Assembly (NCBI RefSeq): GCF_963678975.1
Contig: NC_089279.1
Coordinates: forward strand, 33,630,660-33,694,659
Direction of reading: 5' to 3'
Source: Dysidea avara
Lineage: Eukaryota > Porifera > Demospongiae > Dictyoceratida > Dysideidae
DNA: 64,000 bases
Each line of letters starts with the position of its first letter. Within the stretch, counting starts at the first letter, position 1. This document shows positions 1 to 64,000 of the stretch, one piece after another. Made by a program: the position numbers and the translations under genes. Below the pieces are notes generated by a model, which did not search any database, was not told the DNA's origin, and saw only the letters and a program-made list of their open reading frames with translations.

Positions 1-1430
1 GCACCATGGTAGATGCTGATTTCTCCATAAACAATGATAGTAAAATATAGAGTGCCTACTGACATACCTGTAAGCCATCATGAGTACTTGATACTTTCTT
101 AGAATCTGCCATTTCCCTCTACTCTACCACAAAATTAATAGACCTTAGAACCACATCTACTTATGACAACGTCACACTGGTTGCTAGTATATGGTAGATG
201 CATATCACAAGGTTAATGCAACCAACTAAAACATTCCATTCTGTTTGATTAGTACTGTAAGGTTTACACCATGACTGAGTTGTGGTATATAGTAAGTGTA
301 ATATCATCAACTTCATAAGCCTGTAGCTATACAAAGCATCATTTGCCTGCATTGCAGATGATTATTTCACTAACATGTAGTGCACATTGTGTATATATCT
401 TAGCTGGTTCTGTACACACATTACTTACATTACTCCAAACTCTCTCATCTATGCTGTTCATTCAAGTTCTCAAACATAGTATTCATTACCCAGACCACTA
501 TAGTCATATATGTGACTGGATTTGCGAAAAGGGGTCTTCCAAACACATATCCAATTCTGTAAATTCAGAAGACCATAACTAAGTGCTAAAGTAATGAATT
601 GATGTGAAAATATTTTCCATATACTAAGCTATGTTGGTGCTCAATAATGACCAAATTTCATGTCAGTAGCATTTTCCAATCTAGTTATGAATTGTCAAAG
701 TTGGTAAATTGGATGTGTGTGGAAGATCTAGACCCCTTTTTGCAAATCCGGTCACATAATAGTAGCCACTGTATAACATTACTTATTTTGCAGTGGTACA
801 GGTTGTAGTTACAGACTGAGAATAAAAGTGTACCATATGTTGCATCTGTAAAGCACAGGTATTTTGCGCTGTCGTCACACTTGCAATCACTTTGAGTTCA
901 TAATTGACCCTGCTTTTAATAGTCTATATATACCTAACCTTTATGCTATGCATTCTTCAAGTGCATGCATACAGTGCCATCAGTGGTGCCTGCATATAAA
1001 CCAAGGTTCATGTAAGGTCAGGCACGTGAGACTACTGCAGTTCGACCAGTCTCTGGCAATGACTTCACAATAAAACGTCAAGGTTCACTGCAGCGGCTAG
1101 CTATTAATAAAGATTTTTAAGCATCAATGATTTTATATTAAGGACTGTGTTGTTTATAATCATGCAGTTTCTGAGTCTTGCAGTGCTATGCTAACTATGC
1201 CTCCTAGCTAGTTGCATGGTTACGTGAATGAGATTAAAGTGGTACTACCTGCACCACCAGATCTAGACCCTGAAGAAGCTGCAGTCGATGCATACTTCCA
1301 TAGCCATAAAATATATAATGTTTACATGTATATAGCTGGTAAAATGATTTATTAGACTAACTACCTGTAGCTAATGTGCACAATTGGTACTGTATATACA
1401 TAGCTACAAATTATGGTGTAACTGTTGTAG
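1..1430. other. AT-rich non-coding sequence
   Basis: I see no convincing exon, RNA gene or complete mobile element here. The short open frames lack splice context and recognisable domains. The next supported feature is the relic Kunitz exon at 1431. Confidence 0.5.
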
Positions 1431-1585
1431 ACCTATGCAGCCTGCCTGTTGTAGTTGGACCTTGTAGAGCAGCTTTTCCTAGGTGGTTTTAAAACTCAAC
1501 TTCACAAAGATGTGAATCCTTTACATATGGTGGATGTGGAGGAAATGCTAAACTAAAGAACTCTGTGAGAGTGCCTGTCAATGTG
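1431..1585 (+). pseudogene. Relic Kunitz exon 1 (stop plus frameshift)
   Basis: After an acceptor (TTGTAG) the frame gives a Kunitz start with Arg at the P1 position (GPCRAAFPRW). It then hits TAA at 1490-1492, where the family usually has an aromatic residue followed by Asn. The frame reopens through the hallmark YGGCGGN, and a frameshift moves the last two cysteines to another frame. A donor (GTAAAT) follows at 1586. P1 Arg would have made it a trypsin-type inhibitor before decay (inference from the family). Confidence 0.7.
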
Positions 1586-1619
1586 GTAAATGTTGGCAGT
1601 TTCTCACATTCACTTTACA

Positions 1620-1782
1620 AATTGTTGTACTCTCAAGCAAGACCCTTGACCATGTAGAGAATCTATTCGCAGTTACTTTTACAATGTGACATCTGACACA
1701 TGTGAAGAATTCATGTATGGTGGCTGTCGAGGTAGTGACAATAGATTTTCATCAGAAGATGACTGTATCTCACAATGTGCTG
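1620..1782 (+). pseudogene. Relic Kunitz exon 2 (single in-frame TGA)
   Basis: All six Kunitz cysteines can be read in one frame (C at 1626, PCRES, MYGGCRG, final ISQC). TGA at 1647-1649 replaces the residue before Pro-Cys, where Gly is usual. Only this codon breaks the domain. P1 is Arg. The exon ends at 1782 before a GTAATG donor in phase 1. The acceptor is not clear, so the start is approximate. Confidence 0.65.
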
Positions 1783-1989
1783 GTAATGGTGAGTCCTTAG
1801 CACAAATTATACACGTGTTATTGAGTTTGGCTTGTGTAGCATAAGATGCAGGTTAGTGGACAGATTAATTAGATAATGCACTATTTTGTATTTGCTAAAT
1901 GAAGTGAAAGTTACATTTGTAACCAAAATTTATTTTATTGAGAACAAAACAGTGTGGATTCTTTCTCAAGTCACATCCTGTCCTCATTT

Positions 1990-2208
1990 ATTTGGCAGTG
2001 TATACTGTTATTTGTTTTATTTTTGTGCAAAAATTTTTTGTGATAAAAATTTTCGTGTAAAAATATTTTCATATGCTTTACATGAATGACTGTTCTATTA
2101 GAGTAGTTTGATATTATATAAACATTTTCATGTAAGAAATTTTTGTACAAGTTTTGGCATATGAACATTATTTTACAACGAAAAAAAAGCAAAATTATGG
2201 TAGTGTTA
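1990..2208. mobile_element. Small AT-rich MITE-like repeat
   Basis: The segment has mirrored runs of TTTTGTGCAAAAATTTT-type sequence at one side and TTTTACAACGAAAAAAAAGC at the other. A shorter relative with the same motifs lies at 54734-54824, where the ends are clear inverted copies. I read both as members of one miniature inverted-repeat family. The boundaries of this copy are approximate. Confidence 0.4.
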
Positions 2209-2225
2209 GCTGGTTACTATCTTAG

Positions 2226-2409
2226 ATGGGCGTCCAATAAGCCAAGTGTTTAGCTTGCGTCAACAGTGTACTGGGACATGTGGCAACCCATTTGTGTGAT
2301 GTTTCGCTATTTGTCAACTTGGATGTAGCTGCCTACAGTAGGATCTCAAGTGGTTGATATGGAAGCTTAGAAATGCATTGATACCAGTCAGTGTCATGTA
2401 GACTGTTAA
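2226..2409 (+). pseudogene. Relic TIL-like exon
   Basis: Downstream of an acceptor (CTTAG) the frame shows a trypsin-inhibitor-like cysteine pattern: QQCTGTCGNP, a stop at 2297-2299, then CQLGCSC. A second stop follows. The closing part (KCIDTSQC) is in a different frame, so there is at least one indel. The tail runs into the first cysteines of a VWC domain before a GTAAG donor, and that domain's second half is at 2460. Confidence 0.55.
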
Positions 2410-2459
2410 GTAAGTTTCAAGTTTTAAAATAAATTGACATATTGTGCTTAATAATACAG

Positions 2460-2535
2460 GAGGTACATTGTCCTAAATTAAACTGTGTCAATGATCCAGT
2501 AACACCTCCAGGATCCTGCTGCCCTGTGTGTGGTG
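2460..2535 (+). pseudogene. Relic VWC half-domain exon
   Basis: The exon reads through CPKLNC and ends with GSCCPVCGG, the standard C-terminal signature of a von Willebrand type C domain. An acceptor (TACAG) lies just upstream. It follows the truncated VWC start at the end of the previous relic exon. The sequence is intact here but belongs to a broken gene. A further small Cys-containing piece may lie at 2586-2640. Confidence 0.55.
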
Positions 2536-2784
2536 GGTGTTTACCATAAATACATGTAGTAGTAAATCACAATCATGTGTAGCTAGGTTGTCCTAATGAT
2601 TCCTTCTACCTGGTGAAACAACAATGCTTGACTGCAATAGGTGGTGAGCATTATAATTATTTTAGTTGTATTCTAAAAATTTTTGTTTAGTCAGTGTACA
2701 CCAAGAGGATTTTTGTTGTGTACTCTAATTGCATGTGAAGGCAATGTATTAGTCCATACTATGGATCAGTTAGTGATGGCGTAC

Positions 2785-3440
2785 ATGTCATTGTAGAACC
2801 AGTAGAACCACCATTATCTCTGTCAGCTGGACCGGGGGCCCCATCAGAAAGACCAACAAGAGGTCTTCCATCACCTCCCTAAGCTTGACCACCAACAAGC
2901 TGTCCCACCAATAAGAGGTCCTCCAACAGGACCACCAACAACAAGAGGTCCTCCAACAGGACCACCAAAAAGAAGTCCTCTAACTGGACCACCAACAGCA
3001 GGTCCTCCAACAGGACCACCAAAAAGAAGTCCTCTAACTGGACCACCAACAGCAGGTCCTCCAACTGGACCACCATCAGCAGGTTCTCCAACAGGACCAC
3101 CAACAAGAGGTTCTCTAACTGGACCACCAACAGCAGGTCCTCTAACTGGACCACCAACAGCAGGTTCTCCAACAGGCCTGACCACCAAAAAGAACTCCTC
3201 CAACTAGACCACCAATAAGAGGACCTCCAACAGGACCACTACCAACAAGAAATCCTCCAACTGGACCACCAACAAGAAGATGTCCTCCAACAAACTACCA
3301 ACAAGAGGTCCTCCCAACAGCAGGTTCTTCAACTGGACCACCAACTAGAAGACCTCCATCATTACCAACAGCAGGACCACCAACTGGTCCAACAAGTCCA
3401 ACAGAAGGAATGCCAACAATTGGACCACCAACTTGACCAA
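2785..3440 (+). repeat. Gly/Pro/Thr-coding minisatellite (linker of the relic gene)
   Basis: A tandem repeat of codon-sized units, dominated by GGACCACCAACA and CCTCCAAC variants, spans about 650 bp. On the plus strand one frame reads as G-P-P-T and G-P-P-K-R type repeats over long stretches, with stops and frame changes at both ends. In context this is the extended Pro/Thr-rich stalk between the VWC and Kunitz exons of the relic gene. The minus-strand open frames over it (Leu/Val-rich and Gly/Pro/Val-rich) are by-products of the repeat. Confidence 0.75.
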
Positions 3441-3693
3441 CACCAAGTATCTCACTTCCTTAATAGTAATAAACTTGTTTGATATGCATGTGTGTTTGGT
3501 TACCCATAGATATACATATTATACTGTATCTAGAAATAAACAGAGCTCAATAATGAATTTTAGCTCCCTGTACTTATATATAGTCGGTTCACAATCACCT
3601 CACATTCACCTGAGCTCTCGTTTCTTGTTAATAACAGTTGTTACATGAACTAGCTAGTCAATGATATTGTCATAATTATTGATTTTCATTTAG

Positions 3694-3864
3694 CTTCAAA
3701 CCTTTGTCATCAGCCTAAGGAACATGGGTTGTGCTGGGTTTGCAAACATAGTTTTAATTACAATCAAGAGTCAGGAAATTGTGAACAGTTTATCTATGGT
3801 GGGTGTGGTGGAAATGAGAATCGATTTTCATCCAGAAAAGAGTGTGAGAATGTTTGTAAACAAA
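3694..3864 (+). CDS. Intact Kunitz exon in the relic gene
   Basis: A complete BPTI/Kunitz domain in one phase 1-1 exon of 57 codons, with acceptor TTTAG and donor GTAAAA. It shows the conserved FIYGGCGGNENRF core and a closing CENVC. The P1 position after the second cysteine is Trp, and an extra cysteine sits at P2' (CWVC), giving seven cysteines. Strong trypsin inhibition is therefore unlikely; that is inference from family rules. It is the only undamaged domain in the 1.4-5.2 kb relic. Confidence 0.65.
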
Positions 3865-3930
3865 GTAAAATACAGTATTAACTGTTGACGTTTGCAGGTA
3901 GTACCATACAACTTTTTAATCTTTACATGT

Positions 3931-3974
3931 AATAATATCAAGAGTTTATAATGGTATAAACTCTTGATAATATT
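3931..3974. mobile_element. Miniature hairpin element, copy 1
   Basis: An almost perfect 40-bp palindrome: ATCAAGAGTTTATA, loop ATGG, then TATAAACTCTTGAT. The same architecture with the same ATGG loop recurs at 35683-35722, where an empty site can be compared. It sits in an intron of the relic gene. Confidence 0.55.
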
Positions 3975-4000
3975 AAAGACCAGGAATTCACCTTATGTAG

Positions 4001-4921
4001 CATGGCATGTCCCCCAAACTGCAGTAACTCTCATCCATATGTACAATACAATGTGTACTAGGTTGTCCAGGGGCGTAGGGAGGGGGGGTTCCGGGGGGTT
4101 CAGGAACCCCCCCTGTAAACTTTAGACTTCTGCAAGCAGGATCCTAACACACCATTTAGTGTGGCAGGACAAAATGAGTGAGTTGATAAAACTTACATTC
4201 ATCTCTCAGGGAAGGATTTACAGAGGTAACATGAGCCCTCTTCAAAACTTGTTAAAAAGATCGATATACTCTAATAGAGCAGTCAGGTATATACTCTAAT
4301 AGAGCAGTCAGGTATACTCTAATAGAACATGCATGTAAATATCCATGTCCATATGAAGTTTTTCAGACATTCCAACATTAAATGCAAAACTTAGCATGAC
4401 CTTATACTGCTATAGCTTTGGTGTGCAGTGTTTAAAGATATAGAGCTCCAGTAATTTATCACTTGTGTTATGCAAAATTAATTCATGCTATACATATTTG
4501 TATAGTTAGCTATATTGTTTTGATTGTCATTTGTATCAGTGGATTCATGGCTCTTATACCACAGTGAGATATAACCATCACTTACAGATTACTATATGTG
4601 TCTCTATGTGTTATGCTGTCTGTTTCCACTAGGTGACTTTATCTAGTACTACCTTCATCCCTGGGGCACTTAATGCATCATAATTAATGTACTTTTTGCA
4701 TAAAATATAGTAATTTGCTGAGTTTTGATTTATTAAAATATTGAAAGTCTCTCAGCGGCTGGGGGCTGCGCCCCCAGACCCCTGCTTCTAGTAACTGAAT
4801 GCTGGTGCTGGAACCCCCCTTCAAAAAATCCTGGCTACACCCCTGTTGTCACTGTACGTATGTCCACAAGGAACTGTGCTTGACAAAGTGCAGAACAAAT
4901 GTGTTAGGCTAAACCAATGCA
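4001..4921 (+). pseudogene. TIL exon split by a transposon
   Basis: The first part (4001-4067) encodes a Cys-rich TIL start (ACPPNC) and a frameshifted CVLGC. The second part (4846-4921) encodes the end of the same domain (VCPQGTVLDKVQNKC, then NQC) and stops at a GTAAG donor. Between them lies the 778-bp element at 4068-4845, flanked by the 5-bp duplication TTGTC. Joining the two parts restores the TIL order of cysteines apart from the frameshift. The exon was therefore a real TIL domain before the insertion. Confidence 0.65.
4068..4845. mobile_element. Non-autonomous DNA transposon, CAGGGGYGTAG ends, 5-bp TSD
   Basis: Inverted ends CAGGGGCGTAG and CTACACCCCTG border 778 bp with no transposase. 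The direct repeat TTGTC lies immediately outside both ends. Inside are C/G-rich subterminal tracts and three copies of the ACTCTAATAGAG motif that recurs in other elements of the window. The ends resemble hAT elements, but the duplication is 5 bp rather than the usual 8. Confidence 0.75.
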
Positions 4922-5180
4922 GTAAGACACACAATGCCACGTATACCATGTTACAATAGAATGTCCACCAACATGAATACTGTAGTGTTAGGAGTAATAG
5001 AAGAAAGACATGTAGTAGGTAAGGGTTGAAGTTTGAATGCATTACAATATTTCATCATCAGTTTGATTGCAAGTCTCCACCGCACACTATACCAGCTTGT
5101 CTTGATCAGTGTTAGACCACACAATGTAATGCTTGTTATTACTCAATGAGTTCTCTTGAAACAGGAGAGCTTGTACAGGT

Positions 5181-6152
5181 AGGAGATTCACTAGATATCT
5201 TAGAAACTGGAACCACCAAAAAACAAAGTAATTAAGAAATTGATAATCACTGAAATGTGTCCTAATGTAATTTTGTTATACTTTAGTGCAGATGTGATTA
5301 TTGTATAACAGTTTGAAAATTTCGATGCTGCTATTATCCTCTATATGATAAGTTGAGAGGTTACATGATCATGATCCAACCTGGCCATCAGCTGGACTAC
5401 TAGACAGTTAGTGTGTACATACTGTATTACCTGGCATTAGTGCAGTTTTATATTATTTTATCGCAAGTGTGTGTACTACTGCTGAAGCAATTTTGATATT
5501 TAGATATCACAGTCAAGACACATGGTGATAGGTCAATAAAGTCAACATACTATACCTGAGTCATGTGGATGAGCTGTCCACCAAGTAGGGCAGCACATGC
5601 CAAATTTGATACTATGAAATGTCAGGCCCAATGAGAGCTTTCCTCAGTTATAAAAAATGCTTAACTCAAAAGTATATAAAAGTAGACAAGAAATAACTTT
5701 TAAAATATACTAATTGTGGCTGTTGCCATGGTAACCTGTGTACAAATAGGTACAGATATATGAGTATAATCATGTATTAAAAACAGAATTAAGATATCTG
5801 GTGTAGATCTGAAGTTGCGATTAAAAATGTGAAATTTAACTTTTTGGAAGTTTAGCTATGTCCAGTTGCACTATATAATAAATTAACTGATGTTCCATTA
5901 GTAGTCTATAGCTATAGGGGTATATCTTTTACATGCAATTAGACTTCTAGTTCTTGTGTTACATTCCGACCATGGTCTAGCAGGATAGAACTTCATTATG
6001 AATGATACAGCCACAAATATATAAAATTTGAATTGTATATACTGGTAACCACAATAAAGCAGTAAATTGTAAAATACTAATGAACAGAGCACTGCTTGAA
6101 AGCATAATGGACAAGGTATAGTACATGGTGTACATACCTCATACGAGCAATC
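5181..6152. other. Non-coding sequence
   Basis: AT-rich sequence between the relic secreted-protein gene and the ZSWIM3-like gene. I see no exon, RNA gene or clear repeat boundary. Confidence 0.4.
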
Positions 6153-6592
6153 TTAAACTGTTGCACTTTTGTTTTTGAAAATCTCCTTCAAGTAAGACAG
6201 CTTCCATCTATTGGCAACACCAACTTCAGAATTCAGAGGTGACTTCTGCAGATCACCCACAGCAAATATGTGATGACAAGGCAGTTTCATAGTGCTAGCA
6301 AATGCACATTGGTGAGAGCTAGAAGTCACTGATAAAGTACCTATGAAAAGAAAACTAACAATAATTGATGAAGCAATATTAATACCTTCACTGGAAGAAA
6401 CTGTATAGAAGTCATTTTGCTGAGTTAAAATTTTGACTTTTTTCCATAATGTTTGTTGTCTCAAAATAAATTGGTAAGCATATGGTGTAACTAAGTTCAC
6501 AAATTCATCTTGGTCAGACTCAAAGACAACTGGCTTCTTCACCAATGCCATAACTGTGCCATGGTCCCGTTCATTCCATAACACAGATAGCA
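6153..6592 (-). CDS. SWIM zinc-finger C-terminal exons of the MULE-derived gene
   Basis: Two exons, 6592-6384 and 6342-6153, separated by a 41-bp intron (GTATTA...CATAG) that also stays open if unspliced. The second carries HQCAFASTMKLPCHHIFAV, a SWIM-type Cys/His pattern found in ZSWIM and MULE proteins. It ends at TAA after KNKSATV. The acceptor TTTTTCAG precedes the first. Confidence 0.65.
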
Positions 6593-6652
6593 CTGAAAAA
6601 AACTGGTCAAAAATCGTGAGAAGCTAGCAAATTTTTAGCAGACACTCTTTAC

Positions 6653-7171
6653 TTTGCTGTTGATTGATTCCAACCTGTTGTTGGTTCTTTCACCAAAGGT
6701 AACACAAGCTGATTTAAAACATTCTACCCACTCGTGCTTGATAACATGCCAGTTAGCATTGTAGTAGTTGACAACAGATTTAGGAACAGTTTCTAGCAAA
6801 GTGGCATAATGCTTTTCATACTCTTCCTCTGAATAAGAATAAGCCAGCTTTGTTATGATCTCTAAAGAGTGATCCCTTTCTCCAGGCCTTATCCAAAGTT
6901 TATCAGCTGTCACTTCCTTCCGAAATGACCTTAAAGCATAAAACAAGCATATCTGTAATTGTACTCCTGGAAATTGCTCTTCAAACACAGCTCTCTCTGT
7001 AAAATCTTTGTCCGTAACTACAACACCTACTTTGCACCATGATGGGTTAACAGATTTGAAAACCTTTACAATGTTGGTGATGGCTTCCTTGGTTTCAAGT
7101 GATGTAAGGAACAGTGAAACAATTTTGCTTTGTCCATTGCTGTCAATCACTAACATTAAGTACAGTGGCAT
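6653..7171 (-). CDS. MULE transposase domain exon segment
   Basis: This is the longest clean part of the ZSWIM3-like gene. It contains the catalytic-core region of the MULE family with its DKDFTERAVFEEQFP block, the CLFYALRSFRKEV helix region, and FGERTNNRLESIN near the end. A donor reads GTAAAG at 6652. The residues fit a DDE-type fold, but the catalytic acids cannot be assigned with certainty by eye. Confidence 0.7.
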
Positions 7172-7904
7172 CCGAAGTTCATTAAGTTTATATTTAGCAT
7201 TAAAAAATGACTTCTGGGAAACAATTGAAATTGTATTTCATCATGGCATCTTGGAAAACAGCCCTGTAAATACTTTCTTTTCATCAACAAATACATCCAC
7301 AGCTGACCCTAAATTTAGGGTAAATTGTTACACAATTAAATAATATACATACTATGAACACATCTTTACATGTACAATAAGTTACAGCACACATCTAAAC
7401 ATCTTTCGATTTAATTGCACTGTAAAACTAAAACAGCAAAAAGAAATATACCTTCAGGCTTCCTTAAACGGCTAACTAAACCATCCAAATCATTCCCGGA
7501 ACTACTGGAATTCAGTTCTCTTTGCACATTTGAAATGTCTTTAAGAGTGACAACTTTTCCAGAGCTGCTTATTAAGTGCTGTTGCAATAGTTTCTTGTTC
7601 ACTTTCATCCCCAAACACACTTTTGCTTCATCTTTTTCGGTACTCTTTAACTGCCTTTGCCTTGGTAAATGGCTGTATATCTCCTATTAGTAAAAAATGG
7701 ATTATCATTATAATTATTTCATTTAATAGCTATAATTATCTGCAGCAAACTCGTATTTCAGATACCATGCAAAGTGGTTAAGAATACACAGCACACTATT
7801 TCATAGGCTTTCAAGGCCAGTTTTAACAATATTTTTGTAATTCAATTTACAAACAATGTGCAGGCAAACCAAAGGTTACAAAAGTATATAGTATCAACAA
7901 CTCC

Positions 7905-8092
7905 AATACCATATAGAGGGAAATTTCAACGAATTTGGCGATTTAGCCAAATCCGCCATTTACTCGTAGCGTCTCAGATTAGCTTCTTTATAGCTAAATA
8001 TTGAGCTTGAATTTGCCAAAGTTTTTATTTCGCCAAATGTAATTTAACTAAAGTTTACCCATGCCAAAGTTTCTCTCTATACAGTAGTTTAT
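7905..8092. mobile_element. MITE in an intron of the MULE-derived gene
   Basis: Ends TATAGAGGGAAATTTC and AAAGTTTCTCTCTATA are imperfect inverted copies. The inside repeats the words AATTTGGCGA and GCCAAA in both orientations. Related TTTTGGCGAATTTGGCG words occur in the element at 24918-25470. Confidence 0.5.
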
Positions 8093-8304
8093 GCATTAGT
8101 GCTGTCATACACAACCAACACAATCAACATCAGTTACAACCTTATTGACATCATGATTGTGATTCATATTGACATGAGACACTGTGAGCTGCTGGAAATC
8201 TTCTGTCAAGCAAAGTTTCACTGAAGCTGGGCAGCCTTGCTTGATTGTCCTGTAAAATACAGCAAAGCAGAAGCATAAAATAGTATACATGGTATATAAA
8301 CTGC

Positions 8305-9170
8305 TAGAAATTGCAGTCGGCCATGGGTTGCTGTATTGGGTGAATCACGGATCGACAGATTACGGATAGACGGTTCATATGATGAACATATTCCACTGCT
8401 CATTGGAGTGTGTAGGTAATGTCAGTGATATAATAATACTCTTGATATAATAATTAGTTTACTAGTGTAATGACAAAACACTGTTCACTTCACTTCATTT
8501 TAACTTTTTAACTGTACTCACCGTTTCAGATTTACGGATTTAGCTAGCTAGCTATGGCGGTCATATTAAACTTATGTTTACAGTACGTAGTCTATATAGT
8601 CCACTATCTGGTGCTGCACAAGTAGCTACATCATTTTCCATGGATAGGCAGGTGTTTGAGGAGTCTGGATTTTACTGACTTAACCGATACAGCCTGAGTA
8701 AGTTAACTTGGCAAGCTAGCACTGTTGACAATCTTTATAGAAGCAAATATTCTTAACAGGAAAGCCGGTGAATTGACTCAATTCAGTGGTCTGGGCCACG
8801 GCACACTCTCCTTCCATGAGAAAAAGCCTGAAAAAGATAAATTATAGAATGATTGTAGGATTATACAGTTGTGGTATGGGCTGGCTGTACCTAGTCTCAT
8901 CCTCTCGACTAAAATTAATGACAAAAAAAACAAAAACACTTTTGTGTTTAAAGCTAGGTAGTGGATCTAATCTATGATTACGTAACCAGCTAAATCCATA
9001 AATCTGAAACAGTGCGTGGACTTTTTAGCCATGAAGGTGCAGCATTTGTCATTATTAGTAAAATAATTACTATATCAAGAGTATTACACAATAATCCAAT
9101 GAGTAGTAGAATAATATGTTCATCACATGATCCGTTGATCCACCAAATACAGCAACCCATCGGCCATTGG
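8305..9170. mobile_element. Long inverted-repeat (foldback-like) element
   Basis: About 250 bp at the left (8305-8560) reappears in reverse complement at the right (about 8985-9170). Shared blocks are GGGTTGCTGTATT, GATGAACATATT, ATACTCTTGATAT and GTTTCAGATTTA. Identity is moderate, with indels. The middle carries no recognisable transposase. Confidence 0.5.
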
Positions 9171-9240
9171 CTATTTTCACAATTAAATTTGGTCATGTAC
9201 CCTCTGGCCAACACACAAGACACAAAAACTCTGTCGGAGT

Positions 9241-9560
9241 CTAACTGACACTACAGACACTGATCATGGACTCACTTTTGTGTTGGCCGGATCCTTCACA
9301 TTTGTGCTTCTTTCCCCCAAGCACACAAGTTAACACAATACTGTAATACACAAGCTCTTTATTTGCTTTCTCCACTACCTTAGGCGCCCTCTTAGCTGCA
9401 GCTGCCAATGTCTTGGAATCCGGCCCTGTGGGCCAGCTGAACGAAATTAATTTTCTCAAACTCTTCAACACGATTCTTCAAATCTTTATAGGACGAAAAT
9501 CGATCGATTTGTAAAAGTAGAGCTTTCGGATTGAAGACCCTAGCTCATGCCCCGAGGGCA
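9241..9560 (-). other. Possible decayed coding fragment, unidentified
   Basis: A minus-strand open frame (9471-9241) with Lys/Ala-rich, coding-like composition (LAAAAKRAPKVVEKANKEL) follows a possible acceptor near 9490. I do not recognise the family. The flanking sequence at 9600-9660 (TAGGTTAGGGTTGGGTTCAG) recurs at 60540-60580, which suggests repeat-derived material. Confidence 0.2.
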
Positions 9561-10315
9561 CGCGTCTAGTAGATGCCCCGAGTATTCGACTTTTAGGGTA
9601 CGCGACAAGTAGTTGGTGTTAGGTTAGGGTTGGGTTCAGCTTTGGTTTCTTCTTCACCTTTGCCTTCAGTAAGAAGTTACTCCACTTGGAGACATATATC
9701 TAGCTAAGGGAATCCTCGGACGCATGCGACAGAACAGGACGGATGAAGTCACCATATCCCGGAAGTTAAAGTGTAAACATTGCGTGACGTCATCATGCCT
9801 AATAGTTTTTATTTATTTATTTGTTTGTATATATAGCCGCTACACTGGAATTACTGCTCAGATTTTTTTTTTTTTTATTGATTTTTTTACTATTGCCAAT
9901 TGGGGTCTATATTTGCGAGTAGTGGTCTAGTACAGTAGCTACATAGTTAATGACATGTATATTCACAGTTTATCGTCATCATCCAGGCGGGTTGCCTGGG
10001 AACGTCAGCTGCACCGGTAGACTGGTAGGTGTCACAAGTGCGATTGTACATGCGAGTCAGAGTCAGAAGTCAACCCTTAGCTGTTACTTAATTGCACGAA
10101 TACGTCAGTTCCACACTCAAGAGCCATGCGTGTTCTTTAATTAGTCTGCCGTGGCCGCCCCATCGATCAGCTAGAATTTGAATTACTAATCAAAGGAGCG
10201 TCATGAGCTAAAGACCCGACTTTTAAAAGGGGGCGGGGTTCAGCTAGTCCACTCAGAAAAACGGTTTAATTGCAGCTTCGCTGTAATCTTTAATTTTGTG
10301 GCAAATAAATAGTCG

Positions 10316-10495
10316 GCGGTGCCCTGCGGGTTAGTAGTCCTGCCCCAAGAGAATTTTCCTGCGCTGACTCCTAGCACCTGAATAGTACACAGGTGTCCCC
10401 GTGCTGCGAGTTCACTGGGTAGGTGTGACCATGCCAGCGGCACTAGTTTGCAGTTGTGTGCATGTGCATGTGCATGTGTGTGTTTGCTTAAATTT
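10316..10495 (+). mobile_element. SINE 3' fragment with TG-rich tail, copy C
   Basis: CCTGCGCTGACTCCTAGCAC, then ACAGGTGTCCCCGTGCTG and TTCACTGGGTAGG match the reverse complement of the SINE at 12165-12633 and the fragment at 12885-13022. The copy ends in an imperfect run of GTGCATGTGCATGTGTG. Confidence 0.55.
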
Positions 10496-10524
10496 GTGCA
10501 TACATGGTGTGACTAATTGCACAT

Positions 10525-10860
10525 AATATAGTACAATTCCAGGCCAGAGTTACCACATCTTGTAGGAAGTAACTGCTATAGCAGATAGTTTTATTCTTAT
10601 CAAAATGTATTTCCATTAATTATATACCACAATCCACTACACAGTAACAATTCCAGGAGTTACCACATCTTGTAGGAAGTAACTGCTATAGTAGCAGACA
10701 GTTTTATTTAGTATTTCCATTAACTATATACCACAAGCCACTTCACAGTAACAATTCCAGGAGTTACCACATCTTACAGGAAGTAATTGCTAGTAGCAGA
10801 CAGTTTTATTTAGTATTTCCATTAATTTTATACCACAAGCCACTACACAGCAAATGCTAT
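10525..10860 (+). repeat. Three tandem copies of a ~105-bp unit
   Basis: The word CAATTCCAGGAGTTACCACA (first copy divergent), followed by GGAAGTAACTGCTATAG and TACCACAAGCCACT, repeats three times head to tail. A fourth, dispersed copy lies at 13060-13170 with the same downstream sequence. This ties the array to the duplication at 10860-11220 and 13170-13640. Confidence 0.65.
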
Positions 10861-11220
10861 GCTTATGGTTGCATTGCTGACACATTTTATTTATGTGCTT
10901 AGACAGGTAGTCAGCATGGTGATGTCATTATTTAATGGTAATTCTATGAATCACTATAACTATATTTTTATAGCTTAGAAAAAATAAAGGGAAATCTGTT
11001 TTGATGGCACTACTCCCTGCTATACCATACTAGGGTAGTAAGCAACAACTGAGTTGTACATAAAATGGTTATACCTGAAGTGTGTTTACAATCATCCAAA
11101 CACTTCATTTATTGTTAGGAAGCTTGTAACAATATAATGAATAACAAATTTTATGTGATAAACAAGAAAAAGCTATATGTTTATTTGCTATCAATTCAAA
11201 GTAATAAAATAATTATATAC
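10861..11220 (+). repeat. Repeat block duplicated at 13170-13640
   Basis: Shared landmarks in the same order are GGTTGCATTGCTGACA, GTCAGCATGGTGATGTCATT, GCTTAGAAAAA and the GGAAGCTTG/GGAGGCTTG...AACAAT block. Partial copies also lie at 13927-14040. I cannot assign the family. Confidence 0.5.
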
Positions 11221-12164
11221 AAAGAACAGAAAAGTACTAACAAACAATTGTTCCATAAATTAATAACCTCCTAGCAACCTCTAATATTAAAAAATCTGGC
11301 CCATTACCATGCAGTAGAAACTTTAGTTAAACAAATTATGTAGCAATTTATTGTCAGTGTTTGGGTCATTCTGAATGCACTTTTGGGTTGACTTAATATT
11401 GCCAAGTTGTAATGGATATGAAGAAATTAAAGGTGATGCTAGTTTTTGATTGATTTTATAAACCTTTATGATCATCCTTATATCCGCAGCAGAATGTTTT
11501 CACAATATGCATGGGCTAGTATAACAGATTTACCATTTCAGTTCATGAATACAAGAAGATACTCTTGCATCAATTTTATTACACCTATAGTTTATACAAT
11601 ATTTTCACTGCTTGAAGAAGGCTAGCTGGTTTACCAGTTTTTACCACTATGAAAATCATGATTTTTATTGTGATTTACTTCGATAAAACAGCCTTCTTCA
11701 AGCTGTGTTTATTTCCTGTGAATCATATAACTATACAGAGTGTACATTGCTGCACAATGCTGGTGTATTTAGAGATGCACATTTTGCCTACACTCTCTCC
11801 GATCCATCTCTCATATGTATGATGTCTATTAAGTATACAATTATAATGTACTTGGTAAAAGTTGTTGAATTGTTTACGAATAAAAGAATGTTGGATATTC
11901 AAGGATGTTATATCAGAGGAAGCATTCGCAAAATTGACTTAATATTTTGTCTGTCGTGTGGCATTCATAAGGAAGAGTATAATTTTATGTGCTTCATATA
12001 ATAAAAATATATGCAATAATTATCATCTTAAAAATTAATACAGTAGCTAAAACTATTTTATCTATAGTTAGTGCACTTATTTTAAAATCCACAGCTATGA
12101 TTTGAGATGTAATTCAGTACCAATAACAATTATATATAAGATTTGTCATTTCTTAGTGGTGTTA

Positions 12165-12633
12165 ATCATGATGGCATGAGGCACACATGTAAAAATGCAA
12201 AGCTTTCAGCAGCCACCATGCTAATTCCTACCCAGTGAGTCAGCACAGGGACATCTGTGTGCTACTCAGGTGCTAAGAGTCAGCAAAGACAAATCCTCCT
12301 GGGACAGGACTAGCAACCTACAGGAGGCTGTATCATGTCCCACAGGTGAAAGTGTAGGCAATCAAAGTTCTACCTAGACCTTCGCCTGCTGTATGAGACA
12401 TGAACTTTTGACATTAGCTTCCCTAGTTAATACCAGGTATTACAGTTGGGTGAGCTGTTTTTCCCAGATGACACCAGGCCACCAGGTTCTCATTTAAACA
12501 GCTAGGTAGACTGGAGCAATGTGAGTAAAGTTTCTTGCTCAAGCAAGCAACAATGACACCCATTTGACATAACCGAGCATCAAACTTTCAATTACCCAGC
12601 CAATGCTCTAGTCACTTGGCTATGCTGCCTCAC
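12165..12633 (-). mobile_element. tRNA-like SINE, full-length copy A
   Basis: Read on the minus strand, the 5' end (about 12633-12560) resembles a tRNA. A box-A-like TAGCCAAGTGACTAGAGCAT is followed about 25 bp on by a weak box-B-like AAGTTTGATGC. The body continues through the conserved AGGAGGATTTG...ACAGATGTCCCTGTGCTG...CACTGGGTAGG to a 3' end near 12165. Other copies share the 3' part. RNA polymerase III origin is inference. Confidence 0.55.
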
Positions 12634-12870
<237 letters not shown>

Positions 12871-12884
12871 GAAGTCAAAGCAAA

Positions 12885-13022
12885 ACAAGTTTTTCAGCTA
12901 CCATGCTAGTCATGACTACCCAGCAAACCAGCACTGAGACACCTGTACACTACTCAGGTACAGCGCAGGCAAATCCTCCTGGGGCAGCACTAGAGGCTGT
13001 ACTCACAGGTGAAGAAGTGGCC
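12885..13022 (-). mobile_element. SINE 3' fragment, copy B
   Basis: Minus-strand reading gives CCCCAGGAGGATTTGCCTGC, ACCTGAGTAGTGTACAGGTG and GCTGGGTAG in the order seen in the full copy at 12165-12633. It then enters the TG run at 12870. The 5' tRNA-like half is missing. Confidence 0.5.
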
Positions 13023-13059
13023 TTATGATGTATGTGTAGTTGTTAATTGTTGCATAGTA

Positions 13060-13640
13060 TAATTCCAGGAGTTACCACATCTTGTAGGAAGTAAATAAAA
13101 TTTACACCCACAGGTACTATATAGCTAGTATAAAATTCTTAGTATGTCCATTAGTTGTATACCGCAAGCCACAAGTACATACATCTACACAGTAAATACA
13201 ATATATACATGGTTGCATTGCTGACATTCTATTTATGTACTCAGAATACATAGTCAGCATGGTGATGTCATTATTGACTCATTAACTTATTGGTAGCTGA
13301 TAACAACATTATTATACGCAGCTTAGAAAAAGTAACTTCTAACTAACGGCACTCCCCTTCCACCATACTAAATAGTCTAGACTCTAAGCTTACTGTAGTA
13401 AGCGATACATTTTGGAGAATCATATACTGTACCTGAAATCAATCTGACTCCTTGTATCACAGGCTTTAAGTCTTCTCACAGGTCCCCAGTGGGATAGCAT
13501 TCACAGAATACAGTTATTCAATTCACTTCAATTATTGCCAGGAGGCTTGGTGCAACAATGAGCAATTTATTATAATCTTTATGTGATGAGTAAGAAAAAG
13601 CCATAAATTCAATTCAGTACAGAACATTATAACAAATGCA
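13060..13640 (+). repeat. Second copy of the 10.5-11.2 kb repeat block
   Basis: Begins with AATTCCAGGAGTTACCACAT and continues with TGGTTGCATTGCTGACAT, the GTCAGCATGGTGATGTCATT block, GCTTAGAAAAAGTAA and the GGAGGCTTGGTGCAACAATG block. These occur in the same order as at 10525-11220. The sequence from 13465 recurs again at 13927-14040 around a SINE fragment (13690-13925). Confidence 0.5.
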
Positions 13641-13689
13641 GTGCAATCCAGTACCAATCTCAACCATAAGATTTGCCATTTTTAGCGGT

Positions 13690-13925
13690 GTTATAATAAT
13701 GGTATGAGACACACGTAAAATGCAAAGCTTTCAGCAGCTGCCATCAGGAAGCTGCCATCAGGAAGCTGTACCATATCCCACAGGTGAAGGTGTGGTGCTC
13801 AAAATCCTTTGCCCACTGTATGAGACATGGACTTTTGGAATTTGCTTCCCTAGTTAATGCTAGGTATATACTCATTGATGTTACAGTTGAGTGGGCTGTT
13901 TCTCCAGATAACACCAGACCACCAG
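13690..13925 (-). mobile_element. SINE internal fragment, copy D
   Basis: Plus-strand words GCAAAGCTTTCAGCAGC, CCCACAGGTGAA, GTATGAGACATG and TTCCCTAGTTAAT match 12200-12440 in the same order. The middle part is deleted and a small GAAGCTGCCATCAG duplication is present. Confidence 0.45.
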
Positions 13926-14487
13926 GCTTTAAGCCTTCTCACAGGTCCCCAGTGGGATAGCATTCACAGAATACAATCAATCCACTTCAATTATTGCCAG
14001 GAGGCTTGGTGCAACAATTATGTGATGAACCAGAAAAAGTCATAGACTCAGCAACTATCTGTGAATCATTTTCTTTGTTTATTGTTATCACATTTAAAGT
14101 TTTTAAGGTTACTCATTAATAAAATATATTCAGTAGCGCACAAAAAAGGGAAAGGTTGTCAATGACATATAGAACTAAGAAAAGTAACTAAATAATTATA
14201 AAATTTAAAAACCTACCTCACCACAAGTAAAATACAGGTATACAATCAAAACAACAAGGGATTACCAATTAATCAATATGTTCAGGCTATAATAGTGAAA
14301 ATAAATTGGACACAAAGGCCGAGTCCATATAGTGTTTGTACCTCCTGCAGTACACCAAAAGGTTATGCCTCAATCCCGTCTAATGTTGGAAAATCAGGCC
14401 TATTACTTTAGCCAATACAAAGTGATCCTATAATTATCATAATATTATGTTATATTATATATTATTGGTGACTCATGCATGATCACT

Positions 14488-14575
14488 TGATATATATGTG
14501 TGTGTGTGTTGTGTGCATGTGCGTGTGTGTGTTGTGTGTGTGTGTGTGCATGTGTGTGTGTGTGTATGTATGCAT
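14488..14575. repeat. (TG)n microsatellite
   Basis: About 88 bp of TG repeats with CATG interruptions. The short Cys/Val open frame over it is an artefact. I see no SINE body next to this copy. Confidence 0.85.
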
Positions 14576-15445
14576 GCCAGCATCAAATAAATACATTAAT
14601 CCTATATGTATAACCACGCACGTACATACATGCAGTCATTACTATAGCACTGTTGCAACATTGTGAGTCACAGATGGGGAAAATTTGACATCATTTACAT
14701 GTAACACACCCACAATATTGTCACAACTATAAACAATGGTGAGGGTATTATCATTGCACATCAAATGTGTAAGGATTTGAGTTTTTCTCTACTTAATTAC
14801 TATGAATAGATAGATAACATTTAGTACATAGCTACACTGCAAAGAGATTCTCTTGGGAAAATTAGTATATATATGTTAAGCATAGTGGTACAGATCAATC
14901 TGGCAAATTCACCAAGGGAGAGAATGACACATTTCTAAAACATTGTACTCATTGCCACTTTCTTGACTAAAGAATACAAACAGTGGATACAGATGTGATA
15001 TGCTGATGATGCTCTGTTGTGCTTTTCTCTTTACTAGTTTGGTCCTCTATACTGTTCCACTATGGATCTGTTGTTATACATGGTTATTATCCAATCAGCA
15101 ATTTTGATTTCATAATGCATAGGTGATGAATAATAAAGTTACTCCAATGCATTAATTTTGCCTCAACCATTGATGGTCACATTATATTACATACAATATT
15201 TTAGTGAAATGCACAGTACTATAAAATGATGCCAAAAACCTTCCACGTGTGTATCACTGTGTTACAGATTTGTGGCTTTACCTTTAGCAAGAAATGTTGA
15301 CAAAGTTTATGGCTTTTCTAGAAACAAAAATATTGAGACGCGATCACAAAACATGTGACATAATATTACACACTAAGTATTTCGATGAAATACCACTGAG
15401 AACAAAGTTTGTGGTTAACAAGTCACTCTCACCATACCCCTACAC

Positions 15446-15453
15446 TATAAAAG
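15446..15453 (+). promoter_or_regulatory. TATA box of the large secreted-protein gene
   Basis: TATAAAAG lies 75 bp upstream of the signal-peptide ATG at 15528. A start of transcription about 30 bp downstream (near 15478) would give a short 5' leader. Motif and position fit a TATA-dependent promoter; activity is inferred. Confidence 0.55.
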
Positions 15454-15527
15454 AAGGCTCAGCAAAATGCTGATCATTATATAATATTGATGCCTATAGA
15501 GTGCACACTTAGTGTGACAAAGGTATC

Positions 15528-15656
15528 ATGAATACGTTGGTTGCTACTATAGTAGTCACAGCATCATGTCTCGTTGTTGCAGTAAGTATATAAAAGTGTA
15601 TTATTTGCAGTAATGTATTTAATATTGTTTTTTTATTACTTAGGTGCAAGGACAAG
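15528..15656 (+). CDS. Signal-peptide exons 1-2
   Basis: Exon 1 is 18 codons from the ATG: a short start and then a hydrophobic core ([14 protein letters not shown]), typical of a secretory signal. Its donor is GTAAGT, phase 0. Exon 2 (15644-15656, 13 nt, VQGQ plus one base) follows a good acceptor and ends in phase 1, which sets the frame used by all later exons. Cleavage is likely near the Ala/Val-Gln junction. Upstream is a TATA box at 15446. Confidence 0.65.
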
Positions 15657-18600
15657 GTATGATTGAGAGCGTCTAGCTACGTACCTCATTATGTACTACG
15701 TTATATTGTACTAGAATGCAGTTAGTTATATAGTAATATGCAGTTAGTCAGTACTTAGCTAGCTTTAGTGTCGAAAATATTCAACTTGCAATAAATCTGA
15801 TAGCAGAGATTGCATGTACAGTCAGTAGTGAGAACCTTTTTATAATGGACACTTGGAGCTTGGGAGCCAGTAATTTGCACTTTAATCTATAGAGGCTTTG
15901 TGTTTTAGAGGTAAACATGTTTCAGACCTGTTAGGGCCAATATCTTTGTCACTATTATGGAGGTAGTTTTCCTATTGTGCGTATCCTTAACTTGGAAAGT
16001 TTGTTACAGGTTTTTGCAATTGAATTCGGCGACTTTGCAACTGAATTCGTCCCGTTTGCAATTGAGTTCGTCGCTTTTGCAATTGAATTCGTCCCGTTTG
16101 CAATTGAATTCGTCGGTTTTGCAATTGAATTCGTCCCGTTTGCAATTGAATTCGTAGCTTTTGCAATTGAATTCGTCGCTTTTGCAGTTAAATTCGTCCG
16201 TATAACAAGAATGGCAGCTGGAGCAAACACGAAAACATGGAGTAGCATCTGCTACAAGAACTTGTTCAAGTACAACAGTAGTAAACAACTCTTTATAAGC
16301 CGTATAACAAGAGAGCAAACACGAAAACATGGAGTAGCAGCTGCTACAAGAACTTGTTCAAGTACAACAGTAGTAAACAACTCTTTATAAGGCAATAATT
16401 CTTCCTCTACAGCCTCTCCAGCAATATTCCAAATACTACTACGCCATTCGCGATGGGTGTGGTCACTCGCGAGCAAGCTAATTAACTTGTCAGACAGCTA
16501 TCAGCTTCGCATACTACCAGCTTCAATTACCTTCTAGTGTCTCAAGTGTAACTCTCCAAGGCATAAATAGTTCATCTCTTAATGAACGGGTTGGTTTCTT
16601 GGAGCCGTTTTGTTTATGACGAATTGTAATGCAAACGCGACGAATTCAATTGCAAAAACCTGTAAGAGAGGCAGGGCCGCCCAGAGAAATTAAGGGGCTC
16701 AGGGCAAAGAGTTAAAGTGGGGCCCTTCACCCAAGTTGTAAGGTGAAGACGTAAAAAAAAAAAAAAAAAAAGGTCACAACCTGCTGGCAATGACAATAAC
16801 TACCCATCACCAACCATATCTCCTTATCTATAAGCTTGCTACACTGCTCCTCTGAAGAATACTGTGACTGCTCTATTAGAGTATTTAGATCTGACTGCTC
16901 TATTAGAGTATATCGATCTTTTAAACAGGTATTCAGGGGGCCCTTCATGGGGCCTCCTGGGGCCCTTTTCAGGCTGGGGCCCCAAGGCAAAATGCCCCAG
17001 TTGCCCCCCCCCCCCCCCCCCCCCCCTGTGGGCGGCCCTGAAGAGAGGTCAGTATAGCATATTCACTGTATATGATTTGGAGATTGTAATTCTGTAGCCT
17101 GCATGTGCAAAATTGTACAGAGTAGCTAATGTATTTGTGAAAGCTGCATCGTGACCTCAAATAAGTCTTTGACAGTTTGTCTAAACTTGCTGAACAGGTC
17201 TTGTTTGTCCTGATATTGTCAACTGCCCCAGAGGATATCGGAGCAAAGTACATCAGCAATCTGGTCAGGTGTATTGTGAGCCATCATGTGAAATTGATAA
17301 TGGAGGATGTCCGGCTGATAAAATATGTTCACTAAAGAGTGTGCAGTGTGCATTGTGTCTACCATGTCCACCTACCGTAGAGTGTTCAGGTTAGTATTAT
17401 GATTGCCTTTATGACACCTATAAGGTGTATTATGGAATTTGTTACAAACAGCAGTAGAAAAGAGGGCTCATATATGGTGTAATATCATGTACTGGTCTGG
17501 TAATTGATAATGAAAAATTTCTTTAATAATTCTCTATCAATATTATATGACTGGTCAAATTACAAGTGGTTAAAGTTGAAGAATTGGATGTGTGTGGAAG
17601 CCTGGTTTTGTCAAATCCAGTCACATATAGATTTGTGTCATACACATTGCTATCACTATTGTTCATTATCTAGACCCAGATCCTTGTTCTCTGCCTGCTG
17701 ATCCTGGCACATGTGATTGTTTTGCTCCTAGCTACTTCTGGAACTCCACCAGTAAAAGATGTGAACTGTTTGCCTACAGTGGCTGCGGTGGAAATCTGAA
17801 TAGGTTTCCTGATCTCAGCTCATGTAGCCAGAAATGTGGTAAGTAGTTGAGTTAGTATATAAATATATATTTGGTTGCAAAGACAAAATATAAAATGCGA
17901 ATGGAATCCTTATTAATTCCAGTAGGTAGCTAAGCAGTAATGAATTTAGGTGTCACGCTATATCCTTCCTTTTGGTTATTGTTATTTTAGATTCTGTTTT
18001 ATATAATGATAATGTGATGTTCATTTTATTATGAATTACAGGTCCAGCTTGTCCACCTGGGATGGTGTATAAGGAGTGTGGACCAAATTGTCCAGAAACA
18101 TGCGACAATTACTATGATTGCCAGATAATTGGACCCTGTTCCAGTGGATGCTTTTGTCCAGATGACAAAGTCTTGTCAGGCAATGGAACTTGTATTAATC
18201 GAATTGATTGTCCTGGTAATGAAATGAAATTTACTGCATGTTATTCTTATCTATAAACTTCAAGTAACTCATGATAAAACCATATAATAATAGTCCAAAT
18301 ATGGCAAGATAACCAAAGAGATGCTATATGGGCAAGCCTGATGAGTTATAGCTGCATAATAATGCATGACAATGATGGCTTTGTTTAGAAGTCATTCACT
18401 GTTGGTTATTGAGTAAGAGTAAAGAAGTCATTCATAGAAGTGAGAAAAAGGAGCTTTGCTGGTGTCATTCATGCTGCACCATAATCTCTTGTGCTTTTAC
18501 AACTACAGTGAAACCAGTGTATTAAGGACACCTTGCATGGGGCGGACCAAAAGTGTCTGACTATCAAGGTGTCCTGATTTTCTAAGTCAGCTTATTTATT

Positions 18601-21600
18601 AAAAGATACGTTGGGACCTTAACTAAGTATCCAGAGTACACAAGCATCCTCATTTTCAAGTGTAACAAGTTTCAATACACAAATTTACACTATAAGTTTC
18701 TTGCTAGACTAGGGCTTGCTCGGGCTAGCCCAAATAGTTCAACCTATTTATCCTCACTATGATTTTTGTGGTTGAGTCCTTAATTACGTACTCCAGTCAT
18801 AACTACCAGAAGATTTAGTAGTGGCTACTGTTAAGTTCTTTTCCAGTAAAAGTGCTTTGGTAGGAATATGGAGCAAGATTGTTATACAAAATCATCGGAA
18901 GATAAAGTATTTCATCATTTACTCAAAGACTTTTTCTACCTGAAAGATCAAATACAACTACTATACACTTTATTTATTTAATTGATGCATAATATAGACT
19001 TGAATTGTGTTTACAATAATTTTATTGTTGTCACAGGTTGTGAAACTGGAATTGATTTAGTCATTGTACTGGATGTTTCATATAGTATTCACAAGCGTAA
19101 AGCAGTTCAGCCATTATTACGATTTACAAGACGTATAATTCAAAGATTGGATATTGGCTTAGACAGCAACTTGGTTGGAATAGTATTGTTTGCTAATGAT
19201 TCTCGTTTTCATTTTGGTCTACAACAGCACACATCTAGACGAGCTCTATTGTCAGCTATAGATGCATTAAGCAGAGACTATCCCAATAGACGGCAGACAT
19301 ACTTTGTACCATTATTTAATCTTCTCAGTGAAACCAAAGATAATTCCTCATTTGGCTTCAGGCCTGAATATCCTGATGTTGCTATTATTGTTACTGATGG
19401 TAGACCGACCGATAAGCCACCTGAAGCATTCACCCTGGCTCTTGATAACTTTCATAGACAGGATATTTATCAACTGTATGCTGTAGGAGTTGGTAAAGCT
19501 AATCTGATGGAGCTAGCAAGAATTACTAAAGACAGATCAACTGCATTTTTTGCCAATAGTTTAGATGATGCAACTCTTGCAGAAGTGGCACGGAGGCTTA
19601 CTGAACGTCTGTGCTCTAGAAGTAAATTAAATGTCAGCAAATGTTACAAACAAAAATACACATGAAAGTTGCTGTGGTATATAATATACTAATTGCATTA
19701 CTGACTTTTTACTCTTTTAGATTGTCCCATTGAGGGGCAGATTAAAAAGACCTATGCATTACCTCTTGTCTGTCAAGCTAGATGCTTCAACACTGATGAG
19801 TTATGTCCTGCAGCAGTTATACCAGATGGATGTGAATGTCCTGATGGAATGGTTATTCATGATCTTGACAATAAATGCGTCCTTCCAGAAGAATGTCCAG
19901 GTATGCTGTAACTGTTTTGCTGTTTGGTATCATTTGGTAATAGGTAGTAATGTATATACGTACTGGTTTAAGCTATGGTTCTTACTGAAGCTACATATCT
20001 GCTTATATTACAACTGAACTAGATCACAATTTGCTTAACTTTGTACTTTCATTGGCATGGTGGCTGTAGTTGATTGTAACTGTTACAGTAGCCATTGTGT
20101 AGTTTAATTAAAAACAAATAATATTAACAATTTAGCTGCATTCTATCAGGTGAATTCCTCTTCAAGTGTATTGTATTGAATTATTTTAATGGTGTGTATA
20201 TATAGAACACAGCCTGCCATGGTTTGTGGTGTTGTATACCAATTCATATATCATTGAACAGTAGTGGCTGGCTGAGCTAAATAGCATGCCAGTTTCATAA
20301 CTATAGTACCATCTATATCTAGAAATGAGCTTGGATGATTGATAATTGAGTGCTATATATATACAGCTAGCTGAATTATTTTAATTTACATGTATTGCTA
20401 CACTGTTAATTTCTTCATTCTGTATAGTTTGTCCGTTTGATGGACAGATCAGAAAGAGATATCCAACTTATAGTTGTGATCGTTATTGTGATGATCCAGA
20501 AGACAAAGTATGTGGTCCAGATGGTAGAGAATATGAGTGTGAATGTCCTGATGGAATGATCATTAATAAAGCAACAAATAGGTGTGTTCATCCCAGGGAT
20601 TGTCCAGGTATGTGTGTCATTGTCATAATAATTACAGATCTAGCTCTATAATAAAGAATAACATGAATCGTTTAAACTTAGTCTGTACAGAAAGCAGAAT
20701 AATTATGTGTTTATTTATGTATTTGTGCATATATGTGTGTATTTTTGACACAATATAACATCTGGATTCTGGTAATGTAAAAATAATAATCTTGTAAATT
20801 GGTAGTAGAGTGTGTGCCTTAGTTAGTGCGGTATGATTAGCATGTACCCTTCATATTTCAGATCCGGTACCATCCACTACGACTGTACCAACAACTCCAC
20901 CTTCCCTAGGTATATTTTAAGCGTATGTGATGTAAGGCATATACATGAACACAAGGGGAAAAGGAATATGTATGAACACAAAGTAAATTAGATTTTAGAT
21001 TTTGAACTTGTCCTTGCAAGAAGCTTTTGTGCTAACAAAGATAGCTGCAGCTGAATTGTTACATAGAAAAATGATATAATAATATTATTATGTAAATGCA
21101 TGCAATAATATAGGTAGCAGCATGCACAAGTACCCTTGTAATACAAATAAGATTACAGGCATTGTGGTGTGGTATATAATATGATATATCCTTCAACTTT
21201 TAGTTCCTATCACTTCAATCTTACCCACTACAACTTCATCTCCTTCCCCAGGTGTGTTATAATAGGACAGTGTATATATGGGGTGTAATGTGTAGCATAC
21301 TGTGCGTGGACATGAAATAACATACAATGAATAGTTTTCATGGATTGAATTTCTATTTTAATTTATTGTATGTACTTTCTGTTTTTACTGTCAATCCTTT
21401 ACGCTTCAGTACAGTATTGCAAGTGGGCCGGATCATCCGGATTATCCGGGCCATTTAGGTCACATTTTGTCCGGGTCAAGTGGGTCTTATCCACTTCACT
21501 GAATATCTGGGTCTGACAAGGATGAGCTCACGTGTGACTAACAAGCTCGATTGTATTGATGGAAATGCAGTTGCAAACACTCAAGAAACTTACGTGGAGC

Positions 21601-24600
21601 CACACCCATCATTCGGGAATATGCTTTGCTGTCTGTGTGGGGTATGTAGAGCCACGCCCACTTATTAAAATTTAGCCAGCTGTGCTCTGTGGGCATGCAT
21701 GCATCACCAGATCCGTGTTGCTACTTGAAATGTAGGTAACTTACTTCTGGAAATTCTGTAGCTCCATAGCTCTTGGGGCACGCCTCTATTTTAATTAAAC
21801 CGGGTCACATGCGGATCAGATCTGGGTCCCATCCGGATTGCTATTCGGGTCAGTGGATCAAAAGAGTCAACAGTACTGGCCCACTTACAACGCTGCTTCA
21901 GTATTGTGATGTATATTATAGTAATATGTACTTGTAATATGTACGTATGTTACAAGTATTGTACAACTTCATACTAAAAACCGTTAGCTGAATCCCACAT
22001 ATATATAATATCAAGAGTCCATAATATATAGTGTGGTATATATCCTTCACCTTTAGCTCCTACCACTTCAGTGTCATCCACTACAACTGCACCAAGTACA
22101 TTTTCCTCCCGTGCAGGTATGTTTAAGTGTACGTGATGTAATGGGTACATGGACAAGTGGTATAAACACAAAATGTGTAAGGCTTCATGTACATATCTAG
22201 ATTACATTTTCTTTTCCAGTTTATTCTCACAGGATACTTTTGTCTCAGCAAAGATAACTATACAGTATACATATAGTTCAATAGTTACATGGCATACACA
22301 ATTGTTTGTATACTCATTTAGTGTCATAAAGGTAGCAGCACATACTTGTACCCTTGTAATACAGTAGTGTAGTATATAACATGGTATATCCTTCACCTTT
22401 TAGTTCCTACCACTTTAGTCCCATCCACCACACCTGTACCAACTCCATCTCCTTCCCCAAGGATGTTTAATGGTATGTGATGTCTTACCAAGTATCTTGA
22501 TAGTATATGTATAATGTTGTCATTCCTACTATGGACTCTATACTTATGTCATATTAACTCATACACTTTGTGTGGTCATTCAAATGTCCACCCATGGATC
22601 CATTGCCAACAGCTGCTCGCCATGTACGTACCATCAGGTTACCTTCAAGCTGTATTGCACTTTGTATGTTAGCGTTAGAGTTCTGTGAATGCTTTCTAAT
22701 GAAACATCCCAGTCAAACAGGTGCTCCCAAAGCGCAGTTGCTTTTATTTTTCTTTTCAGAGTCTAACCCTCCTGGATATTATCAGCTGTACCCAATCATA
22801 ATCATAAACCATGGCTCACTGTTTGGTGTGTTGCACTTCACATACATCTCTCCTCCTCAGTCATCAGAACAGGGCTGGCCTTAGCATTCTGGAGGCTCGA
22901 GGCACAGTCAAAGTTAAAGGCCCTCCTATCAGTCAAAGTATTGCCCATTTGTAGGGCCTTTATATACATGTATAAGCTTGTCATGCAAAACAGCATGGAC
23001 TGCATGGTTCTATGTAGCTATGCTAGCTATACATGTATGTATGGCTGCTGTTTTAGCAGCTTTATTTCTATCCTAGAACTAGAAGTGTTTGTATAACTTA
23101 TAATATACAGATATCTTTCCAGTGTATGGCAATCTTCCAGCTCTTCAGCTAGCTGATCTTGAGACCTTTGCGATCAAAGAAGTAGTGCCTCACCTGCTCA
23201 ATCATCTTTATCATGAACAATACTTCATTGTAATCATAGTGCCAAATTCCATCCAGTGTAGCTACTCCAGAACCACTCAGTTGCATCAAATCAGAGGTGC
23301 AAAGCGAAGGATGCACCAAAGCAGTGGAATCAAGGAGCGGCAAATGGTGAACAGCCAAACTACAACAAACATTATAGTGTACACCTTTCCTAAATAATGT
23401 ACAACTCACATGAATTGGTTACAATACAAATAGACACTATAAGAAATCCACGTCTCTCCTATGCTCCAAACCATCACAGCACTGTCCCTCCATATTAGTA
23501 AATACTCACTATCAGTGCTTGTTCTGTAATGATATAAATTGATAGAAGTCTATGAATACCTAGAACTGTCCACTAGTGTATGGCTACATAAGGGAAATTG
23601 GATGTATGAATAGTGTTTCATTATAAATGTACATGCAATCTGTAAGCCTGAGGCCCCTTTTTTGGTGCTTGGAGGCCCCCTCAGCCTTGAGGCCCTAGGC
23701 AGGCTGCCTACTCTGCCTATATGGTTAAGACCGGCTTTTCATTAAAAATTTACTATTAATAGACCCCTCAGCTTTGCCTTGGGGCTTATCAAACCTCCTT
23801 CAACTTGGAGGCATAGTATATAAGTACACCTCATAGCCATGCATGCTTTATATATTACATATATTATGTGGCTATTATGTAGCGGTCAATATGCTAATTG
23901 CATTACTGATTTCTTTACTCTTTTAGATTGTTCTATTGAGGGGCAGATTAGAAAGACCTATACATCCCATCATTTTTGTCATGCTAGATGCTTCCACACT
24001 GATGATATATGTCCTCTACTAGTTATAATGGATGAATGTGAATGTCCTGATGGAATGGTTATTCATGATCTTAAAAATAAGTGTGTCCTACCAGAAGAAT
24101 GTCCAGGTACAGTGTATGTTGTAATATTTTATGAGAGCTATATCTTTTGTTGATAGGATAGATACTGTAGTTATATATATGTACTGTAGTTATATATATG
24201 TACTGGTTTAAGTTAAAGCACTTAGTGAAGCTGTCTATAGCTATAGATTACAGTTTGCTTAATTTGGTTACTTCCATTAGCATAGTGGCTATGATAACTG
24301 ACTGTAGTATACTGTTACAGTAGCCATTGCGTATATACATATTTTAAAAATAATAAATTTTATTAAGATAGCTCTATTCTATTGGGTAAATTCCTCTTCA
24401 AGTGTACTGTATTGAATTGTTTAATACAGTGGAACCTGTCTTATCTGGACAGTCTAGTACTTAGTACTGTCCGTATCTTAGAAATGTCCGTAACTAGGAA
24501 ATACGTTCTAACACACTAAAGTAACCGATTTAAACACACAAGACATGATTGTTATTGCTATCAGTTAGTGCTATAACATTTATTGGGCAGAGGAGGAAGT

Positions 24601-27600
24601 TGCTATAGAGCAGTCATAGTCACTCCTCTGGGCTATAAAAAATGTATTATCACCTAGCAACCAAGTGGTAGTTATTATTAGCAGAATAAACAAGCCACCT
24701 AACAGGTAAACAGCAACCTTTAGGCTCTCTCCTTGTGCCTTCATTTAAACCAAACTCCATTATGGTCAATAGCCACATGACTACTTTGACATGGAGGTTC
24801 CTGAGGTCCTGGTTCTACTGTAGTGTGTATAGGAGAACACAGCCTGCCATGATTTGTTATAGGTTCCTCAAACAATATAATATGTACCAATTGCAATTCA
24901 TTATAATGTAGTATGGAATACCGTAATAGTGGAAAATTTTGGTGGGAGAAACTTTTGGCGAATTTGGCGAGTATGCATGGAATCGCCAAAATTTTGCTCG
25001 CCATTTTTCTAAACACTGAAAGTGTAGTAAGCGCTGTTCTTCATCAATGAGTGAATATTGTTACAGCGGTGAGTGGTTAGTCTTCCGCAAGTATCCCATT
25101 GAATACAGTATGGTTTTAGACTAGGTAGAGCTCAGGCAGATGGGCAATTCAACTGCCCATACACATGCCTCACCACACACTTTCCCTCACATGTTCCAGT
25201 CTTGATTAGGTGCACCTCTTGATTACTGACTTAGCGAGCTTAGTAGTGCATGTCGTTTTTGTTATAGCTAGCTATTTACATAAGAGTGCATAGATTCGAA
25301 ACTGCAATACTTCGTCCATAGACATTGCAAAGCTTCTTCGCGAATGCTGTCAGATTAAAATTGTATGGGCAAAGTAATGTGATGCATCTGCTAAAATATT
25401 ATTTGCCAATTTCTGTCAATGATAAATTCACCAAAATTTTCTGCCACCAAAATTTTCTGCTATATGGTAGTAGTGGCTGGCTGAGCTAATAGTACCATCT
25501 ATAACAAAATGAACTTGGATAGTCAATAATTGAGTTCCATACAGCTAGTTGAATTATTTTAATTTACATGGATCAAAACATTCATTTGTTAATTTCTTAT
25601 AGTTTGTCCAATTGATGGACAGATCAGAAGGAAACACCCAGTTCATATTTGTGATCGTTATTGTGATGATCCAGAAGACAAAATATGTGGTCCAGTTGAT
25701 AGAGAATATGTCTGTGAATGTCCTGATGAAATGATCATTAATAAAGCTATGAACAAGTGTGTTCATCCCAGGGATTGTCCAGGTATGTATGTCATTCTCA
25801 CTGTCACAATATGTTATAGATCTACGTAGCTGTGTATAATAAAGAAAAACATGGTAGCTTATTGTAGCTGGGTTAGTCTATATAGGAAGCAGTGTATTTA
25901 TTTATTTATCTATGCATATGTATGTACGTTTGAAACATGATATGTGCATACTGGCAATGTTATTAAAAAAATATTTGTAGGATGTGTGGCTCAAGTATGT
26001 GGTATGAATGGCATGTACTGTTTATATTTTAGATCCTGTCCCATCCACTTCATCTAGTGTGTTTAAGTATATCATGTGCATGCATGATGTAATAAGTATC
26101 GATACAAGGGAATGAAGGATTAAGGAACATCTATGAACATAATAAATCTTCACCTTTCTAGTTCCTACCACTTCAGTTCCATTCAGTAGCGTACATGTGT
26201 ATATACATGGACATGAAATAACATACTATTAATTGTAAATGTTAATGAGTTACATTCCATTTTTACTTTATGTACTGTCCAGAGGCATAGCCAGAACCCA
26301 GGGCCCAATCCCAAGCATCAACAATTGTACATGCACATCAAGATGGAGATACTCTAATAGAACAGTCACCTTAATACAGCAGTCAGATAAATATGAGCAA
26401 CTAATAAACTGTTAAAACTCAATTTCAGAGGGTATAATGGTTAAATTGTCCTAGGTAGTATGTAGCTAGTTAGCAGAAAGCCATAATAAATCAGGATCAA
26501 GATACCCTTATAGAGCAGTGAAATGGTTCAAACACATCTGTATAAATGAGAGCAGTTGTTCAGGCTATGCACACATAATGTATTGTATATATGAACAATA
26601 AAATGTCAGCATTAAGTGACCAAATCACAAGACTGGCAATACTTTAATTGTCTTATTTACTCATGCACTATGTGCAAAACACATCTTGCTGAATATATTG
26701 TTTACCTCTGCTAAAACATATTCTTTTCTCACAGATACTTGCAAAATAAAGGGATACGATTTAGTTATTGCAATTGATGAGTCTAGGAGTGTGGATGAGA
26801 CTGAGTTTAAAAAAATTCTAAACTTTGCTACAAGAATAATTGAAGAATTAGACATAGGTGAAGACCATACAAAAGTTGGAGTAATACTGTTTGATAAGGA
26901 AGCTAGAGTACACTTTGATCTAAACCAATATACAAACAAAAGTTCTTTGCTGTCAGCAATAAATCAAATAGAGCATAATCCAGTAAAAGGAAACAATTAT
27001 TCAATTGTGCTACAACAGCTACATGAACTGTCACAGGATACATCAAAAGGTTTTAGAGATGGTTTTGATGACATTGCTGTAATTTTAACGGATGCTAAAA
27101 ATGTACAAGATAGCGATATAAAACAATTACCAACGAAACTGAATAGCACTACTAACTATGAGCTGTATGCTGTTGGAATTGCTCTTGAAGATCGTTCATC
27201 TGATCAACAACTTAAAGACTTAGCACTCTTAACTGGTGATGAATCACATGTGTTCATTGCTGATAGTGTTACTGATGAGCAATTGGACCAAATTGGAGAT
27301 AACCTTACTGTACTGTTATGTGAAAGAAGACTAAGTAAGTGGTTGCCACAAAGGGCACTGTATTAATTACTAAACACTATGTGGACCCTGTTTTAATTGA
27401 CAGTTGCAATGCATGAACAAAGCCCACTAGTATGAGCACAGTTAGCTAATAATAGAAATCACAAACAAAATGAAATACTCAGTAGTAATGGGTGTGTTCA
27501 ATCAATATTATGATCAAATCAATCAATATATAAAATTATGTCTCTTGTATAGAGCTTATATAATTGCAAACCAAGTGCTTGTCCTAATAGTTTTTCTATA

Positions 27601-30600
27601 TTATGATGGGTGTGAACAATCAATAGAACTTCCACTGGTAGATCTATTGTATGTTATTATTCAATATTTGGTAGTATTATTGTACTACTCTAATAGAGTG
27701 CACATTTTTGAGGACTTCTGATAGAATATACATGGACTGAATACTCTAGAACAATCTAGTACTTCTATTTTAGTAGATCTATGAAATTCTAAACATTTAT
27801 ATATTTACAAGCCGATTTAAACTAGAAATTTAATTTACAAAGAAATAAAGTGAAGTGATCAGCCAATAGTTAAGTGGTTAACAATGCAGGGATTGGGTAT
27901 GGAGGTTCCTGGGGAAAGTTTTTCAACATATTTTGTGTACTGTGGTGACTACTCTATTAGAGTATCGTGATCCCACAATTTTACACTTGTTTGGTTTTTG
28001 CTTTATAATTAACTTTGTAGCTGTACCTCTGCTGCTTTTCAAACCATCAAAAAGCACTGCTATAATGATCAGCCTATGTACACGCCAATGTTCAAGTTAT
28101 TCCTAGGTTTCATTTTTACTTGAATAAATGCTCATAACTCCTTGGATATTCATCAGATTCATAGCAAACTTGGTACATGCATAAGTGTAGGAAGATAATT
28201 TGAAGCCTCTGTAGCCCCCATGGCTTAAGAAGAAACAAACCAAGAAAATATTTAACACCCATACAGTACTGTATCTCGCAAATGGCTGGTATGAATCTAA
28301 TCAAATTTGCTCTGTGGCCTATGTGCCCTGTTGGACAGCTATATAATGCAAAAATGATGTGCTGTGGAGAAGGGGCCATGGTGCTATGCACATGCGAAAA
28401 TGCTGTTTTCTTTCTTCCTGTCAATATACTCACACTGGCTTTCTTGGTGGTACAACATCTTGATCATGGCTGCACTAAGATTGCCTTCCTTGAGTTCCCA
28501 CATATGTTTAAGTGCATGTGATTTAATGGGTGCACGGACATGTGGTATAGACATAAAGTAAACTAGGTTTCATGTTGTAGATTATGTTTTCTTTTCCAGC
28601 TTATTCTCACAGGATACTTTTGTCTCAGCAAAGATAGCTATACAGCATGCATACACTTCAATAGTTACATGGATCATGCACAAACGTATGTATACTCATT
28701 TAGTGTCATAAAAGTAGCAGTACATACTTGTACCCTTGTAATATAAATATTGTTGTAGTGTGGTATATAACATGGTATATCCTTCACCTTTTAGTTCCTA
28801 CCAGTTCAGTCTCATCCACTACAACTTCATCTCCTTCCCCAGGTGTGTTTAAGTGTATGGGGTGTAATGTGTAGCATTCATGGACATGAAATGACTCACA
28901 ATGAATTTTTAAAGTGTTAAATATTTCTATTTTTACTGTATGTACTCTTTAGACTACCTGTACTGTCAAATCCTTTAGTACTCTTTGATATTATGATGTG
29001 TATTATTCTAACATGTACTTGTAATACATTGTAAGTATTGTGTGACATTACAGGCATATTAAAAATTACGTAACTAAAAACTGTTGGCTGAATCCCATAT
29101 AATATATATAGTGTGTGGTATATATCCTTCACCTTTAGTTCCTACCACTTCAATGTCACCCTCTACAACTGCACCAAGTCCATCTTCCTCCCGTGCACGT
29201 ATGTTTAAGTATATGTGATTTAATGGGTACATGGACAAGTGATATAAACATAATAATGAATTAAGTTTCATGTATGTAGATTACATTTTCTTTCCCAGCT
29301 TATTCTCACAGGATACTTTTGTCCCGGCAAATATAGCTATACAGTACAATAAACCTTAATAGTTACATGGATAAAAATGAACATGCACAAATGTTTGTAT
29401 ACTCATTTATTGTCATAAAGGTAGCAGCAAATACTTGTACCCTTGTAATACAAATATTGATTTAGTGTGGTATATAACATGGTATATCCTTCACCTTTTA
29501 GTTCCTACCACTTCAGTCTCATCCACCACACCTGTACCAACTTCATCTTCTTCCCCAAGTATGTTTAAGTGTACGTGATGTACTTACCAAGTACCTTGGT
29601 AGCAGTCACCTTAACAGAGCAGTCACACTAATACATCATACTAATAATTTTACTGTATAAACCTGAAATCACTTTTAGATTCAATTTTAGAGGGGTCTAA
29701 TTTTCATGGTTGAGCATGCCCCCAGACCCTGTAGGTTGGCATGCTTTGCATGCTATAGTTTAAGGTATGTCTTTCCTATATTGACTTGCTATAAATATAG
29801 CTAGGCCCTGACACCACCAAACGTTTGGCTACTCCTGTGGTACTGTAGTCTGTTTAGCCTACCAGTATACTATCAAATCCTTTGCTCTTTGGTGTTAAAA
29901 ATATTAACGAAAAACTGTTGGCTGAATTCTTTATGTATAGTGTGGTGTTGTATCCTTCACCTTTTAGTTCCTACCACTTCAGTCTCATCCACTACAACTA
30001 CGTCTTCCTCCCGTGCACATATGTTTAAGTGTATTTGATTTAATGGGTACATGGACATGTGATGTAAACATAAAATGAATTAGGTTTCATGTATGTAGAT
30101 TACATTTTCTTTTCCAGCTTATTCTCACAGGATACTTTTGTCTCAGCAAAGATAGCTATACAGTACACATACACCTTAATAGTTACATGGATAAAAATGT
30201 GCATGCACAAATGTATGTATACTCATTTAGTGTCATAATTGTATAGGCAGCAGTGCATACATGTACCCTTGTAATACAAATAAATATTGCAGCATGATAG
30301 GAATTGTAATGTGGTATATAACATGGTATATGTCCTTCACCTTTTAGTTCCTACCACTTCAATCTCATCCACCCCACCTGTACCAACTCCATCTCCTTCC
30401 CCAAGTATGTCTAACTGTATGTGATGTACTTACCAAGCATGTATGATGTCATTCCTGCTATGGAGTCTACCCATGCCATATTAACTTATAAACTTGTGAG
30501 GTCACTCAAATGTCCACCCATGGATCCATTGCCATCAGCTGCTTACCACGTACCATCAGGTTGCCTTCAAGCTGTCCTACACCTTGTATGTTAACCTTAG

Positions 30601-33600
30601 AGTTTAATGTTCTATGAATATTTTCTAATGAAACATCTGACAAGTAAAATCAGGTGTTCCCCAAAGCACGGTCCTAGGGCTATGAATGTTTTTACTTAAC
30701 GTCAACAACATATGTAGCTAAAGACATAAACTTTTCAATTCACCTCTTCACAGAAATAATATCCTACAACAAGATCTGGATAAAATTTTTCACTAGGCTA
30801 AAACCTGGCAGATGAAAAACAAATCTCAATGTTGAAAAATATGTTTTCCTACAATGCACAACTCCTATAATAACCACTTACTTCATTTAAAATAAGGCAC
30901 TTGTACTAAAGGACCAGCATCCATACTTAGGTGTCACATTCCATCAATCAATGTCTTGGCTCCACCACATTAAAACCACCTCTATACTAAAGCTTCAGCT
31001 TCTAAAACAAAATTTCAGTAAATGTTGTAAAGAAGTATCTTAAGACAACAGCTTATCTAACATTTGTACGTCCTCTACATACGTAAATTGTGTTTGGGAC
31101 CACCACCAACAATATTTGATAAACACAGTAGAGAAAATCCAATGACATGCTGCAAGATCGGTCACATCAGTGCATAATCCAGTGAGTAGTGTTAGACATT
31201 AATTTTGTTAGGCCAGTTGAAGTAGAAGAGTTTACAAAGCATAATACATGTTAGTTGCCTAAATTTATTGTGTAAAGAACTACACCATAACTTACTATCC
31301 ATTCAACTTCCCCTATATTACATCTCCATGGAAACTAGACATTTATTTGTTACTCCAGTAGCCAAAACAGCTGCTGGTAGAAACTTGTCACTGACTTCAA
31401 GGTTTTAGGGGTTAACAGCAAAAATTTTATCCTTGAAATATTTATACCTTCATAACTATAGTCTAAAATATTTTGTATTGTTTGCAAATCCATGAAAATT
31501 TTATTTTTAGCAACATTGCTCATTCCTCGAAAAAATTTCCCCTAAAATGTTTAGGCTATATGGTTCTACCATACTGTTTGATAATTATGTGCATGCGTAA
31601 ATGTGTATGATGTCATTCCTGCTATAGAGTCTACCTTTGACATATTAACTTCTAAACGTGTGTGGTACCTCAAATGTCCACCCATGCATTCATTGGCATC
31701 AGCTGCTTGCCATATACCATCAAATTCCCTCAAGCTGTACTGCACCTTCTTTAGAGTTTATTTGTGAGTTAAAACTTTCTGTTTTGCACTGAAGTGTGGC
31801 AAAAACATGCCGTCCCACTTGAGCTATGGTAGAGTATATGACTACATTTAGAGGTTCCTGGATAATTAAAATCCTATATATATAATTGTAAAGGATATAT
31901 ACTTAAGCCTGGGATTCCCTAAACGCTGATTACATCTGCCACAGTAAGAGCCAAATAGCAAATACGTTATGTATTAACAGTAATTGAAGGAGCCAATAGC
32001 AACAGGGGACAAGTGCTTTTTGAAAATTTTGGTGACCACATGGTGAACATTAAACACAATTTTGGGACATAATTGAATTATTGTAATATTTGCTAAAATT
32101 TGATTTGAGACTGCCATAAACTTTTAAATTATGTTGTTTACTTAGTGACAACGTTATTCACATGGTTCCCTTATTTCGCTTCTTTGTCTATGAATAAAAA
32201 GTTTCAGATTTGTCCTACAGTAATATCATCATCTTCCAGTGGTTTTTATTTTTATTCCTGGCAGAGTATCTAAGCAACATGGTACAGTTTCTGTAAACAT
32301 GACTTCAAGTATTGCACATAAGTAGTATCAATCTATAGATTAAACAATTTGCTTAGAATATGTATATACTACAGTGGTTATTTTGTTGATTTTCTAGTTT
32401 GTCCAGTTATAGGACAGATCATAAAGCAATATGTTAGTCATCCTAATTGTCATGAACGATGCTTTGAGACAGAGATAAGATTATGCCCTCAAATACTCTT
32501 AGAAAATGGATGTATATGTCCTGATGGAATGGCAATAGATGAGGCTACAAATGAGTGTGTTCTTCGAAGTGATTGCCCAGGTATATACTGTCATAGTATT
32601 TTGTTGTGAGTCTTGTGACCATATTACATGTGTTATCCATGCCCAGTTGCTGTTGTTGTTTCCTTACTTCATTTACATGATATCACAGTTTTCCTAGCTG
32701 TAATTGGGGACTTGGTGTTAACTGGGTAAACATCCTACCCAGCTGTGTCATCAATACTATAAGCACATGGGGAAGTAACTGCCAACTGTCCATTCTGGGT
32801 GAACTTAGGGTGCACATACGTCCATCCATGAGGCATGACACACCCCCAGGAGTACTTGCATGCTTGAGTAGTGCACAGGTATCCAGTGTCTCACTGGGCT
32901 ATCATTACTAGCAGAAAGCTTTGATTGTATTGGTTTTGTGTGTGTGCATAAGTGCATGTGTGTGTGTGTGTGTGCATGCGCGCATGTGTGTGTGTGTGTG
33001 TGTGTGTGCATGCGTGCATGTGTGTGTGTATGTGTGTGTGCATGCACGCGCGTGTGTGTGTGCATACGTGCATGTGTGTGTGTGTGCATGCGCGCATGTG
33101 TGTGTGCATGCGTGAGTGTATGTGTGTGTATGTGTGAAACCCTCTTACCATATGATGTAGTTGGTAAGTGCATGATTTACAGAATTTTTTTCTGAAAGCT
33201 ATTATTGTGGATTGAAATATCATTATTATTGCCATGTACCATGTGAAATTTCACAGCTTGCATCATTGACGAATTTCCAACATTTTTTTGCATAGTTGCA
33301 CCTCCTGCTAGTGCTTACATACCAATTATGCATTTCCACTAAAAATAGATGTAATTGATTGCAACGCAATAATTTGAAGTTAAAATTCCTTGGCAGGGGC
33401 AGATCTAGGATTTCCCAAGGGTGGGGGGTGCTAAGCTAGGGGGTTTATAGTGGGAACTAAAATATGTGGCAACTGCTTGATATAACTATATAATAGTAGT
33501 ATTGGTAGTGCACATGAGGAGCATGCTTTATCTAGAGCAGCTGTGGGCATGCCCTCACATGAAAATGTTGCAAATTTAGCTTTCTGAGATCGAATTTGGT

Positions 33601-36600
33601 AATAATATTGACTGAACCTTACTGAATAAGCAATGTGAGCCACTTAAACTAAGTGAAATCATCAGTACCTAACAGTGGTGACTAGCTTTCATATAAGAGC
33701 ACAGCATAAATGCTGCAGTATGGTTTGAGTTCAAAGTTGAAGTTCAAGGGGTCTTTGAGTTGGTCTTTGTTCTTTATGCTTTAAAGAATTTTAATAATGA
33801 ATGTTCTGTTAGAGTATTTCAATGTTTAGCAGCTTTTAAGCAGTTTTTCCCCTTTTTATCCCCTCTTGTTGATTCTTAGAAGAGATTGGCTCTTTTCTCT
33901 TCTTACTCTTTCCATGTTTTCATTTCCCATGAACACTTTAGATGCAACTGCACCTGTGCTGTAGCTTCTACTATCTTTCAAGCTAGCACATTGTAAAATT
34001 TTGGAGGGAGTTGCTTCAGCCTCCCATGCACCCCCCATAAATCTGCTCTTGCTTGGTGTGGGAATAAAATAAATACAGTGCAAACCTACGTAGCATACCA
34101 CAATAAATAAAGCCAACATGCTTTAGGAATTAAATGAGAGAATATAAGCTAGCCTTTCATGTTTTGTCATAGCACCATGACTTGAAATCAGTATGCTTGA
34201 TTCAGCTAGGTTAGAATGTGAACCAGTCTTGTAGGATAATCAAAATGTGATGATGTCATAATGATTCACTGTATAATTTGTAAACTAGTTTGGTAGGTTT
34301 AAGATCATGAGATCTCACCCAAAACATATGCCGTGTTTGCAGAGAGAATCACATGTTGCTGTAACAAGTACCATTAATTATGACTGTTACATATTCCTAT
34401 ATATTGTGCATAATTTCATTGTATAGCTACCCCCTTTCTATTGCTAAGGCTTACATTACAGGCACATGCCTATTGAATGTACATGTTCTTCTCATTTCAT
34501 GTTTGTATGCGATAGCAACTGATGGTATAGTTGCTGTAACAGGTGATAGAGAACTGAGGAAATTTGGGGAGAATTAGGACAAATGAAGTGCTAATTATCT
34601 GCACATTGGCAAAAACCAAATCAGTCATGCTCAATTTAACTTATATGATATTCAGTAGTTGCAACTATCACATTGTGTTATACAAGTACACAAAAAAATT
34701 TGGAATTTTCAACTAGTCTAGGAGTAGGGACCATGATGATAGCACATCGATAAAAAGTACTGAAACAAGCTGGAGTAGTGTACGATATTAAATCACAGTA
34801 AAACAATAATAAGTGTTATATCCCTACTGTGCATTCAGCTGGGTATTATCTTGGAGCAAAGTAGGGATATAACACTTCTTAAACCCCAGTGCGTGGGAGT
34901 ATCAAAGCGCCGCGCTGGGTTATAACTACCATACAGCTAGACAGAGCGGCGCTGCTACTGTACGATATATTAGTTATCACCCAGTGATAACTAACTTATC
35001 ACCCTGTTGCGGAGCCACTCAGTCTCTTTCGTGACATCATAATAAACCGCGAATGGCATTGTTTACCGATGGAACAAAGAGCCAAATAAGGAAATATTGA
35101 TACAAAACACACAAATACAGCACTTAATTAAAACTACCTAAATCTTGCAAGAAAACTGTTAATCCTTTATACTATAACACTACAAGTTACCAATACGATA
35201 GTTTAACAAATGTCAAGAATAGTACGTGACGATTTTCGCTCCAGCAATCACTCCCAATGGTCACTATGGTGAAGAACTAACTTCCTCTAGCTTCATCGTT
35301 CTATCTTGGACTATGGTAGCCACTTGTTGGTCTTTATTTTTCTCTTGCACACCACGCGACACCACTATACCAATTTCTGATGAAGGCGACTCGGAATCGT
35401 ACCTGGAACCGCTGCTTCATAACACCGCCCTTCGCTACAGTTTTGTAGGCAGTATGTAAGGTCTCTCTTGTGGCTACGAAGTAGAATATCCACACAATTC
35501 AGACGAAATCTTGAGCACAGTGACAGGAACTCAAACCGGAACTTAATTTACTATCCGTAAACTTCTGCGCACTCCCGCGCACTGGGATATAAAACAGTTA
35601 TATCCCATATACTCGGATGATATCATTGTTATTACACTCGTACCGGGATATAACTATAACTTATTGTTTTACTGTGATTTAATATAATCAAGAGTAAATA
35701 ATGGAAGAGTATTTACTCTTGATATTGTGCACTACTCCAGCTTGTTTCAGTACTTTTTATCAATGTGCTATGGTCCCTACTCTAGTTGAAAATTCAAAAT
35801 ATTTTGTGTGCTCGTTTGTTAACTCAGTTTTTTGTAAATAATTGTTATGAACTCATGCACACATACCGCATCTGAAATGGTGCCATGCACCCCAGTTATA
35901 TCAATTATCATCTGAAAAGTGAAGTATCTGTTGTCAGCTATGTTCAACCCGTTACACAGCATTTCGAATCAAGAGCTGTTTGAAAAGCACCTCTGCAATC
36001 CACGCATACTGAAAGAAAGAAATGGTGCCACACGCCCCAGTTATCAATTAGCTATTATCTGAAAAGTGAAGTATCCATTGCGCTTTATTGTCAACTATGT
36101 TCAACCCGTTACACAGCAATACGAATCAAGAACTGTTCAAAAACCACCTCTGCAATCAAAATAGCCACTATGAAAAATACAATCAATTTCCATTACAAAG
36201 GGAAGCCATCATGTGCTACTGCCAAATAGACACTTTTCGCAGTCAACAAAGATGAATGGGACACAAAGGAGTACACTGGTAAGTCCATCAAGAGTGCATT
36301 GTATGTACTGCAGTATGCCAAAAGGCACCTCTCGGGCCAAAGCGACATTGAACAGTGAAAAAATCAAGCCCATAGCCCTAGCCGTTGTCGAGTTACGCTT
36401 GTCTGAAGGCATCAGTTACTCAGTCAGCCAGTAGAAAATTAATAATTCCATAGCAACTTGTTGAGGTAAACTCCATAGCAACTTGTTGAGGTAAACTCCA
36501 TAGCAACTTCGCGTTGCATCTGAAGGCTTGTTTGGGCTTAGTTTTGTCTAATCAATACTTCCTCATCATCGTCAGGGAGCTAGTTTTTGGGTGATGTTAT

Positions 36601-39600
36601 TTTGTGGGCCACACCTTCTCCTTTGTGGTCCCTGCTATACAGTACTATCATACTGTATGATACTGTGCATTAATACAATCTGGTACTTATTGAAAGACCT
36701 ATTTGCTTCAAGATCAACTGTTAATCCACTTATGTATTGTGTCATATCCACAATGCTTATCTGCCTGGCTTGTGCAAAAGTTATTACACCCTACTCCAAT
36801 TATTTCCTCAGTTGCCCTTTCCCCAAAGTATTTGTGTACTAGTAATTGTATGAGTGTTTATTCGTTTTGTGTTGTTATATGCACCTTATGGCATTTGTAT
36901 GTGGTAGATATTTGCATGAGTGTTTGTTTGTTTAGTGTTGTTGCATACACTTCATGGCTTTGTGGATAATGCTACTGTGGGTAGAATTAGGGCAACAGAA
37001 CTAGGTGCAGTGGTAGGAAAAACTATTAAAAAGTCATGTATTTATATGAACATGGAATCCATGGTAAGTGGTGATTGCAACCCAGGGGTGAATCAAATCT
37101 GCCAAATACACACCACCTGGGATGTTGCCACACCAATCAGCATGTTAACATACACTTAAAAGTCACCAACCAGATTAGAAATTTGTGTCTTAAATGACAA
37201 CTATATCATTATTTCCAATAATTATTATTTTGTAAATTATGAAAATATGTGTTTTGTGTAATATCTTTTCATAGGTTGCAGAATAGAAGGACTTGATACA
37301 ATCATTGCACTGGATGTTTCATTTAGTATCACCAGTCATAATTTAGCCCAATCAGTGTTAAAGTTTACTAAACGAGTCGTTAAAAGGCTGGATATTAGTC
37401 TAAGAACCAATTTGATTGGATTAGTACAGTTTGGTTTTGATGCTTCGTTTGTTTTCCCTCTTCAGCGATACACCAGTACAAGAGATGTATTGTCAGCTTT
37501 AGATGAATTTGGTAAAATGTACCCCAGACATAACAAAACCAATTTTGTTCCTTTGTTGGAATTTCTTGGTACTTCTGCAAATGATCAATCTTTGGGTTTT
37601 CGACCTAACTATTCCAATGTTGCTGTAGTTATAACTGACGGTCGATCAACTGATACAAGTAACTTGAGTTCAGCAGCCATGGCACTTCACAATCGGGGTG
37701 TCTATCAACGTTATGCTGTGGGAGTTGGAAATGCAAACTTAAATGAACTAGAAGTCATTACTGATGATGAAAAAACAGCATTTTTTGAGAGTCAACTTAA
37801 TGATGAAACTATCCGACAACTGGAACGACAACTTTTTAAACACCTGTGTCAAAGTAAGTTACAAACCATTTACCATGCATTTGGTAATATATTGTGTAGC
37901 TACATAACTGCAAATTATATATACACCATGATCACATGAAACTTCAAAGGCACTGCTGGTTGCATATACACCCCAAACCCACAGGTGAGTATATATATAC
38001 CTACCTGAGGTTGAGTATATATGCACTCACCTAGGTAAGTACATATATACTCACCTGGGAAGTCACGTGACACATTGCTGTGTCACGATTGCGGGCTGAT
38101 AGCCCGACGTGGGCAGGTAAACGATGCCCACGCTAGCATGACTAATCACCCAGATGACTCAGGCTAATAGCCTTCGTCACGCTAGGTGATCAATCACCCC
38201 AGCCAGTAAGAGTCCAACCTCTGGATTCATTTTATAACCATACCTCGTGACTTCAATGATGGGTGACAGCAAGTAATGTTGCTCCTACATTTGTTGATAT
38301 GAACGGACAAGTCCTGGGAATATACAGAGATATGTTTACTAAGTCCCACAATCAATTCGATTCTTCATTGTGTGCTGAACTGCAAGAGGGACACTACCAG
38401 TGTGTCTACCATACCAAACTATGGCGAATTAAGTGAAGTATAATTTTAAGTTGGGTTGTGTGTATATGGGTTGTTAGTAAGTAATGTAGTGCGGATTAAT
38501 TTAGAAACATGGTATTATATCATATGAACCATGGCTCACTTCGGTGTATTGCACTTATATACACCCCTCCTCCTGGAAGTTTATCAACAGTAAACTTTCT
38601 CTGATTTCAGAGTCAGGGTGTATAATATAGTGCAATACACCTCATAGCCATGGTTTATATATTACATATATATGTATTAGATAAAGTACTGCTGCGAGTG
38701 CTATACAGGAAATATAGTACGAAAAGATAGGGTGAGAGACAAATATAGCATGAGGTAAAAGCCGAGTGCTATATTTCGTCTCGAGACCACTCTTTGAGTG
38801 CTATATTTCCTGTATAGCATGAGCGAAGGCAGTGCTTTATCTGGTATAGAGAACTGTCAACTTGAGGTACACACAAAACACACAAAACAATTAGAAACTC
38901 ATGGAGTAGTGTTATCATCACTAGAATAGGCATTGCACCTGTGCTTCGCCTGTGTTGTACTGTGCTGCACCTTCATTAGTCATTTTGTGAGTCTAGTCCG
39001 TCTTCTCAACTACTAAAAGTTTTCAATTGTGGTACTTTAATAAGAATATTTCCGTGATATTCGTCAGGCTAAGTGAATGAATAACATAACTGTTGGGTAA
39101 GCATGTCAAACCTGAACATTAGGACATTAGTCAAACAAAAGTACGCTATCACAACTTGGTCATAATACAATGTTTGTACCACTGGACTTCACACTGGTTG
39201 CCCAAAAATTGTGCCATTCCAGGACAACAGCATAATTATGAAACAAATAGTTACTACAACACAGAAGGCTTACTGTTGTACTGTCTACACTGATATACCA
39301 TAATTTAAAAACATAACAGGTAGGCATTAAATACAATACACTTAACATCTGGGTACTAGGAAAAAATCACTATAACATCACAACATGTAAACTGACCTAG
39401 AAATTAACACCCTTGATGCCACTACAGTCTACACTGGATATTTGTTTGAACCCATCAACACTATACCTGATACATCTGAGTAGACTGACCTGCAAATTCA
39501 CATCACTAGTATACAGTGATAATTGATAACTATAAAAACAACAATTGCAATAATACAATTCTTCTGTACGTCAACTGACCTGAAATTCATGACACTCGAT

Positions 39601-42600
39601 ACCGAGACCTGTAAAAGAATAAGCAGGCACTGAAGTCAACCTTAAATTAAACACACATGCAAACTGACCTGGAACATCGGTCGCAACACCAAAGACACCT
39701 GTTTCGATATCTGACGAAACAATCCAGCTGGCACTGAATTAAAAAGAGAATGTGCAAAAAATCAATATGCCAGGCTGTACCAATAAAGGATGGATCATCA
39801 AAATGAACTAAAAATATATATCCCATATGCAGGTTAAGTGAGTAACATAACTGTTGGGTAAGCATGTAAACCAGAACATTAGGTCATTGGTCAAACAAAA
39901 GTACGCTATCACAAACTGGTCACTGATAATTGATAAATACAAAAAGAACAATTGCAATAATACAATTCCTCTGAACGTTAACTGACCTGAAATTCATGAC
40001 ACCTGTATCTTTGTTCTTGCATGGTCTCAACTTACATATGTACCATGATCACATTCAACTGCTAGTGGATAAACCAGTATGACCAGATGGCCTGCAAAAA
40101 CCAACAAGCAGGTGTTAAATACAATACACCTAAAGCCTGGAATATGAAAAATATTATATAAGCATTATTCCACACTGATATAGTAATAGATTATAGGACG
40201 TTGTGGAACTTGCCTAAACGTGTAAACTTGAACATGAGGACAACTGCATAATCTGGACACTTGGAATTGTCCAATACCTGGTGAACAAGTTAGTACTAAT
40301 GACATTCACTTCAACATTTTATCCCAGCTGGGTGAATCTCTTGTAACTGAGTAAAAAGGTGTTTATTTTCCACCTGCAACCAAAGTTCTACATTTCGATC
40401 TGTGGTTGAGTGTACATAAACTGACCAGAAAAATCAGTATGCCATAGCCGGGGTATGGAAATGGTTCCTTTCCTTCTGTTGTGACATTACTTACAGCTGA
40501 CTGGTAAATGATCATCGATGTCCCCGTGGACCCCAACAATGAGTATATCAATAACTTCACAAGTTGGAATGAATTTCCTTTCAACATGTGGTGGAATGAA
40601 TTTCCTTTCAGCATCTGGTGGACGGGTCCATAAACCCTATCGCACAAACACGGTGAATCAGTGTGTGGCGATGTGACACATTACACAAACTTCACTCCTC
40701 GTTTTGTTAGCATTCAAGACCGGCATATATCATAGAGTACCTCGATCAGTATTCTTGACTCTTACTTCTTCAAGCGTTGCTCAAGCGATGTAGTTTCTCA
40801 CAAGGGGCTCGAGTTTTTCATTAAAGTCGAGCCGATTAAAGTATGCCTCACCATCTAGTTACATTCTTAAACCATTCAATTTAAAACCACGTATCACGAG
40901 TGTCCGCTTAAGGTAATTAGGGACCTTCCACGAGATTTCCCCTAAATAGATCACGTGTTAGTTGTCAATCCGGTGGATTCTGGTGGTATACATGGTTCAA
41001 CAATGCGGTAAGTGTACATATGCTGTCAATAATTGTTTGTGCACTGCTAAACCAAGTTATTTTTGTGTGATAAGCATGCTTGAGGAAGGGTCTGGGGGAC
41101 GACACTAATGTTTTGACAGCAGTTGATGGCCAGGCAAAGAACTGCGAGAAGAACTACTGTGATAGTGTGATAGTAGGGAAAAATTCCCACCCCTATAGCT
41201 CTGCCTAGGGGCATTATCTACAGCTACTGTATTATGTTGCCGATATGTACATCCGGGCCAAGAATAAAGGTGAAAGTGGTAGTAAGGCTCAATCTTATTA
41301 TTCTGCTGAACAGGCAAGGGAGTCTGGGACTCTGGGGGCATGTTCCCTCAGGAAAGTATAAGTATTACAACTTTTTTGTTTTAATTGCTTCATCAAGTAT
41401 AAAAATTTCAGTCAAAAGGTGATGATCGAGGCTCTGGTCTTATGCACTGGTTGGAGTGGTTGTATCGATACTGCACTGTGGCAACCTTGAGGGGTTAGTG
41501 CTGGCATTATCCTTGGCAATACTATTCCATCTCCCCGAGTCTTGATGATTGAGTCCTCCATTCCTTTCTCTGCTGCTCCAATCCTGAAGCTGTGACCACA
41601 GTCAAAAGGTGACGATCGAGGCTCTGGTCTTGCATCTATACTGTACTGCAACACCCTTGAGGGGTTAGTACCATCTCCCATCTCCCATATACAAGTCTTG
41701 ATGGTTGAGTCCTCTATTCCTTTCTCTGCTGCTCTAATCCTGAAGTTGTGACCGAAATAATAAAAAATGGTTATAACATGATAAATGATTATGGTGATAA
41801 CAATTACAAATGTATTTATAGCTGTGTAGCAACTGTAAACTAATTAGTCACTTGCAAGTTTAATTAGGTGTCTGAAGCATTTAATATGCACAGATATGAG
41901 ATATATTCGTCACATGCAGGCAGTAAAGATAGATTTACTTTAATAGAACAGTCATACTACACCGTAAATTCATACTTCCGAATTTACGGTGTTATGAAAC
42001 AATCATTATTATGTATGGATTTTACTGACTCTCCAAGATAATATTCTGCATTAATGTTAATTGCTCATTTCCAAAAAAAATTACCTTTTAAACCAAATGT
42101 AGAGTCTATCACTGACAAAAATGAGTGATATCCACCCCAAAAACACCTTTGCTGTAAAAAAGGCGTGCCCAAGAAACTACAAGTACCTGGAACCCAATAT
42201 AAAAAAACAAAAAGAAAACAGCTCAGCTGAAGTGAAAAGTAACTGGTGACTTAAAGAGCTGATATCTGAAGCGGCCAAGAATACAATTACTAAAGTTTAA
42301 TCCATGCAAGAGCACCTTGGCTATAAAACAGGTGTGTACATGAAAATAACTGGTAACTGAAATGGATGATATCTGAAGCGGCTAAGAATGAATGGTCATA
42401 TACAACTAATTCAAAAATTTAACACTGAACCTTTATAATTCAGCTATGTTCTATATTCACTCTTGCTGCATCGTAAAGTAATTTCTTTTAACTCTAATTG
42501 GCTGGTAATTTGGCCGCCTTTTTTAATAGCCAGTATAATAGAGCAAAAAAAGGCGGCCAAATTACCAGCCAATTACAGTTAAAAGAAATTACTTTACGAT

Positions 42601-45600
42601 GCAGCAAGAGTGAATATAGAACATAGCTGAATTATAAAGGTTCAGTGTTAAAATTTTGAATTAGTTGTATATGACCATTCATTCTTGGCCGCTTCAGATA
42701 TCAGCCATTTCAGTTACCAGTTATTTTCATGTACACACCTGTTTTATAGCCAAGGTGTTCTTGCATGGATTAAACTTTAGTAATTGTATTCTTGGCCGCT
42801 TCAGATATCAGCTCTTTAAGTTACCAGTTACTTTTCACTTCAGCTGAGCTGTTTTCTTTTTGTTTTTTTACATTGGGTTCCAGGTACTTGTAGTTTCTTG
42901 GGCGCGCCTTTTTTACCACGAAGGTGTTTTTGGGGTGGATATATATTACCCTGTACATAATCTTTCTGTTTTGTTTATTCAGACAGAAAATGCCCAGCTG
43001 GAATGGTGTTTAAAGAATGTGGCTCTAATTGTCCGGTAACATGCGACAATTATGACAACTATGATTGTCAAGTAGTTGGCTGTCATCGGGGATGTTTCTG
43101 CCCATATAACAAAGTGTTGTCCAGCAATGGAACATGTATAGATGTTTATGATTGTCTTGATGATCCCACTCCTACTCCTCCTTCTTCAGGTTTGACAACT
43201 AATTAAGTTATTACATACATAAGTATTTCATGGGTATTATTCCAATTGTTTCATGTACTAGTACACTACTTTCAAGGTTTTGGTGGATGTTTTTAATAGT
43301 AGTAAAACTGTTGTTTGACTGTGATTGAATATAATTTAATAATTAGAGCTGTGTGTGGTAAATGCATTGCATCAAAAATTCCTGTAGTCTAAGTTAACAT
43401 ACTATCGTTAAAAGATAAGAGTAATGCGTGCGTCAAAATTGCCTTTTATGTTATAGAGTGTCTACATGAGGGAATTGTGTATGAAGAAGGACAAACATTT
43501 CGGCCTAACTGTTCCACAGTTTGCATTTGTGAAAACGAAAGATTTAACTGTGCATTTGAAGAGACTGAGTGTGGATCGACTTGTATTATACATGGGGACC
43601 CACACTATAATACATTTGACCAATACAAATATGACTTTATGGGACTGTGTGAGTATGTTCTCTCTGAGCCATGTGACGCAAATGACTTTGTCATTGTTGG
43701 TAAAAATACTGAAGTAAAGGGCAACAAAGCTATTACAGCAACAGAAGTAGTAAGAGTGATTATTCCTAGCCAAGATTTAGAAATCGATCTTACAAGAGGT
43801 AGGGGTGGACAGGTGTACATTAATGGTGTACTACAGCCAAATGATGGAGATGGAGTGCTGTATAGTTCTGTTGGAGTACAAGTGGTCAGATCAGGTGGAC
43901 ATCCTACAGTGTTCCTTACAATGAGGTTCCCAGTGAAAATACATTGGGATGGAAGCCGTAGAGTACGTATTACTGCATCTAAAGAATGGCAAGGACAGTT
44001 GTGTGGACTATGTGGGAACTACAACAATGATCACAGTGATGATCTTGTGCTCACAAATGGCTCACTGACAACTTCCGTGAATGATTTTGGGAACAGCTGG
44101 TTGTTTGCTAAAACAGAAGAGAAGTGTCTACATGATCCTATAACGTGTCCACCTGATATTAGACCAATAGCTGAATCAAAGTGTAATGTTATTGCTACTG
44201 TATTTGGAGCATGCTACAGTGTAGTAAATCGCGATGACTTTTTTGAAGATTGCGTGTATGACTACTGTGCGACTGGAAGAGATGAAGAATACTTTTGTGA
44301 TGCTGTATCTACTTATGCTGAACAGTGTGCATCAGAGGGTGTTGTTATTCCCAACTGGAGGACTCCTTCTTTTTGCCGTAAGTATAACTTATTATATCTG
44401 CATAATAAATTATAGTGATGAATTTCTTAATGTAGCTATTAGTTGTCCACCTGGTAAGGTATACCAACAGTGTGGACCATCGTGTCCTCAAACATGTGAT
44501 ATTGTCAATGGTGATGATACCTGTATTGGTGGTGGCTGTGCTTCAGGATGTTTCTGTCCAAGTGGAATGGTTCAAGCACAAAATGGCACCTGTATAAGTG
44601 AGAGCAGTTGTTCAGGTACAGCAATAGATGAACTAAGAAATATACAAAATCCTATGTGTGAATTGATTGTATATACAAGATAGTGTCTGCATCAAGTAAA
44701 CTTTAATTGTCATATTTATTTACACATTATGATTATCTTATGCAACGCAACTTGTTGCTTGTAATTTTTATTATTTACCTCTACTAATACATAGTATATT
44801 CTTCTCTCACAGTCTCTTGCACAATAAAGGGATATGATTTAGTGATTGCAATTGATGACTCTGTGAGTGTGAACAAAGATGGGTTTGAAAAAATTATAAG
44901 GTTTACTAAAGAAATGATTGAAGATTTAGACATAGGTGAAGACCATACAAAGGTTGGAGTAATAAAGTTTGCTGAGGAAGCTACAGAATGCTTTGATTTA
45001 AACAAGTACACAAACAAAGCTGATTTGTTGTCAGCAATAAATCAAATACCGTATACCGGGGAAAAAGGGACAGTATTCTCAAATGTGTTACAGCAGCTAC
45101 GGCAGTTGTCGCAGAATACATCAAAAGGTTTCAGAAATGATTTTGATGACATCGCCATAATTGTAACAGATGGTAGAATAAGAAACAGAGGTAGAAAAAT
45201 GGAAGAAAAAAAGATAGAAATGGAACTTAACATCCATAATTATGAACTATATGCTGTTGGAATTTCTGATGGTCGTTCAGCTGACAAACAACACCGTGAC
45301 TTGGCATTCATAACTGGCGATGAATCGCATGTATTGATTGCTAATGAGGTTACTGATGACGAATTGGACCAGATTAGAGGGAACCTAACTGCACAGTTAT
45401 GTGAACGCAGATTAAGTAAGTGACTGTTAAACACTGAGTGGACTTTGTGTTGTAATTTGCAATGCATGAACAAAGCCCACTAGTATGAGCATACAGTGTA
45501 TGCTATAATAGGGATCACAAACAAAATGAAATATGTGCAGAAATAAATTGTATAAGTACCTATCACAACAATTACTATTAGGTAATAATGGGTGTGTTTC

Positions 45601-46337
45601 TAATGTGTATTCAGTGTGACTTTAGTGGCTCTTGTAAGTACAACAAGAAGGGTAACAGAATACAGTACATTGTGTAGTGACTAATTATGCATTTTAAAAA
45701 TAAAGCCATGCATTGTATACAACTATATGTACCAGGTGTTTAATATATAAAGTTCAGCCTTAACTTGGAGAATTACAAGGTTTAATGTTAAACTATATTA
45801 CTATATAGTCTGGAGGTGTGTAATGGTGCAAGTATGTATATAACAATCATACAGGTCATTATGGCTTGTTTGTTTCTTTTAGTTGTGGTCAATTTTACTG
45901 CTGGTAGCTATGATGTAAACGTGGGTGAAACTAATGCTATTGTACGAGTACAAGCACATGGAAAGTTTTCCACTCCTTTTCTTGTAAATGTAGTAGTTGA
46001 AGGCGGGTTTCATCTATCAGATCCAAGTAAGCATTTTCTTTTTTATCATGTCTATTGAATATATATACAGAGGTTGTCAATACAGTCTGTCACACTCCAC
46101 TTTTTGTATAACATAGGTGAAATCTTTTTCATTGAGGAAACTCGTGAAGTACTTTTTCCTGCTACTATTAATAATGCACTAGTACCCATACGTGTGTTTC
46201 CTGATGCACTGCGGCGTAGTGGGATGGCTGGAAGATTCAATGTCAGGCTAGAAGTGAATGATCCTTCAACTAACCATGTGATTATTGGATCACCAAGTCA
46301 AGCTGTGGTCACGGTCCCTGCACCAATTGTAGAATAA
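15528..46337 (+). CDS. Large secreted multidomain protein (Kunitz, TIL, VWA, VWD, Calx-beta-like)
   Basis: Joined exons: 15528-15581, 15644-15656, 17198-17389, 17674-17838, 18042-18215, 19037-19621, 19721-19900, 20428-20607, 20862-20909, 21204-21251, 22057-22116, 22404-22472, 23927-24106, 25603-25782, 26033-26056, 26735-27334, 28795-28842, 29139-29198, 29502-29558, 30348-30404, 32398-32580, 37275-37853, 42983-43189, 43457-44377, 44436-44615, 44813-45415, 45883-46026, 46117-46337. They total 6012 nt, about 2003 codons plus stop. All introns after exon 2 are phase 1. The order is signal peptide, Cys-rich exon, Kunitz, 8 TIL domains, 4 VWA domains, Pro/Thr linkers, one VWC/VWD/C8 unit and a terminal beta-sandwich-like module. 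Vertebrate relatives in architecture are VWF, zonadhesin and SCO-spondin; sponge aggregation factors also combine VWD with Calx-beta domains. A secreted adhesion or matrix role is inferred. It could be two or more genes, but frame continuity argues for one. No AATAAA is visible in the 100 bp after the stop. Confidence 0.7.
16007..16662. mobile_element. TIR element with an EcoRI-site minisatellite, TA target site
   Basis: Ends CAGGTTTTTGCAATTGAATT and its inverted copy lie just inside TA dinucleotides (16005-16006, 16663-16664). The left arm carries about nine tandem 20-bp units of TTGCAATTGAATTCGTCCCG type. The middle holds a ~100-bp tandem duplication (16199-16301, 16302-16391). No transposase is visible. 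It lies in intron 2 of the large gene. Confidence 0.7.
16672..17040. mobile_element. hAT-type MITE with exact 8-bp TSD
   Basis: Ends CAGGGCCGCCCA and TGGGCGGCCCTG are inverted copies. AAGAGAGG is present on both outer flanks (16664-16671, 17041-17048). Inside are a poly-A run next to GGTCACAACC, two CTCTATTAGAG motifs and a long C run. It inserted next to the right end of the TIR element at 16007-16662. Confidence 0.85.
17198..17389 (+). CDS. Cys-rich exon (main gene exon 3)
   Basis: A 64-residue phase 1-1 exon with 12 cysteines, including [26 protein letters not shown] and [10 protein letters not shown]. The IDNGGC word recalls EGF-like or antistasin/WAP-type modules but I cannot assign it firmly. 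A damaged paralogue is at 58298-58478, so the module has been used in at least two places. Confidence 0.6.
17674..17838 (+). CDS. Kunitz exon of the large gene
   Basis: A 55-residue Kunitz/BPTI domain in one phase 1-1 exon. The core [13 protein letters not shown] and closing CSQKC are canonical. The residue after the second cysteine (P1) is Asp, and the next residue is an additional cysteine (TCDCF). By family knowledge an acidic P1 and a seventh cysteine speak against ordinary serine-protease inhibition. Confidence 0.75.
18042..18215 (+). CDS. TIL domain exon 1
   Basis: A trypsin-inhibitor-like domain of 58 residues: [31 protein letters not shown], then [12 protein letters not shown]. All ten cysteines are present and splice sites are good. 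Its closest paralogue in the window is the exon at 42983. Both share the CGPNCP/CGSNCP and TCDNY words. Confidence 0.8.
19037..19621 (+). CDS. VWA domain 1
   Basis: A complete von Willebrand type A domain in a single 195-codon exon. The MIDAS first loop DVSYS is intact, a Thr is available in the RRQTYFVPL segment for the second loop, and [10 protein letters not shown] gives the third. The core strands LVIVLD and YAVGVGKAN are standard. A functional metal site is likely. The closest paralogue is VWA 3 at 37275. Confidence 0.85.
19721..19900 (+). CDS. TIL-like domain exon 2
   Basis: A 60-residue Cys-rich exon starting [11 protein letters not shown], with [11 protein letters not shown] and a closing CVLPEECPG. 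It is paralogous to the exon at 23927, which differs at scattered residues. The pair 19721/20428 was duplicated as a unit to give 23927/25603. Confidence 0.75.
20428..20607 (+). CDS. TIL-like domain exon 3
   Basis: Starts [11 protein letters not shown], continues [15 protein letters not shown] and [13 protein letters not shown], and closes CVHPRDCPG. It is a phase 1-1 exon. The closest relative is the exon at 25603, which has lost the Gly of the PDGM word (PDEM). Confidence 0.75.
20862..22472 (+). CDS. Pro/Thr/Ser linker exons, cluster 1
   Basis: Four short phase 1-1 exons, 20862-20909, 21204-21251, 22057-22116 and 22404-22472, encode Pro/Thr/Ser stretches such as [14 protein letters not shown]. 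They probably form an O-glycosylated stalk between TIL and later domains (inference). The last exon has lost the donor used in its paralogues (GGATGT in place of GTATGT). It can use GTATGTG 14 bp downstream, staying in phase 1 and adding R-M-F-N. Confidence 0.6.
21418..21893. mobile_element. TIR element with CCGGAT-rich subrepeats
   Basis: Ends TGCAAGTGGGCC and GGCCCACTTACAAC are imperfect inverted copies. The interior repeats CCGGATNNTCCGG and CGGGTCA words. It lies in an intron between two linker exons and has no coding capacity. Confidence 0.5.
22480..22745 (+). repeat. Intronic repeat segment, copy 1 of 3
   Basis: CATTCCTACTATGGACTCTA, CAAATGTCCACCCATGGATC, CCATCAGGTTACCTTCAAGC and TTTCTAATGAAACATC recur at 30440-30650. 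A shorter version is at 31605-31760. The copy at 30440 leads into a CR1-like reverse transcriptase. This copy keeps only the first bases of that sequence (CAGGTGCTCCCAAAGCGCAG). Confidence 0.55.
22870..23742. mobile_element. hAT-like element, CAGGGCTGGCCTTA ends
   Basis: The left end CAGGGCTGGCCTTAG resembles the widespread hAT end CAGGGCCGGCCTTAGG. The right end (TAAGACCGGCTTTT) is its imperfect inverted copy. Subterminal blocks GGAGGC and AGGCCCC are mirrored. No clean target duplication is visible. It sits inside another inverted-repeat element whose ends (AACCATGGCTCAC, ATAGCCATG) lie at about 22806 and 23845. Confidence 0.55.
23927..24106 (+). CDS. TIL-like domain exon 4
   Basis: A duplicate of the exon at 19721: [32 protein letters not shown]. 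It is open throughout, with good splice sites and phase 1-1. The surrounding introns are also alike, so genomic duplication of the whole segment is the source. Confidence 0.75.
24427..24820. mobile_element. Tigger/pogo-like MITE in a TA site
   Basis: Ends CAGTGGAACCTGTCT and GGTCCTGGTTCTACTG are inverted copies flanked by TA on both sides. The interior repeats GTCCGTA and TAGGAAATACG words. The paralogous intron at 19901-20427 lacks it. A second end of this type starts at 18509 (CAGTGAAACCAGTG). Confidence 0.75.
24918..25470. mobile_element. MITE with GAAAATTTTGGTGG ends
   Basis: The start CCGTAATAGTGGAAAATTTT and the end CCACCAAAATTTTCTGCTAT are inverted copies. It also repeats TTTGGCG and CGCCAAAATTTT. 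It is absent from the paralogous intron, where the flanks GTAGTGGCTGGCTGAGCTAA are continuous with the pre-insertion sequence. Confidence 0.65.
25603..25782 (+). CDS. TIL-like domain exon 5
   Basis: A duplicate of the exon at 20428: [35 protein letters not shown]. It is open and phase 1-1. A linker exon of eight residues (26033-26056, PVPSTSS core) follows, shorter than its counterpart at 20862. Confidence 0.75.
26536..26566 (+). pseudogene. Orphan 3' end of a TIL exon
   Basis: The word CTGTATAA(A/G)TGAGAGCAGTT and the following GTTCAG match the last codons of the TIL exon at 44436-44615. Here the rest of the exon is missing and the donor reads GCTATG instead of GTACAG. It is upstream of VWA 2, exactly as the intact TIL is upstream of VWA 4. 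Confidence 0.7.
26735..27334 (+). CDS. VWA domain 2
   Basis: A 200-codon VWA exon beginning [20 protein letters not shown]. The DxSxS loop is present. The third loop reads LTDAKN, without the usual Gly, and the second-loop Thr position is uncertain (GNNYSIVL), so metal binding may be altered. It is very close to VWA 4 (44813), and the flanking introns also match (for example CAATGCATGAACAAAGCCCA after both). Confidence 0.8.
28795..30404 (+). CDS. Pro/Thr/Ser linker exons, cluster 2
   Basis: Usable phase 1-1 exons are 28795-28842, 29139-29198, 29502-29558 and 30348-30404. All start after TTTTAG or CTTTAG and read VPTTSVS-type Pro/Thr/Ser sequence. A fifth exon at 29968 is intact in coding sequence, but its donor is CATATG instead of CGTATG, so it should be skipped. 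The cassette of two exon types with introns has been copied at least three times, at 22057-22472, 29139-29558 and 29968-30404. Confidence 0.6.
29968..30022 (+). pseudogene. Linker exon with dead splice donor
   Basis: The acceptor and coding sequence match the exons at 22057 and 29139, but the donor GT is AT. Read-through meets a TGA within about 25 bases. I therefore leave it out of the gene model. Confidence 0.55.
30640..31390 (+). pseudogene. Degenerate CR1-like reverse-transcriptase fragment
   Basis: Across shifting frames I can read RT landmarks of the CR1/L2 group. First is GVPQSTVLG near 30650, then DLDKIFH near 30775 and [17 protein letters not shown] at about 30925-30975. A ..LTFVRPLHT.. 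followed by VWDHH-like segment lies near 31060-31110. Many stops and indels are present. It inserted in an intron of the large gene and is dead. Confidence 0.6.
32398..32580 (+). CDS. TIL-like domain exon 6
   Basis: A 61-residue exon starting [11 protein letters not shown], with [26 protein letters not shown] and a closing CVLRSDCPG. It is phase 1-1. It belongs to the same branch as the exons at 19721 and 23927 but is the most diverged. Confidence 0.75.
32690..32935 (+). mobile_element. SINE 3' part, copy E
   Basis: GAGTAGTGCACAGGTATCCA, TCTCACTGGGCTATCATTAC and GCAGAAAGCTTTG match the 3' half of the other copies. The TG microsatellite at 32936 follows at once. The 5' boundary is uncertain. 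Confidence 0.5.
32936..33137. repeat. (TG)n microsatellite with CATGCG interruptions
   Basis: About 200 bp of TG repeats with recurrent GCATGCGCGCATG units. All overlapping open frames (Cys/Val or His/Thr) are artefacts. It is the tail of the SINE copy to its left. Confidence 0.9.
33394..34051. mobile_element. Non-autonomous DNA element, CAGGGGCAGATCTAGG end, 5-bp TSD
   Basis: The left end CAGGGGCAGATCTAGG and the right end ATAAATCTGCTCTTG are imperfect inverted copies. CTTGG is duplicated outside both ends (33389-33393, 34052-34056). No transposase is visible. It belongs with the elements at 57052-58249 and 59949-60447. Confidence 0.7.
34688..35819. mobile_element. TIR element, ~1.1 kb
   Basis: Arms of about 120 bp (34688-34810 and 35670-35819) are inverted copies, sharing ATTTTCAACTAG, TAGGGACCAT, AAAAAGTACTGAAACAAGCT and AAATCACAGTAAAACAATA. 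The interior repeats GGGATATAAC words and holds the hairpin TTAGTTATCAC/GTGATAACTAA (34970-34994). The right arm is interrupted by a 40-bp hairpin (35683-35722). Confidence 0.7.
35683..35722. mobile_element. Miniature hairpin element, copy 2, with empty-site control
   Basis: AATCAAGAGTAAATA, loop region ATGG, then TATTTACTCTTGATAT. The opposite arm of the host TIR element (34780-34800) has the uninterrupted sequence. The 40 bp is therefore a discrete insertion, bordered by ATAT-type sequence. Confidence 0.6.
37275..37853 (+). CDS. VWA domain 3
   Basis: A 193-codon VWA exon with [16 protein letters not shown] and [10 protein letters not shown], so all three MIDAS loops are present. [13 protein letters not shown] parallels VWA 1. 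The acceptor is TTTTCATAG and the donor GTAAGT. VWA 1 and 3 form one pair, VWA 2 and 4 the other. Confidence 0.85.
38274..38436 (+). other. Open exon-like stretch, unidentified
   Basis: An open frame ending in TGA reads [19 protein letters not shown], then [18 protein letters not shown]. The composition looks coding, but there is no strong acceptor and I do not recognise the family. It may be a relic of a mobile element in the intron. Confidence 0.2.
38514..38845. repeat. Two adjacent inverted repeats
   Basis: The first (38524-38660) has arms AACCATGGCTCACTTCGGTG and its approximate inverse ending ATAGCCATGGTTT. The second (38687-38845) pairs GAGTGCTATACAGGAAATAT with ATATTTCCTGTATAGCATGA. 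The ends of the first resemble the element interrupted at 22806-23850. Confidence 0.55.
39065..39935 (+). repeat. Pair of direct repeats ~770 bp apart
   Basis: AACATAACTGTTGGGTAAGC and CAAACAAAAGTACGCTATCA occur at 39080-39150 and again at 39845-39920. Between and after them, TAATTGATAAnTAnAAAAA and AATACAATTCnTCTGnACGT words also repeat. It is a decayed tandem duplication in the intron. Confidence 0.5.
41411..41755 (+). repeat. Tandem duplication, ~180-bp unit
   Basis: GTCAAAAGGTGATGATCGAG and its neighbour CTTGAGGGGTTAGT...CTTGATGATTGAGTCCTC occur twice in a row, the second copy slightly shortened. No coding signal is supported. Confidence 0.6.
41959..41992. repeat. Perfect 13-bp inverted repeat
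   Basis: ACACCGTAAATTC and GAATTTACGGTGT are separated by 8 bases. It could form a short hairpin. I see no gene context that would make it a terminator. Confidence 0.5.
42127..42944. mobile_element. Foldback element, family 1
   Basis: Two arms of about 390 bp are near-perfect inverted copies around a short centre (42515-42545). Shared words include TTTGGCCGCC, GATATCTGAAGCGGC and ACTGAACCTTTATAATTCAG. The right arm ends 39 bp before the TIL exon at 42983. High arm identity suggests recent origin or arm conversion. Confidence 0.8.
42983..43189 (+). CDS. TIL domain exon 7 with short Pro-rich tail
   Basis: [19 protein letters not shown], then [24 protein letters not shown] and a tail of PTPTPPSS. 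It is a paralogue of the exon at 18042. The phase 1 acceptor lies just after the foldback element, so its polypyrimidine tract (TTTCTGTTTTGTTTATTCAG) is preserved. Confidence 0.8.
43457..44377 (+). CDS. VWC-like, VWD and C8 exon
   Basis: A single 307-codon exon. Residues 1-40 have a VWC-like pattern ([15 protein letters not shown]). The VWD domain follows with [20 protein letters not shown], the calcium-site region, and [16 protein letters not shown], carrying the CGLCG motif of VWF D assemblies. The last 75 residues are C8 ([19 protein letters not shown]). The next exon supplies the TIL that normally completes the D assembly. CGLCG is linked to disulfide-dependent multimerisation in VWF and mucins; that function here is inferred. 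Confidence 0.9.
44436..44615 (+). CDS. TIL domain exon 8
   Basis: [32 protein letters not shown] and [12 protein letters not shown]: a full TIL domain closing the VWD-C8-TIL unit. Only its last codons survive in the copy upstream of VWA 2 (26536). Confidence 0.85.
44813..45415 (+). CDS. VWA domain 4
   Basis: A 201-codon VWA exon: [31 protein letters not shown] and [17 protein letters not shown] loops 1 and 3 are intact, and a Thr is available for loop 2. A basic, Lys/Glu-rich insert ([15 protein letters not shown]) follows loop 3 and is not found in VWA 1-3. Confidence 0.85.
45883..46337 (+). CDS. C-terminal Calx-beta-like module (last two exons)
   Basis: Exons 45883-46026 and 46117-46337 together encode about 122 residues of alternating hydrophobic strands: [30 protein letters not shown], then [23 protein letters not shown] and AVVTVPAP before TAA. 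The pattern resembles Calx-beta or related immunoglobulin-like sandwiches. No transmembrane segment or GPI signal follows, so the product should be fully secreted. Confidence 0.6.
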
Positions 46338-49300
46338 CTCAATCGAACATGATGAGTTGTTAAAACATTTTACATATTGTGCTTGTAATTGTACTACATT
46401 TACCTGTTTAGGCTGTACTCATCTGTTTTTTTTATAATTAACAATTTCATATATAACTGGATATTACTGAGCAACTCTATTAACCTATCACTGCTACATA
46501 GCTAGCTACCATACAACAGGAAATTTTGATGGATCCACAATTCATCCGCTTTTATGGATTACCTGTTGATAAAAATTGTAAATGGGGTCTTTTGACATGT
46601 GATGAAGGTAAAATTGTGACAAGATTTGTCATAATTGTTAACTTTTTCTTCTGTCAACATTTCCTGTCATACCGTACCAGGTGAGGGTACATAAAGGCTA
46701 CATATGTAGCTGAATACTGCTAAGCAGACAGAGAACAACAATGCGATTGCAAGCATGCACCAAAAACAGCACCTGTAAGAGCTAAAACAGTTCAGTCCAT
46801 GAGCGAAGTTTAGACTTAAATCAACTGCCTATTATATATAGGCTAGGAGTCAACATTCAAAAATTCATTTATAAGCAAGCATGCATACCAGGAGAGGAAT
46901 CACACCTGAGTTTTATACATACTGTTTCTTAGTTGATCCCATCCCAAGAGTAATACAATGTTGATGAAATTATACCCATATAACATCTTCATTCAAAGGT
47001 TAGTGAAACACAGGGATTCATTTTGATGGCTTTCAGGCATTATGAGTAGTGAATTTTATATTAGTAGCAAGAATATAAGTTGCTAATGATGTCAGTTGTG
47101 AAGTCAGCATCAATGTGTATCAGTGAAATCAGCTGTGTTGAGGAAATAATATTTTATTTACAAGCTTCAGTAAGCATGATTTTGTAGTTGGTTAGTTGTC
47201 AGCAATATTAAAACATGGTGCTATGCCAAATTAACTCAGTACAACAGAGAGCAGAATCCCTATATAAATGTACAGGTGTATAGAATTTTTTGACATAAAA
47301 AATGGATTGGGGACAATTTCTGCCTGCTTGTAGAATTAATGACATCTCCTGAATGCATGCAGAACTAACTTCAGTATTTAGTGCCGTTTACGTTTTAACA
47401 TTACCTCTCCTTGTGAGTCTCCTGCATGGAATTTCTATCTACAGATTCCCTGTACACAGTATGGCTATAGTGATGTCAACAGCATACGTGTCATGCATCT
47501 TGACCATGGTCCATGGAGCTGTACATACGTATCTATAATTTCTACTGAAGCAGAGTAGGTACGTTTTACTGGCTTTATATAAACCATATTCTTATAACAC
47601 TTTTAAGGAAACCAACATGATATACACATCAGGAAATCACATGAACACTGTACACAGTATATATACCCAGTACAACACATATAATCACACACAAGAATAA
47701 TATTTTAATAATTCTTTAGTGCAGCAAACCTCGTGTACGAGCTCTGCATGACAATCATGCAAAGATATCATTATCCTACAATACGTCACATGTTAGGCTA
47801 AGGAAATCTCAAAGGTGAATGAAGGATATGCCATTCAAAGAGACCTATACATGGAGAGTTGCAAGGATGGATGGTATAGACTTTCTTCTGAATTTCCAAT
47901 GCATGAATCTTGGTCTAGTGATGAGCTGTGAAAATCAAAGTAGTGACAATGTCTCATAAGACATCCCAGTAAGCACCTTCCACAAATTAATAAGAATTGT
48001 CATTTCCTAGGATGCTACACCATATAGGCCAATATTAACACCCTCCTTCAAAAAAGCTACTGTGAAATCAACACCCATGGATTTGTTTTCATACATATCA
48101 GTGTACCATCAGTCACTTAGGGTTACAGCAAGAGTGCACTTGGCACCCATACTACTGTTCAGTCTTTTCTTGTAGTGCTGTAGTGTCTACTACAGTAACA
48201 ATCAGACACCACACAAATCCTGTAGTAACTTGACATGGCTGGAAGCGTACATGCAGTGCTAAAGTACTGGGATTCTATTACCTCATAACATTTAGCCAAA
48301 GTCTGGTCATCCATTCATCAGCCAACTTCCTCCTAGGATAGGACAGTATTTGCACCAACGCAAACTTCATCACATCCATCCTAAGACCAATGGGCTGGCT
48401 TCTGGTGATGGCTTGAGAACTACTCCATTACAGACTGATGATGGAGAAATTGAGATGATGAACAATTTCACCTGCAATAATAATATTTAAAAACACCAGG
48501 GAACTAGAAGTTTAAGTATGTGTAATGTTAGATGAAATTATAGCCTAGAGTGCCTCATCTAACAAACACGTATGCTGTGGAAATGCATTCCAATAATGGC
48601 TGAAACTTCTACACATGTCGAAATAGATTTATAGTATTTCTGTAGAGTGTAGCTAGAGTCTTTACAACTTCTAAACTACCCATTACTATAACCACTAAAA
48701 TGAGGAAGTTATTACTGTTACAACATTAATTAGTATGGATTCATGGAAAAGATGTAAGGTTAAACACCTACACATACAGATGCTTAAAATTATTGCAGAA
48801 TCGTCATTGTATGACAGAGCAATTACAAATAAATGATAATAATAATATAAAATATTCGTTTTTGTACTTTTGTTCTGCTACTACTGGCTTGCGATAAAGG
48901 TTAAGGTTAGCATGTACAGTTTCACACAGCACTGACATGCAAATGTAACCTACTGCATATAGCTGCATATTTTGATCTAATTATATCAGTGATTATAACA
49001 ACAACAAGCAGATACAACACTACACAATTCATAATAAAATTACTTTAGTGGCCTCAAAGAATTCCTCATGTGCTTTAGAGCTTGTTATGGCAGTTAGATT
49101 TCACCGTCTGTGGGCTCACATGAAAATATACTATAAATACTGTTTAGCTTTGTATACAGCATCATAGAGACAACATGCATGCATTTAGCTACTAATTTGC
49201 ATTTCCTTAAAAAGTGAAGCAGCATGTCCTCACAAAGTTCAGTGGAGCATTTGCTAGCAGGAAAATGTTGTGTACATAGGTTTACCACTGTACTTGTTGG

Positions 49301-49726
49301 TTAGACATGACATCCACTGATTGACCTGGTATTTTCTATTCCTGGAGTCACACCAATGTAATCAATTGATTGCAAGATGTTTTGAAATTCTAAAGGTTAG
49401 AGTATGCTTAAAAACAACCAGTCAAGTTATATTGTGTGACAGTGCTGTGTAAAACTATGTGTGTAACTCTTATCACCAGTGAGTAACAACAGAACAAAAG
49501 GGCCTGTGATGCTTTTAAACCAGTATAGGTATTTAATCTTATAAGGAACCACATCTTTACCATGAATTCATACTCACTTTACAATAACTTCCTCACTTTA
49601 GTGGTTACAGTAATGGGAAGTTTAGAAATTGCCAACTAAAGATACTACACAATCTACAGAAATCATGTAGCACTTTCATTCATGCAACCATGCAATTTTT
49701 ACAGCAGTAAGTGTTACCTGTGCCAA
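46338..49726. other. Long non-coding stretch after the large gene
   Basis: I find no exon with domain support, no RNA gene and no clear element ends over 3.4 kb. The sequence is AT-rich with short ORFs only. Undetected small or non-coding genes remain possible. Confidence 0.4.
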
Positions 49727-50338
49727 AAACAGCCCAGCTGTAAAAAAAAGGCGAGGCCAAGAATGCACAAGTACATGTTCATGGAGTAACTACAACCAAA
49801 AGACATGATATCAAAATCTGGCCAAGAAAGCATTTACAGTATAGGCACTTTTATGCATTCATTGTCTATATGTTTCACATTATCACATCCAGCTAGCTGT
49901 ACATGTGTGCTTGCAATATAAACAATACTACTGAGATGATAAAAGATGATTACACTGCATTGTTACCAAAATTAATTTAACTAAAAATTTACAATTGGTT
50001 TCTACTTGGCCATCTTTTTATTTTAATATACAGTGCAAAAAGATGGCCAAGTAGAAACCAATTGTAAATTTTTAGTTAAATTAATTTTGGTAACAATGCA
50101 GTGTAATCATCTTTTATCATCTCAGTAGTATTGTTTATATTGCAAGCACACATGTACAACTAGCTGGATGTGATAATGTGAAACATATAGAAAACGAATG
50201 CATAAAAGTGCCTATACTGTAAATTCTTTCTTGGCCAGATTTTGATATCATGTCTTTTGGTTGTAGTTACTCCATGAACATGAACTTGTGCATTCTTGGC
50301 CTCGCCTTTTTTTACAGCTGGGCTGTTTTTGGCACAGG
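49727..50338. mobile_element. Foldback element, family 2
   Basis: Arms of about 290 bp are near-perfect inverted copies around an about 25-bp centre. The outer ends (TGTGCCAAAAACAGCCCAGC) and the subterminal TGTAAAAAAAAGGCGAGGCC word resemble the family-1 foldback (TGTAAAAAAGGCGTGCCCAA). Both are A/T-rich with GGCCAAG blocks, so they probably share an origin. Confidence 0.75.
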
Positions 50339-50563
50339 ATATCACTACTTTTTGTTGAAATGGAGAACACACAGTTACTGAAGATTGGCTATTATATTAC
50401 ATAGGAGACACTGCATGCATGCATGCATGCATAATAACAGCTTCAGTATCAGATTAGCTAGCTAAATCAGCAGCAAAAGCTTCAAGTTCAGTGTTTAGAA
50501 GCGCTACTAAAAGTGACTTGCTAAGAGAAAACTTGTTCAAACCGTTCAATTTCGCTCAAGGAC

Positions 50564-50595
50564 TCACGTGATATTTTGCGTGATGTTTCACGTGA
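50564..50595. promoter_or_regulatory. Two TCACGTGA palindromes
   Basis: Perfect TCACGTGA boxes at 50564-50571 and 50588-50595, centre to centre 24 bp. They match the E-box of USF/MITF-type bHLH-zip factors. They lie about 140 bp above the ATG of a possible small gene. Function is inferred. Confidence 0.4.
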
Positions 50596-50731
50596 AAATA
50601 AGAACCAGGGGTAGTGACGAAGTCGAGGCTACCATCTTAATGGTTCTTCCTGAAGCGGTGGATTGGTGATATAACTAGTCTCTGTGCGTAAACAAGTGAA
50701 GGCGAATCGGCTGCGAGTTGTTGCTGAATGT

Positions 50732-52249
50732 ATGCCTCGGAATGGACATGAAGGCGCTGAATGCATCACACTATTCTCCCAGCGAATTGCCAAGTAAGTT
50801 CGTGTATAAGTCATTGTAAACGGATATATAACTACCGTCGTAATTTTAGACAGGAATCCCCCACGCCATAGTAGCTTCCTGAGATTATGCTTTTGTAGGC
50901 CAGATCCGTGCAGCTGGCTTGTTCTAGCAGCTGTGTGGGTCAGACCGCGAACAAGTTGAGCTGAACCCTAGTGAGAAAACAGCTAAAAATGAAAGATTTT
51001 TTCTCAACATTTCAACCAACCAGATGGTTGGTGATGACAACGAAGTTGACAAATGCTTCCATCAACAGTTCAGGAAAGGCTACAAGGTTATATACTTTTA
51101 TGGCTTCCTCTAATGTATGGTGAAATCTTTGGCTATAAATAATGCGTCAGGTATTTGAATGATTAGCAAGTAAGTCAATACTACAAAACCAACATTAACT
51201 CTTGACAAAACTAATAAGTTAATATCTTTGAGGGCTCAGCTCAATGCGTACATACAGTATACCATAATTACTATGCATCAATCGATTGATGTGATGATAA
51301 TATGTGCAGATCTGAGACAACCATGGACCTTACTATACAGTAACTGGGCAGATATATAGAGTTATGTATACTCTGATATAATTATTGGTAGTTTGCCAAT
51401 AGTCAAAGCTAAATTAACCATTTTAGATAGTTTTTTGTGATGTTGAAGGTGTCAGGCAAACTCCAGTTAGGGGCAGGCAATAAAAGATTATTTTTCAAAA
51501 CAGGAGAGGAACATGCTTAGGCCTGCAAGATACAGACTTAGTCTACTTACCCTAGTAGATGCACCATATTATATATAATGCACATATCAACGTATTTCCC
51601 TACTAATCCCCCCCCCCCCCTTCGGGCATATATAGGGCTATAGTGGGCACAACCGAATGTTAAATGCCCCATGGTAGAACAAACCTATTGTGTCAAATCC
51701 CCACCATTGTCTCCAGTTGCAACGTGGGGGATTGATTTGACAGCGTAGAAAAAATACTTGGGTGCTTAATGAATGATTGTCAAATGCCCCATAGTGAAGC
51801 AGCAGTTTCATGTCAATTTGCCTTGTAAATCCCCACTTACATCCAAGGGGGTGGTAGGGTAACACATTGGTAGGTGCTTAATGAGTTTGCATCATAAACC
51901 TTTTGAAATTTAGTCTGTCTTGCTTTTTTCAGCTAATGTGCTTATGGAAAAACTACAAATTGTCTTCTACTTGTATCTATCAACTATCCAATCACTGCTA
52001 GTTTATTAAAATTTCCTTTGCTGTTGTGTAACTTGTTTACCATTATGCTATAACCATTAGTCCCTCCTAGCTTATATGTCTCCTAGCAACTAAAGTTGTT
52101 ATGTCAACAATGTAGGTGAGAACCACAAAAGAAGTCAAGTAATATACTCCAATCCAAAATTGGTCATCAATTGCTGCGGTATGCTGAATACATCTTGGGA
52201 ATGACTATGTTGGATGCTCACTTTAACAATAATCATAATAGTGGAAGTA
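50732..52249 (+). CDS. Possible small spliced gene, unidentified
   Basis: The candidate exon 50732-50793 starts with ATG (MPRNGHEGAECITLFSQRIA) and ends at a perfect GTAAGT donor in phase 2. An acceptor CCTAG at 50970 would continue it in frame (EKTAKNERFFLNIST, then NEVDKCFHQQF) to about 51087. A further open stretch at about 52130-52249 reads KIGHQLLRYAEYILGM and ends at GTAAGT. The linkage of the last piece is unsure because phases and acceptors are weak. I do not recognise the protein. Confidence 0.3.
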
Positions 52250-52305
52250 AGTGTTTGTTGACATGTTAGTCTGACTATGATTACATGTTTTTAGTTAGCT
52301 GTGCC

Positions 52306-52664
52306 CATAGGCGGCGGAAGGGGGGGGGGGGGGGGGGGGCTAGGGGGCTAAAGCCCCCCCTCAGAATGATATCACACCGAAATTATCTTTCTTGGAGTGA
52401 GGCTGAAAACCGTGATAAAGATCGAGATACTCTAATAGAGCAGTCACTCTAATAAAGTAGTCAGTGTGTAGCGAGCTATGTAAGGATTTTTATGTAGTTT
52501 ATCAGCTAGAAATGGTAGCTGGTAAGGTGGAAAGCTCTTGTCAGTTGGTTGTGACCTTTTTTTTTTTTTTTGGTCTCACCTTACCAAACTATAGAAATAA
52601 GTCTGGGTCAGCTCAGCGGAGCCCCCCCCCCCCCCCCTCATATCAACTACTTCCTCCGCCGCTG
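52306..52664. mobile_element. hAT-type MITE with exact 8-bp TSD
   Basis: Ends CATAGGCGGCGGAAG and CTTCCTCCGCCGCTG are imperfect inverted copies. GCTGTGCC is duplicated on both flanks (52298-52305, 52665-52672). Long G and C runs sit just inside the ends. The interior has a CTCTAATAGAG motif and GGTTGTGACC next to poly-T, the same pair of landmarks as in the MITE at 16672-17040. Confidence 0.8.
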
Positions 52665-53721
52665 GCTGTGCCTTACCATACTGTATCCCTTTCTGTATAT
52701 ACAGGGTGGATACTGATGTTGGGGTGAGTTTATGGTCAATGGACAAATCACGCAAATGGTGAAGAAAAAATAATATGTGGTACCAAGATCCCACTACTAT
52801 ATTATGAACTCTTGGTGGTACTTCATAGCCAAACACTAGTGTATCTGGCTTCTTGTGCTATTGTAGTCCCTTTTTTTAAAAAATTTTATGGGATCATCAT
52901 AATGTAAATGTTTACTATTACAATATACCATGCTATCATTAAAGAGTTTCTATAATTGTGGGTGGTTGCATGAGGGTCTACGAAGTGCTGTGACTGAAAG
53001 GCGATGCGCTGATGCTGGCTTTTTAAGTCAACACTGAAGTTTCACAGGCACTGAAGGGCTGGGGTGGGATTAGAGACGCGCACGGGTAATGTGACAGTAA
53101 ATACTTTAACTGTATCACTACAGCGGGTATGAAACAGCTGGCTATAGCTATGTACAGCCCTGCATGGGCCGGAGTCACACTGACGAGTCAGTGGAGGCAC
53201 ACCGTGGCGAAATTAAAACAAATCAGTGACTGCTCACAATTAAACCAAGAGTTGACAGCACAGTGTCTATCAAATCAGCCAGCTTGCTATGGCTAATGAC
53301 CTTGCCCACTTCCATACTGTTTGGGTTTGGGAATTGAGGCAGGCGCCTCACACCTCGACGTCATGGCGACAAGTTTGAATCTTCAAAGAGCACAAAAGCG
53401 ATCTCATAAACTAACAAACAACTTTTAGCGAAATTAAATGTACAGATACATTGTGTAAAAAGCCCCTGATAGCCACAGCCTTTTTACAATACGACTTCAT
53501 GGTTGAAAAAAAATCGCCCCAATAGGATGCGATGACGAAGAAAATGAAAAAAAGAACGATGCACATTTGAATAAATAATTTAATTAACACATGGTAAATG
53601 GGTGGGCGATGGAACAAACTACTCCAACAATTCGCCTGACTTTTCGTGTGGTAGTTACCCATTATACAAAGGTTACATGCCCCTGGTTTCGAGGTGGAAT
53701 CTTTTAGTAAGCCTGAGATTT

Positions 53722-54131
53722 CGCCATGCGGATTTTAAAAAATTGCGTAATCAATCCCTCATGTAAATGACTCACAGTAGTGGTCGCGTGTTTATTATTG
53801 TGGGCGCGCGCTTTGTGCTTCTTGGCCTCGCGACTCACTACCGCGTGAGTCTTGATCACTGCCATGCGGATTTTAAAGATTGCGTAATCAATCCCTCATG
53901 TAAATGACTCACAGTAGTGGTCGCGTGTTTATTATTGTGGGCGCGCGCTTTGTGCTTCTTGGCCTCGCGACTCACTACCGTGAGTCTTGATCACTACTAT
54001 GCAGATTTTAAAAGATTGCGTAATCAATCCCTCATGTAAATGACTCACAGTAGTGGTCGCGTGTTTATTATTGTGGGCGCGCGCCTTGTGCTTCTTGGCC
54101 TCGCGACTCACTACCGTGAGTCTTGATTTAT
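53722..54131 (+). repeat. Three tandem copies of a GC-rich ~137-bp unit
   Basis: Each unit reads ATGCGGATTTTAAA, CGTAATCAATCCCTCATG, TGACTCACAGTAGTGGTCGC, GGGCGCGCGC, CTTGGCCTCGCGACTCACTA and GTGAGTCTTGAT, with few differences. It is locally much richer in CpG than its surroundings. TGACTCA is an AP-1 type site, and CGCGACTCAC/GTGAGTC gives a small hairpin. Confidence 0.85.
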
Positions 54132-56040
54132 ATAAATATTTTAATTAGACTTTTTGTAATCTCATGGTAGTTGGCAAAAGCCGTTCTTCCTTACCAGAGC
54201 ACACACAACAATATACACAATACGACCATGTTACACATGTAATAATACGTAGCTATACTAGACAAGCTTAGAGTTAAGTAAAAGTCCTTAACAGAGGATC
54301 TAAATTCCAAGTAACATATGTAGCATCAGTGAGAGAATTCCACCAAGAAGTGCAGATGAATGGAAAATGTTTTGGTGGAGGAGAGATGACAAGTTTGCAG
54401 GTTAGCAAAGCTGTCCTTGCAATGTATATGATAACTATGTTGTGGTCCAACAATAGGATTGGTGGATCAAGAACCAAGCATGGCTTACTGTTATTGTGAT
54501 AGTACGTATAACAAAACATGACACGATCTAAATTTTATTTGATCAGAGACAGGCAACCAGTTTAATTGTCAACGATGCCCTGAAATGTGACTGTATTTCC
54601 TTAAACATTAGCCTCCAACATTCTCAGTCATGCAGATAGAAGAAATGTTTACTACCCTGCGGACTAGAGATTTTGGTACCTGTCACTGATACATCTTCTG
54701 GTGAATATCATGGGAAAGGAATACAACATATACCGTAATTTGCTTTATTTTCGTGCAAAAAATTTTCGCACAAGTTTTTGCATACAAAAATTATTTTACA
54801 ATGAAAAAAAAGTAAATTACGGTACTCCCTGGTAGCTGGGATAAGGTGGTATGATGACATAATGTATAATTATATACTTTGTACCAGGAAATATTTTTAA
54901 TGAATCTTGGTCTACTTGGTGATGATGCAGTACTGTTAGACAACATGATTGACTTCATTTAGTTTTGCAATGGATGACTGATCATTATTCAACCAACACA
55001 TAGTTATGTATCATGACCTAGCTCAGGCTACCTACATAAAGCAGAACCATTTGTGACCATTGCTAATTATAAAGTGAAATATGGATGATTCAAAAATATG
55101 TGTTTTATTTCAGGAAACCATTTAATGGTACACAGAAAACGTTGAATGCAAACTAAACAGTTAAAATAAAACTAGGCTACCTCAATCAGATGTGGGTGAC
55201 AGTGCATCATAAATAGCTACAGTAGCTATATGTTATACATGTGCAGAATATCATTTAGATTCTTCTTTTGAATTGTTTTTTTTAATGGTATAGCAATGGT
55301 TTGATTTTTAGCCGCATATAAACAAAATTTGACCATGATTTTTAGAGTATCTTATGTACACAATACCTATACACAGGTGTTGAATTCATACAGAGTCAAT
55401 TATTACTGCCTGACATAGGCCATTTGTCAGGCAAATATCATGCATGGCCGACCACAATGGAACCTGCCTGACAAAATGCCAGATCAAAATACAAGGAAGT
55501 AGTCCAAGGTTGTATAGTTTTTATAGTGCATAAGTAAATAGTGAACACAATAATGATTGTACCATTATACATACTAAGGTTAAGTAAATCTACTGGTGTA
55601 TTCCCTGAATGCCAAATTGTGTAAAGCAGCAGTGTATCAATGTCACTGCCAGGTAAAGCTTTAGTTTGCCTGACATTTTAACTGGGGTTTGTAAAAATTA
55701 TAATTGTCTCTGAATTCATATGTATCACACTTCACAAGAAGAGGATGCCACCCTCAAAAATCTGTATATCATTATTTTAGAATTTCATTATTTTGAATTT
55801 TGAATTTTTTTTTTTTTGGCATAGCTAGCAGTGGTTTGGTTATATGAATTCAACAACTGTGTAACTAGGTATCATGTACATAAGATACTGTAAAAATCAT
55901 GGCCAAACTTTTAATTGTTTTGTTGTGATTAGAAAACATATGTATCACACTTTACAAGAAGAGTATACCACCTGCAAAAATCTTCCGTATAGTTATGTGT
56001 GCATGAAGGGTATATAGTTAAAATCACCATAATAATTACT
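54132..56040. other. Intergenic AT-rich sequence with a small MITE
   Basis: The palindromic element at 54734-54824 (CCGTAATTTGCTTT to AAAGTAAATTACGG) is related to 1990-2208. From 55330 to 55900 a decayed direct/inverted repeat is visible (CATATGTATCACACTTnACAA twice). No gene is supported. Confidence 0.4.
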
Positions 56041-56520
56041 TTAGTGACCCTTTCTAACTGTGAAGCTGAGAAGCCACACTTTTTACATTGACCATAAAGA
56101 CATACTGATGTATCTATTCATTTCAATTATTTGTACAGCCATGTGCAGTACTGGCCATGTATACTGTCAAAATATAGAATGCTATGTATTTCACCTCCTA
56201 CTGATGACCACACACGTATTTTCTGTAAACTGCTATATGCTTTTGAGCAGTGCTCAAAAATCCAGCCTATTATGCTCAAAATTATGCTTTCAAAATCAAG
56301 ATTATGCTCGAGAGCTGACTGTTTTATTAGTATAACTGTATTTCCTAACTGCTGTATTAGAGTAAGTGACTGCTCTATTAGAGTATCTCAATCTTACTTC
56401 CATAAAGTGTGAATAATCAGTAAAGAAATGGTGAAAATAATAACACTGCAAGGTTTTTGAAATGAAATGCAGTAATAATGTGCAGTGTGTTCATGTTGTC
56501 TATGATGTTGTGCAGTATTT

Positions 56521-56875
56521 TTGGCGTGCGCTTTAATTATCCACAATGAAATTGATATCCCATTTGATTTGTATACTAACTTTGCAACATATTCCAGTAC
56601 AAGAAATTATCATCCTTTTAACCTCCTATCATTGCAAGCATCAAAGACCTCATATCAGTTCTCATTTTTTCCAGCAACAATTTCACTTTGGAATGATTTA
56701 CCTAACCTAGCTAAAGACTCTAATTCACTTGAAGTATTTAAATCTATAATTAAATTATAATTTACTTATTGTATTGAATTATTGTTTTTATGATTTGTCT
56801 GTACATTTTTCTTCATTTCTGAAGTTGTACAGTATAGGTAAATAAAATAATAATAATTAAAATTCTAGAAAATCG
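56521..56875 (+). pseudogene. 3' end of a CR1/L2-type non-LTR retrotransposon
   Basis: The open frame 56521-56760 ends SYQFSFFPATISLWNDLPNL, then LEVFKSIIKL and TAA. This is the characteristic C-terminal tail of CR1/L2/Rex-type reverse transcriptases (FFPRTI..WN.LP). About 110 bp of 3' UTR and an A/T-rich TAAATAAAATAATAATAATT tail follow. It is 5'-truncated and sits between two copies of a CCTATTATGCT-type repeat. Confidence 0.75.
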
Positions 56876-57051
56876 TCCTATTATGCTGGCGTAATGCTTG
56901 ATGCTTTTGCTAGCCTATTATGCTTGAAATTATGCCGGCATAATTGGCACAAGCCTAGCAGTAATTTGACTACATTTCCTAATTAATGGAATGGAATTAA
57001 GTTCCAACCCTGCTAAGAGAATTTTTAATTATAAAACTGAGCAGTTTAAAG

Positions 57052-58249
57052 CAATGGCGGATCCAGGTTGGGGCATTTGGGGCAAATGCCCCCCCTCTTG
57101 TGGAGGAGCCAGCCATACTTCTGATTAAAATACTAAACTTTGTCAGGCCAAGATCAGTTTATAAAACTCATGAAAATATGTATTTATTACAAATTCACCT
57201 GAAAACAAAGCGATTCAAAGTCAAACTAGCTGTGAAGTTGTCACCCAGCATCTACGTGAGTACTAAGCGCCTCTAAAATAATTATCGTGTTGCTATTGTT
57301 TATTATTATATTATATTTTATAATTGTAAGACTCATATGCATGAGCATAATACAATGATTAGTTTAGAATGTAAGTAAGTAATTAAGTAAGTAAATTAAT
57401 TAAGTATAAGTAAGTAATTGAAGAGATCACTGGTGTACAAGTGTAGAGAATTGTTGTAGAGTTGGTGCATTGACAGCAGGGGCGGATCCAGGAGTTGGTA
57501 AGGGGAGGGGCACAAACAGGCTAAGTTGTAAGTGGTTGGGGAGAGTCAGATTCTCTAGTTCAGTGCTGCATTTTTGAAGCAACAAATAATCACCTCTTAG
57601 TAGTGTCTCACTGTTGATCTTTGCCAATTTAGCTTTTTCAGATGGTTGTGAAGTATTAAAAACTGTTTAAAAGGCTCTGAATGTCTTAAACAAACGTAAC
57701 ACGATAATTATTTTTAGAGACACTTAGTACGTACGAAGGTGCTGGGTGTCAATTTCACAGTTAATTTGACTTTAGTTCGCTTTGAATTTGTAATAAATGC
57801 TAGTAAAATGTACATATTTTCATGAGTTTTTGGCCTGACAAAGTTTAGTAGCTATTTTAATCAGAAATATGACTGGATCCTCCACAAGGTGAGGAATTGG
57901 GGGAGGGGGGGCATTTGCCCCAAATGCCTCATCCTGGATCCGCCATTGGACAGTGACACTTGGTAAAGCATTCCACTGAGGGATTACTCGTGGAAAAAAG
58001 CTAAACTTGTAGCTATTAACTGTTGAAGGTATTGTATTGTTTACATTCAGAGCCTTTAAACAGCTTTTAAGACTTCACAACCATGTGCAAAGGCCAAAAT
58101 GGCAAAAATCAACAGTGTGACACTGCTAAGAGGTGGTTATTTGCTGCTTCAAAAATGCAGCATCTAACAAGAGAATCTGGCTCTCCCAAACCACCTACAA
58201 CTTAGCCTGTTTGTGCCCCTCCCCTTACCATCTCCTGGATCCACTCCTG
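57052..58249. mobile_element. Outer DNA element with unlike ends, TSD TAAAG
   Basis: The left end is CAATGGCGGATCCAGG and the right end GGATCCACTCCTG. TAAAG is duplicated at 57047-57051 and 58250-58254. It is split by a related element in opposite orientation at 57477-57948. The two ends have different subterminal sequences (GGGGCATTTGGGGC versus GTAAGGGGAGGGGCAC), so the arms pair with the inner copy and not with each other. Confidence 0.7.
57477..57948. mobile_element. Inner inverted copy of the same family, TSD GACAG
   Basis: The left end is CAGGGGCGGATCCAGG with the GGTAAGGGGAGGGG subterminal; the right end is CCTGGATCCGCCATTG. GACAG is duplicated at 57472-57476 and 57949-57953. Its ends are those of the outer element in reverse order. 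Confidence 0.75.
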
Positions 58250-58297
58250 TAAAGTGGTACAATATCTTAAGAGCACTAGATATTTAACTCACTATAG

Positions 58298-58478
58298 CAT
58301 GTGACATCACTGACTGCCCCAGAGGATCACATTGTGAAATGCATCAAACAACTGTTGAACCATATTGTGTAGTAGTCTGTATTGATAATGGAGGATGTGC
58401 TGAGGATGAAATATGCATGCTCCTTAAGAAATGGACCCTGTGCAAGGGAGCCTTGTTCACCAGTAGCAGAATGTACAA
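58298..58478 (+). pseudogene. Relic of the Cys-rich exon of the large gene
   Basis: After TATAG the frame gives ACDITDCPRGSHCEMH, then YCVVVCIDNGGCAEDEICM, matching the exon at 17198 ([19 protein letters not shown]). A frameshift near 58430 moves CAREPCSPVAEC to another frame. A GTAAGC donor follows at 58479. It sits 49 bp after the nested transposons, with no neighbouring domain exons found. Confidence 0.7.
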
Positions 58479-58723
58479 GTAAGCTGATTATGTTGTGAGA
58501 GCCCATACGTAGGTGGCTTGAATACCTGTTGGTAAAGAATATGGAAATGCTCTATGGAAGGGAGCATTTGATTGGCTACTGTCATTCACTGATATACTCT
58601 AACACAGCAGTCATAATACACCCTTTAACAACAAACAAATCTCAGGCAGTGAATATTCCCTTATGTATGTCTCTGTGTTGAATTTTTTTAAGTGCACAAT
58701 ACAAGGGTGTAGGCAGCAGGGGA

Positions 58724-59674
58724 CAGGGGCGTAGCCAGAACCCGGGCCACCCGGGCCCGGGCATCAATAATTCGAGATACTCTAATAGAGCAGTCAGATC
58801 GAGATATATCAGTCTCAGTATTCAGAGAAGCAGTTTAGCAATGAGCTACGTATGTAGTTATAAATAAGGAGGTGTAGTTGGTGGAGGGGAGATCAAGGGC
58901 GTACCCAGGAAGGGAGGGTTCGGATGAACCCCCCTTTCAGAAACAGAATATTTTAAAACTAAAAATCACATCATGTCTTACAGCCCTGGAGCTCTCAGGT
59001 AGCTACTTGCACACTAGCGCTCCTCTGTACTACTCTTGAGGGTCGCATTGCATTAATGCTGAACCATTGCAAATCATCGAGATCTGTTGCATCACATGAT
59101 CAGTAGCGCATGTGATGCATGGTGGAAATGGCGAGTGTTGAGTGGTTGAGGCAGACATATTACAAGGCGGCAGCTGCGATAAACTTGAGTGGTCTAGTTG
59201 ATGTATATTTATCTGATGAACGGTTTGTTTGTCACATGTTGTAGGCACGTGATGTCTCGAATACATTGGAGTACAAGCTAAGTCTAAAGTTACTGACCAT
59301 CAACAGGAGGACCGACCGAGAATAATGTATACCCGGAAGGAAGTATTACCAACTATGCGACTCGGAGTGTGGAGGGTTCCCAGGTGTTAGAAAATTTGAA
59401 GTTGGCTGTCAGCCTGTCACGGTGTGGAAGTGAAGATTAACTACAATAAGCTGCATAAACAGCAGTGTGTAGGTTTTAGCTAGTTAGATACACAAACAGC
59501 AACTTTCAACTTTTAATGTTACTGCCTAAGGGCACATTTTGTGTATGCATGATTTTCATTCAGACGTGGTCTAGGGGGAAGCACCTAGGCCTTCCCCCAC
59601 GAACATTCAACTTTACTTTTTGGTCTTCAGCTTACAGCTAGGCCCTGGCATCACCAAGTCTGGCTACGCCCCTG
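58724..59674. mobile_element. DNA element, CAGGGGCGTAGCCAGA end, internally rearranged
   Basis: CAGGGGCGTAGCCAGA at 58724 and TGGCTACGCCCCTG at 59661 are inverted ends of the type seen at 4068-4845. A second end-like start (AGGGCGTACCCAGGAAGG) lies at 58896. About 130 bp (58930-59060, GAACCCCCCTTTCAGA...CTGAACCATTGCAAA) is repeated directly at 59680-59836. Nesting is likely, but I cannot resolve all junctions. Confidence 0.5.
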
Positions 59675-59948
59675 GCAGGACGAACCCCCCTTTCAGAGGC
59701 AGAATTTAAAAAAAAATTAAACTGAATCACACCAAATCTTACAGCCCTGGAGCTCTCCAGTAGCTACTTGCCCACTGGTGTTCCTCTGTAGCCTACTGTT
59801 GAGGGTCACATCACATTAATGCTGAACCATTGCAAAGGCAAGTTATATCCAGAACGGTCACTCTGATAACTCCACTATCAAGCACACTAGTTGTATGAAG
59901 GTGAGTTCGAGGTAAGCTAGGGTTGAAGCGAGCATCCCAGAGAAGCCG

Positions 59949-60447
59949 CAGTGGCGGATCTAGATGGGTTTCTGGGGTTTTGACAGAAGCCCCCTTTTGA
60001 ATTTAGCTCAGTGGAAGTCTAAATACATAAACATTGTTCTGACAATTTGTCATATCAAACAACTATAGTACTACTGTTTCTGTAGAATGCATGCAGTTGC
60101 ACTTAACTGACACCATTTATAGCCTCAGCAACACTTCACTTTTCATCTCCCACTGCATTTAAAATGATCGAGATACACTAATAGAGCAGTCAAGTAACTA
60201 CTCTAATAGAGCAATCAAAGTTACAGCTTATGCTGAGTCACCATCTTTGCCCTATAGTTAGCTATAGTATTAACAGTTTAAAGCATTGGATTTGTTGTAA
60301 TTGCTAACTAAAAGCAGCCTAAAATCCAATCTCAGAGCTTCTAAAATCTCAAAAGTTTCTGGAGAAATGTCATCAGATGCTTTAAATTATTCAGCTATAA
60401 TCTACCAACTTTCAGAAACCCCTTTTAAAAACCTAGATCTGCCACTG
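59949..60447. mobile_element. Non-autonomous DNA element, CAGTGGCGGATCTAG end, 5-bp TSD
   Basis: Ends CAGTGGCGGATCTAGATGGG and CCTAGATCTGCCACTG are inverted copies. AGCCG is duplicated on both sides (59944-59948, 60448-60452). The interior has two ACTCTAATAGAG-type motifs. The short open frame at 60301-60546 overlaps the end and is not supported as a gene. Confidence 0.75.
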
Positions 60448-61763
60448 AGCCGGGCTAACCCTATCTTGCCTCGAACTCACCAAAAACTTACCTTCATACA
60501 GACAGTGAAAGACACCATTATGCTTAACAGGCAAACCTCAGGTTAGGGTTTGGGTCGGGTTCAGCTTTGGTTTCTTCTTAACCTGGTTTAGTCATTCTGT
60601 TCTGTTCCATTCCATTCATGGTTTCGGTTATTATAACTTGCCCATTGCAAATATATCTATATTGTAACATGTAATTAATTGCGCACGTGATGCATGTTTG
60701 AAATGGCGCGAGTGAAATGGCGAAGGACTGTTTAACGGTTGGTTGAGATATGTTGCAAGGAAGGAGTTGCTAAACTTGAGTGGTTGCATATCCAAGAAAT
60801 TCCATTCAAATGTGGTCGTCTCTAATATAACAGTCAACCCCCTTTTATTTTATTCATAATGTTGGCCTGTACCACCAATGTCTCAGCAGTTCATCAATGT
60901 TCCAGTCTTGCAAGATTACATTACTTTTAGCAGTCTGTGGTTAATTAAACCAATTAGACTTGGTCTGTTTTATTGGCTTCTTGTCTGTGAAATGTGGTGG
61001 TTAAAAGTGTGTGTGTGTTTGTCTGCATGCATGTGTGTGTCTGTGTGCTTTTGTATCGACAGTAGCTAGTAAGAATGTGATTTATCTATTTTTTGCCTAG
61101 TTTTTCTGGATAACATGGTGTTCTAAATAAGTTTCTGATAAAGAGACAGATTCATTAACATTGGTTTTGTTAAGCTTTTGTGTTGTATTTGAACCAATTA
61201 ATCTAGTTTGTTGGCAGAGACCCCTTCCTGGTCATGTGATCTGTATGCTGTGATCACAAGTGGTAAAAATAAAATCATGCCAAGCTTTGAGCTGACACAA
61301 AGTATCCCTATGCAAACAACGATAATAATTAGACCATACATACTGTGTTAGTAGGATGGTGCCTCTCACACATGCATAGAATTTAATTGAATTGCGTGAT
61401 CTAGAGGCTGTCACCATTTCAAGCCTTTTTTCCAGCGGCTTTGACAGCTACGCACGGTTGCACCGGTAATATACGTGGGCTGATTGATATATACAAGGCA
61501 GGGTGTATGTGCAGTGTATGTAGATCTGTGTGTGTTTTTTAAAATCAAAAACCGCGGTAAAATCAGCTAGCTGTGAACATTCACAAATACCTATCATTTG
61601 TTGGATTGAGCTCGGGAAGCTTGATTCACCCATAGAGTACTACGCGCACGTGATTTGGGTTCTAATCCTACAATGAAACTTAATTACCAGTTTCTCGCTC
61701 AGAGTTTTGAAAATTTGATGCGGGCGTATGGAACGCCGTTTGTAACAAAAATATACCTGACTC

Positions 61764-62012
61764 CAGCTACCTTATTATCGCCGATAATAAAACACCATCC
61801 TTATTATCGCCGATAATAATTTATTATCGCCGATAATAAGACCTCGCCTTATTATCGCCGATAATAACACTTATTATCGCCGATAATAAGACCTCACCTT
61901 ATTATCGCCGATGATAAGACTACAGCTTTATTATCGCCGATGATAATACTACAGCTTATTGTCGCCGATGATAAGGACTCTAAGTTATTATCGCCGATAA
62001 TAAGACAGCGCT
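61764..62012. repeat. Array of nine 19-bp palindromes, left end of the HECT element
   Basis: TTATTATCGCCGATAATAA (an odd palindrome centred on C) and close variants occur nine times, with starts about 20-30 bp apart and spacers such as GACCTCACC. The reverse-complement form reappears at 63976-63995, where the right array is cut by the window end. Confidence 0.85.
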
Positions 62013-62732
62013 TATTTTCCTAGGATATAATTAAGACAGCGCTTAAATTATGTCCTCGGGCGCGTATATAGTTCTATTAGCTTTTATTATTAATAATAAT
62101 GTTAGCTAGCCAAGTCATGGCTGCTTCAGTGAATCATGGCATCATCAGTGACCAGCTGCAGTATGGAGTTGAACAAGGTCGTAGGCAGACACCAGCTGAT
62201 CTAGTCAAAAATGATTATTTCGAGGGGCAAATTTTTCGAGGTTGAGCATTGTTGCTAAAAACTTTTTTCACGGATTTGCAAACACTCCCAAAATGTATTA
62301 GCTATATGGAAGTCTAGAATAAACTTCTCGCTGATAACTACCCCCATGCAAAACCGCGAAAACTACTGATTTTCCCCTCAAAGTATTTGGTACAATACCT
62401 AACACATGCATCATATGCAACTATCCAAAATCATCAATGTTTATTATTATTTTTATTTATTATTGTTAGCACTTTACAGTGACCAGCACTGAAGGTCTGA
62501 CAGCAACATGTGCTGCAGCCTTAGGATTACCTAACCTAATTTCAGGGACTTATACCTAATGACTTGACAACTGGTGTACTGACAGTCAAAGAGCATTCAT
62601 GTCCCAAGCATAGTCATCATCAGCTAAAATGGCATTGAACTCTTCCCAGAAGACAGAAAAATTATTGAGAGAGGTATGTGATATGGTATTAATTTACAAA
62701 ATGTTACTATATAGCTTTGTATGTTGTAGCGG

Positions 62733-63404
62733 AAGACAAACGTTTGGAGTTTGTGAACCAAATTTGTCCAGTGACACCTCCAATTCTGACTGCTCATGTG
62801 ATACGATGAAAAGAAGTGTTTCGAGATACCATGGAACTTTTGAGCAAAGATAAAGTGTTTAAAGAGTTTCCTCTCAAAATTCAATTTGCAAATGAGCAGG
62901 CAATAGACTGTGGTGGAGTGTGTCATGATATGTTTTCTGCATTTGCTTATTTCCACTTTTTTTAAGGATCAAACCTGCTTATTCCATGTCTGCATGCAAA
63001 TGGCTAGCATTGGCTGTGGAGTCCCTTCTAATGAGAAGCAGTTTTGGGATAGTTTCACTGTTGAGGAACTATATTCTCTGTATGATTCACTTAGTGCGAC
63101 TCCAGAAAAGGTTTTGGCTATACTAGATGAACCCATTGAGGAGAATTCTACCCAAGCAACTGTTTTTGGCTATTTAGAGCTTTATGTTGGGAACATGAAG
63201 AATGAAGAGGCTAGGTGTTTCTTGAGGTATACCACAGGGAGTTTAGTGTTGATTGGTCAACATACAACTGTTGGCTTTAACAGCTTATCAGGATTCGCCT
63301 GGCGACCTACTGCCCATACATGTGGGTGTGAATTGGAACTGCCTTCAACCTATCTCAGCTATCTTGAGTTTGAGAAAGAGTTCAATGCCATCAGTTTTAG
63401 CTGA
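62733..63404 (+). pseudogene. HECT-type E3 ubiquitin-ligase fragment in the TIR element
   Basis: One frame at 62740-62960 gives an N-lobe start (FPLKIQFANEQAIDCGGV, HECT consensus 'D.GGV'), after an in-frame TGA near 62800. A TAA at 62966 and a frame change near 62995 lead into a C-lobe open to TGA at 63402. That C-lobe shows FTVEELYSLYDSL, EARCFLRYTTGSLVLIG, FNSLSG and the catalytic-cysteine region RPTAHTC followed by LELPSTYLSYLEF. HTC with its downstream LxLPxY is the standard HECT active-site context, as in G2E3-type ligases. Missing N-lobe parts and frame breaks suggest a defective copy, but the C-lobe is clean. Confidence 0.7.
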
Positions 63405-64000
63405 TCGATAACTGTGCTTGGGACATGAATGCTTGTTGACTGTCAGTACACCAGTTGTAGCCAGGACGCTGTGTATATTACTTTAATGATTTTTGCATGT
63501 GTGTCATGTAGCTACCATTTATAACATGATCTGTTAATAAACATTGATGATTTCGATAGTTGCGTATGATGCATGTGTTAGGTATTGTACCAAATACTTT
63601 GAGGGGAAAATCAGTAGTTTTCGCGGTTTTGCATGGGGGTAGTTATCAGCGAGAAGTTTATTCTAGACCTCCATATAGCTAATACATTTTGGGAGTGTTT
63701 GCAAATCCGTGAAAAAAGTTTTTAGCAACAATGCTCAACCTCGAAAAATTTGCCCCTCGAAATAATCATTTTTGACTAGATCAGCTGGTGTCTGCCTACG
63801 ACCTTGTTCAACTCCATACTGCAGCTGGTCACTGATGATGCCATGATTCACTGAAGCAGCCATGACTTGGCTAGCTAACATTATTATTAATAATAAAAGC
63901 TAATAGAACTATATACGCGCCCGAGGACATAATTTAAGCGCTGTCTTAATTATATCCTAGGAAAATAATCGCTGTCTTATTATCGGCGATAATAAGTTAG

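Follow-up and report, generated by a model that had tools for sequence, protein, structure and literature searches.

Does a DNA transposon of the sponge Dysidea avara carry a HECT ubiquitin ligase as a gene of its own, or has it captured a host ligase? The question is raised by one end of a 64,000-nucleotide stretch (hereafter "the window", meaning the whole of that stretch; C8:33630660-33694659 in a 550.8-Mb genome of 108 contigs), where a HECT C-lobe lies between long inverted arms. A preliminary description had left both options open, had placed the start of the element at 61764 and had given its arms ~450 bp. Whole-locus comparison (the window locus is L011; L011 position + 60340 = window position) moves the start to 61727, and in the genome the arms are really ~720 bp long, having been cut by the window end, beyond which lie the last 205 bp of the element. 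The complete window copy has TATGG..CCATA termini, identical at the two ends (TATGGAACGCCGTTTGTAACAAAAAT), and an exact target duplication (Table 1). The near-identity of the arms was confirmed within the window (61980-62429 and 63551-64000, 450 nt, 99% complementary), and the full arms give two aligned segments, 98.1% and 100% identical. The arrays of a 19-bp palindrome are likewise present, with nine units in the left arm and seven in the right, and within the window this palindrome is confined to these arms (searched with up to 3 mismatches).

Table 1. Features of the window copy (window positions) and of four two-ended sister elements (contig positions).
Feature	Position	Strand	Target duplication	Remarks
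Left target-site duplication	61721..61726		CGGGCG	exact 6/6; right copy at C8:33694865, beyond window
Transposon	61727..64000 in window, ends 64205	+		2,479 bp total
26-bp terminus TATGGAACGCCGTTTGTAACAAAAAT	61727..61752	+		common to other families of the genome
Left inverted arm, ~720 bp	61727..62446	+		tiles = inverted right end of L023
Nine-unit array of 19-bp palindrome TTATTATCGCCGATAATAA	61772..62003	+		0-2 mismatches
Inverted duplicate of HECT 3' end (last codons)	62567..62644	-		belongs to copied right end
HECT N-lobe remnant	62711..63001	+		residues 26-125 of L023 frame; two in-frame stops
165-residue open frame with HECT C-lobe	62907..63404	+		residues 244-374 of L023 frame; HTC 63315-63323
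Right inverted arm, in-window part	63535..64000	+		one palindrome 63977-63995; six more outside
Sister element	C6:9786691-9796135		CGTACG	no stop in matched parts
Sister element	C8:1647907-1657310		CTCCCG	catalytic exon with one stop
Sister element	C13:6513605-6523906		CGGGCG	both genes broken
Sister element	C4:22426111-22440698		CGGAAG	HECT in pieces, one stop in catalytic exon

The reported absence of a visible transposase holds for the inside of the element, where none was found, but not for the window, which includes a MULE-type transposase remnant at 6153-7237 on the minus strand, unrelated to the HECT element (Pfam on 6635-7237: ZSWIM1-3 RNaseH-like, E=2.3e-24; MULE, E=4.8e-14). As a helper this remnant was rejected, since ZSWIM/MULE domains mark a different type of element. 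Elsewhere in the window, five long frames encode VWA or VWD/C8 domain proteins, and a stretch at 31457-31543 is ~81% identical to the arm (62223-62306), perhaps as an old relic of the element.

The HECT C-lobe of the preliminary description, with its intact HTC, is there as far as the active site is concerned, the Cys codon lying at 63321-63323 within AHTC. The fragment falls below the Pfam HECT cut-off (16.7 vs. 23.9 bits, E=0.0061), and the gene is broken. A guide to it is a relative, L023 (C6:18807631-18811499, target duplication GGGCCG), which has an unbroken 387-residue frame with a HECT domain (3358-4518, 27.8 bits vs. the 23.9 cut-off). Compared with L023, the window HECT is missing residues ~126-243, changes frame there, and has two stops in its N-lobe piece. 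On this comparison the window HECT is a dead fossil piece, and its open C-lobe frame happenstance.

The same relative points to the origin of the long arms. L023 has shorter arms, with ~240 bp common to both ends, and tiling of the window copy against it showed that the left side, to ~62644, is the L023 right end inverted, a match that reaches the last HECT codons; past the ~240 bp common to the L023 ends, the left-side tiles match the L023 right end only, and one tile (from 62427) has no L023 match at all. The inverted HECT 3' end within this side is 97% identical to positions 3209-3132 of the L023 element, which overlap the HECT 3' end, and 89% identical over 83 bp to 63376-63458 of the window copy itself. 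Because the left side matches the inverted L023 right end, the long arms are, on the tiling, secondary, an inverted copy of the right end having overwritten the left one. This replacement presumably also removed the transposase part.

A 501-base arm query has at least 57 matching pieces in the genome, from which 20 regions were fetched, corresponding to 19 arm-bearing loci (L011-L027, L028 and L029 as one, and L030, apparently L028 duplicated in a segment nearby). Whether HECT recurs with these arms had been asked at the outset, and HECT sequence was found between or beside them at 17 of the 19 loci (all but L014 and L025). Target duplications flank the copies too; these are 6 bp long and exact in 10 of 14 two-ended copies (CGGGCG, AGAGCG, CGATCG, CGCACG, CGGTCG, CGTCCG, CGCACG, GGGACG, GGGCCG and CCGCCG), the first CGCACG (L016) sitting in a simple repeat and being weak evidence. 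One mismatch separates the two sides at L013, and L014, L020 and L024 have non-matching flanks. Compared with the window copy, L017 is 98.7% identical over 2,392 bp and L016 98.8% over 1,430 bp plus 98.3% over 862 bp, and the same HECT gap is seen in L011, L016 and L017. Separate copies being near-identical with a common HECT gap, the short form itself probably moved recently. The recent activity first deduced from arm identity is thus supported, although arm identity is a weaker basis for it than the 98-99% identity of L011 and L017 with their different target duplications.

Whether longer copies also hold a transposase, another point raised at the outset, received a divided answer. The N-terminal, helix-turn-helix (HTH)-like part of an IS3EU-type transposase is kept at 10 of the 19 window-family loci, but the DDE catalytic exon was detected at none (0/19), and a genome search with the catalytic exon of one sister (see below) returned no window-family locus among the matches listed; for L030, of which the fetched region covers only part of its element, the absence of the exon comes from this search. 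Because the catalytic exon was found at none of the 19 loci, the window family looks non-autonomous, and the window copy is a non-autonomous deletion derivative. In this family one strand holds both HECT and the transposase remnant, unlike in the sister families.

These sister families have in common a 26-bp terminus (TATGG[A/C]ACGCCGTTTGTAACAAAAAT), and TATGGMACGCCGTTTGTAACAAAAAT occurs at 37 exact places in the 550.8 Mb vs. 0 for the reversed control. Four sister elements (9.4-14.6 kb, Table 1) hold a transposase and a HECT gene tail to tail and are flanked by exact 6-bp duplications (4/4), with a damaged gene in three of the four; at the C4 element the N-terminal transposase exon was unmatched. 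The C6 element has arms of ~175 bp (86%) and includes L051, where two exons encode the transposase, one N-terminal and one DDE, the latter matching Pfam rva_4 (E=1.7e-80; 5.2e-50 for L045) and rve (E=7.5e-08); Pfam matches of the HTH-like N-terminus stayed below the cut-offs. In the C6 element, two open frames upstream of HECT (L063 291-818 and 2507-3019) had no Pfam match; they may be 5' exons of HECT or belong to a third gene. Among six sister transposase loci (L034, L035, L036, L040, L045 and L050), the terminus was nearby in all but L050, and at L060, a HECT-transposase pair, it was unrecognised within the 6.3 kb fetched.

In the accessible part of PMC10045372, IS3EU families are described as always having TA..TA termini and usually 6-bp target duplications, both of which are found here, and the sponge TATGG..CCATA fits the TAYGG..CCRTA given for fungal TET-bearing IS3EU in the accessible part of PMC12730594. 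An IS3/IS481-like DDE transposase is present in the sister families, whereas in the window family itself its DDE exon was detected at none of the 19 loci; the likeness to IS3EU extends to an integrase-like DDE core and an HTH-like N-terminus, the latter below the Pfam cut-offs. Placing the superfamily by termini, duplications and domains, and adding the gene pairing described below, we consider it highly probable that this lineage belongs to IS3EU and carries a DDE transposase together with HECT. What sets it apart is the HECT E3 gene (neither "HECT" nor "ubiquitin" appears anywhere in PMC10045372 or PMC12730594), along with CpG-edged targets and palindrome arrays, which do not appear in the accessible parts of these two papers. 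The fungal TET/JBP IS3EU that have an alpha-kinase gene, in opposite orientation to the transposase, resemble the sponge elements as IS3EU with accessory enzyme genes (PMC12730594, accessible part), but the cargo is a ubiquitin ligase here and a dioxygenase plus kinase there, and the host kingdom is probably different, the VWA/VWD genes of the window suggesting an animal.

We evaluated the pairing of HECT with transposase across the genome from hand-picked sets, namely 44 HECT entries chosen from 104 places (window family left out, one place per cluster, except that four clusters kept two entries each) and 73 transposase loci chosen likewise from 94 places; because the genome search scores only its best candidates, HECT and transposase counts are lower bounds. 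Among the matches listed, 22 of the 44 HECT entries have a transposase exon at most 10 kb away vs. 0.12 expected, and chance pairing was rejected on these numbers. Merging neighbours within 10 kb reduces the 44 entries to 40, 21 of which have a transposase exon. The arrangement is tail to tail at every transposase locus with HECT within 10 kb (21/21), as it was for all pairs in a preceding search based on the HTH part (18/44 HECT entries), and at L051 ~85 bp separate the end of the 372-residue HECT frame from that of the transposase frame in this arrangement. HECT was present at 13 of the 14 best-scoring DDE loci vs. 8 of the 59 others. The pairing is partial in both directions: among the matches listed, 52 of 73 transposase loci have no such HECT within 10 kb, and, outside the window family, 22 of the 44 HECT entries (19/40 after merging) are without a transposase exon within the same distance.

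A broader genome search with the Pfam HECT profile (122 places, merged by strand and a 10-kb rule into 66 loci) found 17 loci near a transposase in total vs. 0.24 expected; the 12-kb proximity limit was set after viewing the list, and all of these matches fall within 10 kb anyway. It added 11 weakly scoring HECT loci near transposase matches, in mixed orientation (3 convergent, 5 divergent, 3 on the same strand). Three of these added C-lobes were read by eye, and have Ser-Ala-Cys (L073 and L074) or Thr-Cys (L070) where the catalytic cysteine would lie. No HECT locus with a score over 60 bits was near a transposase (0/17); these loci are host-gene-like. Another set of three loci, on C2, C9 and C5 (L059 4788-5957, L061 7974-9098 and L062 1492-2610), has HECT within a several-kb repeat that is 97-98% identical and shows no IS3EU exon or exact terminus among the matches listed; either HECT also rides another kind of element, or the copies of this trio are damaged.

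At the protein level, the alignment of seven HECT frames spans most of their length, with 37-52% identity to L023 and with Thr350 and Cys351 invariant in 7/7 (L054 and L055 among them are members of the transposase-less trio). The catalytic Cys is aligned with the AHTC of AREL1, and the profile weakly matches solved HECT E3s (AREL1, RSP5/NEDD4 and E6AP among the closest) in N- and C-lobe stretches. The proteins therefore resemble HECT E3 ligases in both lobes, but are divergent (four full-length frames at ~27-31 bits, all above the 23.9 cut-off: L023 27.8, L051 28.5, L054 31.3 and L057 26.8) and transposon-encoded. Between families, synonymous sites are saturated (pS 0.70-0.80) vs. pN of 0.31-0.47. 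A finite dS was obtained in only 4 of 26 between-family pairs (dN/dS 0.23-0.34), the printed 0.00 for the other 22 being no measurement, and for this reason we claim constraint on the HECT protein, as indicated by these substitution patterns, rather than a dN/dS ratio. Because HECT is paired with transposase across families, synonymous sites are saturated and the protein is constrained, the sequence evidence identifies HECT as a second gene that these transposons have long carried. Between the two options of the preliminary description, an own gene is thus favoured over a recent capture, since sister elements pair HECT with transposase across families whose HECT proteins are only 37-52% identical to that of the window family, while the window copy itself is a dead derivative.

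A recent capture, in which the transposon took a piece of a host HECT gene that hitch-hikes without function, would suit the window copy and most copies of its family, all of which hold broken HECT pieces only. Such a history seems very improbable given a pairing that spans these divergent families, the constrained protein with saturated synonymous sites, and the lack of any high-scoring HECT locus near a transposase (0/17). The HECT genes near transposases could instead belong to a host multigene family invaded by transposons, and about half of the HECT entries indeed have no nearby transposase exon; however, in four elements matching termini, flanked by exact target duplications, enclose both genes, and the tail-to-tail order is constant (21/21). 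We regard this explanation as very improbable overall, since it is hard to hold for the four two-ended elements, although it could fit some lone HECT loci. Arms with internal palindromic repeats also recall foldback elements, and a foldback-type element, or an assembly artefact, next to HECT by chance would account for the structure first seen in the window. Foldback (FB) elements have a 9-bp target duplication and the one here is 6 bp, so that membership was rejected, and 14 two-ended copies at different places, 10 of them with exact duplications, together with long arms that derive from the right end by inverted duplication and arms of only ~240 bp in L023, make either variant scarcely credible.

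Given a long-standing second gene, the remaining alternative concerns what HECT does. The element's own HECT gene may ubiquitinate the transposase or truncated forms of it, limiting copy number; the window family, which keeps HTH and HECT parts with no DDE exon detected, and the modest copy numbers (37 exact termini in 550.8 Mb) are consistent with such self-restraint, but modest copy number equally fits host control. We rate this self-restraint as rather unlikely, and a regulator of transposase level as the next best role for HECT. Anti-host action is placed first because fungal IS3EU carry DNA-demethylating TET/JBP enzymes thought to evade silencing (PMC12730594, accessible part), and by this analogy HECT would most likely tag a host restriction factor acting on the transposon or its chromatin, as a counterpart to the TET/JBP cargo. 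This role, raised as a possibility in the preliminary description too, is offered tentatively; the fuller proposition, that an animal IS3EU lineage keeps its own HECT E3 as a standing second gene which destroys or reprograms a host silencing factor, is put forward with still more reserve. In either version the HECT protein would act in trans for the element. The window family itself may be moved in trans by a sister-family transposase through the common 26-bp terminus, with the subterminal palindrome arrays as putative binding sites for the N-terminal helix-turn-helix domain of the transposase, or for its repressor form.

In the literature searched, IS3EU occurs in 35 papers, none of which also has HECT, though an earlier mention is possible. 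Other searches on HECT with transposons gave either no paper or nothing relevant among the papers listed, which for two broad searches were a small share of the matches. Accessory genes of DNA transposons reveal what transposons need from their hosts. Should HECT serve against silencing, its targets would lead to the host factors that keep transposons in check, and the host-silencing reading, if true, would amount to a transposon-encoded counter-defence via ubiquitin tagging; if HECT restrains the transposase, it would be a copy-control device. Under either role, constraint on the enzyme says that HECT activity matters. A caution also follows for such genomes, in which some HECT-like genes are transposon genes and no host ligases.

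Lastly, the ends of these elements suggest a preference in target choice. CG lies directly outside the terminus at 26 of 37 distinct ends (27 of 38 rows, the L035/L051 end being counted twice), against a CG share of 1.3% among window dinucleotides. CG closes 13 of the 14 exact duplications and opens nine of them, which suggests a CpG-edged target resembling CGNNCG; the window is 37% G+C and CpG-poor. In other families, palindromic or repeated units follow the terminus with a different sequence (read by eye), and a subterminal pattern kept while its letters change would fit co-evolving binding sites. A search of plasmid DNA with part of the arm gave no match, and in viral contigs the HECT profile gave 68 pattern stretches, none confirmed as relatives. 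Two viral contigs each have a single exact copy of the 19-bp palindrome (L001 11681-11699 and L002 9994-10012).
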